Below are positions 1-50,378 of a stretch of 50,378 bases of DNA, in pieces. Source of the DNA: Rhodothermales bacterium (lineage in GTDB: Bacteria > Bacteroidota > Rhodothermia > Rhodothermales > Bin80). Made by a program: the position numbers and the translations under genes. How positions within the stretch are numbered: the stretch's first letter is position 1; every line of letters starts with the position of its first letter. The notes beneath the pieces are model-generated. The model searched no databases and was not told where the DNA came from. It saw only the letters and a list, made by a program, of their open reading frames with translations. The DNA lies in assembly GCA_022821385.1 (NCBI GenBank), contig JAJEDR010000072.1, forward strand, positions 1-50,378, given 5' to 3'.

Positions 1-1
1 C

Positions 2-1144
2 GTAACTCCCATTGGCGAGGACTCTCTAGCAATTTGTGAGGAAACAGGTTACGCGTCCAACCTGGATGTGGCAAGTTTTCAAAAGATTCCGGAGCCTTCC
101 CATCCACCACAGCCGCTGACCCGCGTTCATACGCCCGGACAAGCCACCATTGCTAAGGTGGCCGATTTCTGTGGGGTGACCACGCGCCAGACTGGCAAGA
201 TGGTCTTCTATATGGGGGATTTTGGAGCCGAGAATCCGCCTAAGCTAATTGCTGCCTGTGTTCGGGGGGATATGGAAATTAACGAACTGCAACTGCGGTA
301 CGCTGTCAAAGCACAAGCCCTGCGCCCTGCTGAAGCCGAGGAAATCGCCTCCGCAGGATGCATACCAGGCTACGCTTCACTGCGAGATATTGATCACACC
401 AAGGCGGTCACCGTCGTAGATGACCTCATCCCTGAATCAGGGAATCTAGTGGTCGGGGCCAATGAACACGACTGGCACTTTACTGGAGCGAACTATGGTC
501 GGGATTTTACCGCCGATATTGTCGCCCCAATTGCGCTCGCCTATGATGGTGCACCAGATCCGATTGATGGTGAACCTATGCGTGTCGTTCGTGGCGTAGA
601 GGTTGGCAATATCTTCCAATTGGGAACCCGGTACAGTGGGAGCATGGGGGCAACTTATACTGACGAAACAGGCGTGGAGCGCCCTATCGTCATGGGATCC
701 TACGGTATTGGGGTCGGACGTGCACTAGCCTGCGTTGCTGAGGAATACAGTGACGACTATGGTATGGATTTACCTGTTTCCGTTGCTCCGTATCACGTAA
801 TTCTGGTCTCCCTGGGACGCTCTGGAGAAGTAAAGGAGAAAGCCGAAGCACTCTATTCTGCGTTGCTCGCAGTCGGCATAGAGGTAATTTACGATGATCG
901 AGAGGTGAGTCCGGGCGTTAAATTCGCGGATGCTGACCTGCTCGGCATGCCGCTCAGATGCACCGTCAGCTCCCGCTCACTGAAGCGTGGAGGAGTAGAG
1001 TTTGGTCGGAGGCGAAGCAAGGATCTTGCGATCATTCCTCTTGAACATGCAGTGGAGAAGATTCAGGAGGAAATCACGAAATGTTTCGATAAGCTGCACC
1101 AGCGACTGGAGCATCTTCCGACCTGGGAATCCCAGCCCAAGTAG
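2..1144 (+). CDS. proS: Proline--tRNA ligase, C-terminal part (5' end outside window)
   Basis: This is the 3' part of prolyl-tRNA synthetase, which charges tRNA-Pro with proline in the cytoplasm. The reading frame is open from base 2, so the gene begins upstream of the window. The first visible residues (GEDSLAICEETGYASN) match the stretch that leads into the inserted YbaK-type editing domain of bacterial ProRS. The editing domain runs to about the VVGANEHDWH region. Motif 3 of the class II catalytic core follows (VMGSYGIGVGRALACVAEE), then the anticodon-binding domain (YHVILVSLG to the end). The domain order is that of the long, E. coli-type enzyme with cis-editing of Ala-tRNA-Pro. The stop is TAG at 1142-1144. 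Family assignment is firm; only the N-terminal catalytic motifs cannot be checked. Confidence 0.96.
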   Translation, partial: VTPIGEDSLAICEETGYASNLDVASFQKIPEPSHPPQPLTRVHTPGQATIAKVADFCGVTTRQTGKMVFYMGDFGAENPPKLIAACVRGDMEINELQLRYAVKAQALRPAEAEEIASAGCIPGYASLRDIDHTKAVTVVDDLIPESGNLVVGANEHDWHFTGANYGRDFTADIVAPIALAYDGAPDPIDGEPMRVVRGVEVGNIFQLGTRYSGSMGATYTDETGVERPIVMGSYGIGVGRALACVAEEYSDDYGMDLPVSVAPYHVILVSLGRSGEVKEKAEALYSALLAVGIEVIYDDREVSPGVKFADADLLGMPLRCTVSSRSLKRGGVEFGRRRSKDLAIIPLEHAVEKIQEEITKCFDKLHQRLEHLPTWESQPK

Positions 1145-1715
1145 TTCATCACTTGACTTCGCCACCCAAAATTACCGGACTAAGCCGTCAATCCTGTTGG
1201 CCTTTTGAACTTTTACGAATTCAACTTGCTTTTAGTATATGTCCAGCGTAGCCACAGCAAGCCTATATTCACAGGTGGGTACGAAAACCACATCGCAGGG
1301 TAACGGGGATATATCCATGACAGAAGCGTACCTGCCCCTGAAGAAGTCACGCTAGTAGTCTGTCAGATTTTCTACTTGAGAAACCCGACGAGTACGAGGG
1401 GCACTTCTGCCTGAACTGCATTTCCGATGTCACGGAACGAACTACCGTCAAAGGCTCCCCCACCACAACTGGACCCACACTATGCCCGCCACACAGGATC
1501 ATACCATCATCTACGTTGCCAATCACCCCAATGGAAATAACCGGTACATGACCTGTAGTGAAATGGTCGTTAATGACAACACCCGCGAATGCTAGAGATT
1601 GCACATACCTACCAGCCGAATGAGCGAGATTTCATGGGGCCCTGTCGGATGTCGGCGGATCAGGTTCCGGTGATTGCCGCAAGCCAAATGCTACTGCCTG
1701 AGATCGGATCGACAG
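1145..1715. other. 571-bp gap between proS and the propeller gene
   Basis: No complete gene is recognisable here. The only notable reading frame is an 85-codon minus-strand frame (1347-1604), listed separately as a possible gene remnant. I see no tRNA, terminator with a T-run, or clear promoter. The gap is long for this gene-dense window, which fits decay of an older gene, but that is inference. Confidence 0.5.
1347..1604 (-). pseudogene. Possible remnant of an unrecognised gene
   Basis: An 85-codon frame opens with GTG and reads partly like a folded protein: alternating hydrophobic and glycine-rich stretches such as VVINDHFTTGHVPVISIGV and DDGMILCGGHSVGPVVVGEP. The last 25 residues lose this character. 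I cannot assign a family. It could be a decayed 3' fragment of a gene, a small real gene, or chance. The upstream sequence has only a weak purine stretch (GGTAGGT) as a ribosome site. It lies downstream of, and on the same strand as, the propeller gene that ends at 1716. Confidence 0.2.
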
Positions 1716-3068
1716 TCACCGTCCTCCGGCCGACAGCCTCTGGACTACCACACTGGGCACATCAAACTCGTCGCATTCAACGTAGGCCGCCAACCCGTTC
1801 GGACCGAAGGCGTCCGGCATTTTCGAAGCACCAGCGGGGTACGTGCCCGCGTACTCGCCATCAGAACTCAGGAGATCAATTGGCCCGTCGTCAAGAAGTC
1901 TTTCACCTTGACGCATCACCCAGATCCGGCCATCCCAGGTAGTCTGCAATCTTGAAAGGACAGGTATCTCGGGATAGAAGGGTTGAACCTTGCCGGATTC
2001 CTCCGCCGATTCCAAGAAGGCCTGTACTAATCCCGGATCGCGACCGACGCCGTCACCTCGAACAGAAGTTGAAGTGCTTTTCCCTCCACCCTTGCACCTT
2101 CTACGCGCCGCTTTTTGTTCTTCCTTCACCCGCTTGTACTCCCTTTCGATCCGCGCCGTCACCGGTATAGGCTGAACGGGACGCGTAATCGTTTGAACGA
2201 TCCCGCTTCCGTCCGCCGCGACGATCTTGAGGACATAGGCCGAGGAATCGGAGTACACGATTCCGCCGTCCGGGAGCAGTGCCATCAAAAGTTGCGGTTC
2301 AAAGGTACGGGGACGGGCGACACCCAAGGCTCCGTGCTGGCCGTTGGGAGAATCGCTGCGCTGCGGCTGCCACGCTTTGACCACGGTGTCGACACGTGCG
2401 TCTTCGCCATCAAGGCCATGACGGGCGATGATTCGAACGGGGGTCCGGTTACTACCAAAGTCGCTGATACTCATTTCATCTGCAATTGTATAGACAGCCC
2501 CTCCACGAGGATCTACCTGTATGGGCGTTGAGACCGTAACCGTGATCGTCACGCCACCAACGGTTCTCTCTGTGGTTCCTGCCCCGCTGCGGACCATTCG
2601 CACGAATTGACCGGATGCGTCGAAAACCTTATAGGCCAAGTGGTCTTTGTCCCGTACAATCGTTGTTCCGTCGCGCGTTACCGCATAGCCATCGGGGTGT
2701 CGAAATTCGCCGGGTCCCTCACCGCTGGCCCCAAACTCGCGCACGAAACCTCCAGAAGGATCGAACACCAAGACGCGCAGGCTCGGAAACAGGCGGCTTC
2801 CGCCATCATCAAACACATAGAGATTGCCGCGCTCATCAAACGCCACATGTTCTACTTTTGCGAACATTTCCCAAGGTTCCCCCTCCACGACTCCGACTCG
2901 GTACGCCTCCTCAAACTCAGGTTCAATGTGGATATCCCGGCTAGGAAGTTCAATGACTTCTTGAGCTTGGAGACCCGGAGAACCAAGGCACAGCATGACC
3001 CCAGCGGCCAGCCATGGAATACTTGGAGTTGTCAGGTTGGGAAGGAACTGAAACATGTTTTTGAGCAT
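1716..3068 (-). CDS. Exported six-bladed beta-propeller (NHL-like) protein
   Basis: A 450-residue exported protein of the 6-bladed beta-propeller type common in Bacteroidota and Rhodothermota. Its biochemical role is unknown; such proteins usually bind ligands or partners outside the inner membrane. The N-terminus has a signal peptide with the hydrophobic core [12 protein letters not shown] and likely cleavage after GLQAQ, about residue 36. Blade repeats follow, each with a turn of the form [25 protein letters not shown], or [13 protein letters not shown] and then [13 protein letters not shown]. The phrase [16 protein letters not shown] is typical of NHL-like propellers. A basic insert near residues 310-335 interrupts the blades. 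The gene stands alone behind thrS on the same strand, with a 568-bp gap. The ATG at 3068 gives a proper signal peptide. Confident in fold, not in function. Confidence 0.8.
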
Positions 3069-3636
3069 CCGAGTGACGTCCGTGCGAGAATCCTGAATTT
3101 AAAAATACGGGAAGTCTTTTGCAAAACCACATTCTATAAGGTTGAACACAGTGTAGTTCGACCGCATGAATTCGGTTAACGACCCCGGACTCCGTGAGAC
3201 TAACGCCCCTACGTGTATCTTCAGACGAGATTGACGTTTCCATTCGACATCAAACGGGAAGTTCAGTCCTAGTATTTTCGAACAATCTCCCGAGGAAGTC
3301 AGGAATGCCCTAGGTGGTCATGCAATCCTATTGTGGTACTCATTCATGCATATTCACGTCGCCTATGAATGAAATTCTCCAAAGTCTGAATGTAGGCCAT
3401 CCCCCTTCAGTTTTGCGCTGCCGCAAAATTGAAGGGGCAAGTTCAGAAATCCATTCACTGTGAAGATATTGCAGTAAACACACAGAATTGGCAACTGTAT
3501 CCTATGAGCCACCCCAATTTCTCAACGGAAAATAAAGCCATTAGCTGGGAATTTCCGATAGAACGGAACCTGTATCCACGATAAATATCACGCTGGAATC
3601 CACGGATACCTAATCCTGGTCCCTTTCTTTGAGAGC
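3069..3636. other. 568-bp gap between thrS and the propeller gene
   Basis: No credible gene. It contains one strong inverted repeat at 3402-3437, listed separately. The 5' untranslated region and promoter of the minus-strand propeller gene should lie near 3069-3200, but I cannot pick out a convincing promoter. Short frames on both strands have no protein-like composition. Confidence 0.5.
3402..3437. repeat. Inverted repeat, 16-bp arms, 4-nt loop
   Basis: The arms CCCCTTCAGTTTTGCG (3402-3417) and CGCAAAATTGAAGGGG (3422-3437) pair over 16 positions with one G-U type mismatch, around a CTGC loop. It lies 200 bp past the thrS stop on the strand in which thrS is read. No T-run follows the stem on either strand, so it is not a textbook intrinsic terminator. 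It may end or stabilise the thrS transcript, or be a dispersed palindromic element. Confidence 0.6.
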
Positions 3637-5448
3637 TCAGACGAGATCTCCTCTAATGTTTGGAGAACGATCTTTCTGAATTGAATCCAGAAACGAATCC
3701 AGCGTCATACCACCCAGGTTTTCGCCGGAGCGTGCACGTACTGTGATTGTCTTCCCGTCTGCTTCACGAGCTCCAAGAACAACCATATAGGGCACCTTCA
3801 AAAGCTCCGCCTCCCGGATCTTATAACCGATCTTTTCACTGCGCACATCCAGTGTTGCGCGTAACCCCTCTGACTGAAGCCTGGCATGCACTTCGCCGGC
3901 GTAATCCGCGAATCGCTCAGAAATTGACATTACCCGCACCTGCTCCGGTGCCAGCCATAGAGGAAATACCCCCGCACAATGCTCAATCAAGACTCCAATA
4001 AACCGCTCCAGTGAACCAAACGGTGCTCGATGAATCATAGCTGGGCGATGACGTTCGTCATCTGCCCCTGTATACCAGAGGTCGAAACGCTCGGGTAAGT
4101 TATAATCCAGTTGGACCGTGCCTAATTGCCATTGCCGTCCGAGCGCATCCCGAACCATAAAATCAATCTTCGGGCCATAAAAGGCCGCCTCCCCGAGCTC
4201 CTCATGGACTTCCAAATTCATCTCACGCATAACCTTTCGCATCGAATCCTCGGCAGCTTCCCAGACCTCCACTGTACCTGTGTACTTCTCATGATTATGG
4301 GGATCGCGTAGGGATAACTGCGCACTGTAATCCTGGAAATCCAATGCACCCAACACCTGAAGTGCAAGATCTACGCAATCTCGGACCTCCTCTTCAACTT
4401 GGTCGTGCCGGCAAAAAATATGCGCGTCATCTACAGTAAAACCACGTACACGTGTCAAGCCACCTAGCTCGCCCGTTTGCTCATATCGGTAAACCTGTCC
4501 AAATTCCGCCAGCTTTACAGGCAATTCCCGATAGCTGCGCCGCTTATGCGCATAAACTTGAATATGATGTGGACAGTTCATTGGTCTGAGCAGGTAGCCA
4601 TCCACGCCATGTGAGCTCATCGGCGGAAACTGACTCTCACTGTAATACGGGTAGTGCCCACTGGTTCGGTAAAGATCAAGGTGCCCTATATGCGGAGTGA
4701 TCACTGGTTCATAGCCACGTCGAAGTTGTTCCTCGCGTAAAAAACTCACTAACGTTTCCCGAAGTGTGGTCCCCGCCGGAAGCCATAGTGGCAGTCCCGG
4801 CCCGACCTTCTCGCTGAACATGAATAACTCCAACTTCTTTCCCAGGACCCGATGGTCTCTGGCACGAGCCTGCTCCAGACGGTCCAGGTACTCCTGCAGC
4901 TGCGTGCGATTCTTCCATGCCGTACCATAGATGCGAATTAATTGTGCTCTCTCTGCATCTCCCCGCCAATAAGCCCCCGCAATGCTTAACAGCTTGATCC
5001 CGTTGGGTTTAAGGTACCCGGTGTGGGGAACATGCGGCCCCCTGCAAAGATCAACAAAGGGCCCCTGCTGATAGACTGTCAAAGGTGTAACTGCGTCCTG
5101 AGCCGCCAATTCTTCAATCAGTTCAATCTTGTAAGGATTGTCTGCAAAAAGTACACGGGCTTCGTCCAGTGCTACTTCACGGATCTCAAAACGATGCCGT
5201 TCTTTAATAATCGCCCGCATTCGATCCTCAATCCAAGACAGATCCTCTTCATGCGGAGGAGACGACATCTCAAAGTCATAGTAGAAACGATCCTCAATTG
5301 GCGGTCCAATGGTAGGCTTTGCTTCCGGAAACCGCTCCAGTACGGCCTGCGCCATAACATGCGCAGCCGAATGACGTATTTTGTAGAGTTTGGGATCGTA
5401 ATCCTCCGGTATGTACGTTTCGGCACGCCGCAAAAGCTCCTCAACCAT
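3637..5448 (-). CDS. thrS: Threonine--tRNA ligase, apparently without a TGS domain
   Basis: Threonyl-tRNA synthetase charges tRNA-Thr and edits mischarged Ser-tRNA-Thr. The editing domain starts almost at once: HSAAHVMAQAV holds the HxxxH pair and PFVDLCRGPH the later cysteine. The class II core follows: GPGLPLWLPAGTTLRETL (motif 1), YRYEQTGELGGLTRVRGF (motif 2) and HRAPFGSLERFIGVLIEH (motif 3). The zinc ligands are visible as MNCPHH, DDAHIF and IHRAPFGS. The C-terminus is the anticodon-binding domain. I start it at the ATG at 5448 (603 residues). The frame is open to 5859, but that extension is antisense to the neighbouring gene and reads like non-coding sequence. With this start the usual N-terminal TGS domain of about 60 residues is missing. 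The gene is divergent from the fusion gene at 5515, with 66 bp between starts. Confidence 0.96.
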   Translation of the reverse strand: MVEELLRRAETYIPEDYDPKLYKIRHSAAHVMAQAVLERFPEAKPTIGPPIEDRFYYDFEMSSPPHEEDLSWIEDRMRAIIKERHRFEIREVALDEARVLFADNPYKIELIEELAAQDAVTPLTVYQQGPFVDLCRGPHVPHTGYLKPNGIKLLSIAGAYWRGDAERAQLIRIYGTAWKNRTQLQEYLDRLEQARARDHRVLGKKLELFMFSEKVGPGLPLWLPAGTTLRETLVSFLREEQLRRGYEPVITPHIGHLDLYRTSGHYPYYSESQFPPMSSHGVDGYLLRPMNCPHHIQVYAHKRRSYRELPVKLAEFGQVYRYEQTGELGGLTRVRGFTVDDAHIFCRHDQVEEEVRDCVDLALQVLGALDFQDYSAQLSLRDPHNHEKYTGTVEVWEAAEDSMRKVMREMNLEVHEELGEAAFYGPKIDFMVRDALGRQWQLGTVQLDYNLPERFDLWYTGADDERHRPAMIHRAPFGSLERFIGVLIEHCAGVFPLWLAPEQVRVMSISERFADYAGEVHARLQSEGLRATLDVRSEKIGYKIREAELLKVPYMVVLGAREADGKTITVRARSGENLGGMTLDSFLDSIQKDRSPNIRGDLV

Positions 5449-5514
5449 GCTTAAACAAGAATTATTGTTGGGCAACCGAGGAACACGCGTATATGTGCAA
5501 GGTGTTCCATTAGC

Positions 5515-7191
5515 ATGACTGCCAGCGATATTCAGGAACTGTTGGCGAGCATGGGAAACCCCGTGAAAGCGGCGCATGCTCAGCGCTTCTTCAAAACCGG
5601 TCCCGGAGAATACGGTGAGGGAGATATCTTTCGTGGAATTCGTGTGCCCGAGCTGCGAAGGATCGCGCAGAACTGGAAGAAGGTTGCGCTTGATGAAATG
5701 CTGGTGTTGTTGCGGTCTGATTATCACGAGGACCGATTCGTAGCCCTGTGCCTTCTCGTTCACGCGTTCAAGCGCGGTAATCAGTATAGAGTATACAACG
5801 CATACCTTGAGCACACCTGCTTTGTTAACAACTGGGATCTGGTTGACACAAGTGCACACAAGATCCTGGGGCCCTATCTCTTCAAGCGCCCGCGAACACC
5901 CTTATATACCCTCGCCCGTAGTGACAACCTGTGGGAGCGCCGTATCGCCATCGTCTCTACGTACTATTTCATTAAGCGGGATCAGTACAACGACACACTT
6001 GCACTTTCAGATGTTTTGGCACACGATCAGGAAGATTTGATCCACAAGGCCTGCGGCTGGATGCTTCGTGAGGTTGGCAAACGCGATGAGTCTGTACTTG
6101 CAGCATTCCTGGATGACCCGACCGTAGTCTTACCACGCACTGCCCTACGCTACGCAATTGAGCGGTTTGACCAACCTGTGAGGAGAGCCTATCTGGCCAA
6201 ACGGGCTGATAACACCACTCAATACCACGTCACTGCGTGGCGGGCTTATCGGTACGTAATGGACGCGGCAAATCGACTGAAAGGTGACGTGGTTGAAACC
6301 AAAGCTTTGCGGTCGAAAGAACTCGGAAAAGACTTCGGAGCAACAGTTTTCCTCAAACTCGAAAATGAACAGCATACCGGATCCTTCAAATACCGGGGAG
6401 CCCTGAACAAACTCATGTCGCTGAATGAACCAATTCACCCCCCGGTTGCGGCGTCTACAGGTAATCACGGCCTTGCGGTATCTCGTGTTCTGAAGGATTT
6501 TGGTATAAAGGGAACGATCTATCTGCCCGTCACGACCGAAGAGCATAAGAGCGAAGCGCTCCGCGAGGGAGTTGCGGACCTCGTTTTCGGTGGAGATGAC
6601 GGGATCGACGCAGAAAGAGAGGCTCGACGCGTGGCAGAGCAGGAAGGGCGCGTGTTTATCTCCCCGTATAACGATTGGCAGATCATAGCAGGTCAGGGGA
6701 CTGTTGGGGTTGAACTATTGCGTCAGGCAGGATCCCTGGATTATGTCTTCGTTGCTGTGGGAGGCGGCGGCCTGATAAGCGGATTGGCACTTGTACTGAA
6801 AACCCATCTTCCAGCTATCAAGGTTATCGGGTGCTCACCTGCAAGATCCAACGTAATGCAGGCGTCTGTTGAGGCCGGAAGCATCGTTGAGCAGCCTGCA
6901 CAGCCTACTCTCTCCGATGGCACAGCCGGCCAAATTGAACCTGATTCCATTACCCTCCCGCTGTGCACGGATTTGGTGGACGAATGGGTGACGGCTACGG
7001 AAGAGGAGATTGCCGACGCCATGCGTCGGGTCCACCACGAGCACGGTATAAAAATTGAGGGTGCCGCAGGAGTCGCAGTTGCCTGTTTTCTGGGATACAA
7101 GGAGAATTTGACCAAAAAGCGGCTTGCAGTGATCATCTGCGGTGGCAATATATCCGACGAGAAATTCCAGACTGTACTTGATCAGACCTGA
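5515..7191 (+). CDS. AlkD-type DNA alkylation repair domain fused to threonine/serine dehydratase
   Basis: One 558-residue frame encodes two enzymes that are normally separate. Residues 1-230 are an AlkD-like HEAT-repeat DNA glycosylase: GIRVPELRRIA, NNWDLVDTSAHKILG (W107, D111), LWERRIAIVSTYYFIK (R142/R143) and KACGWMLREVGKRD (W182) match the positions lining the AlkD lesion pocket. Residues 240-558 are a fold-type II PLP enzyme of the threonine dehydratase/serine racemase group. They contain TGSFKYRGALNK with the Schiff-base lysine K292, ASTGNHGLAVS, and the phosphate loop VGGGGLISGL (415-424). There is no C-terminal regulatory ACT domain, as in the catabolic or short type. The joint, about residues 228-245, has no stop. 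An in-frame ATG (codon 249, at 6259) could let the second enzyme be made separately. Start ATG 5515; no clear ribosome site. A sequencing or assembly join cannot be excluded. Confidence 0.85.
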   Translation: MTASDIQELLASMGNPVKAAHAQRFFKTGPGEYGEGDIFRGIRVPELRRIAQNWKKVALDEMLVLLRSDYHEDRFVALCLLVHAFKRGNQYRVYNAYLEHTCFVNNWDLVDTSAHKILGPYLFKRPRTPLYTLARSDNLWERRIAIVSTYYFIKRDQYNDTLALSDVLAHDQEDLIHKACGWMLREVGKRDESVLAAFLDDPTVVLPRTALRYAIERFDQPVRRAYLAKRADNTTQYHVTAWRAYRYVMDAANRLKGDVVETKALRSKELGKDFGATVFLKLENEQHTGSFKYRGALNKLMSLNEPIHPPVAASTGNHGLAVSRVLKDFGIKGTIYLPVTTEEHKSEALREGVADLVFGGDDGIDAEREARRVAEQEGRVFISPYNDWQIIAGQGTVGVELLRQAGSLDYVFVAVGGGGLISGLALVLKTHLPAIKVIGCSPARSNVMQASVEAGSIVEQPAQPTLSDGTAGQIEPDSITLPLCTDLVDEWVTATEEEIADAMRRVHHEHGIKIEGAAGVAVACFLGYKENLTKKRLAVIICGGNISDEKFQTVLDQT

Positions 7192-7415
7192 TTGACCGGT
7201 GGATGCCTCCAATGGGAAAAATAGTTCATTGCTTGAAAGCCTCCGGGAACATCTGGCAAACCAACGGAATGTTACCAGACTCGCCGGGATGGTTGCCTCT
7301 CCCATCATACATGAGGCATCTGGCGAAAAAGCTCAAAATGTGAATCAGAGTCCGATACTGCGGCTATCACTACCCTTCAACATCACTGATACCAGGTTTT
7401 TCAACGTACGCTGAC

Positions 7416-7946
7416 ATGCGAACCAGACTACACCTCATTCTCCTAATCGCTCTCATCACGGGTATTGTTCATGGTCAGGAACTGAGTCCTGAACAACGCC
7501 TGGATGAGCTAGGCATTCAGTTGCCCGATCCACCTGCCCCCGTGGCCAACTATGTGCGGGCAGTGCAAACCGGCAATCTTGTCTTTCTTGCTGGACATGG
7601 CCCCTACTTGCCTAATGGCCAATACATCACGGGTAAACTGGGGCGGGACCTTACACTTGTAGAAGGGTACGCAGCTGCCAGGCAAACAGGGATCGCTCTC
7701 CTAGCCTCACTGAAGCAGGAGATCGGTGACTTGGGTCGGGTTACACGTATTGTCATGGTCAATGGCATGGTCAATGCAACACCGGACTACACCGAGCACC
7801 CGAACGTCATCAACGGCTGTTCAGATTTGCTCGTAGAAGTGTTCGGCCCCGAAATCGGGAAGCATGCCCGGGCAGCCGTCGGGATGAATTCCCTCCCGAT
7901 TGGGATCGCCGTGGAAATAGAAATGATCGTAGAGGTGCGGGAGTAG
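7416..7946 (+). CDS. Exported RidA/YjgF family protein
   Basis: A 176-residue RidA-family protein. Classic RidA hydrolyses reactive enamine/imine intermediates, such as 2-aminoacrylate released by threonine/serine dehydratases. Here the fold is preceded by a signal peptide (LHLILLIALITGIVHG, likely cleavage before QELSPEQ, about residue 21). The protein should therefore act outside the cytoplasm, where those intermediates are not known to form. Family features include FLAGHGPYLPNG, VEGYAAARQTGIALLASLK, VNATPDYTEHPNVINGCSD and GKHARAAVGMNSLPIG, with the arginine that binds the substrate carboxylate in RidA proteins. It resembles the longer RidA-like subgroup of about 150 residues rather than the 128-residue archetype. 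It lies 224 bp behind the dehydratase fusion on the same strand. It converges with the subtilisin gene, with six bases between the stops. Confidence 0.85.
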   Translation: MRTRLHLILLIALITGIVHGQELSPEQRLDELGIQLPDPPAPVANYVRAVQTGNLVFLAGHGPYLPNGQYITGKLGRDLTLVEGYAAARQTGIALLASLKQEIGDLGRVTRIVMVNGMVNATPDYTEHPNVINGCSDLLVEVFGPEIGKHARAAVGMNSLPIGIAVEIEMIVEVRE

Positions 7947-7952
7947 ATCCGA

Positions 7953-9446
7953 CTATAGCGCAGCGGTGCGCATAGTTCGTTCAAGGGCAGCAGCGGCATT
8001 GATGACGCGGCCTACCGCCGGGGTATCAGGAACCTCTGTACCTGTTTCATGCAAAATCAAGTACGCCTCATCCACCGTAAGCTCTGGGTTCACGGATCTC
8101 ATAACCCCCAGTAATCCCGTCACAACAGGCGTGGCCATAGACGTGCCGCTCATGGGTTTGTATGTTCCTTCAGGGAAGGAAGACAGTAAATCAACCCCCG
8201 GCGCTGCAATCGGACGGGAAAGGCTGCCAACCGTATTGGAAAAACCGGCCTTAGCAAGATCCCTGTCAACCGCCGCGACAGCAATCACACCAGCAATATT
8301 GGATGGGAAATGATCAATCGCATCCTCGTCGGCATTGCCTGCAGAAGCGGCCACGATAACCCCACGGTTGATTGCGTATTCCACAGCGTTCGTCAATACA
8401 CGAGGCGGTACATCAGACTTACTACCTAACGACATGGAAATCACATCCGCCTGGGCTCTTGTAGCATCAATAACTGCCTGCGCTATCTGCTCCAGTGAGC
8501 CTCGACCTGCATCTCCGAGGGCCTGGAATCCCAACAACTCGACAAACCGTCCCTCCCAGTTTAATGATGCAATACCGAGGCCATTGTTGGTTGTCGCACC
8601 GGCAATTCCGGCGCAGTGCGTTCCATGTCCATGTTCATCCCCTGTAACGCCCACAGCATAGACTGCCTGCAAGTCTTCATGATCAGACTCAACCCCGGTA
8701 TCCAATATGGCAACGCGAGCCTTGCGTACAGGGCTCGTATCCTCAAGCACTGCATGCGCTTCATGCGCCTGAATAGCATCCAGTGCCCACTGCTGGGCTA
8801 CGTGTGGATCATTTTCCAGAACTGTACTCCCCGACTGGTACTCAATCCCGTCAGAAGGAGGAAGAGACAAACTGATCTCCACATTGAGTTCTACATGATC
8901 AACATTCTCTGTGTCCGCTCTGAGAGCGGAAATCATGGCTTCCGTACGGCGTGAAGACACACTAACCAGATAAACCTGAGCCAGATCTACATCCTCGGCA
9001 AGCGTAAGCTCAGGAAACGCACGCTCCCAGGATTCTGCAAAACGGTTCAAGATATCCTCTACTTCAAGGATTGAATCATCGGGTCCTAACTCAACCAGTA
9101 CAGATTGCTCCGTTCGATGCCAAACTGATTGCCAAAGATGTTTGGCTCCAAACAGCAACCCTGACAATACAAGAGAGGCTACTCCCAGGATAACAAAAGG
9201 ACGTGCGTTCTCTGCCAATTTTCTGAACCCCATATACGCTGCAGCCAGAAGCAGGCTGATACCGCCATCCCTGAGCAATTCAATGATCACCTGAATGAAT
9301 CCGCCTCCTGACCAGAGGCGCGCAATCACGGCACCAATACCAAGGGAAAAACCTGCCAGGATTACCCAGGAGCCGTTGCCCCTGTGCCCGATACCGATAG
9401 CTACGAGCAGCAATGCGGTTGCCGTGATGACAGTTATGACATCCAT
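7953..9446 (-). CDS. Membrane-anchored S8 family serine peptidase (subtilisin-like)
   Basis: A 497-residue subtilisin-family protease with an unusual multi-span membrane N-terminus. Residues 1-105 contain three to four hydrophobic segments: [45 protein letters not shown] and [18 protein letters not shown]. Residues 115-235 form an acidic linker with a propeptide-like fold. The catalytic domain covers about 243-490, with Asp249 ([15 protein letters not shown]), His274 ([12 protein letters not shown]), oxyanion Asn371 ([11 protein letters not shown]) and Ser436 ([16 protein letters not shown]). All triad residues are present, so it should be active, probably on the outer face of the inner membrane, though topology is uncertain. 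There is no sorting domain. It starts at the ATG at 9446, divergent from glpK. Its substrate cannot be inferred from the neighbours. Confidence 0.9.
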
Positions 9447-9542
9447 ATCAAAATTGAGAGGTCCCCCTCGGTTGACCTACGATTAGATGTCCACCTGGTT
9501 GCATTGAGCATTATATTTGTGTCAGTTCACACTCTTCAAAGC

Positions 9543-11024
9543 ATGTCATACATTCTTGCCCTTGATCAGGGAACTACGAGTTCGCGCGCCATTATTTTCG
9601 ACGCAGAGGGTTCTATTGTAGGGATGGCACAGCAGGAATTCCCTCAGATTTATCCTCAGCCCGGATGGGTCGAGCACGATCCAATCGCTATCTGGAATTC
9701 CCAACTGTCGGTAGCTCGCGAGGTCTTGCAGACCTGCGGACTGCTCTGTCAGGATATAAATGCAATCGGAATCACCAACCAGCGCGAAACTACTATTGCA
9801 TGGGATCGTGATACCGGTCATCCCATTCACAACGCTATAGTCTGGCAGGATCGCCGCACGGCCGGCCAATGCGACCAATTACGCGCTGATGGAAAGGCAG
9901 ATTTATTTCAGTCACGCACCGGACTAGTACTGGATCCTTACTTCTCCGGCACAAAAATCAAGTGGATCCTGGACCATGTTCCGGGCGCACGGGATCTGGC
10001 GGCAGCAGACCGCCTGTGCATCGGTACGGTGGATACATGGCTGATCTGGAAGCTGACGAACGGCCGACAATACTGCACGGATGTCTCGAACGCAAGCCGT
10101 ACGCTGCTCTATAACATGCACTCTCATGGTTGGGACGACGAGCTTTGCACTCTGCTCAATGTGCCGCCGGAAATCCTGCCGGATGTCGTTCCATCAAGTG
10201 GCGTGATTGGAGAAACAGCCCTCCTGGGTACCCCGGTCCCTATCGCGGGAGTTGCCGGTGATCAACAGGCGGCCCTGTTCGGACAGGTATGCACAAAGCC
10301 TGGTATGGTAAAAAATACCTATGGTACGGGCTGCTTTCTACTGATGAACACAGGGACAAATGCTATCCCGTCCACAAACAGACTCCTCACCACAATCGCG
10401 TGGAAGCTAAACAATGAAACACAGTACGCGCTTGAGGGCAGTGTCTTTGTAGGCGGTGCAGTCGTTCAGTGGCTGCGAGACCAACTTGGACTTATTGCCT
10501 CATCGTCCGAAGTGGAGGCACTCGCATCACAAGTGCCGGATAATGGGGGAGTAACTATCGTTCCGGCCTTTACGGGGCTGGGAGCACCACACTGGGATCC
10601 CTATGCCAGGGGCACAATTGTAGGACTGACACGCGGCAGCAACGCAGCGCATATTGCCCGGGCGGCACTCGAAAGTATCGCATACCAGAGCGCTGATGTA
10701 ATCAGAGCCATGGAAGCAGACGCCGGTGTGGAGCTCAAGGAAGTACGCGTAGATGGTGGCGCAACGGCAAATAACCTGCTCATGCAGTTTCAGGCAGATA
10801 TTCTGGGGGTTCCTGTGGTCCGACCTGTCGTGCGCGAAACGACTGCACTGGGAGCTGCTTACCTCGCAGGAATCGCAGTGGAACAGTGGACCGGTTTTGA
10901 TGACCTAAGCCAGTTGTGGCAAAAAGAGCGAATCTTTGAACCACAAAAATCACGTTCAGACGCATCTGCACTGATGGATTCCTGGGCTGCTGCTGTTGAA
11001 CGCTCCAAAGGCTGGGATCGCTAA
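9543..11024 (+). CDS. glpK: Glycerol kinase
   Basis: Glycerol kinase (493 residues, usual length about 500) phosphorylates glycerol to sn-glycerol 3-phosphate in the cytoplasm. This is the committed step for glycerol use and for lipid backbone supply. FGGY-kinase features are clear: the N-terminal phosphate loop [16 protein letters not shown], the glycerol-binding stretches [10 protein letters not shown] and [41 protein letters not shown], and the C-terminal ATP-binding [17 protein letters not shown] start at the ATG at 9543, where homology begins ([10 protein letters not shown]); the open frame extends upstream to 9384 but is not protein-like there. glpF follows after 30 bp, so the two form a glycerol uptake operon. 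No glycerol-3-phosphate dehydrogenase or glpR is present in the window. Confidence 0.97.
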
Positions 11025-11054
11025 CAATAACCTTCAAATTAGCCTATATAAGCC

Positions 11055-11765
11055 ATGAGTCCATTTCTGGGTGAATTTATCGGTACCGCAATACTTCTCC
11101 TTCTTGGAGACGCGGTCGTCGCAAACGTCGTGCTCAAGGATACCAAGGGGAGCGGCGCCGGTTGGGTTGCCATCAACTTTGGCTGGGGCACCGCCGTTTT
11201 CATAGCCGTTTTTATCGTGGCTGAGTACAGCGGTGCGCATATCAACCCGGCGGTTACGCTGGGACTCGCACTTGCAGGAAGCTTTGAATGGGCATCGGTC
11301 CCCATGTATCTTGCAGCACAATTTCTTGGAGGAGCGTTAGGGGCATTCCTAGTCTGGCTGCATTACCGCGATCACTTTGAATCAACCGAGGATGCAGACG
11401 CGAAATTAGCTGTGTTCTGCACTGCACCCGCCATCCGCAACAACCTATCAAACCTTCTGAGTGAAATCATTGCAACTTTTGTTCTGGTGTTCGCTGTGCT
11501 ATACATGGTGAAGCCGGATGTCGGGCTTGGCGCCCTGGATGCACTTCCCGTTGGTGCTGTGGTACTGGCGATCGGGTTGACTTTAGGAGGTACGACGGGA
11601 TACGCCATCAATCCCGCGCGAGACCTCAGTCCACGCATTATTCACGCGCTTGTCCCGATCAGAGGCAAACGCGACAGTGACTGGGGCTACGCCTGGATTC
11701 CCGTATTGGGACCAATCATAGGTGGACTGCTCGCCGGAGGTGCCTTCGCACTGATTGGAAGCTAA
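11055..11765 (+). CDS. glpF: Glycerol uptake facilitator (aquaglyceroporin)
   Basis: A 236-residue MIP-family channel in the inner membrane that lets glycerol diffuse into the cell. Six hydrophobic segments and two half-helices are visible. The two NPA boxes are at residues 64-66 (AHINPAVTLG) and 186-188 (YAINPARDLSPR). Asp190 directly after the second NPA-Arg is the signature that separates aquaglyceroporins from water-only aquaporins. It sits 30 bp behind glpK on the same strand and is very likely co-transcribed. The kinase traps the glycerol that this channel admits. The start ATG at 11055 gives the usual short N-terminus before the first helix. Confidence 0.95.
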   Translation: MSPFLGEFIGTAILLLLGDAVVANVVLKDTKGSGAGWVAINFGWGTAVFIAVFIVAEYSGAHINPAVTLGLALAGSFEWASVPMYLAAQFLGGALGAFLVWLHYRDHFESTEDADAKLAVFCTAPAIRNNLSNLLSEIIATFVLVFAVLYMVKPDVGLGALDALPVGAVVLAIGLTLGGTTGYAINPARDLSPRIIHALVPIRGKRDSDWGYAWIPVLGPIIGGLLAGGAFALIGS

Positions 11766-11952
11766 CCGGCTACTACAGGACTGGGTATGTGCAGGATTGC
11801 GAGGCAAATGCCGACCATCCACCAGATACCCGCCGACTGAACGTTTAAGGGACCACCAGTGCTCTGTGGTAATTTTGAGGAATGGCTACTCTTTTCCGAA
11901 AATTTGGTCGTTAAGGAGTACGCAGCCCGCCTCACCTGCAAACGGATACTCT

Positions 11953-13743
11953 TTATCGAACAAGCGTGACTGCACGCGTGATTTGCTGATTATCCTTGCG
12001 GAGAACGAGCCAGTAAAGTCCGCTCGCCAGCGCATACTCACTTGCCGTCATGGTCAATGTATGCTGACCAGGCTGCTTGTACTCGCCCTCTATCAGCGTA
12101 ATGCTACTACGCCCGATCACGTCAACCAATTGTAGAGTGACCGTTCCTGGCTCCTCTAGCGTGTACTCAATCTGTGCCTGCTGCCTGAATACAGTAGGAT
12201 ATATCACCATACTTAAGCCCGGCCGGGCCAACTCCGAATCCAGACCTGTTTGCACAGGAGATATTACTATGTTACTCGGACCACTCTCAATAGAATTGGA
12301 GTTCACAGACTGCACGAAATACCAATGCCTTCCGGCATCCGCGCTTGGACTATCTGTTACCGTGGTTCTTCCGGAAATAGCAATCAAATTGCGCGCATCT
12401 TGGGCAGCTGCGGTTGCATCCGGCTCTAGTTCGCTTCCTACGCGATATACAGCATAGCGTGCAGGAGCTTCGCCAGGAGGATCCCACGTCAACCGGACCG
12501 TTCCGCCATCCTGCGAAGCTACCAGGTTAAGGGGAGCTGCCGGTGCAATCTGATCCTTCCAATCCATGGATGGCGTGAGCGCAGGATACTGATACAGTCC
12601 ATCCCGCATGATCCGCGCAAAATTTCCCCCGCGACCAGGAAGTATATGCAGTGCTCGAAAGAATATACTCCCCTGAATCCCAAAGTAATCCCGGTTAAAG
12701 GCGACTTGGTTGGGGATTTCCATCGGACTGATCGGCGAAGATGCTTCGGTTCGATAAAGTGCGTGGCCCGGGTATAAATGCCGGTCATCTATTTGGTCCG
12801 ACCACCAGGGTGCCAGTTTTTCATAGGCCTGGGCTCCTCCAAAGGGCCAATACAACTGTGGAGCGAGGTAATCAATGGTTTTTTGTCTGATCCAGGCCGT
12901 GGCATCCGCGTAGATTGTGCTGTATGCATCGAGCCCGCGAATCCCTGCGGGCACGTTATTCTTCCAGATACCAAACGGACTTATCCCAAACTTGATCGTC
13001 GAATCAAGTGAGCGCAAACTGTCGGCAACCTGTGCAATCAGAAGGTTTACATTATCCCGACGCCAGTCAAACAGACTCATGAACCCCCGGCTTTCAGTCT
13101 GGAATGTCTGACTGTCCTGCGTAGTTATTTGATTGGGGGGATACGGATAGAAGTAATCGTCAAAATGGACCCCGTCAATATTGTAGCGACGCGCCACATC
13201 CATGATGATGGATACAACATAATTGCGCACTTCCTCTTTTCCTGGATCCAGCAGCGTCAGCGGTCCGGCTTGGTAGGTCCACTCTGGATGTGTTACCGTA
13301 ACATGGTTATCTGCCGGTGTAAATGATGAACCGTTGTCGGCCCGATAGGGATTAAACCATGCGTGAAGTTCCATGCCTCGACTATGAGACTCTTCAATGA
13401 CAAAGGCTAGGGGGTCATAACCGGGATCTCTTCCCTGCCTGCCCGTTAGGTAGTGGGACCATGGCTCATGGTTAGATTCGTACATGGCGTCCCCGATCGA
13501 ACGTACCTGAAAAATTACCGCATTAATCCCTGCATCCTGGAGATGGTCCAGAAGCTGCCGCAAAGCCCCCTTCTGCTGTGACTCGCCTGCTCCCTGCCGT
13601 GGCCAATCCAACCCGTAAACCGTTGCGATCCAGGCAGCCCGGAATTCATGCTTGGGAGGCGCAGCGATTTGGGCCTGTGTGCCCGGCAACATCACAACGA
13701 GCATCGCTGCCAGGAGACATAACTGAATCCAGGATCTCATCAT
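11953..13743 (-). CDS. T9SS-exported family 10-like glycosyl hydrolase (GHL10/DUF187)
   Basis: A 596-residue secreted protein. After a signal peptide (LCLLAAMLVVMLPGTQAQ) comes a TIM-barrel domain of the GHL10/DUF187 type: EFRAAWIATVYGLDWPRQG at its start, then INAVIFQVRSIGDAMYES, LHAWFNPYR, IDGVHFDDYFYPYP, and a late YLAPQLYWPFGG. This family resembles glycoside hydrolases; some members cleave peptidoglycan or other glycans, but the substrate here is unknown. A fibronectin-III-like domain follows (about 420-510: APLNLVASQDGGTVRLTWDPP). The last 80 residues are a type A T9SS sorting domain, with QIEYTLEEPGTVTLQLVD, a GLYWLVLRKDNQQ segment and a final VTLVR. It should be carried across the outer membrane by the type IX system. 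Start chosen at the ATG pair at 13743/13740, which gives a clean signal peptide. Confidence 0.87.
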   Translation of the reverse strand: MMRSWIQLCLLAAMLVVMLPGTQAQIAAPPKHEFRAAWIATVYGLDWPRQGAGESQQKGALRQLLDHLQDAGINAVIFQVRSIGDAMYESNHEPWSHYLTGRQGRDPGYDPLAFVIEESHSRGMELHAWFNPYRADNGSSFTPADNHVTVTHPEWTYQAGPLTLLDPGKEEVRNYVVSIIMDVARRYNIDGVHFDDYFYPYPPNQITTQDSQTFQTESRGFMSLFDWRRDNVNLLIAQVADSLRSLDSTIKFGISPFGIWKNNVPAGIRGLDAYSTIYADATAWIRQKTIDYLAPQLYWPFGGAQAYEKLAPWWSDQIDDRHLYPGHALYRTEASSPISPMEIPNQVAFNRDYFGIQGSIFFRALHILPGRGGNFARIMRDGLYQYPALTPSMDWKDQIAPAAPLNLVASQDGGTVRLTWDPPGEAPARYAVYRVGSELEPDATAAAQDARNLIAISGRTTVTDSPSADAGRHWYFVQSVNSNSIESGPSNIVISPVQTGLDSELARPGLSMVIYPTVFRQQAQIEYTLEEPGTVTLQLVDVIGRSSITLIEGEYKQPGQHTLTMTASEYALASGLYWLVLRKDNQQITRAVTLVR

Positions 13744-14052
13744 AAAACCCAAAAAGTGTTTAGCGAGCGCATTGAATGCAACTCTGTGAACTACCACTCA
13801 ATCAATTTTGGCTCCTATTAAGATAAGCCTGGGCTATATCTCTTGAAGGATGTAGATGAGCAGGTAGCCGAAGCAGTGCGCATTCCTATAGTTCTCCGTT
13901 GTCTTGCCGGTGTAATCATGGAAATGATCCTTGCAGCTTCACGCACATGACCGATACCATGCCAAGAAGAGAGATCACGTTCTGACCTTCATTAGCATCA
14001 TTGCAATGCTTTTAGACAAATACACCGCCAACAACCTTTGGACAAAGCAACC
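13744..14052. other. 309-bp gap upstream of the T9SS hydrolase gene
   Basis: The two flanking genes are both on the minus strand. The open frame of the hydrolase continues 18 codons past the chosen start (to 13797) but has no signal-peptide character there. I see no RNA gene, strong hairpin or recognisable promoter in the remainder. Confidence 0.5.
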
Positions 14053-15603
14053 TCAGTTGGGAATCGGGAATGTCTTGGCAAGTTTGGAATCCGCCTTCTC
14101 CCAATTTTTCTTCAGTCTGGTAGCTGCCTCCTGGCGTGCATTCTGATCCCCCTTCATTTTTGCGGCAGCAACCATTCCGATGAAGGACAGCGAGCGCCCC
14201 GGCGCTCTTGCCAAAGAAGTTTCGAATGCTTTCAAGGCCTCCGCCCCCTTGCCGGCCTTCAGGTAATACTCGCCAAGACGTTCATACGTCGGCTTAGCAG
14301 GTTTGGGAGGACCATACTCCATCGGTCTGCCCGCCTCCATATCCGCTGCTGTCTTGAGTAAATCAATTGCACCTTCCAGATTGCCTTCCAACTCCAAGAG
14401 CTCCGCTTTCAGCTGGTGCTGAAGCAATTCCCCTACCTCCGCGCCCTCCAAATGCATCAGGTCATAAACTGCTCTACTTGCCGCGTCCTCATCACCACTT
14501 GCCAAAGCCGCACTGCCTTTGATAAAGAGGAGGTCCGCGATACTGTTCGGGCTCAGTCCTTCAGTATCTAATTCAATTTTTGCATAATCCGAGTCCCACT
14601 GCTGCGTTTCTACCAGATAAGCAATCGCCATGGAGACCAAATGCCTCCGTGCCAGCGTGCTACCACCTTCCTCAGCGTCACGGATCATGTCTTTAAGCAA
14701 CTCCTCGGCTTCTGCATGGCGACCCTGTTGCAAATAAGCGTAAGCAAGCCAATGTCTGGCGTGAAAAGAACGCGCGTTCACATTCAATCCCCTTCGTCGC
14801 ATGCGTGCATCACTTGCTGCAAATGACTCCTCATTGGCCGATGCTACTTCAGGCCACATTCCTAATGCAGTAAAAATGTGCGACGGCATATGGAGGGCAT
14901 GGGCCGCTTCGGGTGCAATTTTTGCGTAGGTGTGTGCCGCACGTAGCCCGAGTGGGGCATGAATTGGGTCGTCGTATGAATGAATCAGGTAATGCGCGGC
15001 ACCCGGATGCCGCGGGTTTTTAGCAAATACTTCTTCAACGATCGCAGCCGCACGCATATACAATGCAAAATCGCGGCCGTGGTGCGCCAGACCCAAGATT
15101 GAGAGTGCATGGAACGCGGCTGCATCCAGGTCATCCGGGTATCCGGCAGAAAGAGCTGCCATCTGCTCTTCATATGCAAAATCCCGCGTTTTCTTGTCTC
15201 CCTCACTGAAATACAATGCCTCTACTGCACGCAGATAATCCTTCTCCCGCGTCGTGGGTGCCTTTGCCAGACGCCCCTGCAGGTCCGGAGCAAGCTCCCG
15301 CAGCACGTCCCGGGCCTTTTCTGTACTTTGCTGCATCCAGATCGGGTGATTATAGGCCATGGCCTCCCCCCAATAAGCCATAGCGAAATCAGGATCTAGT
15401 TTGCGCGCCTCCGAGAAAGCCTCGCGGGCATCTTCATACTCAAAGCTGTGCAACAAGAGGATTCCTCGGGAGAACATATCCTGTGCCTCTTCTGCGCCGG
15501 AATTCTCAAACGCCGTGCTTCCGAGTCCGGTTACCTGTGCCTTCGCAGGTAGAACGACAAGACACAACAGTGACAACAATGTGATTGAATGGCGATAAAG
15601 CAT
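14053..15603 (-). CDS. Exported tetratricopeptide repeat protein
   Basis: A 516-residue protein with a signal peptide (SITLLSLLCLVVLPAKAQ) and a solenoid of TPR-like repeats, so it is probably periplasmic. Clear repeats include FSRGILLLHSFEYEDAREAF followed by EARKLDPDFAMAYWGEAMAY near the N-terminus. A later one is HWLAYAYLQQGRHAEAEELL, and the last is LGEYYLKAGKGAEALKAFE just before the C-terminus. The middle contains a conserved-looking run of histidines (GAAHYLIHSYDDP, HALHMPSHIFTALGMW). I have seen this arrangement in uncharacterised TPR proteins of Bacteroidota and Proteobacteria; it could bind a metal, but that is speculation. TPR domains mediate protein contacts; no enzymatic motif is seen. 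It is 17 bp upstream... on the map it follows aroE on the same strand with 16 bp between them, so the two may share a transcript. Confidence 0.85.
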   Translation of the reverse strand: MLYRHSITLLSLLCLVVLPAKAQVTGLGSTAFENSGAEEAQDMFSRGILLLHSFEYEDAREAFSEARKLDPDFAMAYWGEAMAYNHPIWMQQSTEKARDVLRELAPDLQGRLAKAPTTREKDYLRAVEALYFSEGDKKTRDFAYEEQMAALSAGYPDDLDAAAFHALSILGLAHHGRDFALYMRAAAIVEEVFAKNPRHPGAAHYLIHSYDDPIHAPLGLRAAHTYAKIAPEAAHALHMPSHIFTALGMWPEVASANEESFAASDARMRRRGLNVNARSFHARHWLAYAYLQQGRHAEAEELLKDMIRDAEEGGSTLARRHLVSMAIAYLVETQQWDSDYAKIELDTEGLSPNSIADLLFIKGSAALASGDEDAASRAVYDLMHLEGAEVGELLQHQLKAELLELEGNLEGAIDLLKTAADMEAGRPMEYGPPKPAKPTYERLGEYYLKAGKGAEALKAFETSLARAPGRSLSFIGMVAAAKMKGDQNARQEAATRLKKNWEKADSKLAKTFPIPN

Positions 15604-15619
15604 GCTTCAAAATGGGTTT

Positions 15620-16474
15620 TCAGTCAAGTAATCCTCTCAATGTACTGTTTACCACTTCAATTGGCAAATCCTGATCCGTCCACTGCCTGTACGCAGCAGC
15701 GGCCTGTTCCACCAGCATGGTTAGTCCCCCAATCACGGTGGCTCCTCGAGATTCGGCATCCTCTAGCAATCGGGTCCGACTCGGCCGATAAACCAGATCA
15801 TAGACCACTTGACCAGAAGAGAGAGCTTCCCGCTGTTCCCAAGGCGTTTCCCTGGTGTTCGGATGCATCCCTACCGGCGTCGAATTAACTATTAGCTGAC
15901 TATTACGAACATGGACGGCCGCAGACGCAAAATCTGTCACATTCAACTCCCCGTCACCGCCAAATTTTGCCAAGTCATTTACCAAATTCTCTGCCTGCCC
16001 AACCCTTCGTGCTACGACAGTCAATGGGCACGGGCGATAATGTTTGAGTAAACCATAAGCCACAGCTCGTGCTGCGCCACCTGCACCAAGCAAAACCATC
16101 GGCTTGCCCGTAATCTCCATCCCCCGCAGTGGAGACAGAAATCCTTCAACGTCCGTGTTGTCACCGTAAAGCTGGCCTCCCTTGCATACGATCGTATTCA
16201 CTGCACCCACAGCCTTGGCTGCGCTGGTGAGGCTGTCCATATACGGCAACACCGCCTCCTTGTGGGGAATCGTCACATTCGCTCCGGCAAATCCGAGTGC
16301 AGATAATCCCTGCAATGCCTGCGGCAAACTATTCGGCAGGACATCTGCCGCAAGGTAGACAAAGTTCAATCCTTGGTGTCTCAGCGCGGTATTATGGATG
16401 ATGGGCGAAAATGAATGCCTCACTGGATGACCGAGGATGGCAATCATCCTGGTTCTCGCATCGGGAAAGATCAT
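15620..16474 (-). CDS. aroE: Shikimate dehydrogenase (NADP+)
   Basis: Shikimate dehydrogenase (284 residues, usual about 275) reduces 3-dehydroshikimate to shikimate in aromatic amino-acid and chorismate synthesis. The substrate-binding serines are in GHPVRHSFSP (S21, S23). The catalytic lysine is K72 in NVTIPHKEA, and Asp108 lies in YGDNTDVEGF. The dinucleotide-binding loop LLGAGGAARAV (about 129-138) and the arginine-containing VVARR stretch that selects NADP are present, as are NSTPVGMHP and the C-terminal VIGGLTMLVEQAA. All catalytic residues are intact. It begins at the ATG at 16474. The TPR gene follows 16 bp after its stop, which suggests co-transcription without a functional link. The TerC gene diverges from it. 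Confidence 0.96.
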   Translation of the reverse strand: MIFPDARTRMIAILGHPVRHSFSPIIHNTALRHQGLNFVYLAADVLPNSLPQALQGLSALGFAGANVTIPHKEAVLPYMDSLTSAAKAVGAVNTIVCKGGQLYGDNTDVEGFLSPLRGMEITGKPMVLLGAGGAARAVAYGLLKHYRPCPLTVVARRVGQAENLVNDLAKFGGDGELNVTDFASAAVHVRNSQLIVNSTPVGMHPNTRETPWEQREALSSGQVVYDLVYRPSRTRLLEDAESRGATVIGGLTMLVEQAAAAYRQWTDQDLPIEVVNSTLRGLLD

Positions 16475-16557
16475 TTTATTGGTTTGGGGCGAAAGATCTA
16501 TTCAATGTCTTAAATTTACGCTCCTAGTAAGTTACTTCACCAAAAGAGAGATAATCC

Positions 16558-17301
16558 GTGGACTGGATTACGAGCCCCGAAGCCCTCATAGCCCTCGCAA
16601 CACTTACACTGTTGGAGGTGGTTTTGGGCATTGATAACGTCGTTTTTATTTCCATCCTTTCGTCCAAGCTGCCCGAAAACCAGCAACCGCGTGCCCGTTT
16701 TCTGGGATTGGCGCTTGCTATGTTTGGTCGCATCGTACTGTTGTTATCACTGAACTGGATCATGCGCCTTGAGGCCACGCTGTTTGAGGTACTTGGTCAG
16801 GATATCTCTGGACGGGACCTGATCCTCATCGGCGGCGGGCTTTTCCTGCTGGCCAAGGCCACACATGAAATTCACGACAAACTTGAGGTGCCTGAATCTT
16901 CGCATAAGAAGGCGGTCGTAGCTTCTTTTTCCCATGTGATTATCCAGATCCTGCTCCTGGATATCGTCTTTTCTCTGGACTCTGTGATCACGGCAGTGGG
17001 CATGGCTGATCGGGTGGAGATCATGATTATAGCCATTGTTATCGCGATCATCGTAATGATGGTTTCGGCCGGTTCAATCTCAAGGTTTATTGAGAAAAAC
17101 CCGACCATCAAGATTCTTGCGCTGTCGTTCCTGCTATTGATCGGCATGGCGTTGATCGCCGAAGGCTTTGAACTGCATATCCCAAAGGGATATCTCTACT
17201 TCGCAATAGCCTTCTCACTCCTGGTGGAACTACTGAATCTTCGCATGCGGCGCAATAAAGTCCCCGTTCAGTTGCAAAGCTCTCGACGCCCCGCAGACTG
17301 A
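16558..17301 (+). CDS. TerC family integral membrane protein
   Basis: A 247-residue polytopic inner-membrane protein of the TerC family. Some members export Mn2+ or are linked to tellurite resistance and to metalation of exported proteins; the role of this one is not known. The family signatures are the acidic membrane motifs LEVVLGIDNVVFISIL in the first helix and IVFSLDSVITAVGMAD in the middle. About seven hydrophobic segments are seen, with a short basic tail. The start is GTG at 16558, supported by the purine-rich AGAGAG seven bases upstream and by the fact that the first TerC helix begins directly behind it. It diverges from aroE. Confidence 0.9.
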   Translation: MDWITSPEALIALATLTLLEVVLGIDNVVFISILSSKLPENQQPRARFLGLALAMFGRIVLLLSLNWIMRLEATLFEVLGQDISGRDLILIGGGLFLLAKATHEIHDKLEVPESSHKKAVVASFSHVIIQILLLDIVFSLDSVITAVGMADRVEIMIIAIVIAIIVMMVSAGSISRFIEKNPTIKILALSFLLLIGMALIAEGFELHIPKGYLYFAIAFSLLVELLNLRMRRNKVPVQLQSSRRPAD

Positions 17302-17519
17302 TCCACATGCTATCAAAATTGCTCTAGCCTTGACGCCAGGAAGTTGCGCTCCCTTGAATTAGACAACGAAGATCGGTACCGCAAGGCCGGATATAGGACA
17401 ATCTTGCCAGAGTTTCTGAATCTTACCATCGGATCACACGAGTCGCGCTGGATTTCCTCTTTGTCAGACCGATTGTGCTACACACTAACCCGGCTGACGC
17501 CGTCGCCTCTCACACTAGA

Positions 17520-19607
17520 CTAATCAGGTAGTACTGGCGTGGCACCTCCTGCGCGTAGCGCGTCTATTCGCAAGCGCATCTCCTCATTGTACCTTTCCGC
17601 ACCCGGAAATCCAGACGTAGCGTACTGGATGCGCCCTTCGGGCCCTAAAATGAAGTGGGCCGGAATACCGTTCACATTAAAATCCGTGGCACTACCTTCA
17701 TCAAATAATACCGTAAAGCGATAGTTATTCTCTGTAAGGAATTCGCGCGTCAAACTATGGTCATTGTCTGTGGTGATTGCGAGAAATACCACATCGTCGG
17801 CTGACGCATATGAATCTACCATGGAGCTGTAGTGCGGAAACTCCTGGCGACATGGCCCACACCATGTGGCCCAGTAATTGAGTACAACAACCTTACCCTG
17901 CAGCTCCGAGAGACTCCATTGATTGCCTTCGGTGTCAGTTAGATTGAAATCTGGGGCCACCCGGTCAAGTCGATCGTCTACCAAGTGCTGGCGGGCGGCA
18001 TCAGCCACCTCAATGCGGACACTATCTATCTCGGCGTCCAGTCTTTCCTCATTGCGATTCAATGCCAACGCGACCTCCTCCGCGAGTTGACGAATTCTGT
18101 CAGCGTTATTTCGAAGTCGCTCGTCTTGGGCATCGTGACCCAAGGCGGCCACCAGTATTTCGTATGCCTCTTCATTGGATCCTTGCTCCGCAAGCAGTTC
18201 GCCAAGCGCAGCAAGGCGATCCGAGCGTGGGGCGTTAGCAACGAGCTGCCGAAAGATCTCCTCTGCTTCCGCATGACGGTCCAGCCCGACCAGCACTAGA
18301 CCGCGAAGGCGCTGCATACTCGCAATCCAGTTCTCGCGAGCACGATCGATTCCGTCCAGAGACACGCCCGGGTAAATCAGGCCCGCATGATTCTCCTCAA
18401 GCCCCGCAATAGCTTCATCGGCGAACGCCAGGGCTACCTCAAGTCTCATATCAATGTCAATCAGTAATTGAATAATCTGACGATAGGCTCCAGCGCCCCC
18501 CCAAGTCTCCAGTCGTACAAGGTCGTGTCCATTACCGACAAGCCGGTCAAGTAAATCCTCATCAACCTGTCCGCTTTCCTTGTTCTGCCGAGTTGCTTCG
18601 TCCTCGAGAATAGATTGCTCCTCAGACAAGGCCACACGAAATGCCGATACGTCACCCGTTTCCCAAGTCGGCAGGAAACGCTGTTTCCATCGCTCAATAA
18701 GCTCGAGACGCTGTTCATTCGAGCTATCCCTTGATGCAAAATGATCCATGTAGTACACATCGAAATGAATCATCTGCCCATTCATCTCGCGCCCCTCTAG
18801 TGTCTCATCCAAGCGATTTAGCCACTTGCGCTGCTCATCATCGTTACCCAACAATTCGTGTCCGAAGGCCAAATAGTACTGGCGACCTAGTCGGGTTTCC
18901 ATACCAGCCTCCACCACTCCATCCTCAGCTGCGGCAGCACCTTCAAGCTCACGCCTCAATTCATCCTCTATCGTCTCGACGGCATTTGCATCTCCCGAAG
19001 AACGGGCAGCCAGTAAGCGCGTCCCAATATGATGAATTCGGAAGACCTGGGATTGGCTTATCCTGTAAGCCGACACCCCCTCAGATCTCGTGGCCAGTTC
19101 GTCTAGGATCCGCAGCCATCTCTCTGATTGATTCAATTCGCCGACAGCGTCCTCAACGGACTCATAAGGTTCAACTTGATCAGGGAACGATCGTATGGTT
19201 TCCTGGCCGAGCTCAATGGTGCGGTCAAGCCAGTCCCGTCGACCTCTCAATTTCCCACCCCAGACAAGCGTGTTCAAATAGTCTTCGTGCACACGTGGGT
19301 CATTCGGGGCAAGCGATAAAGCCAACTCAAATGCAGCAATTGCATCCTCGTACTGGTTGAGCTCCATCAGTACGCGCGCATGTCCATAGGCCGCTTCGGC
19401 ATTATCGGGATCCTGATTCAAGGCCTCTTCAAATCCGTCGCGCGCGGCCAAGAAGTTGAAGGTTTTATAGTCTTGGCGTGCGATCTGCAACTGTTCTTCA
19501 ACACTCGGACCCGATTCCGAGCATGACATGATCGAAACCGTCACAAGAACTAAAAAGAGCTTCAATGCGCGTGATTCACTTGCGCTTGGGCACTGCAGGA
19601 AAGTCAT
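17520..19607 (-). CDS. TPR lipoprotein with C-terminal TlpA-type thioredoxin domain
   Basis: A 695-residue probable lipoprotein (lipobox VSIMS|C, Cys29) that combines an N-terminal TPR region with a C-terminal redoxin domain. TPR units start at about residue 35: YKTFNFLAARDGFEEALNQD, then YGHARVLMELNQYEDAIAAFE. More degenerate helices run to about 540. The redoxin domain (about 547-680) has APDFNLTDTEGNQWSLSEL, the active site WATWCGPCRQEF (WCGPC at 582-586) and the cis-proline loop NGIPAHFIL (Pro649). TlpA/ResA-type proteins reduce disulfides on the outer face of the membrane, for example in cytochrome c maturation. The TPR part may recruit a client. No CcdA/DsbD partner lies in the window. 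The gene stands alone; the stop at 17520 faces the TerC gene. Confidence 0.88.
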   Translation of the reverse strand: MTFLQCPSASESRALKLFLVLVTVSIMSCSESGPSVEEQLQIARQDYKTFNFLAARDGFEEALNQDPDNAEAAYGHARVLMELNQYEDAIAAFELALSLAPNDPRVHEDYLNTLVWGGKLRGRRDWLDRTIELGQETIRSFPDQVEPYESVEDAVGELNQSERWLRILDELATRSEGVSAYRISQSQVFRIHHIGTRLLAARSSGDANAVETIEDELRRELEGAAAAEDGVVEAGMETRLGRQYYLAFGHELLGNDDEQRKWLNRLDETLEGREMNGQMIHFDVYYMDHFASRDSSNEQRLELIERWKQRFLPTWETGDVSAFRVALSEEQSILEDEATRQNKESGQVDEDLLDRLVGNGHDLVRLETWGGAGAYRQIIQLLIDIDMRLEVALAFADEAIAGLEENHAGLIYPGVSLDGIDRARENWIASMQRLRGLVLVGLDRHAEAEEIFRQLVANAPRSDRLAALGELLAEQGSNEEAYEILVAALGHDAQDERLRNNADRIRQLAEEVALALNRNEERLDAEIDSVRIEVADAARQHLVDDRLDRVAPDFNLTDTEGNQWSLSELQGKVVVLNYWATWCGPCRQEFPHYSSMVDSYASADDVVFLAITTDNDHSLTREFLTENNYRFTVLFDEGSATDFNVNGIPAHFILGPEGRIQYATSGFPGAERYNEEMRLRIDALRAGGATPVLPD

Positions 19608-19662
19608 CGCCTTGATGGTCTACATATAATTGGTTGCATTCAGTACCTAAGCCGCAATCTGC

Positions 19663-19682
19663 ATGTTCCCAGAGGGGAACAT
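19663..19682. repeat. Perfect inverted repeat, 8-bp arms
   Basis: ATGTTCCC (19663-19670) and GGGAACAT (19675-19682) form a perfect palindrome around a 4-nt AGAG spacer. It lies 56 bp upstream of the TPR-thioredoxin start codon. The size and symmetry fit an operator for a dimeric repressor as well as an RNA hairpin. I cannot name a regulator. Confidence 0.5.
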
Positions 19683-19758
19683 TGTCTGCCAGGAAGCAGA
19701 TCTTTCTGTCAGTATTGACTTCCAGACAAGCATTCTATGAAGGGGAGATATCCAGGCG

Positions 19759-19795
19759 GTCCCGCCAAGTAAGCCCGCGCTTGGAGTAGCGGGAC
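19759..19795. repeat. Bulged hairpin with 7-bp outer and 4- to 5-bp inner stem
   Basis: GTCCCGC (19759-19765) pairs with GCGGGAC (19789-19795), and the inner CAAG (19766-19769) pairs with CTTG (19780-19783). This leaves a one-sided bulge and a 10-nt loop. The nested pairing is more than a simple chance palindrome, but it is a single example without comparative support. It could be a leader RNA structure. Confidence 0.35.
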
Positions 19796-19827
19796 AGAAC
19801 ATGTTTTCAAACTCACAAAGAGACCTA

Positions 19828-19855
19828 TGCCTCAATTAATTTGTGGTATGAGGCA
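19828..19855. repeat. Inverted repeat, 7-bp arms
   Basis: TGCCTCA (19828-19834) and TGAGGCA (19849-19855) are separated by 14 bases that are AT-rich at the start. It lies in the same divergent intergenic region as the two repeats before it. It may be a protein-binding site or chance. Confidence 0.3.
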
Positions 19856-19990
19856 CTCATTGTCAGATCCTGTGATTGTGGATCTAACAATTACGCGCCC
19901 GTTTCTTGACTTTGTACCAGCCGAATCCTGCTTAGTTATTCTCCGCAGATAATGCTACATCACGGCTCCAGACCAACGTACCGCAGGCCC

Positions 19991-20500
19991 ATGACAGCAA
20001 AGCGTTTTACGCCACTTCTAGTGACGGCACTGTACATAGCCGGGTGCGAAGCGATCACCGACGAGCCGGAGCCGGACTTCGTGGCGGAACTCCAAGGGCT
20101 CGTTGCTGACAAGTTGCCCTCAAACGGCTCGCTGTGGTTGGCAAGCAGCCCTGAGGCCCTTGAAGCGATGGGACTTGAGGTTGAGGCCGCGACACAAAGC
20201 GGCGTGCGCTACGCCAGTTTGACCGCATTCGAATCCGCCGCAACATTCTTCGGGATCGGCTTCTCAGGCGACAAAATGGCCGACACGGCGACGAAAGTGC
20301 ATTGCTCAATAAGCGTGAACGTGTCCACCGGATGGATAAAACTTGGCCGGTGCGCCAAAACAGCTTTGGAACATTGCGGAGGCGTCTGGGGCCGAATGAA
20401 CGGAGACAGGTTCGAGGTGACCGGTTACAACGCCCCGTACGACGACGATAACACAACTCTTCTTACGCCCTGTACTATACCCGACTCCCAAGAGGGTTAG
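19991..20500 (+). CDS. Small hypothetical lipoprotein
   Basis: A 169-residue predicted lipoprotein that I do not recognise. The signal peptide FTPLLVTALYIAG ends in a lipobox-like sequence before Cys19. The mature part begins with an acidic stretch (ITDEPEPDF) and holds four further cysteines (VHCSIS, LGRCAK, EHCGGV, TPCTIP), which could form two disulfides. The N-terminal third is helix-like, and the C-terminal part looks like a small beta domain. I start at the ATG at 19991 because it gives the signal peptide; an earlier in-frame ATG exists at 19952. It stands alone between divergent and convergent neighbours. It may be lineage-specific. Confidence 0.6.
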   Translation: MTAKRFTPLLVTALYIAGCEAITDEPEPDFVAELQGLVADKLPSNGSLWLASSPEALEAMGLEVEAATQSGVRYASLTAFESAATFFGIGFSGDKMADTATKVHCSISVNVSTGWIKLGRCAKTALEHCGGVWGRMNGDRFEVTGYNAPYDDDNTTLLTPCTIPDSQEG

Positions 20501-20789
20501 CGCACGGGGTTGCTATAGAAACGGCAGCACGAGAGCCGCCTTCCTTCGGATCGACGTGTCATTTTCCTGTATCGGTCCCATGAGAGCGGTCGCAATATCA
20601 GTGTAGTAGTACCTGTCGTTTGAATGAAGGCCCTGTCCATAGTGGGCGCTTGTTCTATCCCTCTAAGCTTGTTGTCCAAATTATTGGCAATCGGGTCTGA
20701 GCCCGCTTGCACTAGGATGCGATGGCAGCCGTTACCCTTGGGATATAACTCCTGTTAATTTCGCCAACGCTCGCATTCTCGTTCACCTA

Positions 20790-22610
20790 TCAAGGTGGCA
20801 GCAGTACAATAACCTTATCCCCCAATTGTGGGACTAGACCATTTTCTTCTGCATGGACCAGAAGACTGGATCCCCGAACGATGAAGAGTAAAACCAAGTT
20901 GTTTTGATACTTTGCCTGCAACTCTTCATAAGCCTCCGCCGCCGTAATATCAATGGATTGTACCGCTCCCCCGGATTCGTACCGGCGTTCCAGATCTTGT
21001 GCGGTGTGCACAGCCCCGAACAACGGACGCCCCCGCAGATATGTCGGCACCCGGAGCTGTGAGGTTTCAGTACGAACAGTGGGAGCAGCGGGCTGATATA
21101 CCTCCCCACCCTCAAAAACCTCCTTGAAACGAAGTGCGGCGAGCGAATTCGTTTCATCGTTGGAGGTCGCGGCTATAAATCGTTTGATTCCACTCAAGTC
21201 CAATTCATCAAAAACTTGTTCTCCCAGAGCATCTGCCGCAACTGCGGGTAATCCCCGCTCGCGCGCCCGCTCAATATTATTCTCGTTGACATCAAGCAGA
21301 AGTACAGCCATTCCCTGCTCCTGAATGGCCTTGGCAATGCTTTGCACCCACATACTGGCCCCCAAAAACAGGATTCCCTGTGGGTTCGAGTCCGCCATCT
21401 TGAGCACGCGCGCCAGTGGCTGTAGCGTCAATCCATAAACCGTGACTGTACCGATAATGACCATATAAACAATCGGTACCAATGGTCCCGCAAGATCCGC
21501 ACCGTAAACTTCCGCGACACGAACCGAGAACAGCGATGCAACGGCAGCAGCCACGATACCACGCGGTGCCAACCACGCAATGAAACCCTTTTCCTTCCAG
21601 TTAAGTCCGGTATTAAAGCTTGAGAATACGACCGCAATAGGCCGGACGAACAAGATCAGAATGCCTAGAAAAATGAAGGCACGCGCATCAAAATAATCCA
21701 ATGCTTCCAGATCAAGGCGCGCCGACAGGAGAATAAAAAGACAGCCGATCAGAAGCACTTGCAAATCCTCTTTGAATTTGGTTATGCTGCGAACCGTAAC
21801 GTACTGTTGGTTCGCAAGAAGTACTCCCATCATAGTCACAGAAAACAGCCCTGATTCCTCGTGTAGTTCATTCGACAGGGCGAACACAAGTATGACGACG
21901 GTCAGTGCAAGCGAACTCTGCAAGTAATCAGGTACCAGATGACGCCGTAACAGAAAGACCATGAGCATAGCTCCCAGGACACTGATACCTACACTAATGG
22001 CTCCCGTGGCCAACAACGCCTCCAGCGAAGGAAGAATCGTGGCAATCATGCCGCCACCGCCCTCATCCGGACCATGCTCATGCATGACAATCACAGCTTC
22101 AAGCACTAGGACTGCAAAGATCGCACCCACTGGATCAATTGTGATTCCTTCCCATTTTGCAATCGCATTGACGCGCCCACTTGGTCGAACATGTCTGAGA
22201 AGAGGCAACACCACGGTCGGACCGGTTACAGTCAGGATGGCCCCTAACACAGCAGCAATTTCCCAGGGCATACCGAGTACATAGTGCGCAGCAATAGCAG
22301 CAAGCATTCCGGTTATCAGCACACCAATGGTTACCAGATTCAGTACTACACGACCTACGCCCCTTAGCTCAGACAACTTGAGATTCAAGCCTCCTTCAAA
22401 CAGAATGATGCCGATTGCCAAGGAAACAAAAGCAAACAGCCAGTCGCCTTGCAAATGTTCAGGCGGGAGTATTCTGGTTACCGGTCCCGCTACAAACCCG
22501 AGAATCAGCAGAAGCAGGATTGACGGGACCCGGATACGCCATGCAAGCCACTGGGCACCAATTGCCAATCCAATGACCAAGACGATATGAATTAATATTT
22601 GCTCACTCAC
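20790..22610 (-). CDS. Sodium/proton antiporter with TrkA-N-like C-terminal domain
   Basis: A 606-residue CPA-superfamily cation:proton antiporter (NhaP/KefC-like) in the inner membrane. Residues 1-400 contain about 12 hydrophobic segments. The substrate-binding core is seen in ILTVTGPTVVLPLLRHVRP and in IAKWEGITIDPVGAIFAVL, whose acidic Asp sits in the discontinuous helix. A late WLAPRGIVAAAVASLF is also typical. Residues 412-530 form a TrkA-N/RCK-like nucleotide-binding domain (ILFLGASMWVQSIAKAI, LLLDVNENNIERA, ATSNDETNSLAA). Its first loop is GASMW instead of the classic GxGxxG, a variation I associate with this antiporter group. A C-terminal TrkA-C-like part ends in DKVIVLLPP. The start is GTG at 22610. 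It probably handles Na+ or K+ homeostasis in a marine or saline habitat, which is inference. Confidence 0.88.
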   Translation of the reverse strand: MSEQILIHIVLVIGLAIGAQWLAWRIRVPSILLLLILGFVAGPVTRILPPEHLQGDWLFAFVSLAIGIILFEGGLNLKLSELRGVGRVVLNLVTIGVLITGMLAAIAAHYVLGMPWEIAAVLGAILTVTGPTVVLPLLRHVRPSGRVNAIAKWEGITIDPVGAIFAVLVLEAVIVMHEHGPDEGGGGMIATILPSLEALLATGAISVGISVLGAMLMVFLLRRHLVPDYLQSSLALTVVILVFALSNELHEESGLFSVTMMGVLLANQQYVTVRSITKFKEDLQVLLIGCLFILLSARLDLEALDYFDARAFIFLGILILFVRPIAVVFSSFNTGLNWKEKGFIAWLAPRGIVAAAVASLFSVRVAEVYGADLAGPLVPIVYMVIIGTVTVYGLTLQPLARVLKMADSNPQGILFLGASMWVQSIAKAIQEQGMAVLLLDVNENNIERARERGLPAVAADALGEQVFDELDLSGIKRFIAATSNDETNSLAALRFKEVFEGGEVYQPAAPTVRTETSQLRVPTYLRGRPLFGAVHTAQDLERRYESGGAVQSIDITAAEAYEELQAKYQNNLVLLFIVRGSSLLVHAEENGLVPQLGDKVIVLLPP

Positions 22611-23037
22611 GAATTCAGAATGTATGGCTTAAGCGAACGGTGAACACCTGCCATCAAACGAGGGCTTTTTACGCCCCCCGTCCGAGAAAGTAAGGCGTTT
22701 GTAACTCATTATTGGGCACCTGCACAGTTGCGGAGAAGGCATCATTCCACAAATCCGCACGTGGTCTCCTAATACAACAGAGGAGAATTATAACCAAATA
22801 ACACTCCAATTGCTGTGTAACGGCGCAATAAAGGAAACCAAATCATTCACTGCACTTTGGCAATGGATGTGCGGTCAACTGTATGATGGTTACTCGCAGA
22901 TTAAGTCCCTAGTTAAGGAATGATCAGTGCCTGATTATAGCTGCGTAATTTGAGCTAAAGACTATCATATACGAAGGTTAAATGCGTAAATTAACGGAAA
23001 TTGAAAGCGCTTCCACAACCGTCACTCAACCTGAATC
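22611..23037. other. 427-bp divergent intergenic region
   Basis: The region lies between the antiporter start (minus) and the glutamate dehydrogenase start (plus), so both promoters should be here. The stretch 22750-23000 is AT-rich compared with its surroundings. I found no riboswitch, RNA gene or strong palindrome. A short frame from the ATG at 22982 runs into the dehydrogenase gene in another frame and is not protein-like. Confidence 0.45.
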
Positions 23038-24456
23038 ATGCAACATATTTCCTTCTTTGACGAGGTCAACAAAATGTTTGACCGCGCAGCGGTACACACT
23101 GGTCATGCTCCCGGATTGCTCGCACAGATCAGGTCCTGCAACAGCGTCTACCATGTAAGTTTCCCGCTTGTGCGAGACAATGGAGAAATTGATGTGATAC
23201 ACGCATACCGCGCGGAGCACAGTCACCATATGCAGCCCACAAAAGGAGGAATCCGTTATGCTCCTACCGTGAATGCAGATGAAGTCATGGCACTGGCTTC
23301 CCTCATGTCCTATAAATGTGCCATTGTGGATGTCCCCTATGGCGGTGCCAAAGGCGGAATATGCATTGACCGCAGGCAGTATTCCCAGCCTGAACTGGAA
23401 CGTATCACACGACGATACACTTTTGAGTTGGCCAAGAAAAATTTTATCGGACCCGGTGTAGATGTGCCCGCTCCAGATTATGGCACTTCCGCCACCGAAA
23501 TGAGCTGGATTTTTGACACCTATCAGACACTAACAGATAATCCGCTCGATGCGCTGGCCGCTGTCACGGGGAAGCCCGTCGGCATGGGGGGAGTTCGCGG
23601 ACGCGTTGAGGCCACGGGGCGGGGGGTCTTCTTTGGTATTCGGGAGGCTTGCTCTATTGAAGAAGATATGCGCGCGCTGGGATTGGATCCCGGTGTGGAA
23701 GGTAAAAGTGTGATCGTACAGGGACTTGGGAATGTCGGCTACCACGCTGCTCATTTCCTGGAAAAAGCCGGTGCAAAAATTGTAGGTATCGGCGAATATG
23801 ATGGCGCACTCTACAATCCAGACGGATTGTGTCTGGAAGATGTTGTATCGCACCGCAAAGAAACCGGAGCAACGCTCAACTTCCCAGGAGCACAGAACAT
23901 TGAGAATTCCAAGCTAATTCTGGAAATGGACTGCGACATTCTAATCCCTGCCGCCCTGGAATCTCAGGTGAGAAGGGACAACGCTGATCGAATCAAGTCG
24001 AAAATCATCGCTGAAGCAGCAAACGGTCCGCTGACCTTCGATGCCGATCAGATGCTGGCGGAACGTGGCGTCGTAATCATCCCAGATGTCTACCTGAATG
24101 CAGGAGGAGTCACGGTTTCCTATTTCGAATGGCTCCGCAACCTTTCCCATGTACGGCACGGTCGTATGAGCCGGCGGCGCGAAGCGCACAATGCATTAAA
24201 AATCCTTGAAACCGTGCAGGACTTGGTTGATAAGCGCTTGAGTACAGCTACTGCCAAGGGGCTTGAAACAACGCTCGCTTTCGGCGCAAGTGAGGCTGAC
24301 CTGGTTGATTCGGGTCTGGAGGATACGATGGTTACTGCATACCATGAAATCCACGCCAAAGCACGAAGCCATAACCTTGACCTGCGCACAGGCGCATTTA
24401 TCAGTGCAATTGACAAGATTGCCCAAGGCTATCTTCGTATGGGCATCTTTCCTTAG
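23038..24456 (+). CDS. gdhA: Glu/Leu/Phe/Val dehydrogenase (glutamate dehydrogenase)
   Basis: A 472-residue glutamate dehydrogenase that interconverts glutamate with 2-oxoglutarate and ammonia, linking nitrogen and carbon metabolism. The substrate domain has MQPTKGGIRY with the carboxylate-binding lysine K69, and VPYGGAKGGI with the catalytic lysine K105. GPGVDVPAPDYGT and MGGVRGRVEATGRG follow. The Rossmann domain begins at VIVQGLGNVGYHAAHFL, and GEYDGALYNPDG follows. The C-terminal region has AEAANGPLT and NAGGVTVSYFEW. The length is a little over the usual 420-450, from extra C-terminal residues. An acidic residue after the second beta strand suggests NAD rather than NADP use, as in the catabolic RocG/GudB type, but this is not certain. 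It converges with the acyltransferase gene, overlapping by four bases. Confidence 0.93.
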   Translation: MQHISFFDEVNKMFDRAAVHTGHAPGLLAQIRSCNSVYHVSFPLVRDNGEIDVIHAYRAEHSHHMQPTKGGIRYAPTVNADEVMALASLMSYKCAIVDVPYGGAKGGICIDRRQYSQPELERITRRYTFELAKKNFIGPGVDVPAPDYGTSATEMSWIFDTYQTLTDNPLDALAAVTGKPVGMGGVRGRVEATGRGVFFGIREACSIEEDMRALGLDPGVEGKSVIVQGLGNVGYHAAHFLEKAGAKIVGIGEYDGALYNPDGLCLEDVVSHRKETGATLNFPGAQNIENSKLILEMDCDILIPAALESQVRRDNADRIKSKIIAEAANGPLTFDADQMLAERGVVIIPDVYLNAGGVTVSYFEWLRNLSHVRHGRMSRRREAHNALKILETVQDLVDKRLSTATAKGLETTLAFGASEADLVDSGLEDTMVTAYHEIHAKARSHNLDLRTGAFISAIDKIAQGYLRMGIFP

Positions 24457-25043
24457 ACCCTGTCTGGCCGGGCAGCCGTCGTTCTATATGGTTCGTAAAA
24501 CTTTTGCAGCGATGCGATATCGCGCTCCATGTCGCCCGTGGGTGTAAATGGGGCTCCAAACCCCACCTTGCGACCGGGGTAATCAAAATAGGCCGGTACA
24601 ATTACGACTTTTGCGCCTACTGCAATGTGGTAGAACCCCGTTTTCCATTTTTCCACGCGGCTGCGTGTGCCTTCGGGGGTGATTGCGAAAACAAGCTGCT
24701 CGCTCGTCTCGAAAAGCTCTATGGCCCCCTGCACCATGCCATAATGATTACGCCGGTCAACCGGCTTTCCTCCGAGTAAGCGGAGTAGAGGACCGAATGG
24801 CCATCGAAAGATCGTGTGTTTTGCTATCCAGTTTCCCCGCAGGTCCAAGGCAAACATAATGGCCATCGCCAGGAAAAAATCCCAGTTTGATGTGTGATAT
24901 GCAGCGATAATTACAAATTTTTTCAGGTTCGGCAACGTTCCCTCAATACGCCAACCTAAACCCTTCAATAGCCACCTGGCAAATCGTGTAAACCCTGGAC
25001 GAGATTTACGTGCCACATCAGGACCAAGGTCTGGGAAGGACAT
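24453..25043 (-). CDS. 1-acyl-glycerol-3-phosphate acyltransferase family protein
   Basis: A 196-residue PlsC-type acyltransferase that would transfer an acyl chain to a glycerophosphate or similar lipid acceptor at the membrane. The catalytic HX4D motif appears as YHTSNWDFF. The second block is GGKPVDRRNHYG and the third FAITPEGTRSRVEKWKTGFYH, which is the EGTRS phosphate-binding motif. A final block reads VPAYFDYPGRKVGFG. The HTSNWD form is typical of a compact subgroup often annotated only as lysophospholipid acyltransferase; its acceptor is not established. It lies just downstream of serA on the same strand, one base after its stop codon, so they probably share a transcript. Its 3' end overlaps the convergent dehydrogenase gene by four bases. 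Confidence 0.87.
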   Translation of the reverse strand: MSFPDLGPDVARKSRPGFTRFARWLLKGLGWRIEGTLPNLKKFVIIAAYHTSNWDFFLAMAIMFALDLRGNWIAKHTIFRWPFGPLLRLLGGKPVDRRNHYGMVQGAIELFETSEQLVFAITPEGTRSRVEKWKTGFYHIAVGAKVVIVPAYFDYPGRKVGFGAPFTPTGDMERDIASLQKFYEPYRTTAARPDRV

Positions 25044-25044
25044 C

Positions 25045-26214
25045 CTATGAAGGAGCGATTACACGTGCTCTGACCACCCCATCAATGGCTGCCAACTGAT
25101 TGGACACAGAGCAACTGATTGGACTACCAATATCAATCACGTTGTAGGCTAGAGCGCCGCGTCCCTTGTTTACGAGATTATCAATGTTAAGTCCAGCGCC
25201 TGCAAGCACGGTTGCAAGTTGGCTAATCATCCGGGGTTCGTTTCGATTCACTATCTGAATTCTGTACCCGTCTGGACGGGGAGGAAGTGTGACTTCGGGA
25301 AAGTTGACTGAATTCTTGACAGTCCCGTGCTCAAGGTAGTTGCGAATTTGCTCTGCTGCCATAACTGCACAGTTATCCTCGGCCTCTGATGTTGATGCAC
25401 CCAAATGTGGCACTGGAATCACGTTGGGATGCTGTACTAACTGCGCATCTACAAAATCTGTAACGTAGCATGCACAGGTGCCTTCATCCAAAGCCCGAAG
25501 AAGTGCTTCTTCGTTGACCAGTGGTCCACGCGCAAAATTTAATAGGCGCGCCCCCGTCTTCATACGCGCAAAGTGAGATGCGTTAATCAAGTCACGCGTC
25601 TTATCGTTGAGTGGTACATGAAGCGTGATGTAGTCTGCGCTCTGAACGATCTCATCCAGACCCGTTGCCCGTGTTACTTCCCTACTCAGCCCCCATGCAC
25701 TGGACACCGAAATAAACGGATCGTAACCCAGCGTCCTCATCCCGAGCGCGTTGGCTGCGTTTGCTACAGCGACCCCAATGGCACCAAGGCCAATGACCCC
25801 CAGCGTCTTGCCCATGATTTCAGGGCCCTTGAAGTTTTTCTTTCCCTTTTCCACTGCAGCTGCGACATCTCCATCTTTCAGGGACCTAGCCCAGTTGATA
25901 CCGTCCACAATCCGCCGGGAGGCCAACAGCATGCCACATATAACTAGCTCCTTAACGCTGTTCGCGTTGGCACCCGGTGTGTTAAAAACGACAATGCCCT
26001 GATTGGAGCATGTTTCAATGGGAATATTGTTAACCCCTGCGCCACATCGGGCAATGGCAAGGACAGAGTTCGGAAAAGTGACGCCATGAAGGCTGCGGCT
26101 TCTCAACAGGAATGCATCCGGCTCCTTTACGTTTTCACTGACTATATATTCAGATGTGGGAAACCGATCCAATCCATGAGAAGAAATCGTGTCGAAGGTC
26201 CTGACTTTGAACAT
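25045..26214 (-). CDS. serA: D-3-phosphoglycerate dehydrogenase with ACT domain
   Basis: A 389-residue phosphoglycerate dehydrogenase, which oxidises 3-phosphoglycerate in the first step of serine synthesis. The N-terminal substrate domain has IARCGAGVNNIPIETC and the NTPGANANSVKEL block typical of SerA. The NAD-binding loop is GVIGLGAIGVAVANAA. The catalytic arginine lies in LNFARGPLVNE, an acidic residue in TDFVDAQ, and the histidine in VPHLGASTSEAEDN. A C-terminal ACT domain (about 315-389, RIQIVNRNEPRMISQLATVL) probably senses serine. This is the short type without the intervening domain. I use the ATG at 26214; a TTG directly before it is less likely. A more general 2-hydroxyacid dehydrogenase role is possible but less likely given the ACT domain. 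Confidence 0.9.
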   Translation of the reverse strand: MFKVRTFDTISSHGLDRFPTSEYIVSENVKEPDAFLLRSRSLHGVTFPNSVLAIARCGAGVNNIPIETCSNQGIVVFNTPGANANSVKELVICGMLLASRRIVDGINWARSLKDGDVAAAVEKGKKNFKGPEIMGKTLGVIGLGAIGVAVANAANALGMRTLGYDPFISVSSAWGLSREVTRATGLDEIVQSADYITLHVPLNDKTRDLINASHFARMKTGARLLNFARGPLVNEEALLRALDEGTCACYVTDFVDAQLVQHPNVIPVPHLGASTSEAEDNCAVMAAEQIRNYLEHGTVKNSVNFPEVTLPPRPDGYRIQIVNRNEPRMISQLATVLAGAGLNIDNLVNKGRGALAYNVIDIGSPISCSVSNQLAAIDGVVRARVIAPS

Positions 26215-26322
26215 CAATTAGTAATATGTGGACTATATCAGAAGTTATCAATGTTGGGTAAAAGGGTATGATACGTATTCGGTACTGCCCTTACATTGGA
26301 GCTAACGCTCTGAACTAAATCT

Positions 26323-27615
26323 ATGAACGGACAAAAAACCAGCCGCAAAACTATCTGGTCGTGGGCGCTTTACGACTTTGCTAACTCATCGTTCACCACA
26401 TTGACGGTAACATTCATTTATGCAACCTATTTCACGCTTGGGATTGCCGAAAACGAAACCGAAGGTACCCGTCAGTGGTCTACGGCGATCGCCATCACCG
26501 CCTTCGTTGTCGCAGTGCTGTCACCATACCTTGGTGCACTTGCGGATCGCGGCGGATTGCGAAAACGGTTCCTCGCCACCTCAACGATTATCTGCGTTGC
26601 AGGAAGCGTATTGCTCTTTTTTCCGCAGGAAGGACAGGTTGGGTTTGCGCTCGCGGTGTTTGTGATTACAAACATTGCTTTCGAGATGGGCAACGTTTTC
26701 TACAATGCCTATCTGCCGGACATAGCTCCTGCTGAACAAATTGGACGAATATCGGGATATGGCTGGGGACTGGGATACATTGGGGGTTTGCTGTGTCTGG
26801 TGGCGGCGCTCTTTGGATTTGTTCAGACTGACACACCGATTTTGGGGTTCGGAACGGATAATGGGGAAAATATTCGGGCAACCAGTCTTCTGGTGGCCGC
26901 TTGGTTTGCACTTTTCTCGCTCCCGATCTTTTTCTGGGTGAAAAACAAAAACCCTCAGCCTCTCCCAAAGGCGAAGACACTGGTCAGGCAAGCCAATCAG
27001 CAATTAGTATCTACCTTTCTGGAAATTTCCCAGCGATATCGCCAGGTCCTGCGTTTTCTCGTGGCTCGCCTGGTCTACAATGACGGGCTGATCACTGTCT
27101 TTGCCTTTGGAGGTATCTATGCCAGTACTACATTCGGGTTCACCACAGAAAAGGTAATCGTATTCGGCATCGCGCTCAATATAGCCGCCGGGCTAGGTGC
27201 GCTTGCATTCGGATACATCGACGATAAACTTGGCGGACGTACGACGATCATACTCTCGCTGGTGGGATTAATCGGCTTTGCCCTTATTGCGGTCCTTGCA
27301 CGCATGGAGATATGGTTTTGGGTTGCAGGCCTTGGCGCGGGGCTTCTCGCCGGCCCTAATCAATCTGCGAGCCGTTCACTGCTGGGCCGATTCACACCAG
27401 AAGGTAAACGGAACGAGTTCTATGGCTTCTTTGCTCTTTCCGGGAAATTCACCGCCTTCCTCGGACCGTTACTCCTAGGGCTGGTAGTTCAGGCCACGAG
27501 CAGTCAGCGCTTGGGGATGGCTACCGTGATCTTTTTCTTTGCCGCAGGACTGATTCTGCTGCTGCGTGTTAACGAAAAAGACGGGATACACAATGTTCGT
27601 GCACTTGAGGAATAG
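26323..27615 (+). CDS. MFS transporter, UMF1 (Atg22-like) family
   Basis: A 430-residue major-facilitator-superfamily membrane transporter with about 12 hydrophobic segments. The opening SWALYDFANSSFTTLTVTF is the hallmark of the UMF1 family, related to yeast vacuolar Atg22, which releases amino acids. The loop LGALADRGGLRKRFL matches the MFS motif between helices 2 and 3. Other family-typical parts are FYNAYLPDIAPAEQIGRISG with GWGLGYIGG behind it, and GPNQSASRSLLGRFTPEGKRNEFYGFF. The substrate of bacterial members is not known; amino-acid export or import is a reasonable guess. It diverges from serA and converges with the RpiB-like gene. Confidence 0.9.
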   Translation: MNGQKTSRKTIWSWALYDFANSSFTTLTVTFIYATYFTLGIAENETEGTRQWSTAIAITAFVVAVLSPYLGALADRGGLRKRFLATSTIICVAGSVLLFFPQEGQVGFALAVFVITNIAFEMGNVFYNAYLPDIAPAEQIGRISGYGWGLGYIGGLLCLVAALFGFVQTDTPILGFGTDNGENIRATSLLVAAWFALFSLPIFFWVKNKNPQPLPKAKTLVRQANQQLVSTFLEISQRYRQVLRFLVARLVYNDGLITVFAFGGIYASTTFGFTTEKVIVFGIALNIAAGLGALAFGYIDDKLGGRTTIILSLVGLIGFALIAVLARMEIWFWVAGLGAGLLAGPNQSASRSLLGRFTPEGKRNEFYGFFALSGKFTAFLGPLLLGLVVQATSSQRLGMATVIFFFAAGLILLLRVNEKDGIHNVRALEE

Positions 27616-27670
27616 CTGTCGTCCAATGACCAGATTGCAAGCCATGATTACCGTGATTCAATATATCTGC

Positions 27671-27688
27671 ACTCGGCCTAATCCGAGT
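27671..27688. terminator. Weak hairpin between convergent genes
   Basis: ACTCGG (27671-27676) and CCGAGT (27683-27688) pair around a CCTAAT loop, midway between the convergent UMF1 transporter and RpiB-like genes. No T-run follows on either strand, so a terminator role is only suggested by position. Confidence 0.25.
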
Positions 27689-27746
27689 TCAGGGATACAG
27701 TCTGGTTCTGCCTTGACATTTGTCCATAGCCGTAACCGGACAGCAC

Positions 27747-28211
27747 TTACCGATTGTTAATACGAGCGGCATCCAGATCATTAACACGATCAATTTGAGT
27801 TACATTCCACTCGTCTGTACTGCATGGCGTATCGAACCATGCATTCAGGATCTCCTCCAGTACGGCGGCACTGGTGGCACGCAGGCTGAGTGCCAGTGCA
27901 TTTGCATGATTCCATATCCTGGCTCCCTTGGCTGTTTCAGCATCCAGACACAGCGCCGCCCGAATGCCTGGCATTTTATTGGCCACGATCGTACAACCGG
28001 TTCCGGTCCAACACATTACAATGGCCTCTGCAGCCTTACCCTCGAGTACCTGATCAATCGCTTGCTGGGTTACCAAAGGCCAATCGTGGGCTTCTTCACC
28101 CGCATGCGGACCAAAAAAGATCGGTTCGTATCCGCGCTTACGGAGCAATGCAAGTAGCACGTCAACCAGATGACCATACTCATCACAGCTCACGGCAATC
28201 TTCTTTAACAT
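27747..28211 (-). CDS. RpiB/LacAB family sugar-phosphate isomerase, divergent active site
   Basis: A 154-residue RpiB-fold protein. RpiB interconverts ribose 5-phosphate and ribulose 5-phosphate; relatives act on other sugar phosphates. The core VMCWTGTGCTIVANKMPGIR matches the RpiB CGTGIG loop and keeps the catalytic-base cysteine. Two other active-site stretches differ. The usual N-terminal Asp-His pair reads Asp-Glu (VSCDEYGHL), and the stretch that normally reads HND reads WNH (RIWNHANALALSL), so the ring-opening histidine is not at its place. I would therefore not call it ribose-5-phosphate isomerase; a different phosphosugar is likely. Its start codon is only 15 bp from the divergent nif3-like gene. 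Confidence 0.82.
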   Translation of the reverse strand: MLKKIAVSCDEYGHLVDVLLALLRKRGYEPIFFGPHAGEEAHDWPLVTQQAIDQVLEGKAAEAIVMCWTGTGCTIVANKMPGIRAALCLDAETAKGARIWNHANALALSLRATSAAVLEEILNAWFDTPCSTDEWNVTQIDRVNDLDAARINNR

Positions 28212-28226
28212 GACATTAATCCTCTG

Positions 28227-29048
28227 ATGGTTATATCCGAAAGTCTTCCTCGCGCCCGTGATATTGCTGCAAAACTCGAATCATGGGCTAAGCTGTCCTT
28301 TGCTGAATCGTATGACAATGTAGGGCTTCATGTTGGTTCCGCCAACCGAGTAGTAAGCCGTGCGCTCGTTGCACTAGATCTCACCCCGGATGTCGTAGAA
28401 GAAGCCGTTCAAATGGAAGCGTCTATGATTCTGACTCATCATCCATTGCTTTTTCGGGCACCTCCGCGCATCTTGGACAGTGACTTCATTGGTCAACTCA
28501 TCCTCAGACTGGCACGCGACAACATTACGCTTTACAGTATCCACACCAACCTTGACGCGGCACATGAGGGAGTATCCATTGCATTAGCCGACATTCTTGG
28601 ATTAGGCGATATCTCATTTCTGCAGCCAGATGCAGATAATACCTCCGGCATGGGAGCCATAGGCCAATTATCACAGCCACAAACCCTTGACGCATTTATG
28701 GAGCATCTTCGCATCAAACTGAATACCCCGGTACTGCGCTACACAGGTAGTACCAAAACACAGATAAGTACGGTGGCAGTATGCGGAGGTTCGGGTGGCA
28801 GCCTAATCGAAGCCGCCCTAGATGCAGGCGCAGATGTGTACGTAACAGGCGACCTCAGCTATCACAGGTTTTTTGAGGTTCTTGGCCCTGACGGCCATTG
28901 CCGCATGGCACTTGTCGATGCCGGACATTATGAAACAGAGCAACATACAGAGAATCTGCTCTGCTCATGGTTGACCAAACAATTTCCCTCCGTTGATTTC
29001 CGTCGCACCAGAGTCTGCACCAGTCCAATACGGTATCACATCCCATGA
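28227..29048 (+). CDS. Nif3-like dinuclear metal center protein
   Basis: A 273-residue Nif3/DUF34 protein. The family forms hexameric toroids with a two-metal site in each subunit; one member is reported as a GTP cyclohydrolase, but the general role is unsettled. The expected features are present: SFAESYDNVGLHVGS near the N-terminus, the metal-binding ILTHHPLLFR, IHTNLDAAHEG, GSGGSLIEAALDAGADVYVTGDLSYH, and the late VDAGHYETEQ with the last histidine and glutamate ligands. The length is that of the single-domain bacterial form, without the inserted PII-like domain. It lies directly upstream of the coiled-coil protein gene and rnpB, in the same direction. It is divergent from the RpiB-like gene with 15 bp between start codons. 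Confidence 0.93.
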   Translation: MVISESLPRARDIAAKLESWAKLSFAESYDNVGLHVGSANRVVSRALVALDLTPDVVEEAVQMEASMILTHHPLLFRAPPRILDSDFIGQLILRLARDNITLYSIHTNLDAAHEGVSIALADILGLGDISFLQPDADNTSGMGAIGQLSQPQTLDAFMEHLRIKLNTPVLRYTGSTKTQISTVAVCGGSGGSLIEAALDAGADVYVTGDLSYHRFFEVLGPDGHCRMALVDAGHYETEQHTENLLCSWLTKQFPSVDFRRTRVCTSPIRYHIP

Positions 29049-29100
29049 ACCTGAATTCATATACACTCGTTAAAGTGGGCTACCTTTTATTCATGACCTG

Positions 29101-29853
29101 ATGAATACTACAGAAACGACAATTGGCCATCAACTGCGTGCACTCGTCCGGTTGCAGCATATTGATACGCTCATTGATCAAGTGGTGAAAGAGCGCGGAG
29201 ATCTGCCAGACGAGATCATGGATCTTGAAGATGAGTCTGCAGGACTGACAACCCGAGTGGGCAAGATCACGCAGGAGCAACAGGATGTTGAATTATCGCG
29301 TCGTCGTAGCGGGATCGACATCGAAGATGCAGAAGGCCTCATAAAGAAATACGAAGAGCAACAACTTCAGGTTCGCAACAATCGCGAGTACGACGCACTC
29401 ACCAAGGAAATAGAGGCGCAGCACGAGCGTATATCCGAGGCAGAAAAACTCATTGAGAGTACCGCAGGCACCCTCGAAACGAACAATACACTGCTTGAAG
29501 ACGCACAGCAGCGCCTCGCCGAACTGGCAGACCTTCTTGAGAAAAAACGCGAACAGCTGAACGAGGTGTTAACAACCACCGAACAGAGAAAAAATGAGCT
29601 GGAAGGATTGCGTAAGGAGGCGGAATCTCAGGTAGATAACCGCTACCTGAGAGCGTATATGAGATTACGAAAACGATACAGGGATGGTCGTGCGGTCGTT
29701 ATGTTGCAGCGCGGTGCTGCTGGCGGCTTTGCGGTTCCGCCACAGCGACAAGTTGAGATTCGTCAACGTAACCGGATCATCCCGTGCGAGCAAACTGGTC
29801 GCATCATCGTGGACAGTGAATTCTATGAGCAGGTGACCAGTGATTTAAGCTGA
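29101..29853 (+). CDS. Coiled-coil protein of the C4-type zinc ribbon family, zinc ligands mostly lost
   Basis: A 250-residue protein of the family annotated as C4-type zinc ribbon domain-containing (DUF164). Residues 15-190 are a long coiled coil, rich in Glu, Lys and Arg with heptad leucines, folding back on itself around the NNREYDALTKEIEAQHERI hairpin. The C-terminal block GFAVPPQRQVEIRQRN with IIPCEQTGRIIVDSE is the part that carries the zinc ribbon in relatives (CGGC...CENCGRI). Here only one cysteine of the four remains (CEQTG; the first pair reads GAAGGF). Zinc binding should be lost while the surrounding sequence is kept. The role of the family is unknown; it accompanies Nif3 in many bacteria. 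Start ATG 29101, 52 bp behind the nif3-like gene; rnpB follows 17 bp later. Confidence 0.85.
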   Translation: MNTTETTIGHQLRALVRLQHIDTLIDQVVKERGDLPDEIMDLEDESAGLTTRVGKITQEQQDVELSRRRSGIDIEDAEGLIKKYEEQQLQVRNNREYDALTKEIEAQHERISEAEKLIESTAGTLETNNTLLEDAQQRLAELADLLEKKREQLNEVLTTTEQRKNELEGLRKEAESQVDNRYLRAYMRLRKRYRDGRAVVMLQRGAAGGFAVPPQRQVEIRQRNRIIPCEQTGRIIVDSEFYEQVTSDLS

Positions 29854-29870
29854 GTATCTTAACCAGGAAC

Positions 29871-30274
29871 GTGTCGGCCGGATCATCGCTCTGCCGTCAG
29901 GCAGGGAGGAAAGTCCGAACTCCACAGGGCAGCGTACTTCCTAACGGGAAGGCACCGCGCAAGCGGTGACGGCAAGTGCAACAGAAAGTATACCTGCCGA
30001 TGGGCCGTAATGGCTACAGGTGATGGGTGAAATGGTGTGGGTAAGAGCCCACCAGCTTCAGGGGTGACCCTGGCGGCTAGGCAAACCCTACGTGGAGCAA
30101 GGCCAAACAGCATCGCACGCACTAGGCGATAAGGTGACCCGCCAAACCAGCGATGCGGGTAGGCCGCTTGAGGCCAGTGGTGACACTGGTCCTAGATAGA
30201 TGATGATCTCCCTCGGTCTGCCGTACTGCGGCTGCGGTACCGGGGCAGACAGAATTCGGCTTACAGGCCGGCAC
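29871..30274 (+). ncRNA. rnpB: RNase P RNA, bacterial class A
   Basis: The RNA subunit of ribonuclease P, the ribozyme that removes 5' leaders from pre-tRNAs. All conserved blocks of the bacterial type appear in order: GAGGAAAGTCCGAACTCC at about 29906, ACAGAAAGTATACCTGCCG around 29980, GGTAAGAGCCCACCAG, GGCAAACCC, GATAGATGATGATC around 30195, and ACAGAATTCGGCTTAC at 30249. The ends are set by the P1 helix: GTGTCGGCC (29871-29879) pairs with GGCCGGCAC (30266-30274). The length of about 404 nt is normal. A terminator hairpin follows directly. It lies between the zinc-ribbon-family gene (same strand) and secG (convergent). Confidence 0.97.
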
Positions 30275-30276
30275 AT

Positions 30277-30297
30277 GCCGCCAGGGCGGCCTTCTTT
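30277..30297 (+). terminator. Intrinsic terminator of rnpB
   Basis: GCCGC (30277-30281) pairs with GCGGC (30286-30290) around a CAGG loop. A pyrimidine stretch with T-runs (CTTCTTT) follows. It begins two bases after the 3' end of the RNase P RNA and precedes the convergent secG stop at 30315. Confidence 0.7.
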
Positions 30298-30314
30298 GTA
30301 AGAGGGTCGCCCTG

Positions 30315-30674
30315 CTATTCTCCGTCCTCCACGGGGGGAGGAGGCAAAGCGTCCTCCAACGGCGGCGGGGGCAACTCTTCAGGTGCCGGTAGCGTTTGCT
30401 GATTCGTCTGTTGTGACTGCTGGAGAACGCTCTCCTGAGTACCACCGTCATCTATGACGAAATTGGTAAGGACGCAAAGCACAATAAACACCGTGGCCAT
30501 GATCCACGTACCCTTCTCAAGCACATCTGGCGCCTGCCGAGCCCCCAGGATCTGGGTTGTTGCTCCCCCAGAAGCTATACCTGCCAAACCGCCTCCCTTG
30601 CCCGCCTGAAGCAAAATCAGGCCGGTCATAACTATCCCTATAAGCGCGATGACGACAATCAGAAACGTGAACAT
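30315..30674 (-). CDS. secG: Preprotein translocase subunit SecG
   Basis: SecG (119 residues) is the small two-helix subunit of the SecYEG channel and assists protein export across the inner membrane. The first helix is FLIVVIALIGIVMTGLILLQ. The conserved loop GKGGGLAGIASGGATTQILG and the second helix WIMATVFIVLCVLTNFVI follow. The C-terminal tail (about residues 80-119) is rich in Gln, Pro and Glu and ends acidic, a low-complexity extension common in Bacteroidota SecG. It is on the opposite strand to rnpB and converges with it. The rsmE gene lies 57 bp upstream on the same strand. Confidence 0.95.
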   Translation of the reverse strand: MFTFLIVVIALIGIVMTGLILLQAGKGGGLAGIASGGATTQILGARQAPDVLEKGTWIMATVFIVLCVLTNFVIDDGGTQESVLQQSQQTNQQTLPAPEELPPPPLEDALPPPPVEDGE

Positions 30675-30731
30675 GCGAGGAGAAAACTGATTTGGTCCGG
30701 TGCTACTGCCGAATATACATTCCGTTCCGCA

Positions 30732-31427
30732 TCAACCTGCAAGCATCACTGCGGCCGCGCTGCAAATTGCCGCGGTTTCGGCACGAAGATGACGCGGGCC
30801 TAACCGAACCAGCGTCGCGCCACGCGCTTGCGCAAGAATACGTTCATTTTCAGTAAAGCCCCCCTCAGGTCCGATCAATATCGTAACCGGATCCTGACTT
30901 CGGTCAACAACAGTCAGTAAGGGCGTTGGTGCATTGGGATCAGCAAGAAGTGAATCCGGCCCTATAACCGAATCCAGAGATATTGGCGATTGCAGCTCGG
31001 GTAGTCTGCTTCGCCTGCACTGCTTCAGGGCTGCAATCATGACCTGCCTAGCACGGTCCTTTCGCCAGACTCTAGACTCAGTTCGCTCGGTAATCAGTGG
31101 CAGAACGGTGGTTACCCCTAACTCAACTGATTTCTCCAAAAATATCCTGTACCGGCTTCGCTGCTTAAGCAAAGCGAGTCCAATTGTCAGCTTCCGGGTT
31201 GGCTCACACGGATTCTCTTGTGCGGCAATAATCCGCCCACGCACTCCTCTTCGGTCAGACTGCTCAATTTGTGCCTGAACACAAACGCCTTGACCATCAA
31301 CTACGGAAACAACAGCACCCGAACGCAATCTCAGCACTTTGAATGCGTGATTCGCTTCATCTGGAGGAAACTCCACATATCCGTCCGACAGAAAAAATTC
31401 GGGTGGAACAAAGAATAAACGATCCAT
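30732..31427 (-). CDS. rsmE: 16S rRNA (uracil1498-N3)-methyltransferase
   Basis: RsmE (231 residues) methylates U1498 in helix 44 of 16S rRNA, using S-adenosylmethionine. It has the N-terminal PUA-like domain (HAFKVLRLRSGAVVSVVDGQG) and the C-terminal SPOUT knot, with KSVELGVTTVLPLITERTE, KQCRRSRLPELQ, ILIGPEGGFTENE and RLGPRHLRAETAA. These blocks match the family throughout. I start it at the ATG at 31427, giving MDRLFFVPPE; the open frame reaches 31454 but would overlap the upstream gene. The BamA-like gene ends only four bases upstream, so the two are probably co-transcribed. Confidence 0.95.
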   Translation of the reverse strand: MDRLFFVPPEFFLSDGYVEFPPDEANHAFKVLRLRSGAVVSVVDGQGVCVQAQIEQSDRRGVRGRIIAAQENPCEPTRKLTIGLALLKQRSRYRIFLEKSVELGVTTVLPLITERTESRVWRKDRARQVMIAALKQCRRSRLPELQSPISLDSVIGPDSLLADPNAPTPLLTVVDRSQDPVTILIGPEGGFTENERILAQARGATLVRLGPRHLRAETAAICSAAAVMLAG

Positions 31428-31431
31428 TGTC

Positions 31432-33111
31432 TTAAAGCCCAAGCGATAACCCAATATGGGCCCGTACGGCAGATATATCCTCAGTATTTGAAGCGAACGT
31501 CAGATTTATGATCCCTGCCGCAGTGCTAATCTGGAAACCAACACCAAACCCGGGATACCACCCATTAATGGACTGCGATGTCTTATGATCATCCAGATAC
31601 CCAAGATCAAAAAATCCGAAACCATAATTCACACGATCGATCAGATACCGAAACTCTGTCAGTAGCCGTGTAACCAGCGACGCACGAAAACGCTGTTCGT
31701 CATAACCACGCAGACTCTGCGCCCCACCCACCCTGAACAGGTCACTTTCGTCAAGTTGCCGGCTACGCACCAACATCATTTCCCCGCCTGTAACCAAAAG
31801 GGTGCGCCCCCGCAGAGGAACGTATACACGTCCCTGAACCCTGAGGCGCGCCTGATGCAGACTGTTCTGTTCACGTACAGGCTCTGCTATTTCGACGATG
31901 CGCTCTACATTTCTCTTTCCGCTTTCTGCCAGCATACTCAGCAGATAGCCTCGTGTGGGGCTCAGCGCATGATCGACCTGCCTGATACGAATTCCACCGC
32001 CTATGAAAAGTGCGTCGGCTATCGGGATTCGCTGCCTGCCCGCTACCACCTCCGTACCCGCGAGACCCGGCCGTGTGATTTCCCGAACTACACTTGTAAA
32101 GATCTGTGTTGAGGAATCTATCCAGTAACCTACCTGCAGTCCATAATCCCGTTTACCATAGGTAGAGTCCTGCTGCAATCCTTCAAAAGAGACAGCCAAG
32201 CTCAGGGGAAGCCCCAGCACCAGTGGAGCTTCAGCATTTACCAGAACATGCCCTAATTGGCCGGGGGCCCGGTTCAATGTCAGTTCCAGCGTGCGCCCCC
32301 TGCCGAACAAGTTTCTGAGTGCCAGGCTTCCGCTGCCCACCAGCGCCCCTTTGCCACCTTCTGCCCGCTCATACCCCAATGCCAGATCAAATGCACCGGG
32401 AGGACTTTCCGTGACTAGTACATGAATTGCAACACTGCTGTCTGTTGCCTGATAGAGCACAGGCATATCCACATAGCTGAACACACCCGTTGCCTCCAGC
32501 TTACGTTGGATATCCGCCGGATCAAAACCCCTCACAATGCTTCCTGGTGTCAACCCGGATACATGGCGTACATACACCGGGCCTGTTCGCTTGGCTCCTT
32601 GCAATACAATACGGTCAAGTCGCGCTGGCACGCCCTCCTGCACACGCATAACTACATCATATCGTGCACTGTCAAGGGGAATCAGCGCCTCGATAACAAC
32701 TTCGGCTAGTAAATAGCCCTCCTCTGAGTACGCATCCAGTATTGCTTCCGCCGACTGTGTCAGGATATCCGACGTAATCCAGTCATCCTGTTTCAGGGGA
32801 GAATGTATCGCTTTTGAATCAATGCTCTCTATCCCCAGAAAACTGACTGCGCCCACACGTGCACGCTCTCCTAGGGATACAAAAAATATTCGTGATTCTG
32901 TGTCTTGGGAATCAATGGCGGCATGCAGGTAACCTTCCCGATGTAGCATACGGATAGCCTGCTGCTCTGGGGTTAGCCTACTTTCAGCTATCCTATCCGG
33001 CGACCACGGCCAGATCTCACCATCAGCTATGAGCTGCCATTGGGCGCTGGCGGGCAATACCGTTACAAACACCAACATGCACAGACTAAAACTTCGCAAG
33101 TATGCCCTCAT
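31432..33111 (-). CDS. BamA/TamA-like outer-membrane protein (POTRA domains and barrel)
   Basis: A 559-residue Omp85-superfamily protein with a signal peptide (LRSFSLCMLVFVTVLPASAQ). The N-terminal half (about 45-250) contains two or three POTRA-like units, with FLGIESIDSKAI, AILDAYSEEGYLLAEVVIEA and IVLQGAKRTGPVYVRHVSGL. The remainder alternates like beta strands of an outer-membrane barrel. GGAQSLRGYDEQRF near residue 475 is the conserved RGY motif in loop 6 of BamA/TpsB proteins. The length is nearer TamA- or patatin-associated types than full BamA (about 800). It may insert or export outer-membrane proteins; the client is unknown. rsmE follows directly; mutY diverges. Confidence 0.87.
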   Translation of the reverse strand: MRAYLRSFSLCMLVFVTVLPASAQWQLIADGEIWPWSPDRIAESRLTPEQQAIRMLHREGYLHAAIDSQDTESRIFFVSLGERARVGAVSFLGIESIDSKAIHSPLKQDDWITSDILTQSAEAILDAYSEEGYLLAEVVIEALIPLDSARYDVVMRVQEGVPARLDRIVLQGAKRTGPVYVRHVSGLTPGSIVRGFDPADIQRKLEATGVFSYVDMPVLYQATDSSVAIHVLVTESPPGAFDLALGYERAEGGKGALVGSGSLALRNLFGRGRTLELTLNRAPGQLGHVLVNAEAPLVLGLPLSLAVSFEGLQQDSTYGKRDYGLQVGYWIDSSTQIFTSVVREITRPGLAGTEVVAGRQRIPIADALFIGGGIRIRQVDHALSPTRGYLLSMLAESGKRNVERIVEIAEPVREQNSLHQARLRVQGRVYVPLRGRTLLVTGGEMMLVRSRQLDESDLFRVGGAQSLRGYDEQRFRASLVTRLLTEFRYLIDRVNYGFGFFDLGYLDDHKTSQSINGWYPGFGVGFQISTAAGIINLTFASNTEDISAVRAHIGLSLGL

Positions 33112-33159
33112 GAAGTCAACCGAACAGGTAATCCGCGAATGAAGTAATATCGGTGGAAC

Positions 33160-34257
33160 ATGTTCATGATCCTTTTGGATACCCGAATACCTACAACTGT
33201 AACGAAAGAACTCCAGAATAAACTATTGGAGTGGTACGATGTCCATCATCGGAACCTGCCCTGGCGTGATCAAACAGATCTGTACGCGATTTGGCTCTCG
33301 GAAGTCATGCTTCAGCAAACCCGGGTTGATCAGGTTCGGACATACTACGAGCGGTTTCTGACGGCATTTCCAACACTTGAGGCGCTTGCCGAAGCAGACC
33401 TGGATGACGTATTGCGTATTTGGGAAGGACTCGGATACTACGCACGGGCGCGCAATCTGCACGCTGCAGCCCGGAAAGTCGTCGCTTCAGGCCACCTCCC
33501 TTCAAACTGTAACGAGCTGCGGTCGCTTCCCGGAATTGGTCCGTATACGAGTCGGGCGATTGCGTCCATTGCATTCGGAGAGGCTGTAGCTGCTGTTGAC
33601 GGAAATGTGCGCCGCGTACTTTCCCGACTGTTTGCGCATCCCGGAAGCCCAGCTAAATCCGTCCAGCAACTCGCTGACACGCTACTTTGCAGGCTTCGAC
33701 CCGGGGATTACAATCAGGCAATGATGGAACTTGGTTCACAGGTGTGTACGCCTAAGAACCCCCGATGCAATGTTTGCCCGCTTCAAAACCATTGCCTCTC
33801 CTGGTCAAAGGGTACCCCCGAAATGTATCCAGCTCCAAAGAAGAAGTACGCCATTCCACACTATGATGTAGCTGCTGGAATACTTCGTAATTCTACTGGG
33901 CAAATACTCATTCAGCAACGCGCTCCCGAAGGGCTTCTAGGCGGCCTGTGGGAGCTGCCGGGCGGCAAAGCGAAACAAGGCGAATCGGGACCGGAAACCT
34001 GCGCACGTGAACTGCATGAGGAGCTTGGCGTTGAGGTGATCGTGGGGGATATGGTTGGTGAGGTTAAACATGCGTATACTCACTTCCGTATTACACTGCG
34101 AGTGTTTGAATGCACGATTGCCCACGGGAAACCGGTGTCAACTGGAGGTTTGACAACTGCTTGGGTCAAACCTGATGCAATGCACAGGTTTGCGTTCCCA
34201 AAAGCTAATCGACGCATCCTGAATCTTCTCACTGCTCCAGCAACTGAAACAAGATGA
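33160..34257 (+). CDS. mutY: A/G-specific adenine glycosylase
   Basis: MutY (365 residues) removes adenine mispaired with 8-oxoguanine, preventing G:C to T:A mutations. The catalytic glutamate is E48 in LSEVMLQQTRVDQV. The helix-hairpin-helix is LPGIGPYTSRAIASIAFG and the catalytic aspartate is D147 in VDGNVRRV. The [4Fe-4S] cysteines are C196, C203, C206 and C212 (C-x6-C-x2-C-x5-C). The C-terminal third is the NUDIX-like domain that recognises 8-oxoguanine (GLLGGLWELPGGKAKQGE). All hallmarks are intact. Start is ATG 33160, with an alternative ATG two codons later. The next gene overlaps its stop by four bases (ATGA), indicating translational coupling. Confidence 0.96.
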   Translation: MFMILLDTRIPTTVTKELQNKLLEWYDVHHRNLPWRDQTDLYAIWLSEVMLQQTRVDQVRTYYERFLTAFPTLEALAEADLDDVLRIWEGLGYYARARNLHAAARKVVASGHLPSNCNELRSLPGIGPYTSRAIASIAFGEAVAAVDGNVRRVLSRLFAHPGSPAKSVQQLADTLLCRLRPGDYNQAMMELGSQVCTPKNPRCNVCPLQNHCLSWSKGTPEMYPAPKKKYAIPHYDVAAGILRNSTGQILIQQRAPEGLLGGLWELPGGKAKQGESGPETCARELHEELGVEVIVGDMVGEVKHAYTHFRITLRVFECTIAHGKPVSTGGLTTAWVKPDAMHRFAFPKANRRILNLLTAPATETR

Positions 34258-34754
34258 ACGAAACGCTTCTTTACATTATTCTTGGTGTGCTGTATCTCGT
34301 TTTTACGCTGCTGGGTAGAGCTGCCAAAAAGAAACAGCAGGAGCAGAAAAAACGGGAGCCCTGGTCTCTTGAGGATGTGTTGGGAGACTTTCCGGGTTCA
34401 CCAAACGAGCAGCCTCAGTCCAGTGCACCACCCCCAACCCCACGGCCGGAGCCCATTCCCGTGCCCTTTAATTGGTCTGATGAATTCCGTCCCCACGGAA
34501 GCATAAAGTCCGAAAACAGACCCTACACTGCGTCCCAACCCAAAGGATTTCCCCCGACGAAGCAAGCACAACCGGCCCACACTGAACCCGTATATCAGCA
34601 TACACTAAAGAGGCGTAGTTCAGCTACGCCAGCGGCGCGTGCCATTACGCGACAGCTCAAAGATTCATCATCGGCGCAGACAGCTATCGTGCTTAGTGAG
34701 ATACTCGGTCGACCAAAGGGGATCCGCAGACCCAACACAAAGCGTCTGCCTTGA
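34254..34754 (+). CDS. Small membrane-anchored proline-rich protein, unknown function
   Basis: A 166-residue protein that I cannot assign to a family. It has one N-terminal membrane helix (LLYIILGVLYLVFTLLG), then a basic stretch (RAAKKKQQEQKKRE), an acidic WSLEDVLGDF segment, and a proline-rich low-complexity middle with SSAPPPTPRPEPIPVP. The C-terminal part, LKDSSSAQTAIVLSEILGRPKGIR, looks like a short conserved helix. Such end motifs occur in small Bacteroidota envelope proteins. It overlaps mutY by four bases (ATGA) and is therefore in its operon. The basic segment after the helix predicts that the tail is cytoplasmic. Confidence 0.7.
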   Translation: MNETLLYIILGVLYLVFTLLGRAAKKKQQEQKKREPWSLEDVLGDFPGSPNEQPQSSAPPPTPRPEPIPVPFNWSDEFRPHGSIKSENRPYTASQPKGFPPTKQAQPAHTEPVYQHTLKRRSSATPAARAITRQLKDSSSAQTAIVLSEILGRPKGIRRPNTKRLP

Positions 34755-35101
34755 GAACATCAAGCAAGTGATACGATTGTTCGGGCCCTTCGTGTGCATT
34801 TACAGCTGAGCAAGGAGTTCAAGCAACAAAACTGGCCTGAAGCGTGTCCCCGGCCGATACGAAATATGCGCCCTAGCTTAAATTGCGTGGATTCTACATT
34901 TGAAGCTCTTGCAAAACCCCTTGAAGAAGGTTACAACCGTCCCTGTAGGGGCTTTAAGGACACCATTCGGATGTTGAGGTAGTTTCGCAAGAATTTCATA
35001 CTTGCAGTGTCACTCGTGTGCACCAGCCACTGCCTCTTCGTCTTCTTTCAAATGCTCTATGTGGGGTTGAACACCTACTGCACCGAGGGCTTATCCGGCT
35101 G
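34755..35101. other. 347-bp gap between convergent genes
   Basis: It lies between the 3' ends of the mutY operon and the sulfatase gene, so only terminators are expected. I see a short GC-rich imperfect palindrome around 34940-34953 but no T-run. Frames in this gap have no protein-like composition and there is no tRNA. Confidence 0.45.
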
Positions 35102-36502
35102 CTACTTCAACTTCGGCATATCAGCTCCGACCGCTGCGCGCCAGTTCCTGAGGTTCCCATGCAGCAGTTCTGCCTTGTCCGGTAGCTGATCCACCAGATT
35201 GGTGGACTCTCCGGGATCATTGCTCAAGTCGTAAAGCTCCAGCACACCATCCTCAAAGAATTCGATCAGCTTATAATCTCCGCTGCGTACCGCCCCAGCC
35301 GGCGTTGTGCGCCATGGCCCAGGAATTCTTTTCGACGCCTCGAGGTATGCCGGAAAATGCCAATAGAGATTCCGTACGGTCAGATCGCTACTCCCTGTAA
35401 GAATCGGAACGAGGCTTACACCGTCTAAATCGTGCGCCGGGGGCCCGACACCGGCTATCTCCAGGAGAGTTGGGTAAAAATCAATCCCAATCACGGGAGT
35501 ATTGTCCACCCGGCCAGGTGTGATCCTTCCTGGCCATTTTACCGCCAACGGGACGCGAATACCTCCCTCATACAACATTCCCTTGTAGCCCCTGAGCGGC
35601 TGATTGGACGTAGCCTGCACAGCTCCACCATTATCAGAATAGAAAACAACCAACGTGTTGTCCGTCAACCCTAATGCCGCAATCCGCCCTAATATGTTCC
35701 CCACACTACGATCAGCACTCTCGATCATTGCAGCATATGCAGGATTATTTTGCCCTCCATCAGATGCCTTGCGCGCATACTTTGCTTTAAGATCTGCCTG
35801 TGCCTGTATTGGCGTGTGTACTGCATAGTGAGACAAATACAGGAAGAACGGTCCTTCTCTGTTCTGATCAATGAATGTGATGGCCTCGTCTGTGAGGCGA
35901 TCTGTCAAGTATTCACCGTCAGGACCATCAACAAGTTTGGGATTATTGTAAGGCGGAAAGTAACCTCCGCGCGGTGACCCGCTTCTATATCCACCAACAT
36001 TCACATCAAAACCTTGGTCTTCAGGATGAAACCCCGTGTCCCCTAGATGCCATTTCCCGAAATGACCGGTAGCATATCCTGCATCGCCGAGTGACTCAGC
36101 CAGCGTCGTGTAATGGAGCGGCAGGTTTGTCGTGTTCGGAACAGGAACCATACGACGGTCCTCTTCTTTACCCCGCCTGGAAGTCCCAACGGTGTAGATC
36201 TTATGCCGTGGTGTGTACTGTCCGGTCATCACTGAAGCCCTACTCGGGGCACAATTGGGGGCATTTGCGTAGGCTTGCGAGAAAATGATCCCCCGGGTTG
36301 CAAGGCGATCTATGTTTGGAGTTTCGTAGTACGTACTGCCATTGAATCCAACATCCGCCCACCCCAGATCGTCTATATAAATGAAGACGATGTTGGGTTT
36401 CTCTGGCTCGCTCCGGTTTTCCCCGACCGGTTTTTCTACCGCACTGCCGAAAAAACACAGACCAAGAAGAAGGGCGGTGAGGATTTGCGTATTCAAGTAC
36501 AT
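35102..36502 (-). CDS. Exported sulfatase (S1 family, cysteine type)
   Basis: A 466-residue sulfatase that would hydrolyse sulfate esters, probably of an algal or other polysaccharide, outside the cytoplasm. A hydrophobic N-terminus (ILTALLLGLCFFGSA) looks like a signal peptide, possibly lipoprotein-type. The metal site has NIVFIYIDDLGWADVG (D44, D45). The active-site motif NCAPSRASVMTGQ has Cys84 and Arg88 of the CxPxR signature, whose cysteine becomes formylglycine. GHFGKWHLGD, YLSHYAVHTPIQA and VFYSDNGGAVQ supply further ligands. The C-terminal subdomain is present (LYDLSNDPGESTNL). The family-typical formylglycine-generating enzyme is not in the window. It stands alone. Confidence 0.92.
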   Translation of the reverse strand: MYLNTQILTALLLGLCFFGSAVEKPVGENRSEPEKPNIVFIYIDDLGWADVGFNGSTYYETPNIDRLATRGIIFSQAYANAPNCAPSRASVMTGQYTPRHKIYTVGTSRRGKEEDRRMVPVPNTTNLPLHYTTLAESLGDAGYATGHFGKWHLGDTGFHPEDQGFDVNVGGYRSGSPRGGYFPPYNNPKLVDGPDGEYLTDRLTDEAITFIDQNREGPFFLYLSHYAVHTPIQAQADLKAKYARKASDGGQNNPAYAAMIESADRSVGNILGRIAALGLTDNTLVVFYSDNGGAVQATSNQPLRGYKGMLYEGGIRVPLAVKWPGRITPGRVDNTPVIGIDFYPTLLEIAGVGPPAHDLDGVSLVPILTGSSDLTVRNLYWHFPAYLEASKRIPGPWRTTPAGAVRSGDYKLIEFFEDGVLELYDLSNDPGESTNLVDQLPDKAELLHGNLRNWRAAVGADMPKLK

Positions 36503-36783
36503 CTGAAGGCGAAAGAAACAAATCGATGCGGGGCTCTAAAGCGCGCTGATACGCACCGTGCCGTCAAGTTGAAGAGCCAACTGCCTCTCATATCGGACAG
36601 GAAATATTCAAGTACAGAACTGCCGACCGACAAGCATCAACGAATGACACGCACAAAGCACGCCCGATGATTAAATCACAAGCTCAACCTCGGAAATGAG
36701 AAGGATGCGAATGCTACGGACATATAAGGCTAATCCACAAGCAACACCAAGCAACACAAACACACACCAAGGTTGATTCCTTG

Positions 36784-37314
36784 TTAGCTCAAGAGCTCGG
36801 ATTCTGGATCTGGACCACGCTTGAATAAGGCAGCGCCGATCGCTCCTCCCACCAATCCCATTATGACCCCGCCTATCAGGGCAATACCTATCCCTCCCCA
36901 AGTCACCATCATCTCAGCAAAGGCCAGCCCTTGTTCAGCCCCCGGCGCATCAAATGCACCGCTCTCCCGCAGCATCTGTATAGTTTCTTCAGGAGATGGA
37001 ATTACATTGATCAGGACCAGTAACCACGCCAGAGCCACTGCGGCCGCTGCATAAACCAACCCGGCCAGCGCACCGATTCCAACACCTTGCTTGGGCTTGA
37101 TTGTCAGTTCATGCTCTGAAGTGTAATGCCAAACTGCTATCAAACCACTGGTAAGCATTACCATGCAGCCCACCAGACCGAATATCAAACCCAGGACTGG
37201 GTTTTGATTCATTGGATCGCTGGCACCGGAGAGCTGCTGTGCAACTGAAACAACGGTACCGATGACAGCAGCAATAAGTCCACCAATAAGGACGGATTGA
37301 GTTTTTGAAGGCAT
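36784..37314 (-). CDS. DUF4199-like integral membrane protein
   Basis: A 176-residue membrane protein with four hydrophobic segments (VLIGGLIAAVIGTVVSVAQ, VLGLIFGLVGCMVMLTSGLI, GIGALAGLVYAAAAVALAWL, GIGIALIGGVIMGLVGGAIG). A soluble loop between the third and fourth segments is rich in acidic residues (SPEETIQMLRESGAFDAPG). The layout, including the loop with EETI and LRES, resembles DUF4199 proteins widespread in Bacteroidota; none has a known function. The tail is charged. It lies between the sulfatase and the DUF2085 gene on the same strand, with wide gaps (281 and 263 bp), so it is probably transcribed alone. Confidence 0.7.
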   Translation of the reverse strand: MPSKTQSVLIGGLIAAVIGTVVSVAQQLSGASDPMNQNPVLGLIFGLVGCMVMLTSGLIAVWHYTSEHELTIKPKQGVGIGALAGLVYAAAAVALAWLLVLINVIPSPEETIQMLRESGAFDAPGAEQGLAFAEMMVTWGGIGIALIGGVIMGLVGGAIGAALFKRGPDPESELLS

Positions 37315-37577
37315 CAGGAGTTCTGTTTAATTATGGTTGTACCTCACGAACACCACCTGGATATCAATTCCAGAGCATTACAGGCAATTGCAAGATAACA
37401 AACGCCGGGATATTGTTGATGGCTGGTTGCCACCCCGGTTATCTATTGAGACCGATTGCCAGAACTGAATTCAATAGGGCAATTATACGAAAACAGGCCG
37501 CCCCATCACTGAAACTACCGACCCGGTGAATGCGCTGGAACAGTACCGGCAACATGCACCTTAACCCACTGGATTAA

Positions 37578-38030
37578 TCAAAGCGGCGCTGCAGGCCGGT
37601 ACCATGCCATAGCTCTGGTAACCAGGATACCTGCAGCCACACCAAAAATCGCCCCTGTAATAAGCCTGCTTTCCGCAGTGTTTGCCCAAATGCCCACAAT
37701 ACCCAGTCCCCAATCCAACGCCAATGGTACAAGCGATGCAACGATAAGAAGGGAAGCGTGTCGGTTAACCCGTCCCCGAATAATCAAGGCCGCAATCGGT
37801 CCAATTGCTAAACCAACCAGTATGCCGTAGCAGCGGTGACACACGGCCAGTTGTACCCCATCGACATGAGGTGACCGTTCGGCTATCTGATGACAAAGCG
37901 GATCAAATCCTAACATTAACGCTATTCGCACCGGCTCACCAACCCACGGAGGCAAACTGGCAAGTACCGCCAAGATCCCCATGAGCAACACGGAGACACA
38001 CCAACCAGTCCAGCTAATACGGGAAAGCAT
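37578..38030 (-). CDS. DUF2085 family membrane protein
   Basis: A 150-residue membrane protein of the DUF2085 family, function unknown. The family signature is clear: FDPLCHQIAERSPHVDG followed by QLAVCHRCYGILVGLAIG, two Cys-His pairs placed at membrane borders that could bind a metal or heme. Four hydrophobic segments are predicted. The start ATG at 38030 comes three bases after the stop of the small frame at 38034-38237, so translation may be coupled to it. Confidence 0.82.
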   Translation of the reverse strand: MLSRISWTGWCVSVLLMGILAVLASLPPWVGEPVRIALMLGFDPLCHQIAERSPHVDGVQLAVCHRCYGILVGLAIGPIAALIIRGRVNRHASLLIVASLVPLALDWGLGIVGIWANTAESRLITGAIFGVAAGILVTRAMAWYRPAAPL

Positions 38031-38033
38031 GCG

Positions 38034-38237
38034 TCATTTGATAATAAGCAACCACATTTTACGGCCGATCTCTGTACAGCCAATCTCATAGACTTGTGAT
38101 TGATTGTCCGAATCCATCGCAAGGGGTGTATGCGAACCTGCCTTGGGTGAAAACCTACACCCCTCTTCAAAGGTCCCCTCGAAGTTACGCAGGTATCCAA
38201 TTCCCCGAATTGCCATATCTGCATAGCCATCTGACAT
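38034..38237 (-). CDS. Possible small protein upstream of DUF2085 gene
   Basis: A 67-codon frame that I do not recognise. Two features favour it being real. A good Shine-Dalgarno-like AGGGGGT sits six bases before its ATG, rare in this window. Its stop lies three bases before the start of the DUF2085 gene, as in a coupled operon. Against it, the protein has no clear domain, membrane helix or signal peptide, and its composition (for example NQSQVYEIGCTEIGRK) is unremarkable. It may be a leader frame or chance. Confidence 0.4.
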   Translation of the reverse strand: MSDGYADMAIRGIGYLRNFEGTFEEGCRFSPKAGSHTPLAMDSDNQSQVYEIGCTEIGRKMWLLIIK

Positions 38238-38377
38238 GTTGACACCCCCTGACTGCTATTTTTGGCACATCACAGTGTGGCACACCATTTGCGGAATCCG
38301 CCAGTCGAATGCAGTGCACGCCTTGCAGGATAACGGCAGGGGGTGTATTTCGCAGAAACAGATTCGCTGCATTTTTG

Positions 38378-38404
38378 TTAGCACTCATCGAAGCAGAGTG
38401 CTAA
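38378..38404. promoter_or_regulatory. CIRCE operator (HrcA binding site) of groESL
   Basis: TTAGCACTC, nine bases, then GAGTGCTAA: an exact match to the CIRCE consensus, and the palindrome extends three more base pairs on each side. HrcA binds CIRCE and represses groESL until heat or unfolded protein titrates the chaperonin. It sits 51 bp upstream of the groES start, in the expected place for a site overlapping the transcript start or 5' leader. A tentative promoter upstream (TTG at 38323, TATTTCG at 38346) is only weakly supported. hrcA itself is not in the window. Confidence 0.97.
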
Positions 38405-38455
38405 CAACTGCGAAAACCTTTCAGGTCTAACCATCACATAACCTATTTGCAAATC

Positions 38456-38740
38456 ATGAAAATCCAACCTCTTAGTGATCGCGTGGTCGTGCAGACGCAG
38501 GATGCCGAAGAGCAAACTGCAAGCGGCCTCTACATCCCGGATACGGCCAAAGAAAAACCCCAACGTGGAGTTGTTCTGGCTGTTGGCCCCGGTCGTGTCG
38601 AGAACGGCAACAAAATCGCCATGACGGTCAAGGCCGGCGATACCGTGCTGTACGGCAAGTACTCAGGAACCGAGGTCACAATCGACGACACTGAGTACAT
38701 GATTATGCGCGAGAGTGATATTCTCGGCATCATTCAGTAA
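38456..38740 (+). CDS. groES: Co-chaperonin GroES
   Basis: GroES (94 residues) is the heptameric lid of the GroEL folding chamber. It has the N-terminal [27 protein letters not shown], written here as [10 protein letters not shown] and TASGLYIPD, with the mobile loop between them. [14 protein letters not shown] and the C-terminal ESDILGII are also as expected. I start at the ATG at 38456 (MKIQPL); a TTG three codons earlier is also in frame. It is the first gene of the groES-groEL operon, controlled by the CIRCE element 51 bp upstream; groEL follows after 39 bp. Confidence 0.97.
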
Positions 38741-40438
<1,698 letters not shown>

Positions 40439-40445
40439 GCCTTTC

Positions 40446-40475
40446 CCGGGGGGATCGTTCAAACGATCCCCCCGG
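40446..40475. terminator. Strong hairpin between groEL and glmM
   Basis: CCGGGGGGATCG (40446-40457) pairs perfectly with CGATCCCCCCGG (40464-40475) around a TTCAAA loop. It lies between the groEL stop at 40438 and the convergent glmM stop at 40481. No T-run follows on either strand, but position and strength suggest a shared transcript end or 3' stabiliser. Confidence 0.65.
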
Positions 40476-40480
40476 CCCCC

Positions 40481-41845
40481 TTACTTGTCGGAGCGTATGT
40501 CGTCCATGTACTGGTGCGCGAGAAAATCAGCTTCATGCTCACCGGACGCTTCCGCATAAATGCGTACGATCGGTTCGGTGTTTGATTTACGTACGTGCAC
40601 CCAACCCTCCGGTAAGTTGATCTTTACACCATCTACAGTGGAGAGCTCCTTGTCTCCGTGCCTTGCAGCAAAGCGTGCAAGCACTTCGTCGGGATTTGCG
40701 ACCTGGACTTTGTTCTTGGAAATCACATACTGCGGTAATGAGCGCCTGTACTCCGAGAGCGGGATACCGAGTTCAGTCAGGTGCTGAAGCACCATAGCCG
40801 CTCCGACGAGCGCATCCCGACCATAGTGAAGCTCGGGCAGTATCACGCCGCCATTGCCTTCTCCGCCCAGGATAGCATCGTGTTCCTGCATCATCTTGAC
40901 TACATTGATCTCTCCAACCGCGGACCTGTAAACCGACATGCCATACCGGGCAGCAACATCTTCAATCGCTCGGGAGGAAGAAAGATTGGTTACGTACGGC
41001 CCGCTGCGTTTGCGCCATAAAAAATCGGCTGCTATGACCTGGGTCAGCTCTTCGCTCACATAGTCCCCGCGATCATCAATCAACGCCAATCGGTCGGCAT
41101 CCGGATCAACAACTAGGCCTAGGTCGGCACCCATTTCCCGCACGTAGTCCATTGTGCCGTGCAAGTGCTGTGGCAGTGGCTCAGCAGGATGAGCAAACCG
41201 GCCCGTAACATCACCATTGATCAACTTAATTTTGCCAACCCCCAAACGCTCGAGCAGGCGCGGCATAGCCAGCGCACCCACAGAGTTGATGCCATCAACC
41301 ACGACCGTATACCCCTTGGAGGCAATCGCACCCGGTTGACAGTACGGCAGATCCAGGATCGCATCAACATGCCGGTCTAAATATTCCTCGGCTCTTACAG
41401 GACCGGGGGCAACATCCTGGTGCATTGGGGATTCTGGATGCCTTGCCATATCCATTACAGCAGCCCCCTCCTCCGGCGACAAAAATTCACTCTTATGATT
41501 CAGCAGCTTGAGTGCATTCCACTCTTCAGGGTTGTGTGAAGCACTCAGTACAATACCTCCTCTTGCTTTTTCGAACAGGACCGCCATGGCAACAGTCGGT
41601 GTCGGTGCAAGTCCTGCATCTATGACCTCAATTCCGAGGCTGCGCAGCGTGGATGCCACAATTTGCATGCACACGTCCCCGGAAACACGTGCATCCCGGC
41701 CCACGACAACGCGCCGGGGTAGGTCGTTGAGCTGATTCAGACAGAATTGACCGAAGGCCAAACTATAGCGTACGAGCACCAGTGCATCCAAACCAGCACC
41801 GTAAATTCCTCTGACCCCTGAAATTGATTCAATAAGCATTCGCAT
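40481..41845 (-). CDS. glmM: Phosphoglucosamine mutase
   Basis: GlmM (454 residues) converts glucosamine 6-phosphate to glucosamine 1-phosphate for UDP-GlcNAc, and so for peptidoglycan and lipopolysaccharide. The phosphoserine loop is IVLSASHNPEEWNALK (S103). The metal-binding loop is VVDPDADRLALIDD, and the sugar-binding loop is ILGGEGNGGVILPE. The C-terminal phosphate site is VRKSNTEPIVRIYAEA. The SASHNPEEWN form is what I associate with Bacteroidota-type GlmM. The broader alpha-D-phosphohexomutase family also contains phosphomannomutases, so the substrate is inferred. Start at the ATG at 41845, with a second ATG at 41839. It converges with groEL across a strong hairpin. Confidence 0.92.
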   Translation of the reverse strand: MRMLIESISGVRGIYGAGLDALVLVRYSLAFGQFCLNQLNDLPRRVVVGRDARVSGDVCMQIVASTLRSLGIEVIDAGLAPTPTVAMAVLFEKARGGIVLSASHNPEEWNALKLLNHKSEFLSPEEGAAVMDMARHPESPMHQDVAPGPVRAEEYLDRHVDAILDLPYCQPGAIASKGYTVVVDGINSVGALAMPRLLERLGVGKIKLINGDVTGRFAHPAEPLPQHLHGTMDYVREMGADLGLVVDPDADRLALIDDRGDYVSEELTQVIAADFLWRKRSGPYVTNLSSSRAIEDVAARYGMSVYRSAVGEINVVKMMQEHDAILGGEGNGGVILPELHYGRDALVGAAMVLQHLTELGIPLSEYRRSLPQYVISKNKVQVANPDEVLARFAARHGDKELSTVDGVKINLPEGWVHVRKSNTEPIVRIYAEASGEHEADFLAHQYMDDIRSDK

Positions 41846-41919
41846 GAGTTTAACCGGACTAATTCAATGGAACAGAGTAGCTATTGATTGGGTTGCCCCG
41901 GGTTGCGATTTATTTGTGC

Positions 41920-42855
41920 ATGAACTCACCGAAAATTACATCTAATCCCCGTTGGCGATACCACTACGCAGCGGGAGGGTTGCTTCTATGTCTGCTCCTG
42001 GTTAGTTGGGGAGGCGTTGTTACGAGTATCGAAGCCGGCCTAGCTGTTCCAGATTGGCCCAGCTCATTCGGCTCGTATGATCCGATTGCAACGGGATACA
42101 GTGATCCAGAAAATCCAGATGCCCGTTGGTGGCAGGAAGGACCGGTACTAGCAGAACACGGACACCGACTCTTGGGAGCTCTGGTGGGTCTATGGATAAT
42201 GGGCCTTGCGCTATGGACTTGGCTGGCAGACTCGCGGCGCTGGGTTCGAATTCTGGCGGTATCAGCAACTGGTCTTGTGATCCTACAGGGGGTTCTGGGA
42301 GGACTTCGTGTAATCTGGACATCCGTGGATCTGGCCGTCGTCCATGCTATGGGTGCGCAGCTTTTCTTCTGTACAGCGGTGATCCTCACAGTTTCCTGTT
42401 CGCACACATGGCTTACGCACAATATAGAAAGTTCGCCAGAGATGCGGCAATTGCGTATCTTGGCAGGTTCAACTGCGGTCGCGGTGTATATACAGATCCT
42501 GCTCGGTGCTTTACTTCGGCACCCCGGAGCAGGAGTGGATTTGACTTTTATTGTAGTCCACGCCGCAGGGAGCGTACTGGTACTGTCTCTCATTATCGTC
42601 ACCTGTGGACGTATTCGGGAACGCTCTAGTGACAAGCCACTGCTGAACCGGGGAGCTTGGGTTATGTTAACGTGCTTGTTTTTGCAGCTGATTTTGGGGA
42701 TGATTGCTCTTATTACGTTACTCTATGACGCAGGTCAGGGGCAACGAAGCCTCGCCCAAGTTGTATTTTCGTCCTCGCACCTAGTGGTTGGAACTATTCT
42801 CATGGGCAGTTGCGCATGTGTGCTGCTCGGAACTCTGCGACTGCGAAGTGGATAG
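41920..42855 (+). CDS. ctaA: Heme A synthase (COX15/CtaA family)
   Basis: A 311-residue membrane enzyme that oxidises heme O to heme A for aa3-type cytochrome oxidase. About eight hydrophobic segments form two repeats of four. The four heme-binding histidines appear in EHGHRLLGALVG, AVVHAMGAQ, IVVHAAGSV and SSSHLVVGT. The first outer loop reads GLAVPDWPSSFGSYDP, without the cysteine pair found in the Bacillus enzyme. I start at the ATG at 41920 (MNSPKI); an upstream TTG at 41884 is less likely. The start of ctaB overlaps its stop by eight bases, so the pair is translated together. No oxidase subunit genes are in the window. Confidence 0.92.
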   Translation: MNSPKITSNPRWRYHYAAGGLLLCLLLVSWGGVVTSIEAGLAVPDWPSSFGSYDPIATGYSDPENPDARWWQEGPVLAEHGHRLLGALVGLWIMGLALWTWLADSRRWVRILAVSATGLVILQGVLGGLRVIWTSVDLAVVHAMGAQLFFCTAVILTVSCSHTWLTHNIESSPEMRQLRILAGSTAVAVYIQILLGALLRHPGAGVDLTFIVVHAAGSVLVLSLIIVTCGRIRERSSDKPLLNRGAWVMLTCLFLQLILGMIALITLLYDAGQGQRSLAQVVFSSSHLVVGTILMGSCACVLLGTLRLRSG

Positions 42856-43774
42856 CAACGTCTTCACATCTGAGGAAGCCGCAGAACTGCGTCTGCTACG
42901 ACCCGGCACCAGCCCGGCTTCAGTCCTGCAGGACTATTGGGAATTGGTCAAGCCGGAGATTGGCTTTCTGGTTGTGCTTTCAGCCCTTGCGGGCTTCATG
43001 CTGGGGGCTGGCGAGAGCGTGAACCCATTATTGCTGGCACTAACCCTTGGAGGAACGGCACTAGCGAGTGCGGGAGGGGGTGTGCTCAATCACTACATAG
43101 AGCGCAATGACGACGCACTCATGCGTCGTACCGCACAACGGCCACTGCCGTCCGGGCGAATCGGAGCCGGTGCCGCGCTGACCTTCGGACTGATCCTCAT
43201 TGCCGGTGGACTGACAATACTTTGGTGGGTAAATCTCATCACGTTGCTTCTGGCCGCATTGACTATTGTACTATACCTGTTTGCCTACACGCCACTCAAG
43301 CGCCGCACCACATACAACACGCTGATTGGAACCATACCCGGGGCGCTTCCGGCATTAGGAGGTTACGTGGCAGCAACAGGAACTGTCGGGACCGGTGGCT
43401 GGGTTCTTTTCTCGATACTTGCCCTTTGGCAGATGCCCCACTTTCTGGCACTTGCCTGGATGTATCGCAAGGACTACGCACGTGGAGGTCACGCCATGTT
43501 TCCTGTCCGGAACCCCGATGGAAGAGCTACGGCCAAACGAACACTGGCGTACAGTACACTGCTGCTAGGCGTCAGCCTGTTACCCACGGTACTGGACTAT
43601 ACAGGATGGCTTTACCTTGCGATCATAATCCCGACCGGTATCGGATTCATTTTGCCCGCAATCGGCTTTTACCGCAAACAAACGCCGCGGCTGGCAAGAA
43701 AAATTCTGCTGGCCAGTATCGCATACGTACCGCTGCTCGTGACCGCAATTGCAGCTGATCTCTGGCTGCTGTAA
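42848..43774 (+). CDS. ctaB: Protoheme IX farnesyltransferase (heme O synthase)
   Basis: A 308-residue UbiA-family prenyltransferase in the inner membrane that adds a farnesyl group to heme B to give heme O. CtaA then converts this product to heme A. The first Asp-rich motif is NHYIERNDDALMRRTAQRPLPSG, shown here as NHYIERNDDALM plus RTAQRPLPSG. The second region is FAYTPLKRRTTYNTLIGTIPG. ALWQMPHFLALAWMYRKDY and GGHAMFPV are typical of CtaB/CyoE. Nine or so hydrophobic segments are seen. I choose the GTG at 42848 as start, overlapping the ctaA stop; the frame is open further upstream but runs inside ctaA. Biochemical order and overlap agree: the two proteins make heme A. Confidence 0.93.
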   Translation: MDSNVFTSEEAAELRLLRPGTSPASVLQDYWELVKPEIGFLVVLSALAGFMLGAGESVNPLLLALTLGGTALASAGGGVLNHYIERNDDALMRRTAQRPLPSGRIGAGAALTFGLILIAGGLTILWWVNLITLLLAALTIVLYLFAYTPLKRRTTYNTLIGTIPGALPALGGYVAATGTVGTGGWVLFSILALWQMPHFLALAWMYRKDYARGGHAMFPVRNPDGRATAKRTLAYSTLLLGVSLLPTVLDYTGWLYLAIIIPTGIGFILPAIGFYRKQTPRLARKILLASIAYVPLLVTAIAADLWLL

Positions 43775-43955
43775 TTGAGGACAATATCAGGCCGTAACCA
43801 TGCCGCAGGTCACCGGCTGACTCCGTTTACGGGTCTCTTGGAGATGACCGTTCCAGCGCCCGTCGCCGCGCAATTGCGCCAACCCCCGCCTGTGCACTCC
43901 CCTCGATCTACGTGATGCCGTCCCAGATAAACAAAGCACCGGTATTACTTCCCTC

Positions 43956-44372
43956 TTATTCTATCCGGCGCCAAACTTCTTCGAGACGGAAGCCACTCGG
44001 AAACTCACCCACATGGTACCATAGATCCCCCACAACACGGGCAGAGAAACGTAACTCTTCGCCGACCAGAACCTCGCTAGTATGATATTCCAGGTACTCC
44101 GTATAGAGCGTATCTCCCTCCAAAGTGTATCTGCCGCCACCAGCCAGGACCTCCGCACCATTGGCCGACTGGTAACCCCAGGAGAAATGTGTGGAGTTCA
44201 AGATTTTTATTGAGGGAGGAACGTTCAGAGTTACGATCACTGTATCCGGGTAGACAGATCGCTGTGACACTATGCGCCAGCTTCCCTCCAAATGATTGGC
44301 CGGTGCCTGCGCAAAGGCAGCGGGGCCCGCCAGAATGGCGACCAAAAATAGAATACTCAGTATGTGTTTCAT
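43956..44372 (-). CDS. Small secreted lipocalin-like protein
   Basis: A 138-residue exported protein. The signal peptide (ILSILFLVAILAGPAAFAQ) is followed by LEGSWRIVSQRSVYPD and a series of short beta strands (IKILNSTHFSWGYQS, GGGRYTLEGDTLYTEYLEY, ELRFSARVVGDLWYHVGEF). The opening GSWRIVS and the GRYTLEGDTL pattern resemble the small lipocalin-like proteins of Bacteroidota. I cannot name a ligand. A good ribosome site (AGGTGA) sits five bases before the ATG at 44372. It stands alone between ctaB, with which it converges, and rlmN. Confidence 0.72.
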   Translation of the reverse strand: MKHILSILFLVAILAGPAAFAQAPANHLEGSWRIVSQRSVYPDTVIVTLNVPPSIKILNSTHFSWGYQSANGAEVLAGGGRYTLEGDTLYTEYLEYHTSEVLVGEELRFSARVVGDLWYHVGEFPSGFRLEEVWRRIE

Positions 44373-44736
44373 TATTTCACCTTATAGTTAGTTGTCTACC
44401 AACATAGCACTCAATCCCACCATTGTCAAATTGTGGACCCGTACAATGCAAGATAACCTAATGGAATTATATGCAATAGCGCAGGACATTGTTGAATTAA
44501 GGCATGCCATCAAGGAGATTTGTTATGAGGGGACTAGGTGAGGCAAAGGGGAGTTACCTACTTAAGTGAAAATGCACCCCAATAGGTGCATCAGAAGATC
44601 TATGGGCTTTGGTGGAACAACGTGGAAATAGCTGGCCAGCTTCGGAACCTAATGCTCTGATTGACCTTACTTGTACTTGGTATGGTTACACCCCATTCCC
44701 CGGCCGATACAGAACCACAAATACACTTTTTTAGAG
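44373..44736. other. 364-bp divergent intergenic region
   Basis: It lies between the starts of the lipocalin-like gene (minus) and rlmN (plus). It contains one hairpin at 44572-44591, listed separately. I see no coding frame or RNA family that I recognise. Confidence 0.45.
44572..44591. repeat. Perfect inverted repeat, 7-bp arms
   Basis: ATGCACC (44572-44578) and GGTGCAT (44585-44591) pair around a CCAATA loop, 146 bp upstream of the rlmN start. It has no T-run. It may be an operator or leader hairpin; there is no further support. Confidence 0.4.
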
Positions 44737-45810
44737 GTGAAGCATATCTCAACAGACCTAAAGGCCCTGTCTCCCACTGGACTAGAAGAATGGGTTCTGG
44801 AATTGGGCGAGCCAAAATGGCGTGCACGCCAAATTCTGCGCTGGATGTACGCAAAGAATGCTGTTGATTCTTTCGAGTCCATGCTGAATCTGCCCGTATC
44901 ACTCAGGAATGGCCTTGCAAAGAGTGCCCGCATGGAGCGCTTGAAGGTACAGGCACTCTTCACGGCACGCGATCAAACGGTGAAAGCACTAATGCAATTG
45001 CCCTCCGGGCGAAACGTTGAATCAGTCCTGATCCCGCATTTTGATGATCACGGCAACCCAGCCCGACTGACGGTGTGTGTTTCTAGCCAGGTAGGCTGTG
45101 CAATGGGTTGTACGTTTTGCGCAACTGGAAAAATGGGATTCCATGAAAACCTGACCTGCGGGCAGATTGTAGACCAGATCACCTATATGCGCAAGATCGC
45201 CTACGAACGCTTCGACCGGGATATATCCAATGTAGTCTACATGGGAATGGGCGAACCGCTACTTAACTACAAAGCACTTTTAGCCAGTCTGGCGATTCTG
45301 ACCCACCCAGAAGCCTGCGGGCTCTCTCCCCGGAGAATTACGGTCTCAACTGTTGGACTTGCGCGTCGCATACGCGATCTGGCAAATGATGCTCCCAGCG
45401 TGAATCTGGCGGTTTCACTGCATGCACCCACGGAATCCAAACGGGCAAGCATTATGCCTGTCAGCCGCAATGCCCTCACAGGCCTGAAAGCATTGAAACC
45501 CGCCATGCGATATCATACAGACACAACGGGGCGTCCAATAACATTTGAGTATTGCCTGTTCAGGGGATTTAATGACTCGCTGGAAGACGCCGGTACTCTG
45601 GCTCAAATTTGCCACAGCGTGCGCGCAAAGGTTAACCTGATTATGTACAACAACGTGCCCGGAACAGAATTCGAACGCACAAGCGAAGAGCAGCTAGACG
45701 AATTTATGGCGCACCTGTCAAAACGTGGGGTAACTGTGACCGTGCGGCGGAGCCGCGGAGCAGACATTGCCGCCGCATGTGGACAACTCGCCAATCAGTC
45801 GCAGACATAA
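44737..45810 (+). CDS. rlmN: 23S rRNA (adenine2503-C2)-methyltransferase / tRNA m2A37 methyltransferase
   Basis: RlmN (357 residues) is a radical-SAM enzyme that methylates A2503 of 23S rRNA and A37 of some tRNAs. The N-terminal helical part starts LKALSPTGLEEWVLELGEPKW and continues RARQILRWMYAK. The [4Fe-4S] motif CAMGCTFCATG (CxxxCxxC) sits after VCVSSQVG. YMGMGEPLLNY, STVGLARRIRDL, NLAVSLHAPTESKR and the C-terminal VTVRRSRGADIAAACGQL carry the SAM-binding strands and the methyl-carrying cysteine. I start at the GTG at 44737 (VKHISTDL), where homologues begin; the open frame reaches back to 44671 but no ATG is available. No close ribosome site is seen. Confidence 0.95.
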   Translation: MKHISTDLKALSPTGLEEWVLELGEPKWRARQILRWMYAKNAVDSFESMLNLPVSLRNGLAKSARMERLKVQALFTARDQTVKALMQLPSGRNVESVLIPHFDDHGNPARLTVCVSSQVGCAMGCTFCATGKMGFHENLTCGQIVDQITYMRKIAYERFDRDISNVVYMGMGEPLLNYKALLASLAILTHPEACGLSPRRITVSTVGLARRIRDLANDAPSVNLAVSLHAPTESKRASIMPVSRNALTGLKALKPAMRYHTDTTGRPITFEYCLFRGFNDSLEDAGTLAQICHSVRAKVNLIMYNNVPGTEFERTSEEQLDEFMAHLSKRGVTVTVRRSRGADIAAACGQLANQSQT

Positions 45811-45885
45811 TTCGCGATCGGGAACGTTCTGACATCATCGCAGACTCTGCCAGCACATTCCCGGCCACCGTATTCCTAGTTATCC

Positions 45886-45901
45886 AACCCGCGCGCGGGT
45901 T
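45886..45901 (+). terminator. GC-rich palindrome after rlmN, probable terminator
   Basis: The 16-bp sequence AACCCGCGCGCGGGTT is a perfect palindrome. Read on the plus strand it runs into TTTT, which gives a short hairpin with a minimal T-run. It lies between the convergent rlmN (stop 45810) and WG-repeat gene (stop 45986). Confidence 0.5.
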
Positions 45902-45985
45902 TTGACTCTGGGCAAGCTTCAGCATATCGCCCACTTTAAGATCTCGGTACGCATCAACAGTTGGAGTTCCCGGGGCAACTTCACA

Positions 45986-47032
45986 TCACTCCTCCTCTCT
46001 CCATATAAAGATGCCCGTGGTATCAATATACCCGGACCGTCCTTCCAGCGTTACCCAGGCAAGTCCACGATCAAACGAGGAAGCTCTCTCGTATCGCGGC
46101 GGGATAACCATTACTCCCTGAGGATCTATAAAGCCATAACCATCACTGGTCAAGACGAGCGCTCGCCCTCCTGAAAAATCGCCGGCTCCCAAGTAGCTGG
46201 GCGAGACTACAGCCTCACCGGTGCGATCAATAAAACCCCACAAGCCGTCCTCGCTTACGCGCGCACGATTTTCTTTGAAGGGAAATATCTGCTCATATTG
46301 AAGCGTCAGTACAAAAGTCCCGGTGGAATCGATGAATCCATGCTGCCTGCCTCGTCGGGCAAGCGCCAGTCCCTCGGTAGGATTGCGCATTGCATTAAAG
46401 ATCGGCTCAACTACCCAAGTGCCCGTCGTATCAATAAGACCCCATCGGGTATTGACCCGGACAACCAGAACCTTGCGAACAACTTCCACTGCGGCCAACC
46501 CATCCGAGAATGGCAGTGCTCGAACATACTCCTCGGGTAAGACCGTTTGGCCTGCCATGTTGATGTAACCCCATTTGGGCTCAAGTCCTACCACTGTACC
46601 GGGACGTTCACGCACTGAAGCCAGTCCCTCACTGAAATCCAGCGCCGCCGTAAAATACCTATCTGTAATCGGTGTACCCGTCTTGTCAATAAAGCTCCAG
46701 TATTGACCGGACTGAACTCGTGCAACCCCATTCACAAATGGAAAAACAGAAGTATACTGCGGCTTAATACGCACCGAGTCCTGCGTATCAATGAATCCCC
46801 ATGCGTAACCGAGTCGTACCGCAGCCAATCCCTCAGACGACATCTGTGCCCCGTCATACTTCGGTTCAATGATGCGGTCACCTGCGGCATCAATGAAGCC
46901 AAACCGACCATTTTCTATGATCGGGAATATGGTTTCAGCATCCTGGCCATAGACTATGTTGACTGCCGACAGAAGGCCCGTAAGCAGCACGCATACAAAA
47001 AACCTATCCCGACGGTACCAGAGCAAATGCAT
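45986..47032 (-). CDS. Exported WG-repeat protein
   Basis: A 348-residue exported protein made of about nine WG/KWG-type repeats. Function is unknown; such repeats form beta-rich, probably binding, domains. The N-terminus has basic residues and a hydrophobic stretch (VCVLLTGLLSAVNIVYG) that make a signal peptide. Each repeat of about 35-40 residues has a (W/F/Y)GFID core followed by a TG and an EP/Y turn: FGFIDAAGDRIIEPKY, WGFIDTQDS, WSFIDKTGTPITDRYF, WGYINMAGQ, WGLIDTTGTWVVEPIF, HGFIDSTG, WGFIDRTGE, YGFIDPQG, SGYIDTTG. I use the ATG at 47032; it overlaps the end of panC by 29 bp on the same strand. A later GTG (46990) would remove the overlap but shorten the signal peptide. Confidence 0.87.
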   Translation of the reverse strand: MHLLWYRRDRFFVCVLLTGLLSAVNIVYGQDAETIFPIIENGRFGFIDAAGDRIIEPKYDGAQMSSEGLAAVRLGYAWGFIDTQDSVRIKPQYTSVFPFVNGVARVQSGQYWSFIDKTGTPITDRYFTAALDFSEGLASVRERPGTVVGLEPKWGYINMAGQTVLPEEYVRALPFSDGLAAVEVVRKVLVVRVNTRWGLIDTTGTWVVEPIFNAMRNPTEGLALARRGRQHGFIDSTGTFVLTLQYEQIFPFKENRARVSEDGLWGFIDRTGEAVVSPSYLGAGDFSGGRALVLTSDGYGFIDPQGVMVIPPRYERASSFDRGLAWVTLEGRSGYIDTTGIFIWREEE

Positions 47033-47876
47033 TATCAATTAGTCGAACACTACGAAAGTAAACCGCAACAGCCACTATCACCTCAGTGCCTGGCACCAGT
47101 TTTTTTACCGGCTGGAGTGTTTCACCGGTAACAACCTCTGCGTATTGCAGGATTGCAAGTGGTGCCTGGGCAATAATTGTTCTCATCTCCTCCACCACAA
47201 TACCTGGGCGATTTTCTCCATTCTTGATCATTCCCGCTGCTGCAGTTACCGCCTTCCAGAGCACACATGCCTGGCTACGCTCATCAGAAGTGAGATACGC
47301 ATTGCGGGAAGAACGCGCAAGACCGGTGGATTCCCGGGCCGTAGGTGCACCTATAACCCTTATATCAATCAATAAATCCCGTGCTAGCTTCCGTAACAAC
47401 ATATACTGCTGCACATCCTTAAGTCCAAACACGCCGATATGTGGTTTACAAACCGCAAACAATTTCAGGACCACAGTCAAGACCCCCCTGAAATGCTCCG
47501 GCCGGTATTTGCCACAAAGGTGCTCCGACAGTTCGGGACAGATTACCCAAACACTCTGCGCTTCCACGCCATCGGGGTACAGTTCCGAAGCTTCAGGAGC
47601 AAAAACAACATCAACTCCGCCGATCTCCTCCAACAACCTGCAGTCCGCCTCAAAATCCCGCGGATACACTGCAAAGTCTTCGTTGGGACCAAACTGTGTC
47701 GGGTTCACGAATATAGAAACGATCACATGGTCTGCTTCAGCTTTTGCGCGCTGCACGAGGGACAAGTGCCCTTCATGCAGATATCCCATCGTAGGAACCA
47801 ACGCCAAGGTATGCCCGTCCGCACGCTTCCTATCGGCGTACCTGCGCATCTCCTCTACCGTCTTGATAATATCCAT
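47004..47876 (-). CDS. panC: Pantothenate synthetase
   Basis: PanC (290 residues) condenses pantoate with beta-alanine using ATP in coenzyme A synthesis. The ATP-binding stretches are VPTMGYLHEGHLSLVQRA (HxGH) and VIVSIFVNPTQFGPNEDF. The central blocks are HLCGKYRPEHFRGVLTVVLKLF and VFGLKDVQQYMLLRKLARDL; the usual GQKD/GEKD reads GLKD. The KMSKS-like region is LARSSRNAYLTSDER. Length and order are normal. Start is the ATG at 47876. Its 3' end overlaps the WG-repeat gene by 29 bp, so the two are probably on one transcript. It diverges from fumC. No panB or panD is in the window. Confidence 0.96.
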   Translation of the reverse strand: MDIIKTVEEMRRYADRKRADGHTLALVPTMGYLHEGHLSLVQRAKAEADHVIVSIFVNPTQFGPNEDFAVYPRDFEADCRLLEEIGGVDVVFAPEASELYPDGVEAQSVWVICPELSEHLCGKYRPEHFRGVLTVVLKLFAVCKPHIGVFGLKDVQQYMLLRKLARDLLIDIRVIGAPTARESTGLARSSRNAYLTSDERSQACVLWKAVTAAAGMIKNGENRPGIVVEEMRTIIAQAPLAILQYAEVVTGETLQPVKKLVPGTEVIVAVAVYFRSVRLIDNAFALVPSG

Positions 47877-47970
47877 CGACTACGCAAAATTAGCCTTAAT
47901 TTACAGCACCTTAACAATACGGGGAAAAATTCGTTTAACTGAGACTCGATCATAATCATTTTAGCCACTT

Positions 47971-49362
47971 ATGCGTGATTTCCGGATCGAAAAGGATTCA
48001 TTAGGTGAGGTCCGTGTACCGGCCGATGCTGTTTACGGAGCTCAGACGCAACGTGCCGTAGACAATTTCCCAATCAGCGGGCAGCGTATGCCACGTGCAT
48101 TTATCCGTGCGCTTGGTCATATCAAACGTGCCGCTGCAATGGCAAATGCGGACACCGGTATGCTGGATCAGTCCGTGGCAGATGCAATCATAAATGCCGC
48201 AGAGGCTGTAATTGCCGGTGATCTGGATGATCAATTTCCAATCGATGTCTATCAGACGGGCAGCGGCACCTCAAGCAATATGAATGCAAATGAGGTGATA
48301 GCACGACTGGCTACCGAAATGCTTGAGGATCAGAGCGTGCACCCGAATGATCAGGTTAACCTCTGTCAGTCCTCAAACGATGTGATCCCGACCTCCATGC
48401 AGGTAGCTGCTGCGTGCATGATTGAGGATCAGCTCTTACCAGCCCTGCTTCGACTGGAGCTTGCACTGCAAGAAAAAAGCCGCGCTTTTGACGATATCGT
48501 AAAAAGTGCGCGTACACATCTCATGGACGCGACTCCAATCACGATGGGGCAGGAATTCGGCGGCTATGCAATGCAGATCACACGGGGAATCGGTCGTATC
48601 AGAGTCGGCCAAGCCGAACTGAGCGAGGTTCCTCTGGGAGGAACTGCAACGGGCTCAGGCATCAACCGACATCTCGAGTTCCCACAACGAACACTGGCCT
48701 ATGTAAGCGAATACACCGGAGTGACCTTCCGCGAAGCCGAGAATCACTTTGAAGCACAATCTGCACGGGATGCCGTTGTCTCAGCATCAGGCGCACTCAA
48801 TACGGTGGCCGTATCACTGATGAAGATTGCAAACGACATACGAATACTCTCGAGCGGCCCTACCAGCGGGATTGCAGAAATCACACTCAAACCTCTGCAA
48901 CCCGGTTCCTCAATAATGCCCGGAAAGGTTAACCCCGTTCTTTGTGAAGCTATGATGATGGTTTGTGCCCGGGTTATGGGAAACCATACAACACTTACCG
49001 TATGCGGGCAACACGGGAACCTGGAGCTCAATGTGATGATGCCGGTTATGGCGGTAACGCTGTTGGAAAGCATTGAGCTGCTTGCGGGTGCAAGCAACGC
49101 TTTTGTTGATAAGTGTCTCGCCGGGCTAGAGGCTAACCGCGCACGGTGCCAGGAGCTGCTGGAACTAAATCCTTCACTTGCAACTGCACTCAACAGTGCC
49201 ATCGGTTATGACATGTCCGCCAAGGTTGCCAAGGAAGCTGGTGCCTCCGGGCGCACCGTACGGGAGGTCGTGCTCGAGATGAATCTACTTGACGAAAAGG
49301 CACTCGATGAACTGCTTGACATGCGCAACATGACACAACCAGGAATTCCTGGCAGTCACTAA
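47971..49362 (+). CDS. fumC: Fumarate hydratase, class II
   Basis: Class II fumarase (463 residues, usual about 465) hydrates fumarate to malate in the TCA cycle; it needs no iron-sulfur cluster. Features: YGAQTQRAVDNFPISG, YQTGSGTSSNMNANEVIA, NLCQSSNDVIPTSMQVAA, ARTHLMDATPITMGQEFGGY, and the signature loop GSSIMPGKVNPVLCEAM with the catalytic serine. The last block has the NSAIGYDMSAKVAKEA stretch. The sequence fits fumarase better than aspartase or argininosuccinate lyase. Start ATG 47971. It diverges from panC and is followed by the protease gene 64 bp later on the same strand. Confidence 0.96.
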   Translation: MRDFRIEKDSLGEVRVPADAVYGAQTQRAVDNFPISGQRMPRAFIRALGHIKRAAAMANADTGMLDQSVADAIINAAEAVIAGDLDDQFPIDVYQTGSGTSSNMNANEVIARLATEMLEDQSVHPNDQVNLCQSSNDVIPTSMQVAAACMIEDQLLPALLRLELALQEKSRAFDDIVKSARTHLMDATPITMGQEFGGYAMQITRGIGRIRVGQAELSEVPLGGTATGSGINRHLEFPQRTLAYVSEYTGVTFREAENHFEAQSARDAVVSASGALNTVAVSLMKIANDIRILSSGPTSGIAEITLKPLQPGSSIMPGKVNPVLCEAMMMVCARVMGNHTTLTVCGQHGNLELNVMMPVMAVTLLESIELLAGASNAFVDKCLAGLEANRARCQELLELNPSLATALNSAIGYDMSAKVAKEAGASGRTVREVVLEMNLLDEKALDELLDMRNMTQPGIPGSH

Positions 49363-49426
49363 TACTATCGGATAGCTTTGGCGCGTTGTTTGCTCCAGCT
49401 ATTACACATCATAAAACCCTGCATTC

Positions 49427-50378
49427 ATGAGTAGACCTCAGATTTTTTCAACACTCGCTCTCTTTGGAGTCGTCTTTGTTGCAGGTGTGCTGTTTGCCAC
49501 CATGGGTGCCAATCTGTTCGACCAGGGGCATCGTATAGGCACAGATACACAGGCCAGTAACTCGAAAGTCTTGCGTGCCCCTTCACCGGCTGCACGCATG
49601 GAATGGGAGGAAGCTTTCATTAACGTGGCTGACGCCGTCAACCCTGCCGTAGTTCAAGTTCGGTCGGCAGAACGGGTTGAACCAAGCGATGATCCCAATG
49701 CAGGGGAAAGAACGCCATTGGAACGATTTTTCTTCCAAAACCCTCAGCCAAACGGCTTCCCACAAGTTCGCCAAGGCTTGGGCTCGGGTGTCCTGATTCG
49801 CTCTGATGGCTACATTGTTACCAATAACCACGTTATTGAGGGCGCAGACAAATTGCAGGTGCTGCTGCATGACGGCCGCACCTTCACCGCCACAGTCATA
49901 GGCCGAGATGAAAACTCGGACCTGGCTGTGATTAGAATTGACGAAATGGACCTACCCACAGTTACGCTGGCACCGCCAGGCGATGTGCGGGTTGGACAGT
50001 GGGTAATGGCCTTCGGGTCACCGTTGGATGCGGCACTGGACAATACCGTCACCGCCGGCATCGTGAGTGCAGTCGGTCGTACCAGCACACGATTGTCTCA
50101 GATCAACCTGTACTCTGACTTTATCCAAACCGACGCCGCCATCAATAGAGGTAATTCAGGTGGACCGCTAGTCAATATGAACGGTCAACTGATTGGCATA
50201 AACTCAGCTATTCTCTCTCACACAGGCATTAACGCCGGGATTGGGTTCGCAATCCCGGTCTCCATCGTTGATAATGTCGTAATGCAACTCATCGAGAAAG
50301 GTCGTGTCGATCGAGGATTCCTGGGAATCAGTTTCGACCGGGTTTCACGATCTCTCGCGAATGCATTGGACACCCCTC
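49427..50378 (+). CDS. DegP/HtrA-family serine protease, N-terminal part (3' end outside window)
   Basis: The first 317 codons of a Do/DegQ-type periplasmic serine protease, which degrades or holds misfolded envelope proteins. A hydrophobic N-terminus (IFSTLALFGVVFVAGVLFA) is a signal anchor or signal peptide. The trypsin-like domain has the catalytic His in IVTNNHVIEGA, Asp in ENSDLAVIRI and Ser in AINRGNSGGPLVN. GLGSGVLIRSDGY is the typical strand before the histidine. After the protease domain the sequence enters the first PDZ domain (VDRGFLGISFDRV) when the window ends. The gene therefore continues beyond 50378. Start ATG 49427, 64 bp behind fumC. Confidence 0.95.
   Translation, partial: MSRPQIFSTLALFGVVFVAGVLFATMGANLFDQGHRIGTDTQASNSKVLRAPSPAARMEWEEAFINVADAVNPAVVQVRSAERVEPSDDPNAGERTPLERFFFQNPQPNGFPQVRQGLGSGVLIRSDGYIVTNNHVIEGADKLQVLLHDGRTFTATVIGRDENSDLAVIRIDEMDLPTVTLAPPGDVRVGQWVMAFGSPLDAALDNTVTAGIVSAVGRTSTRLSQINLYSDFIQTDAAINRGNSGGPLVNMNGQLIGINSAILSHTGINAGIGFAIPVSIVDNVVMQLIEKGRVDRGFLGISFDRVSRSLANALDTP

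Follow-up and report, generated by a model that had tools for sequence, protein, structure and literature searches.

The window analyzed here, a stretch of 50,378 nucleotides, is an entire contig (G000:C24) from a 97.6% complete genome of a Rhodothermales bacterium. On its forward strand, positions 5515 to 7191 hold one open frame that runs from ATG to TGA without an internal stop and encodes 558 amino acids, in which an AlkD-like DNA glycosylase is fused to a PLP dehydratase. The AlkD-like domain spans residues 1 to 227 approximately (5515 to 6195), a linker follows at about residues 228 to 241 (6196 to 6237), and the serine/threonine dehydratase-like PLP domain takes up residues 242 to 558 (6238 to 7188). 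The initial annotation had described a complete AlkD-like domain and a near-complete dehydratase domain in a single frame, and both proved to be complete Pfam domains within the 558-residue frame. Since the two strong matches share one frame, the fusion is not a product of chance, and homologues of the whole protein, described below, were also found.

In the first domain, Pfam DNA_alkylation (PF08713) matched residues 6 to 218 (6.4e-59; 199.6 bits against a cut-off of 21). The AlkD part modeled alone (pLDDT 96.7) superimposed on Bacillus cereus AlkD (5clb_A) with a Z score of 21.9 and an rmsd of 2.3 over 212 residues; unrelated solenoids scored well below this, with a Z of about 11. W107, R142/R143, and W182 align with W109, Arg148, and W187 of B. 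cereus AlkD, residues whose roles have been described (PMC4081403). Across 34 sequences, including a divergent paralogue, W107, D111, and R143 are invariant and W182 is conserved in at least 90%. On the alignment and general knowledge of AlkD, we take D111 to correspond to the catalytic D113. The fused protein and B. cereus AlkD (PDB 3bvs, 5clb, and 3jx7) therefore have in common a HEAT-like fold and the positions of W109, Arg148, W187, and the catalytic aspartate. However, the AlkD part is only about 22 to 24% identical to that characterized enzyme, it belongs to a different, widely spread subfamily that is, as far as we found, uncharacterized, and its C terminus is fused to a dehydratase. 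The same glycosylase family includes the YtkR2/AlkD self-resistance glycosylases of antibiotic producers (PMC8934636), but the neighbors here are genes for threonyl-tRNA synthetase (ThrRS), RidA, a protease, GlpK, and an aquaporin-like channel, and no sign of a biosynthetic cluster was seen around the fused gene within positions 1 to 12 kb of the window. A second AlkD-like gene in the same genome (L003, G000:C22:67517-68194) is divergent, at 35% identity, and the stretch around its second tryptophan is altered, reading GSWIRE for GWMLRE.

The second domain matched Pfam PALP (PF00291) over residues 260 to 543 (1.9e-66; 224.9 bits against a cut-off of 35) and has fold type II; its model superimposed on TdcB (2gn0) with a Z score of 40.8 and an rmsd of 2.2 over 322 residues. 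Serine racemase and other related activities have the same fold as serine/threonine dehydratases. The best NCBIfam match was PRK06815 (NF005292), threonine/serine dehydratase, at 361.1 bits. This lies 10 bits below the equivalog cut-off of 371, and we accordingly call the fused dehydratase PRK06815-like rather than a member; unfused sister dehydratases narrowly pass the cut-off, at 374.3 and 374.1 bits. With PRK06815 and TdcB the domain has in common the whole PALP domain, the PLP lysine in GSFKxRGA, and the GGGGL loop, and it differs from them in being covalently joined to a DNA glycosylase. The PLP-binding lysine is K292, in GSFKYRGA (codon at 6388 to 6390), and both it and the GGGGL loop (residues 416 to 420) are invariant in the fused proteins, K292 in 12 of 12. 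Unfused relatives begin at about residue 240 and the model helix starts at 241, so essentially no dehydratase sequence was lost, in agreement with the earlier remark that this part begins near its usual N terminus. The earlier placements of W107, D111, R142, R143, W182, and K292 were likewise correct, and all six are invariant in the 12 fused sequences wherever these are covered. Another dehydratase in the same genome (G000:C10) passes the threo-3-hydroxy-L-aspartate ammonia-lyase model; given this gene and the second AlkD-like gene, neither function need rely solely on the fusion.

The initial annotation proposed a search for homologues with the same domain order, and matches spanning both domains were indeed found in related genomes. 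All 10 examined genomes of the genus carry the fusion, as do G010 and G012, which belong to two further genera of the same family. These 12 genomes from three genera are 56 to 91% identical to the window, and across the three genera the fusion is retained at 56 to 62% identity. Among the 11 fused genomes other than our own, two homologues are cut by contig ends: one genus member is cut 5' by a contig edge, and G010 is cut 3', the remainder matching a separate contig.

In three genomes of two other genera, a stop codon separates adjacent genes: TAA after LKGTA in G011, which is a single-contig genome, TAA after PCEP in G015, and TGA after LKGEV in G013. In G014, which represents a sixth genus, about 6 kb separates the AlkD and dehydratase genes. 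Relatives that keep separate genes with an intervening stop at this locus, which had been named earlier as evidence against a genuine fusion, do exist, but they fall outside the fused group and likely represent the ancestral state. A second, independent fusion in G015, to which a listed frame of 603 amino acids had pointed, was rejected; its AlkD ends in TAA, and a further stop precedes the dehydratase. Wider spans at L079, L044, and L056 were single-domain genes with a spurious extension.

The ThrRS gene lies divergently upstream in both fused and unfused genomes, and genes for RidA, an S8 protease, GlpK, and MIP follow downstream in many genomes, including several unfused ones. Outside the family, no AlkD-dehydratase adjacency appeared among the matches listed from 114 order, 244 class, and 394 phylum genomes, in searches at thresholds of 1e-50 to 1e-60, at which distant pairs could be missed. 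Wider loci on genome contigs from many phyla carried only one partner each and never both, and no plasmid or phage record had a single place covering 80% of the query. A scan for promoters and terminators around the fused gene returned nothing beyond chance. An open-access literature search for such a fusion found no paper, which is no proof of absence; what we describe appears to be a stable and apparently new domain architecture joining known families.

One of the fused loci carries a repeat. On L121 (G012:C138), about 1.05 kb of AlkD tail plus dehydratase is present twice, at 8628 to 9680 and 12043 to 13100, 3.4 kb apart, and the copies were reported to be identical over 300 nucleotides. 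The C terminus of the first copy is different, and the second dehydratase copy keeps only the AlkD tail. This could be either a recent duplication with an insertion or an assembly fault.

In trees of ThrRS, AlkD, and PALP, the fused forms lie on one side of a branch (support of 92/93, 97/93, and 94/92, respectively), and the unfused family members fall outside the fused group in all three. The simplest history consistent with these trees would be one ancestral fusion, an in-frame event in the common ancestor of three Rhodothermales genera followed by vertical descent. The co-directional neighbors, an alkD-like gene followed by a serine/threonine dehydratase gene, would have lost the AlkD stop and a short intergenic stretch, and the linker would derive from the AlkD end plus the former intergenic stretch. 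The alternative, fission in the unfused lineages, is less simple. Fusions of bacterial operon neighbors generally arise in this way, with the stop and intergenic gap lost and the frame kept, but the partners here are without an evident common pathway. The unfused, ancestor-like arrangement is still visible in sister genera.

The dN/dS ratio differs among the three parts of the gene. In a close group of four genomes, dN/dS was 0.035 to 0.070 for AlkD, 0.107 to 0.166 for PALP, and 0.31 to 1.33 for the linker, which also has high column entropy. Higher values, such as 0.58 for AlkD between G005 and G003, come from very few changes in a near-identical pair (dS of 0.033). Judged by these ratios, the AlkD and dehydratase domains are both under purifying selection. 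The linkers of different genomes vary in length by whole codons, and none of the 12 fused genomes has a stop or frameshift there. In each genome, four to seven single changes in the linker would create a stop, equal to 1.3 to 2.3 expected stops per neutral substitution per site; the fourfold-site tree was saturated and its topology and length were unreliable, and only the absence of stops was used. A linker that stays open despite these possible stop changes speaks for selection having maintained translation across the joint.

An AlphaFold2 model of the whole fusion had a mean pLDDT of 91.1 and a pTM of 0.91; confidence was low nowhere but in the linker (pLDDT below 50 at residues 233 to 236). 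The pTM by itself suggests that the two domains may hold a fixed arrangement. Next to the rapidly changing linker is a motif, W242-x-A-Y245-x-x-(V/I)-M249 (6238 to 6264), in the first dehydratase helix (residues 241 to 255); its W242, A244, Y245, and M249 do not vary among the 12 fused proteins. Four unfused family members have no W or M at the W242 and M249 positions in N termini aligned by eye, read by offset from the RLxG motif in a region that aligns poorly. The spacing of W242, Y245, and M249 (i, i+3, i+7) puts them on one face of the helix, an arrangement compatible with docking against the AlkD part; M249 taken alone would also be compatible with an internal start. We treat the motif as a lead, three genera being few.

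Three explanations of the joint had been offered in the initial annotation. An assembly join falls away, a stop lost between neighbors stands as the origin, and a bifunctional protein stands as the putative retained state. We consider it quite likely that an inherited fusion of neighbors has been maintained as a single chain in which both active sites work, a bifunctional reading that draws on the conserved catalytic residues and purifying selection. The cell would make one protein of about 62 kDa. From its family, the AlkD part would remove N3- or N7-alkylated purines from DNA, and the PALP part would deaminate serine or threonine, passing through an enamine/imine to yield a 2-oxo acid. These are probably two independent activities on one chain. 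We know of no chemistry that joins alkylation repair to amino acid deamination; the same had been said of the pairing before, our analysis found no linking chemistry, and a common biochemical purpose of the two enzymes is unsupported. The two activities would be chemically independent, and the fusion might be kept for equal expression or because the domains now dock and depend on one another to fold or assemble. Retention for joint expression or docking is probable, and the locus is well suited to asking whether gene fusions are maintained for their function or simply because they are hard to undo.

Functional coupling is the strongest competitor, although we think it unlikely. Here the dehydratase oligomer would scaffold the glycosylase, the metabolic state would regulate repair, or the dehydratase would moonlight. 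Maintenance of the fusion over three genera at 56 to 62% identity speaks for coupling, as do the pTM of the whole model and the invariant W242, Y245, and M249 along one helix next to a rapidly evolving linker. Against it stand the lack of any neighborhood link between the two families outside one family, among the matches listed, the lack of a known chemical connection, and the second dehydratase copy in G012, which has an AlkD tail only. In its most specific form, the enzyme would be bifunctional and docked, with the dehydratase controlling or supporting the glycosylase by oligomerization, positioning, or a response to amino acids or PLP; this seems similarly unlikely. If true, it would be the first physical link of amino acid deamination with alkylation repair. 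The motif associated with the fusion offers a direct target for probing the docking.

An internal start, from which the dehydratase would also be made at the ATG at 6259 to 6261 (M249) or upstream of it, with the fused form incidental, strikes us as improbable. That ATG, noted in the initial annotation as a possible source of the second enzyme alone, does exist; every fused gene has ATG for M249, a position at which the unfused family members differ. However, a linker free of constraint should gather stops or frameshifts and is open in every fused genome, initiation at M249 would cost the first helix half its length, and unfused dehydratases start 7 to 9 residues before the M249 position, so that a separate dehydratase product is unsupported despite the invariance of M249.

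Decay, with one domain inactive and carried along as a bystander, is very improbable: the dehydratase dN/dS is two to three times the AlkD value, but both are well below 0.2 in informative pairs, and the catalytic residues are invariant in the fused proteins. The earlier judgment that both domains look functional, which argues against decay, is upheld by these residues and by the apparent purifying selection. An assembly or sequencing artifact has next to no probability, for although every fused genome seen is fragmented (about 50 to 220 contigs), the same joint, with lineage-specific linkers, recurs in 12 separately assembled genomes of three genera, which rules out an assembly join.

We also considered the downstream neighbor as a partner for the dehydratase. 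RidA-type proteins clear the enamine products of such dehydratases (PMC4433059). The RidA/YjgF-like protein of the window (7416 to 7946, forward strand) has a signal-peptide-like N terminus, read by eye, in both fused and unfused relatives, and that of G013 has a lipobox-like LAGC. The gene adjoins the locus in unfused genomes too, but in G002 and G006 no such gene was found next to the fused one. Because its N terminus looks exported and its presence is inconstant, we did not adopt RidA as a cytosolic partner clearing the dehydratase enamine. To our knowledge, exported Rid proteins seem unusual.

In the ThrRS frame (3637 to 5859, reverse strand), on the other side of the fused gene, Pfam recognizes the SAD, core, and anticodon domains and no TGS domain. 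Homology to relatives outside the genus starts near residues 133 to 146, so that the true start probably lies around residue 138; the beginning of the frame is antisense to the AlkD domain. In G005 (L129, G005:C71, 5814 to 10030), about 3.9 kb lies between the ThrRS gene and the fused gene, and G003 (L036) is similar. The G005 stretch carries genes for an aldehyde dehydrogenase and a PLP decarboxylase and is flanked by partial duplicates (79 to 85%) of the region of the ThrRS and AlkD starts.
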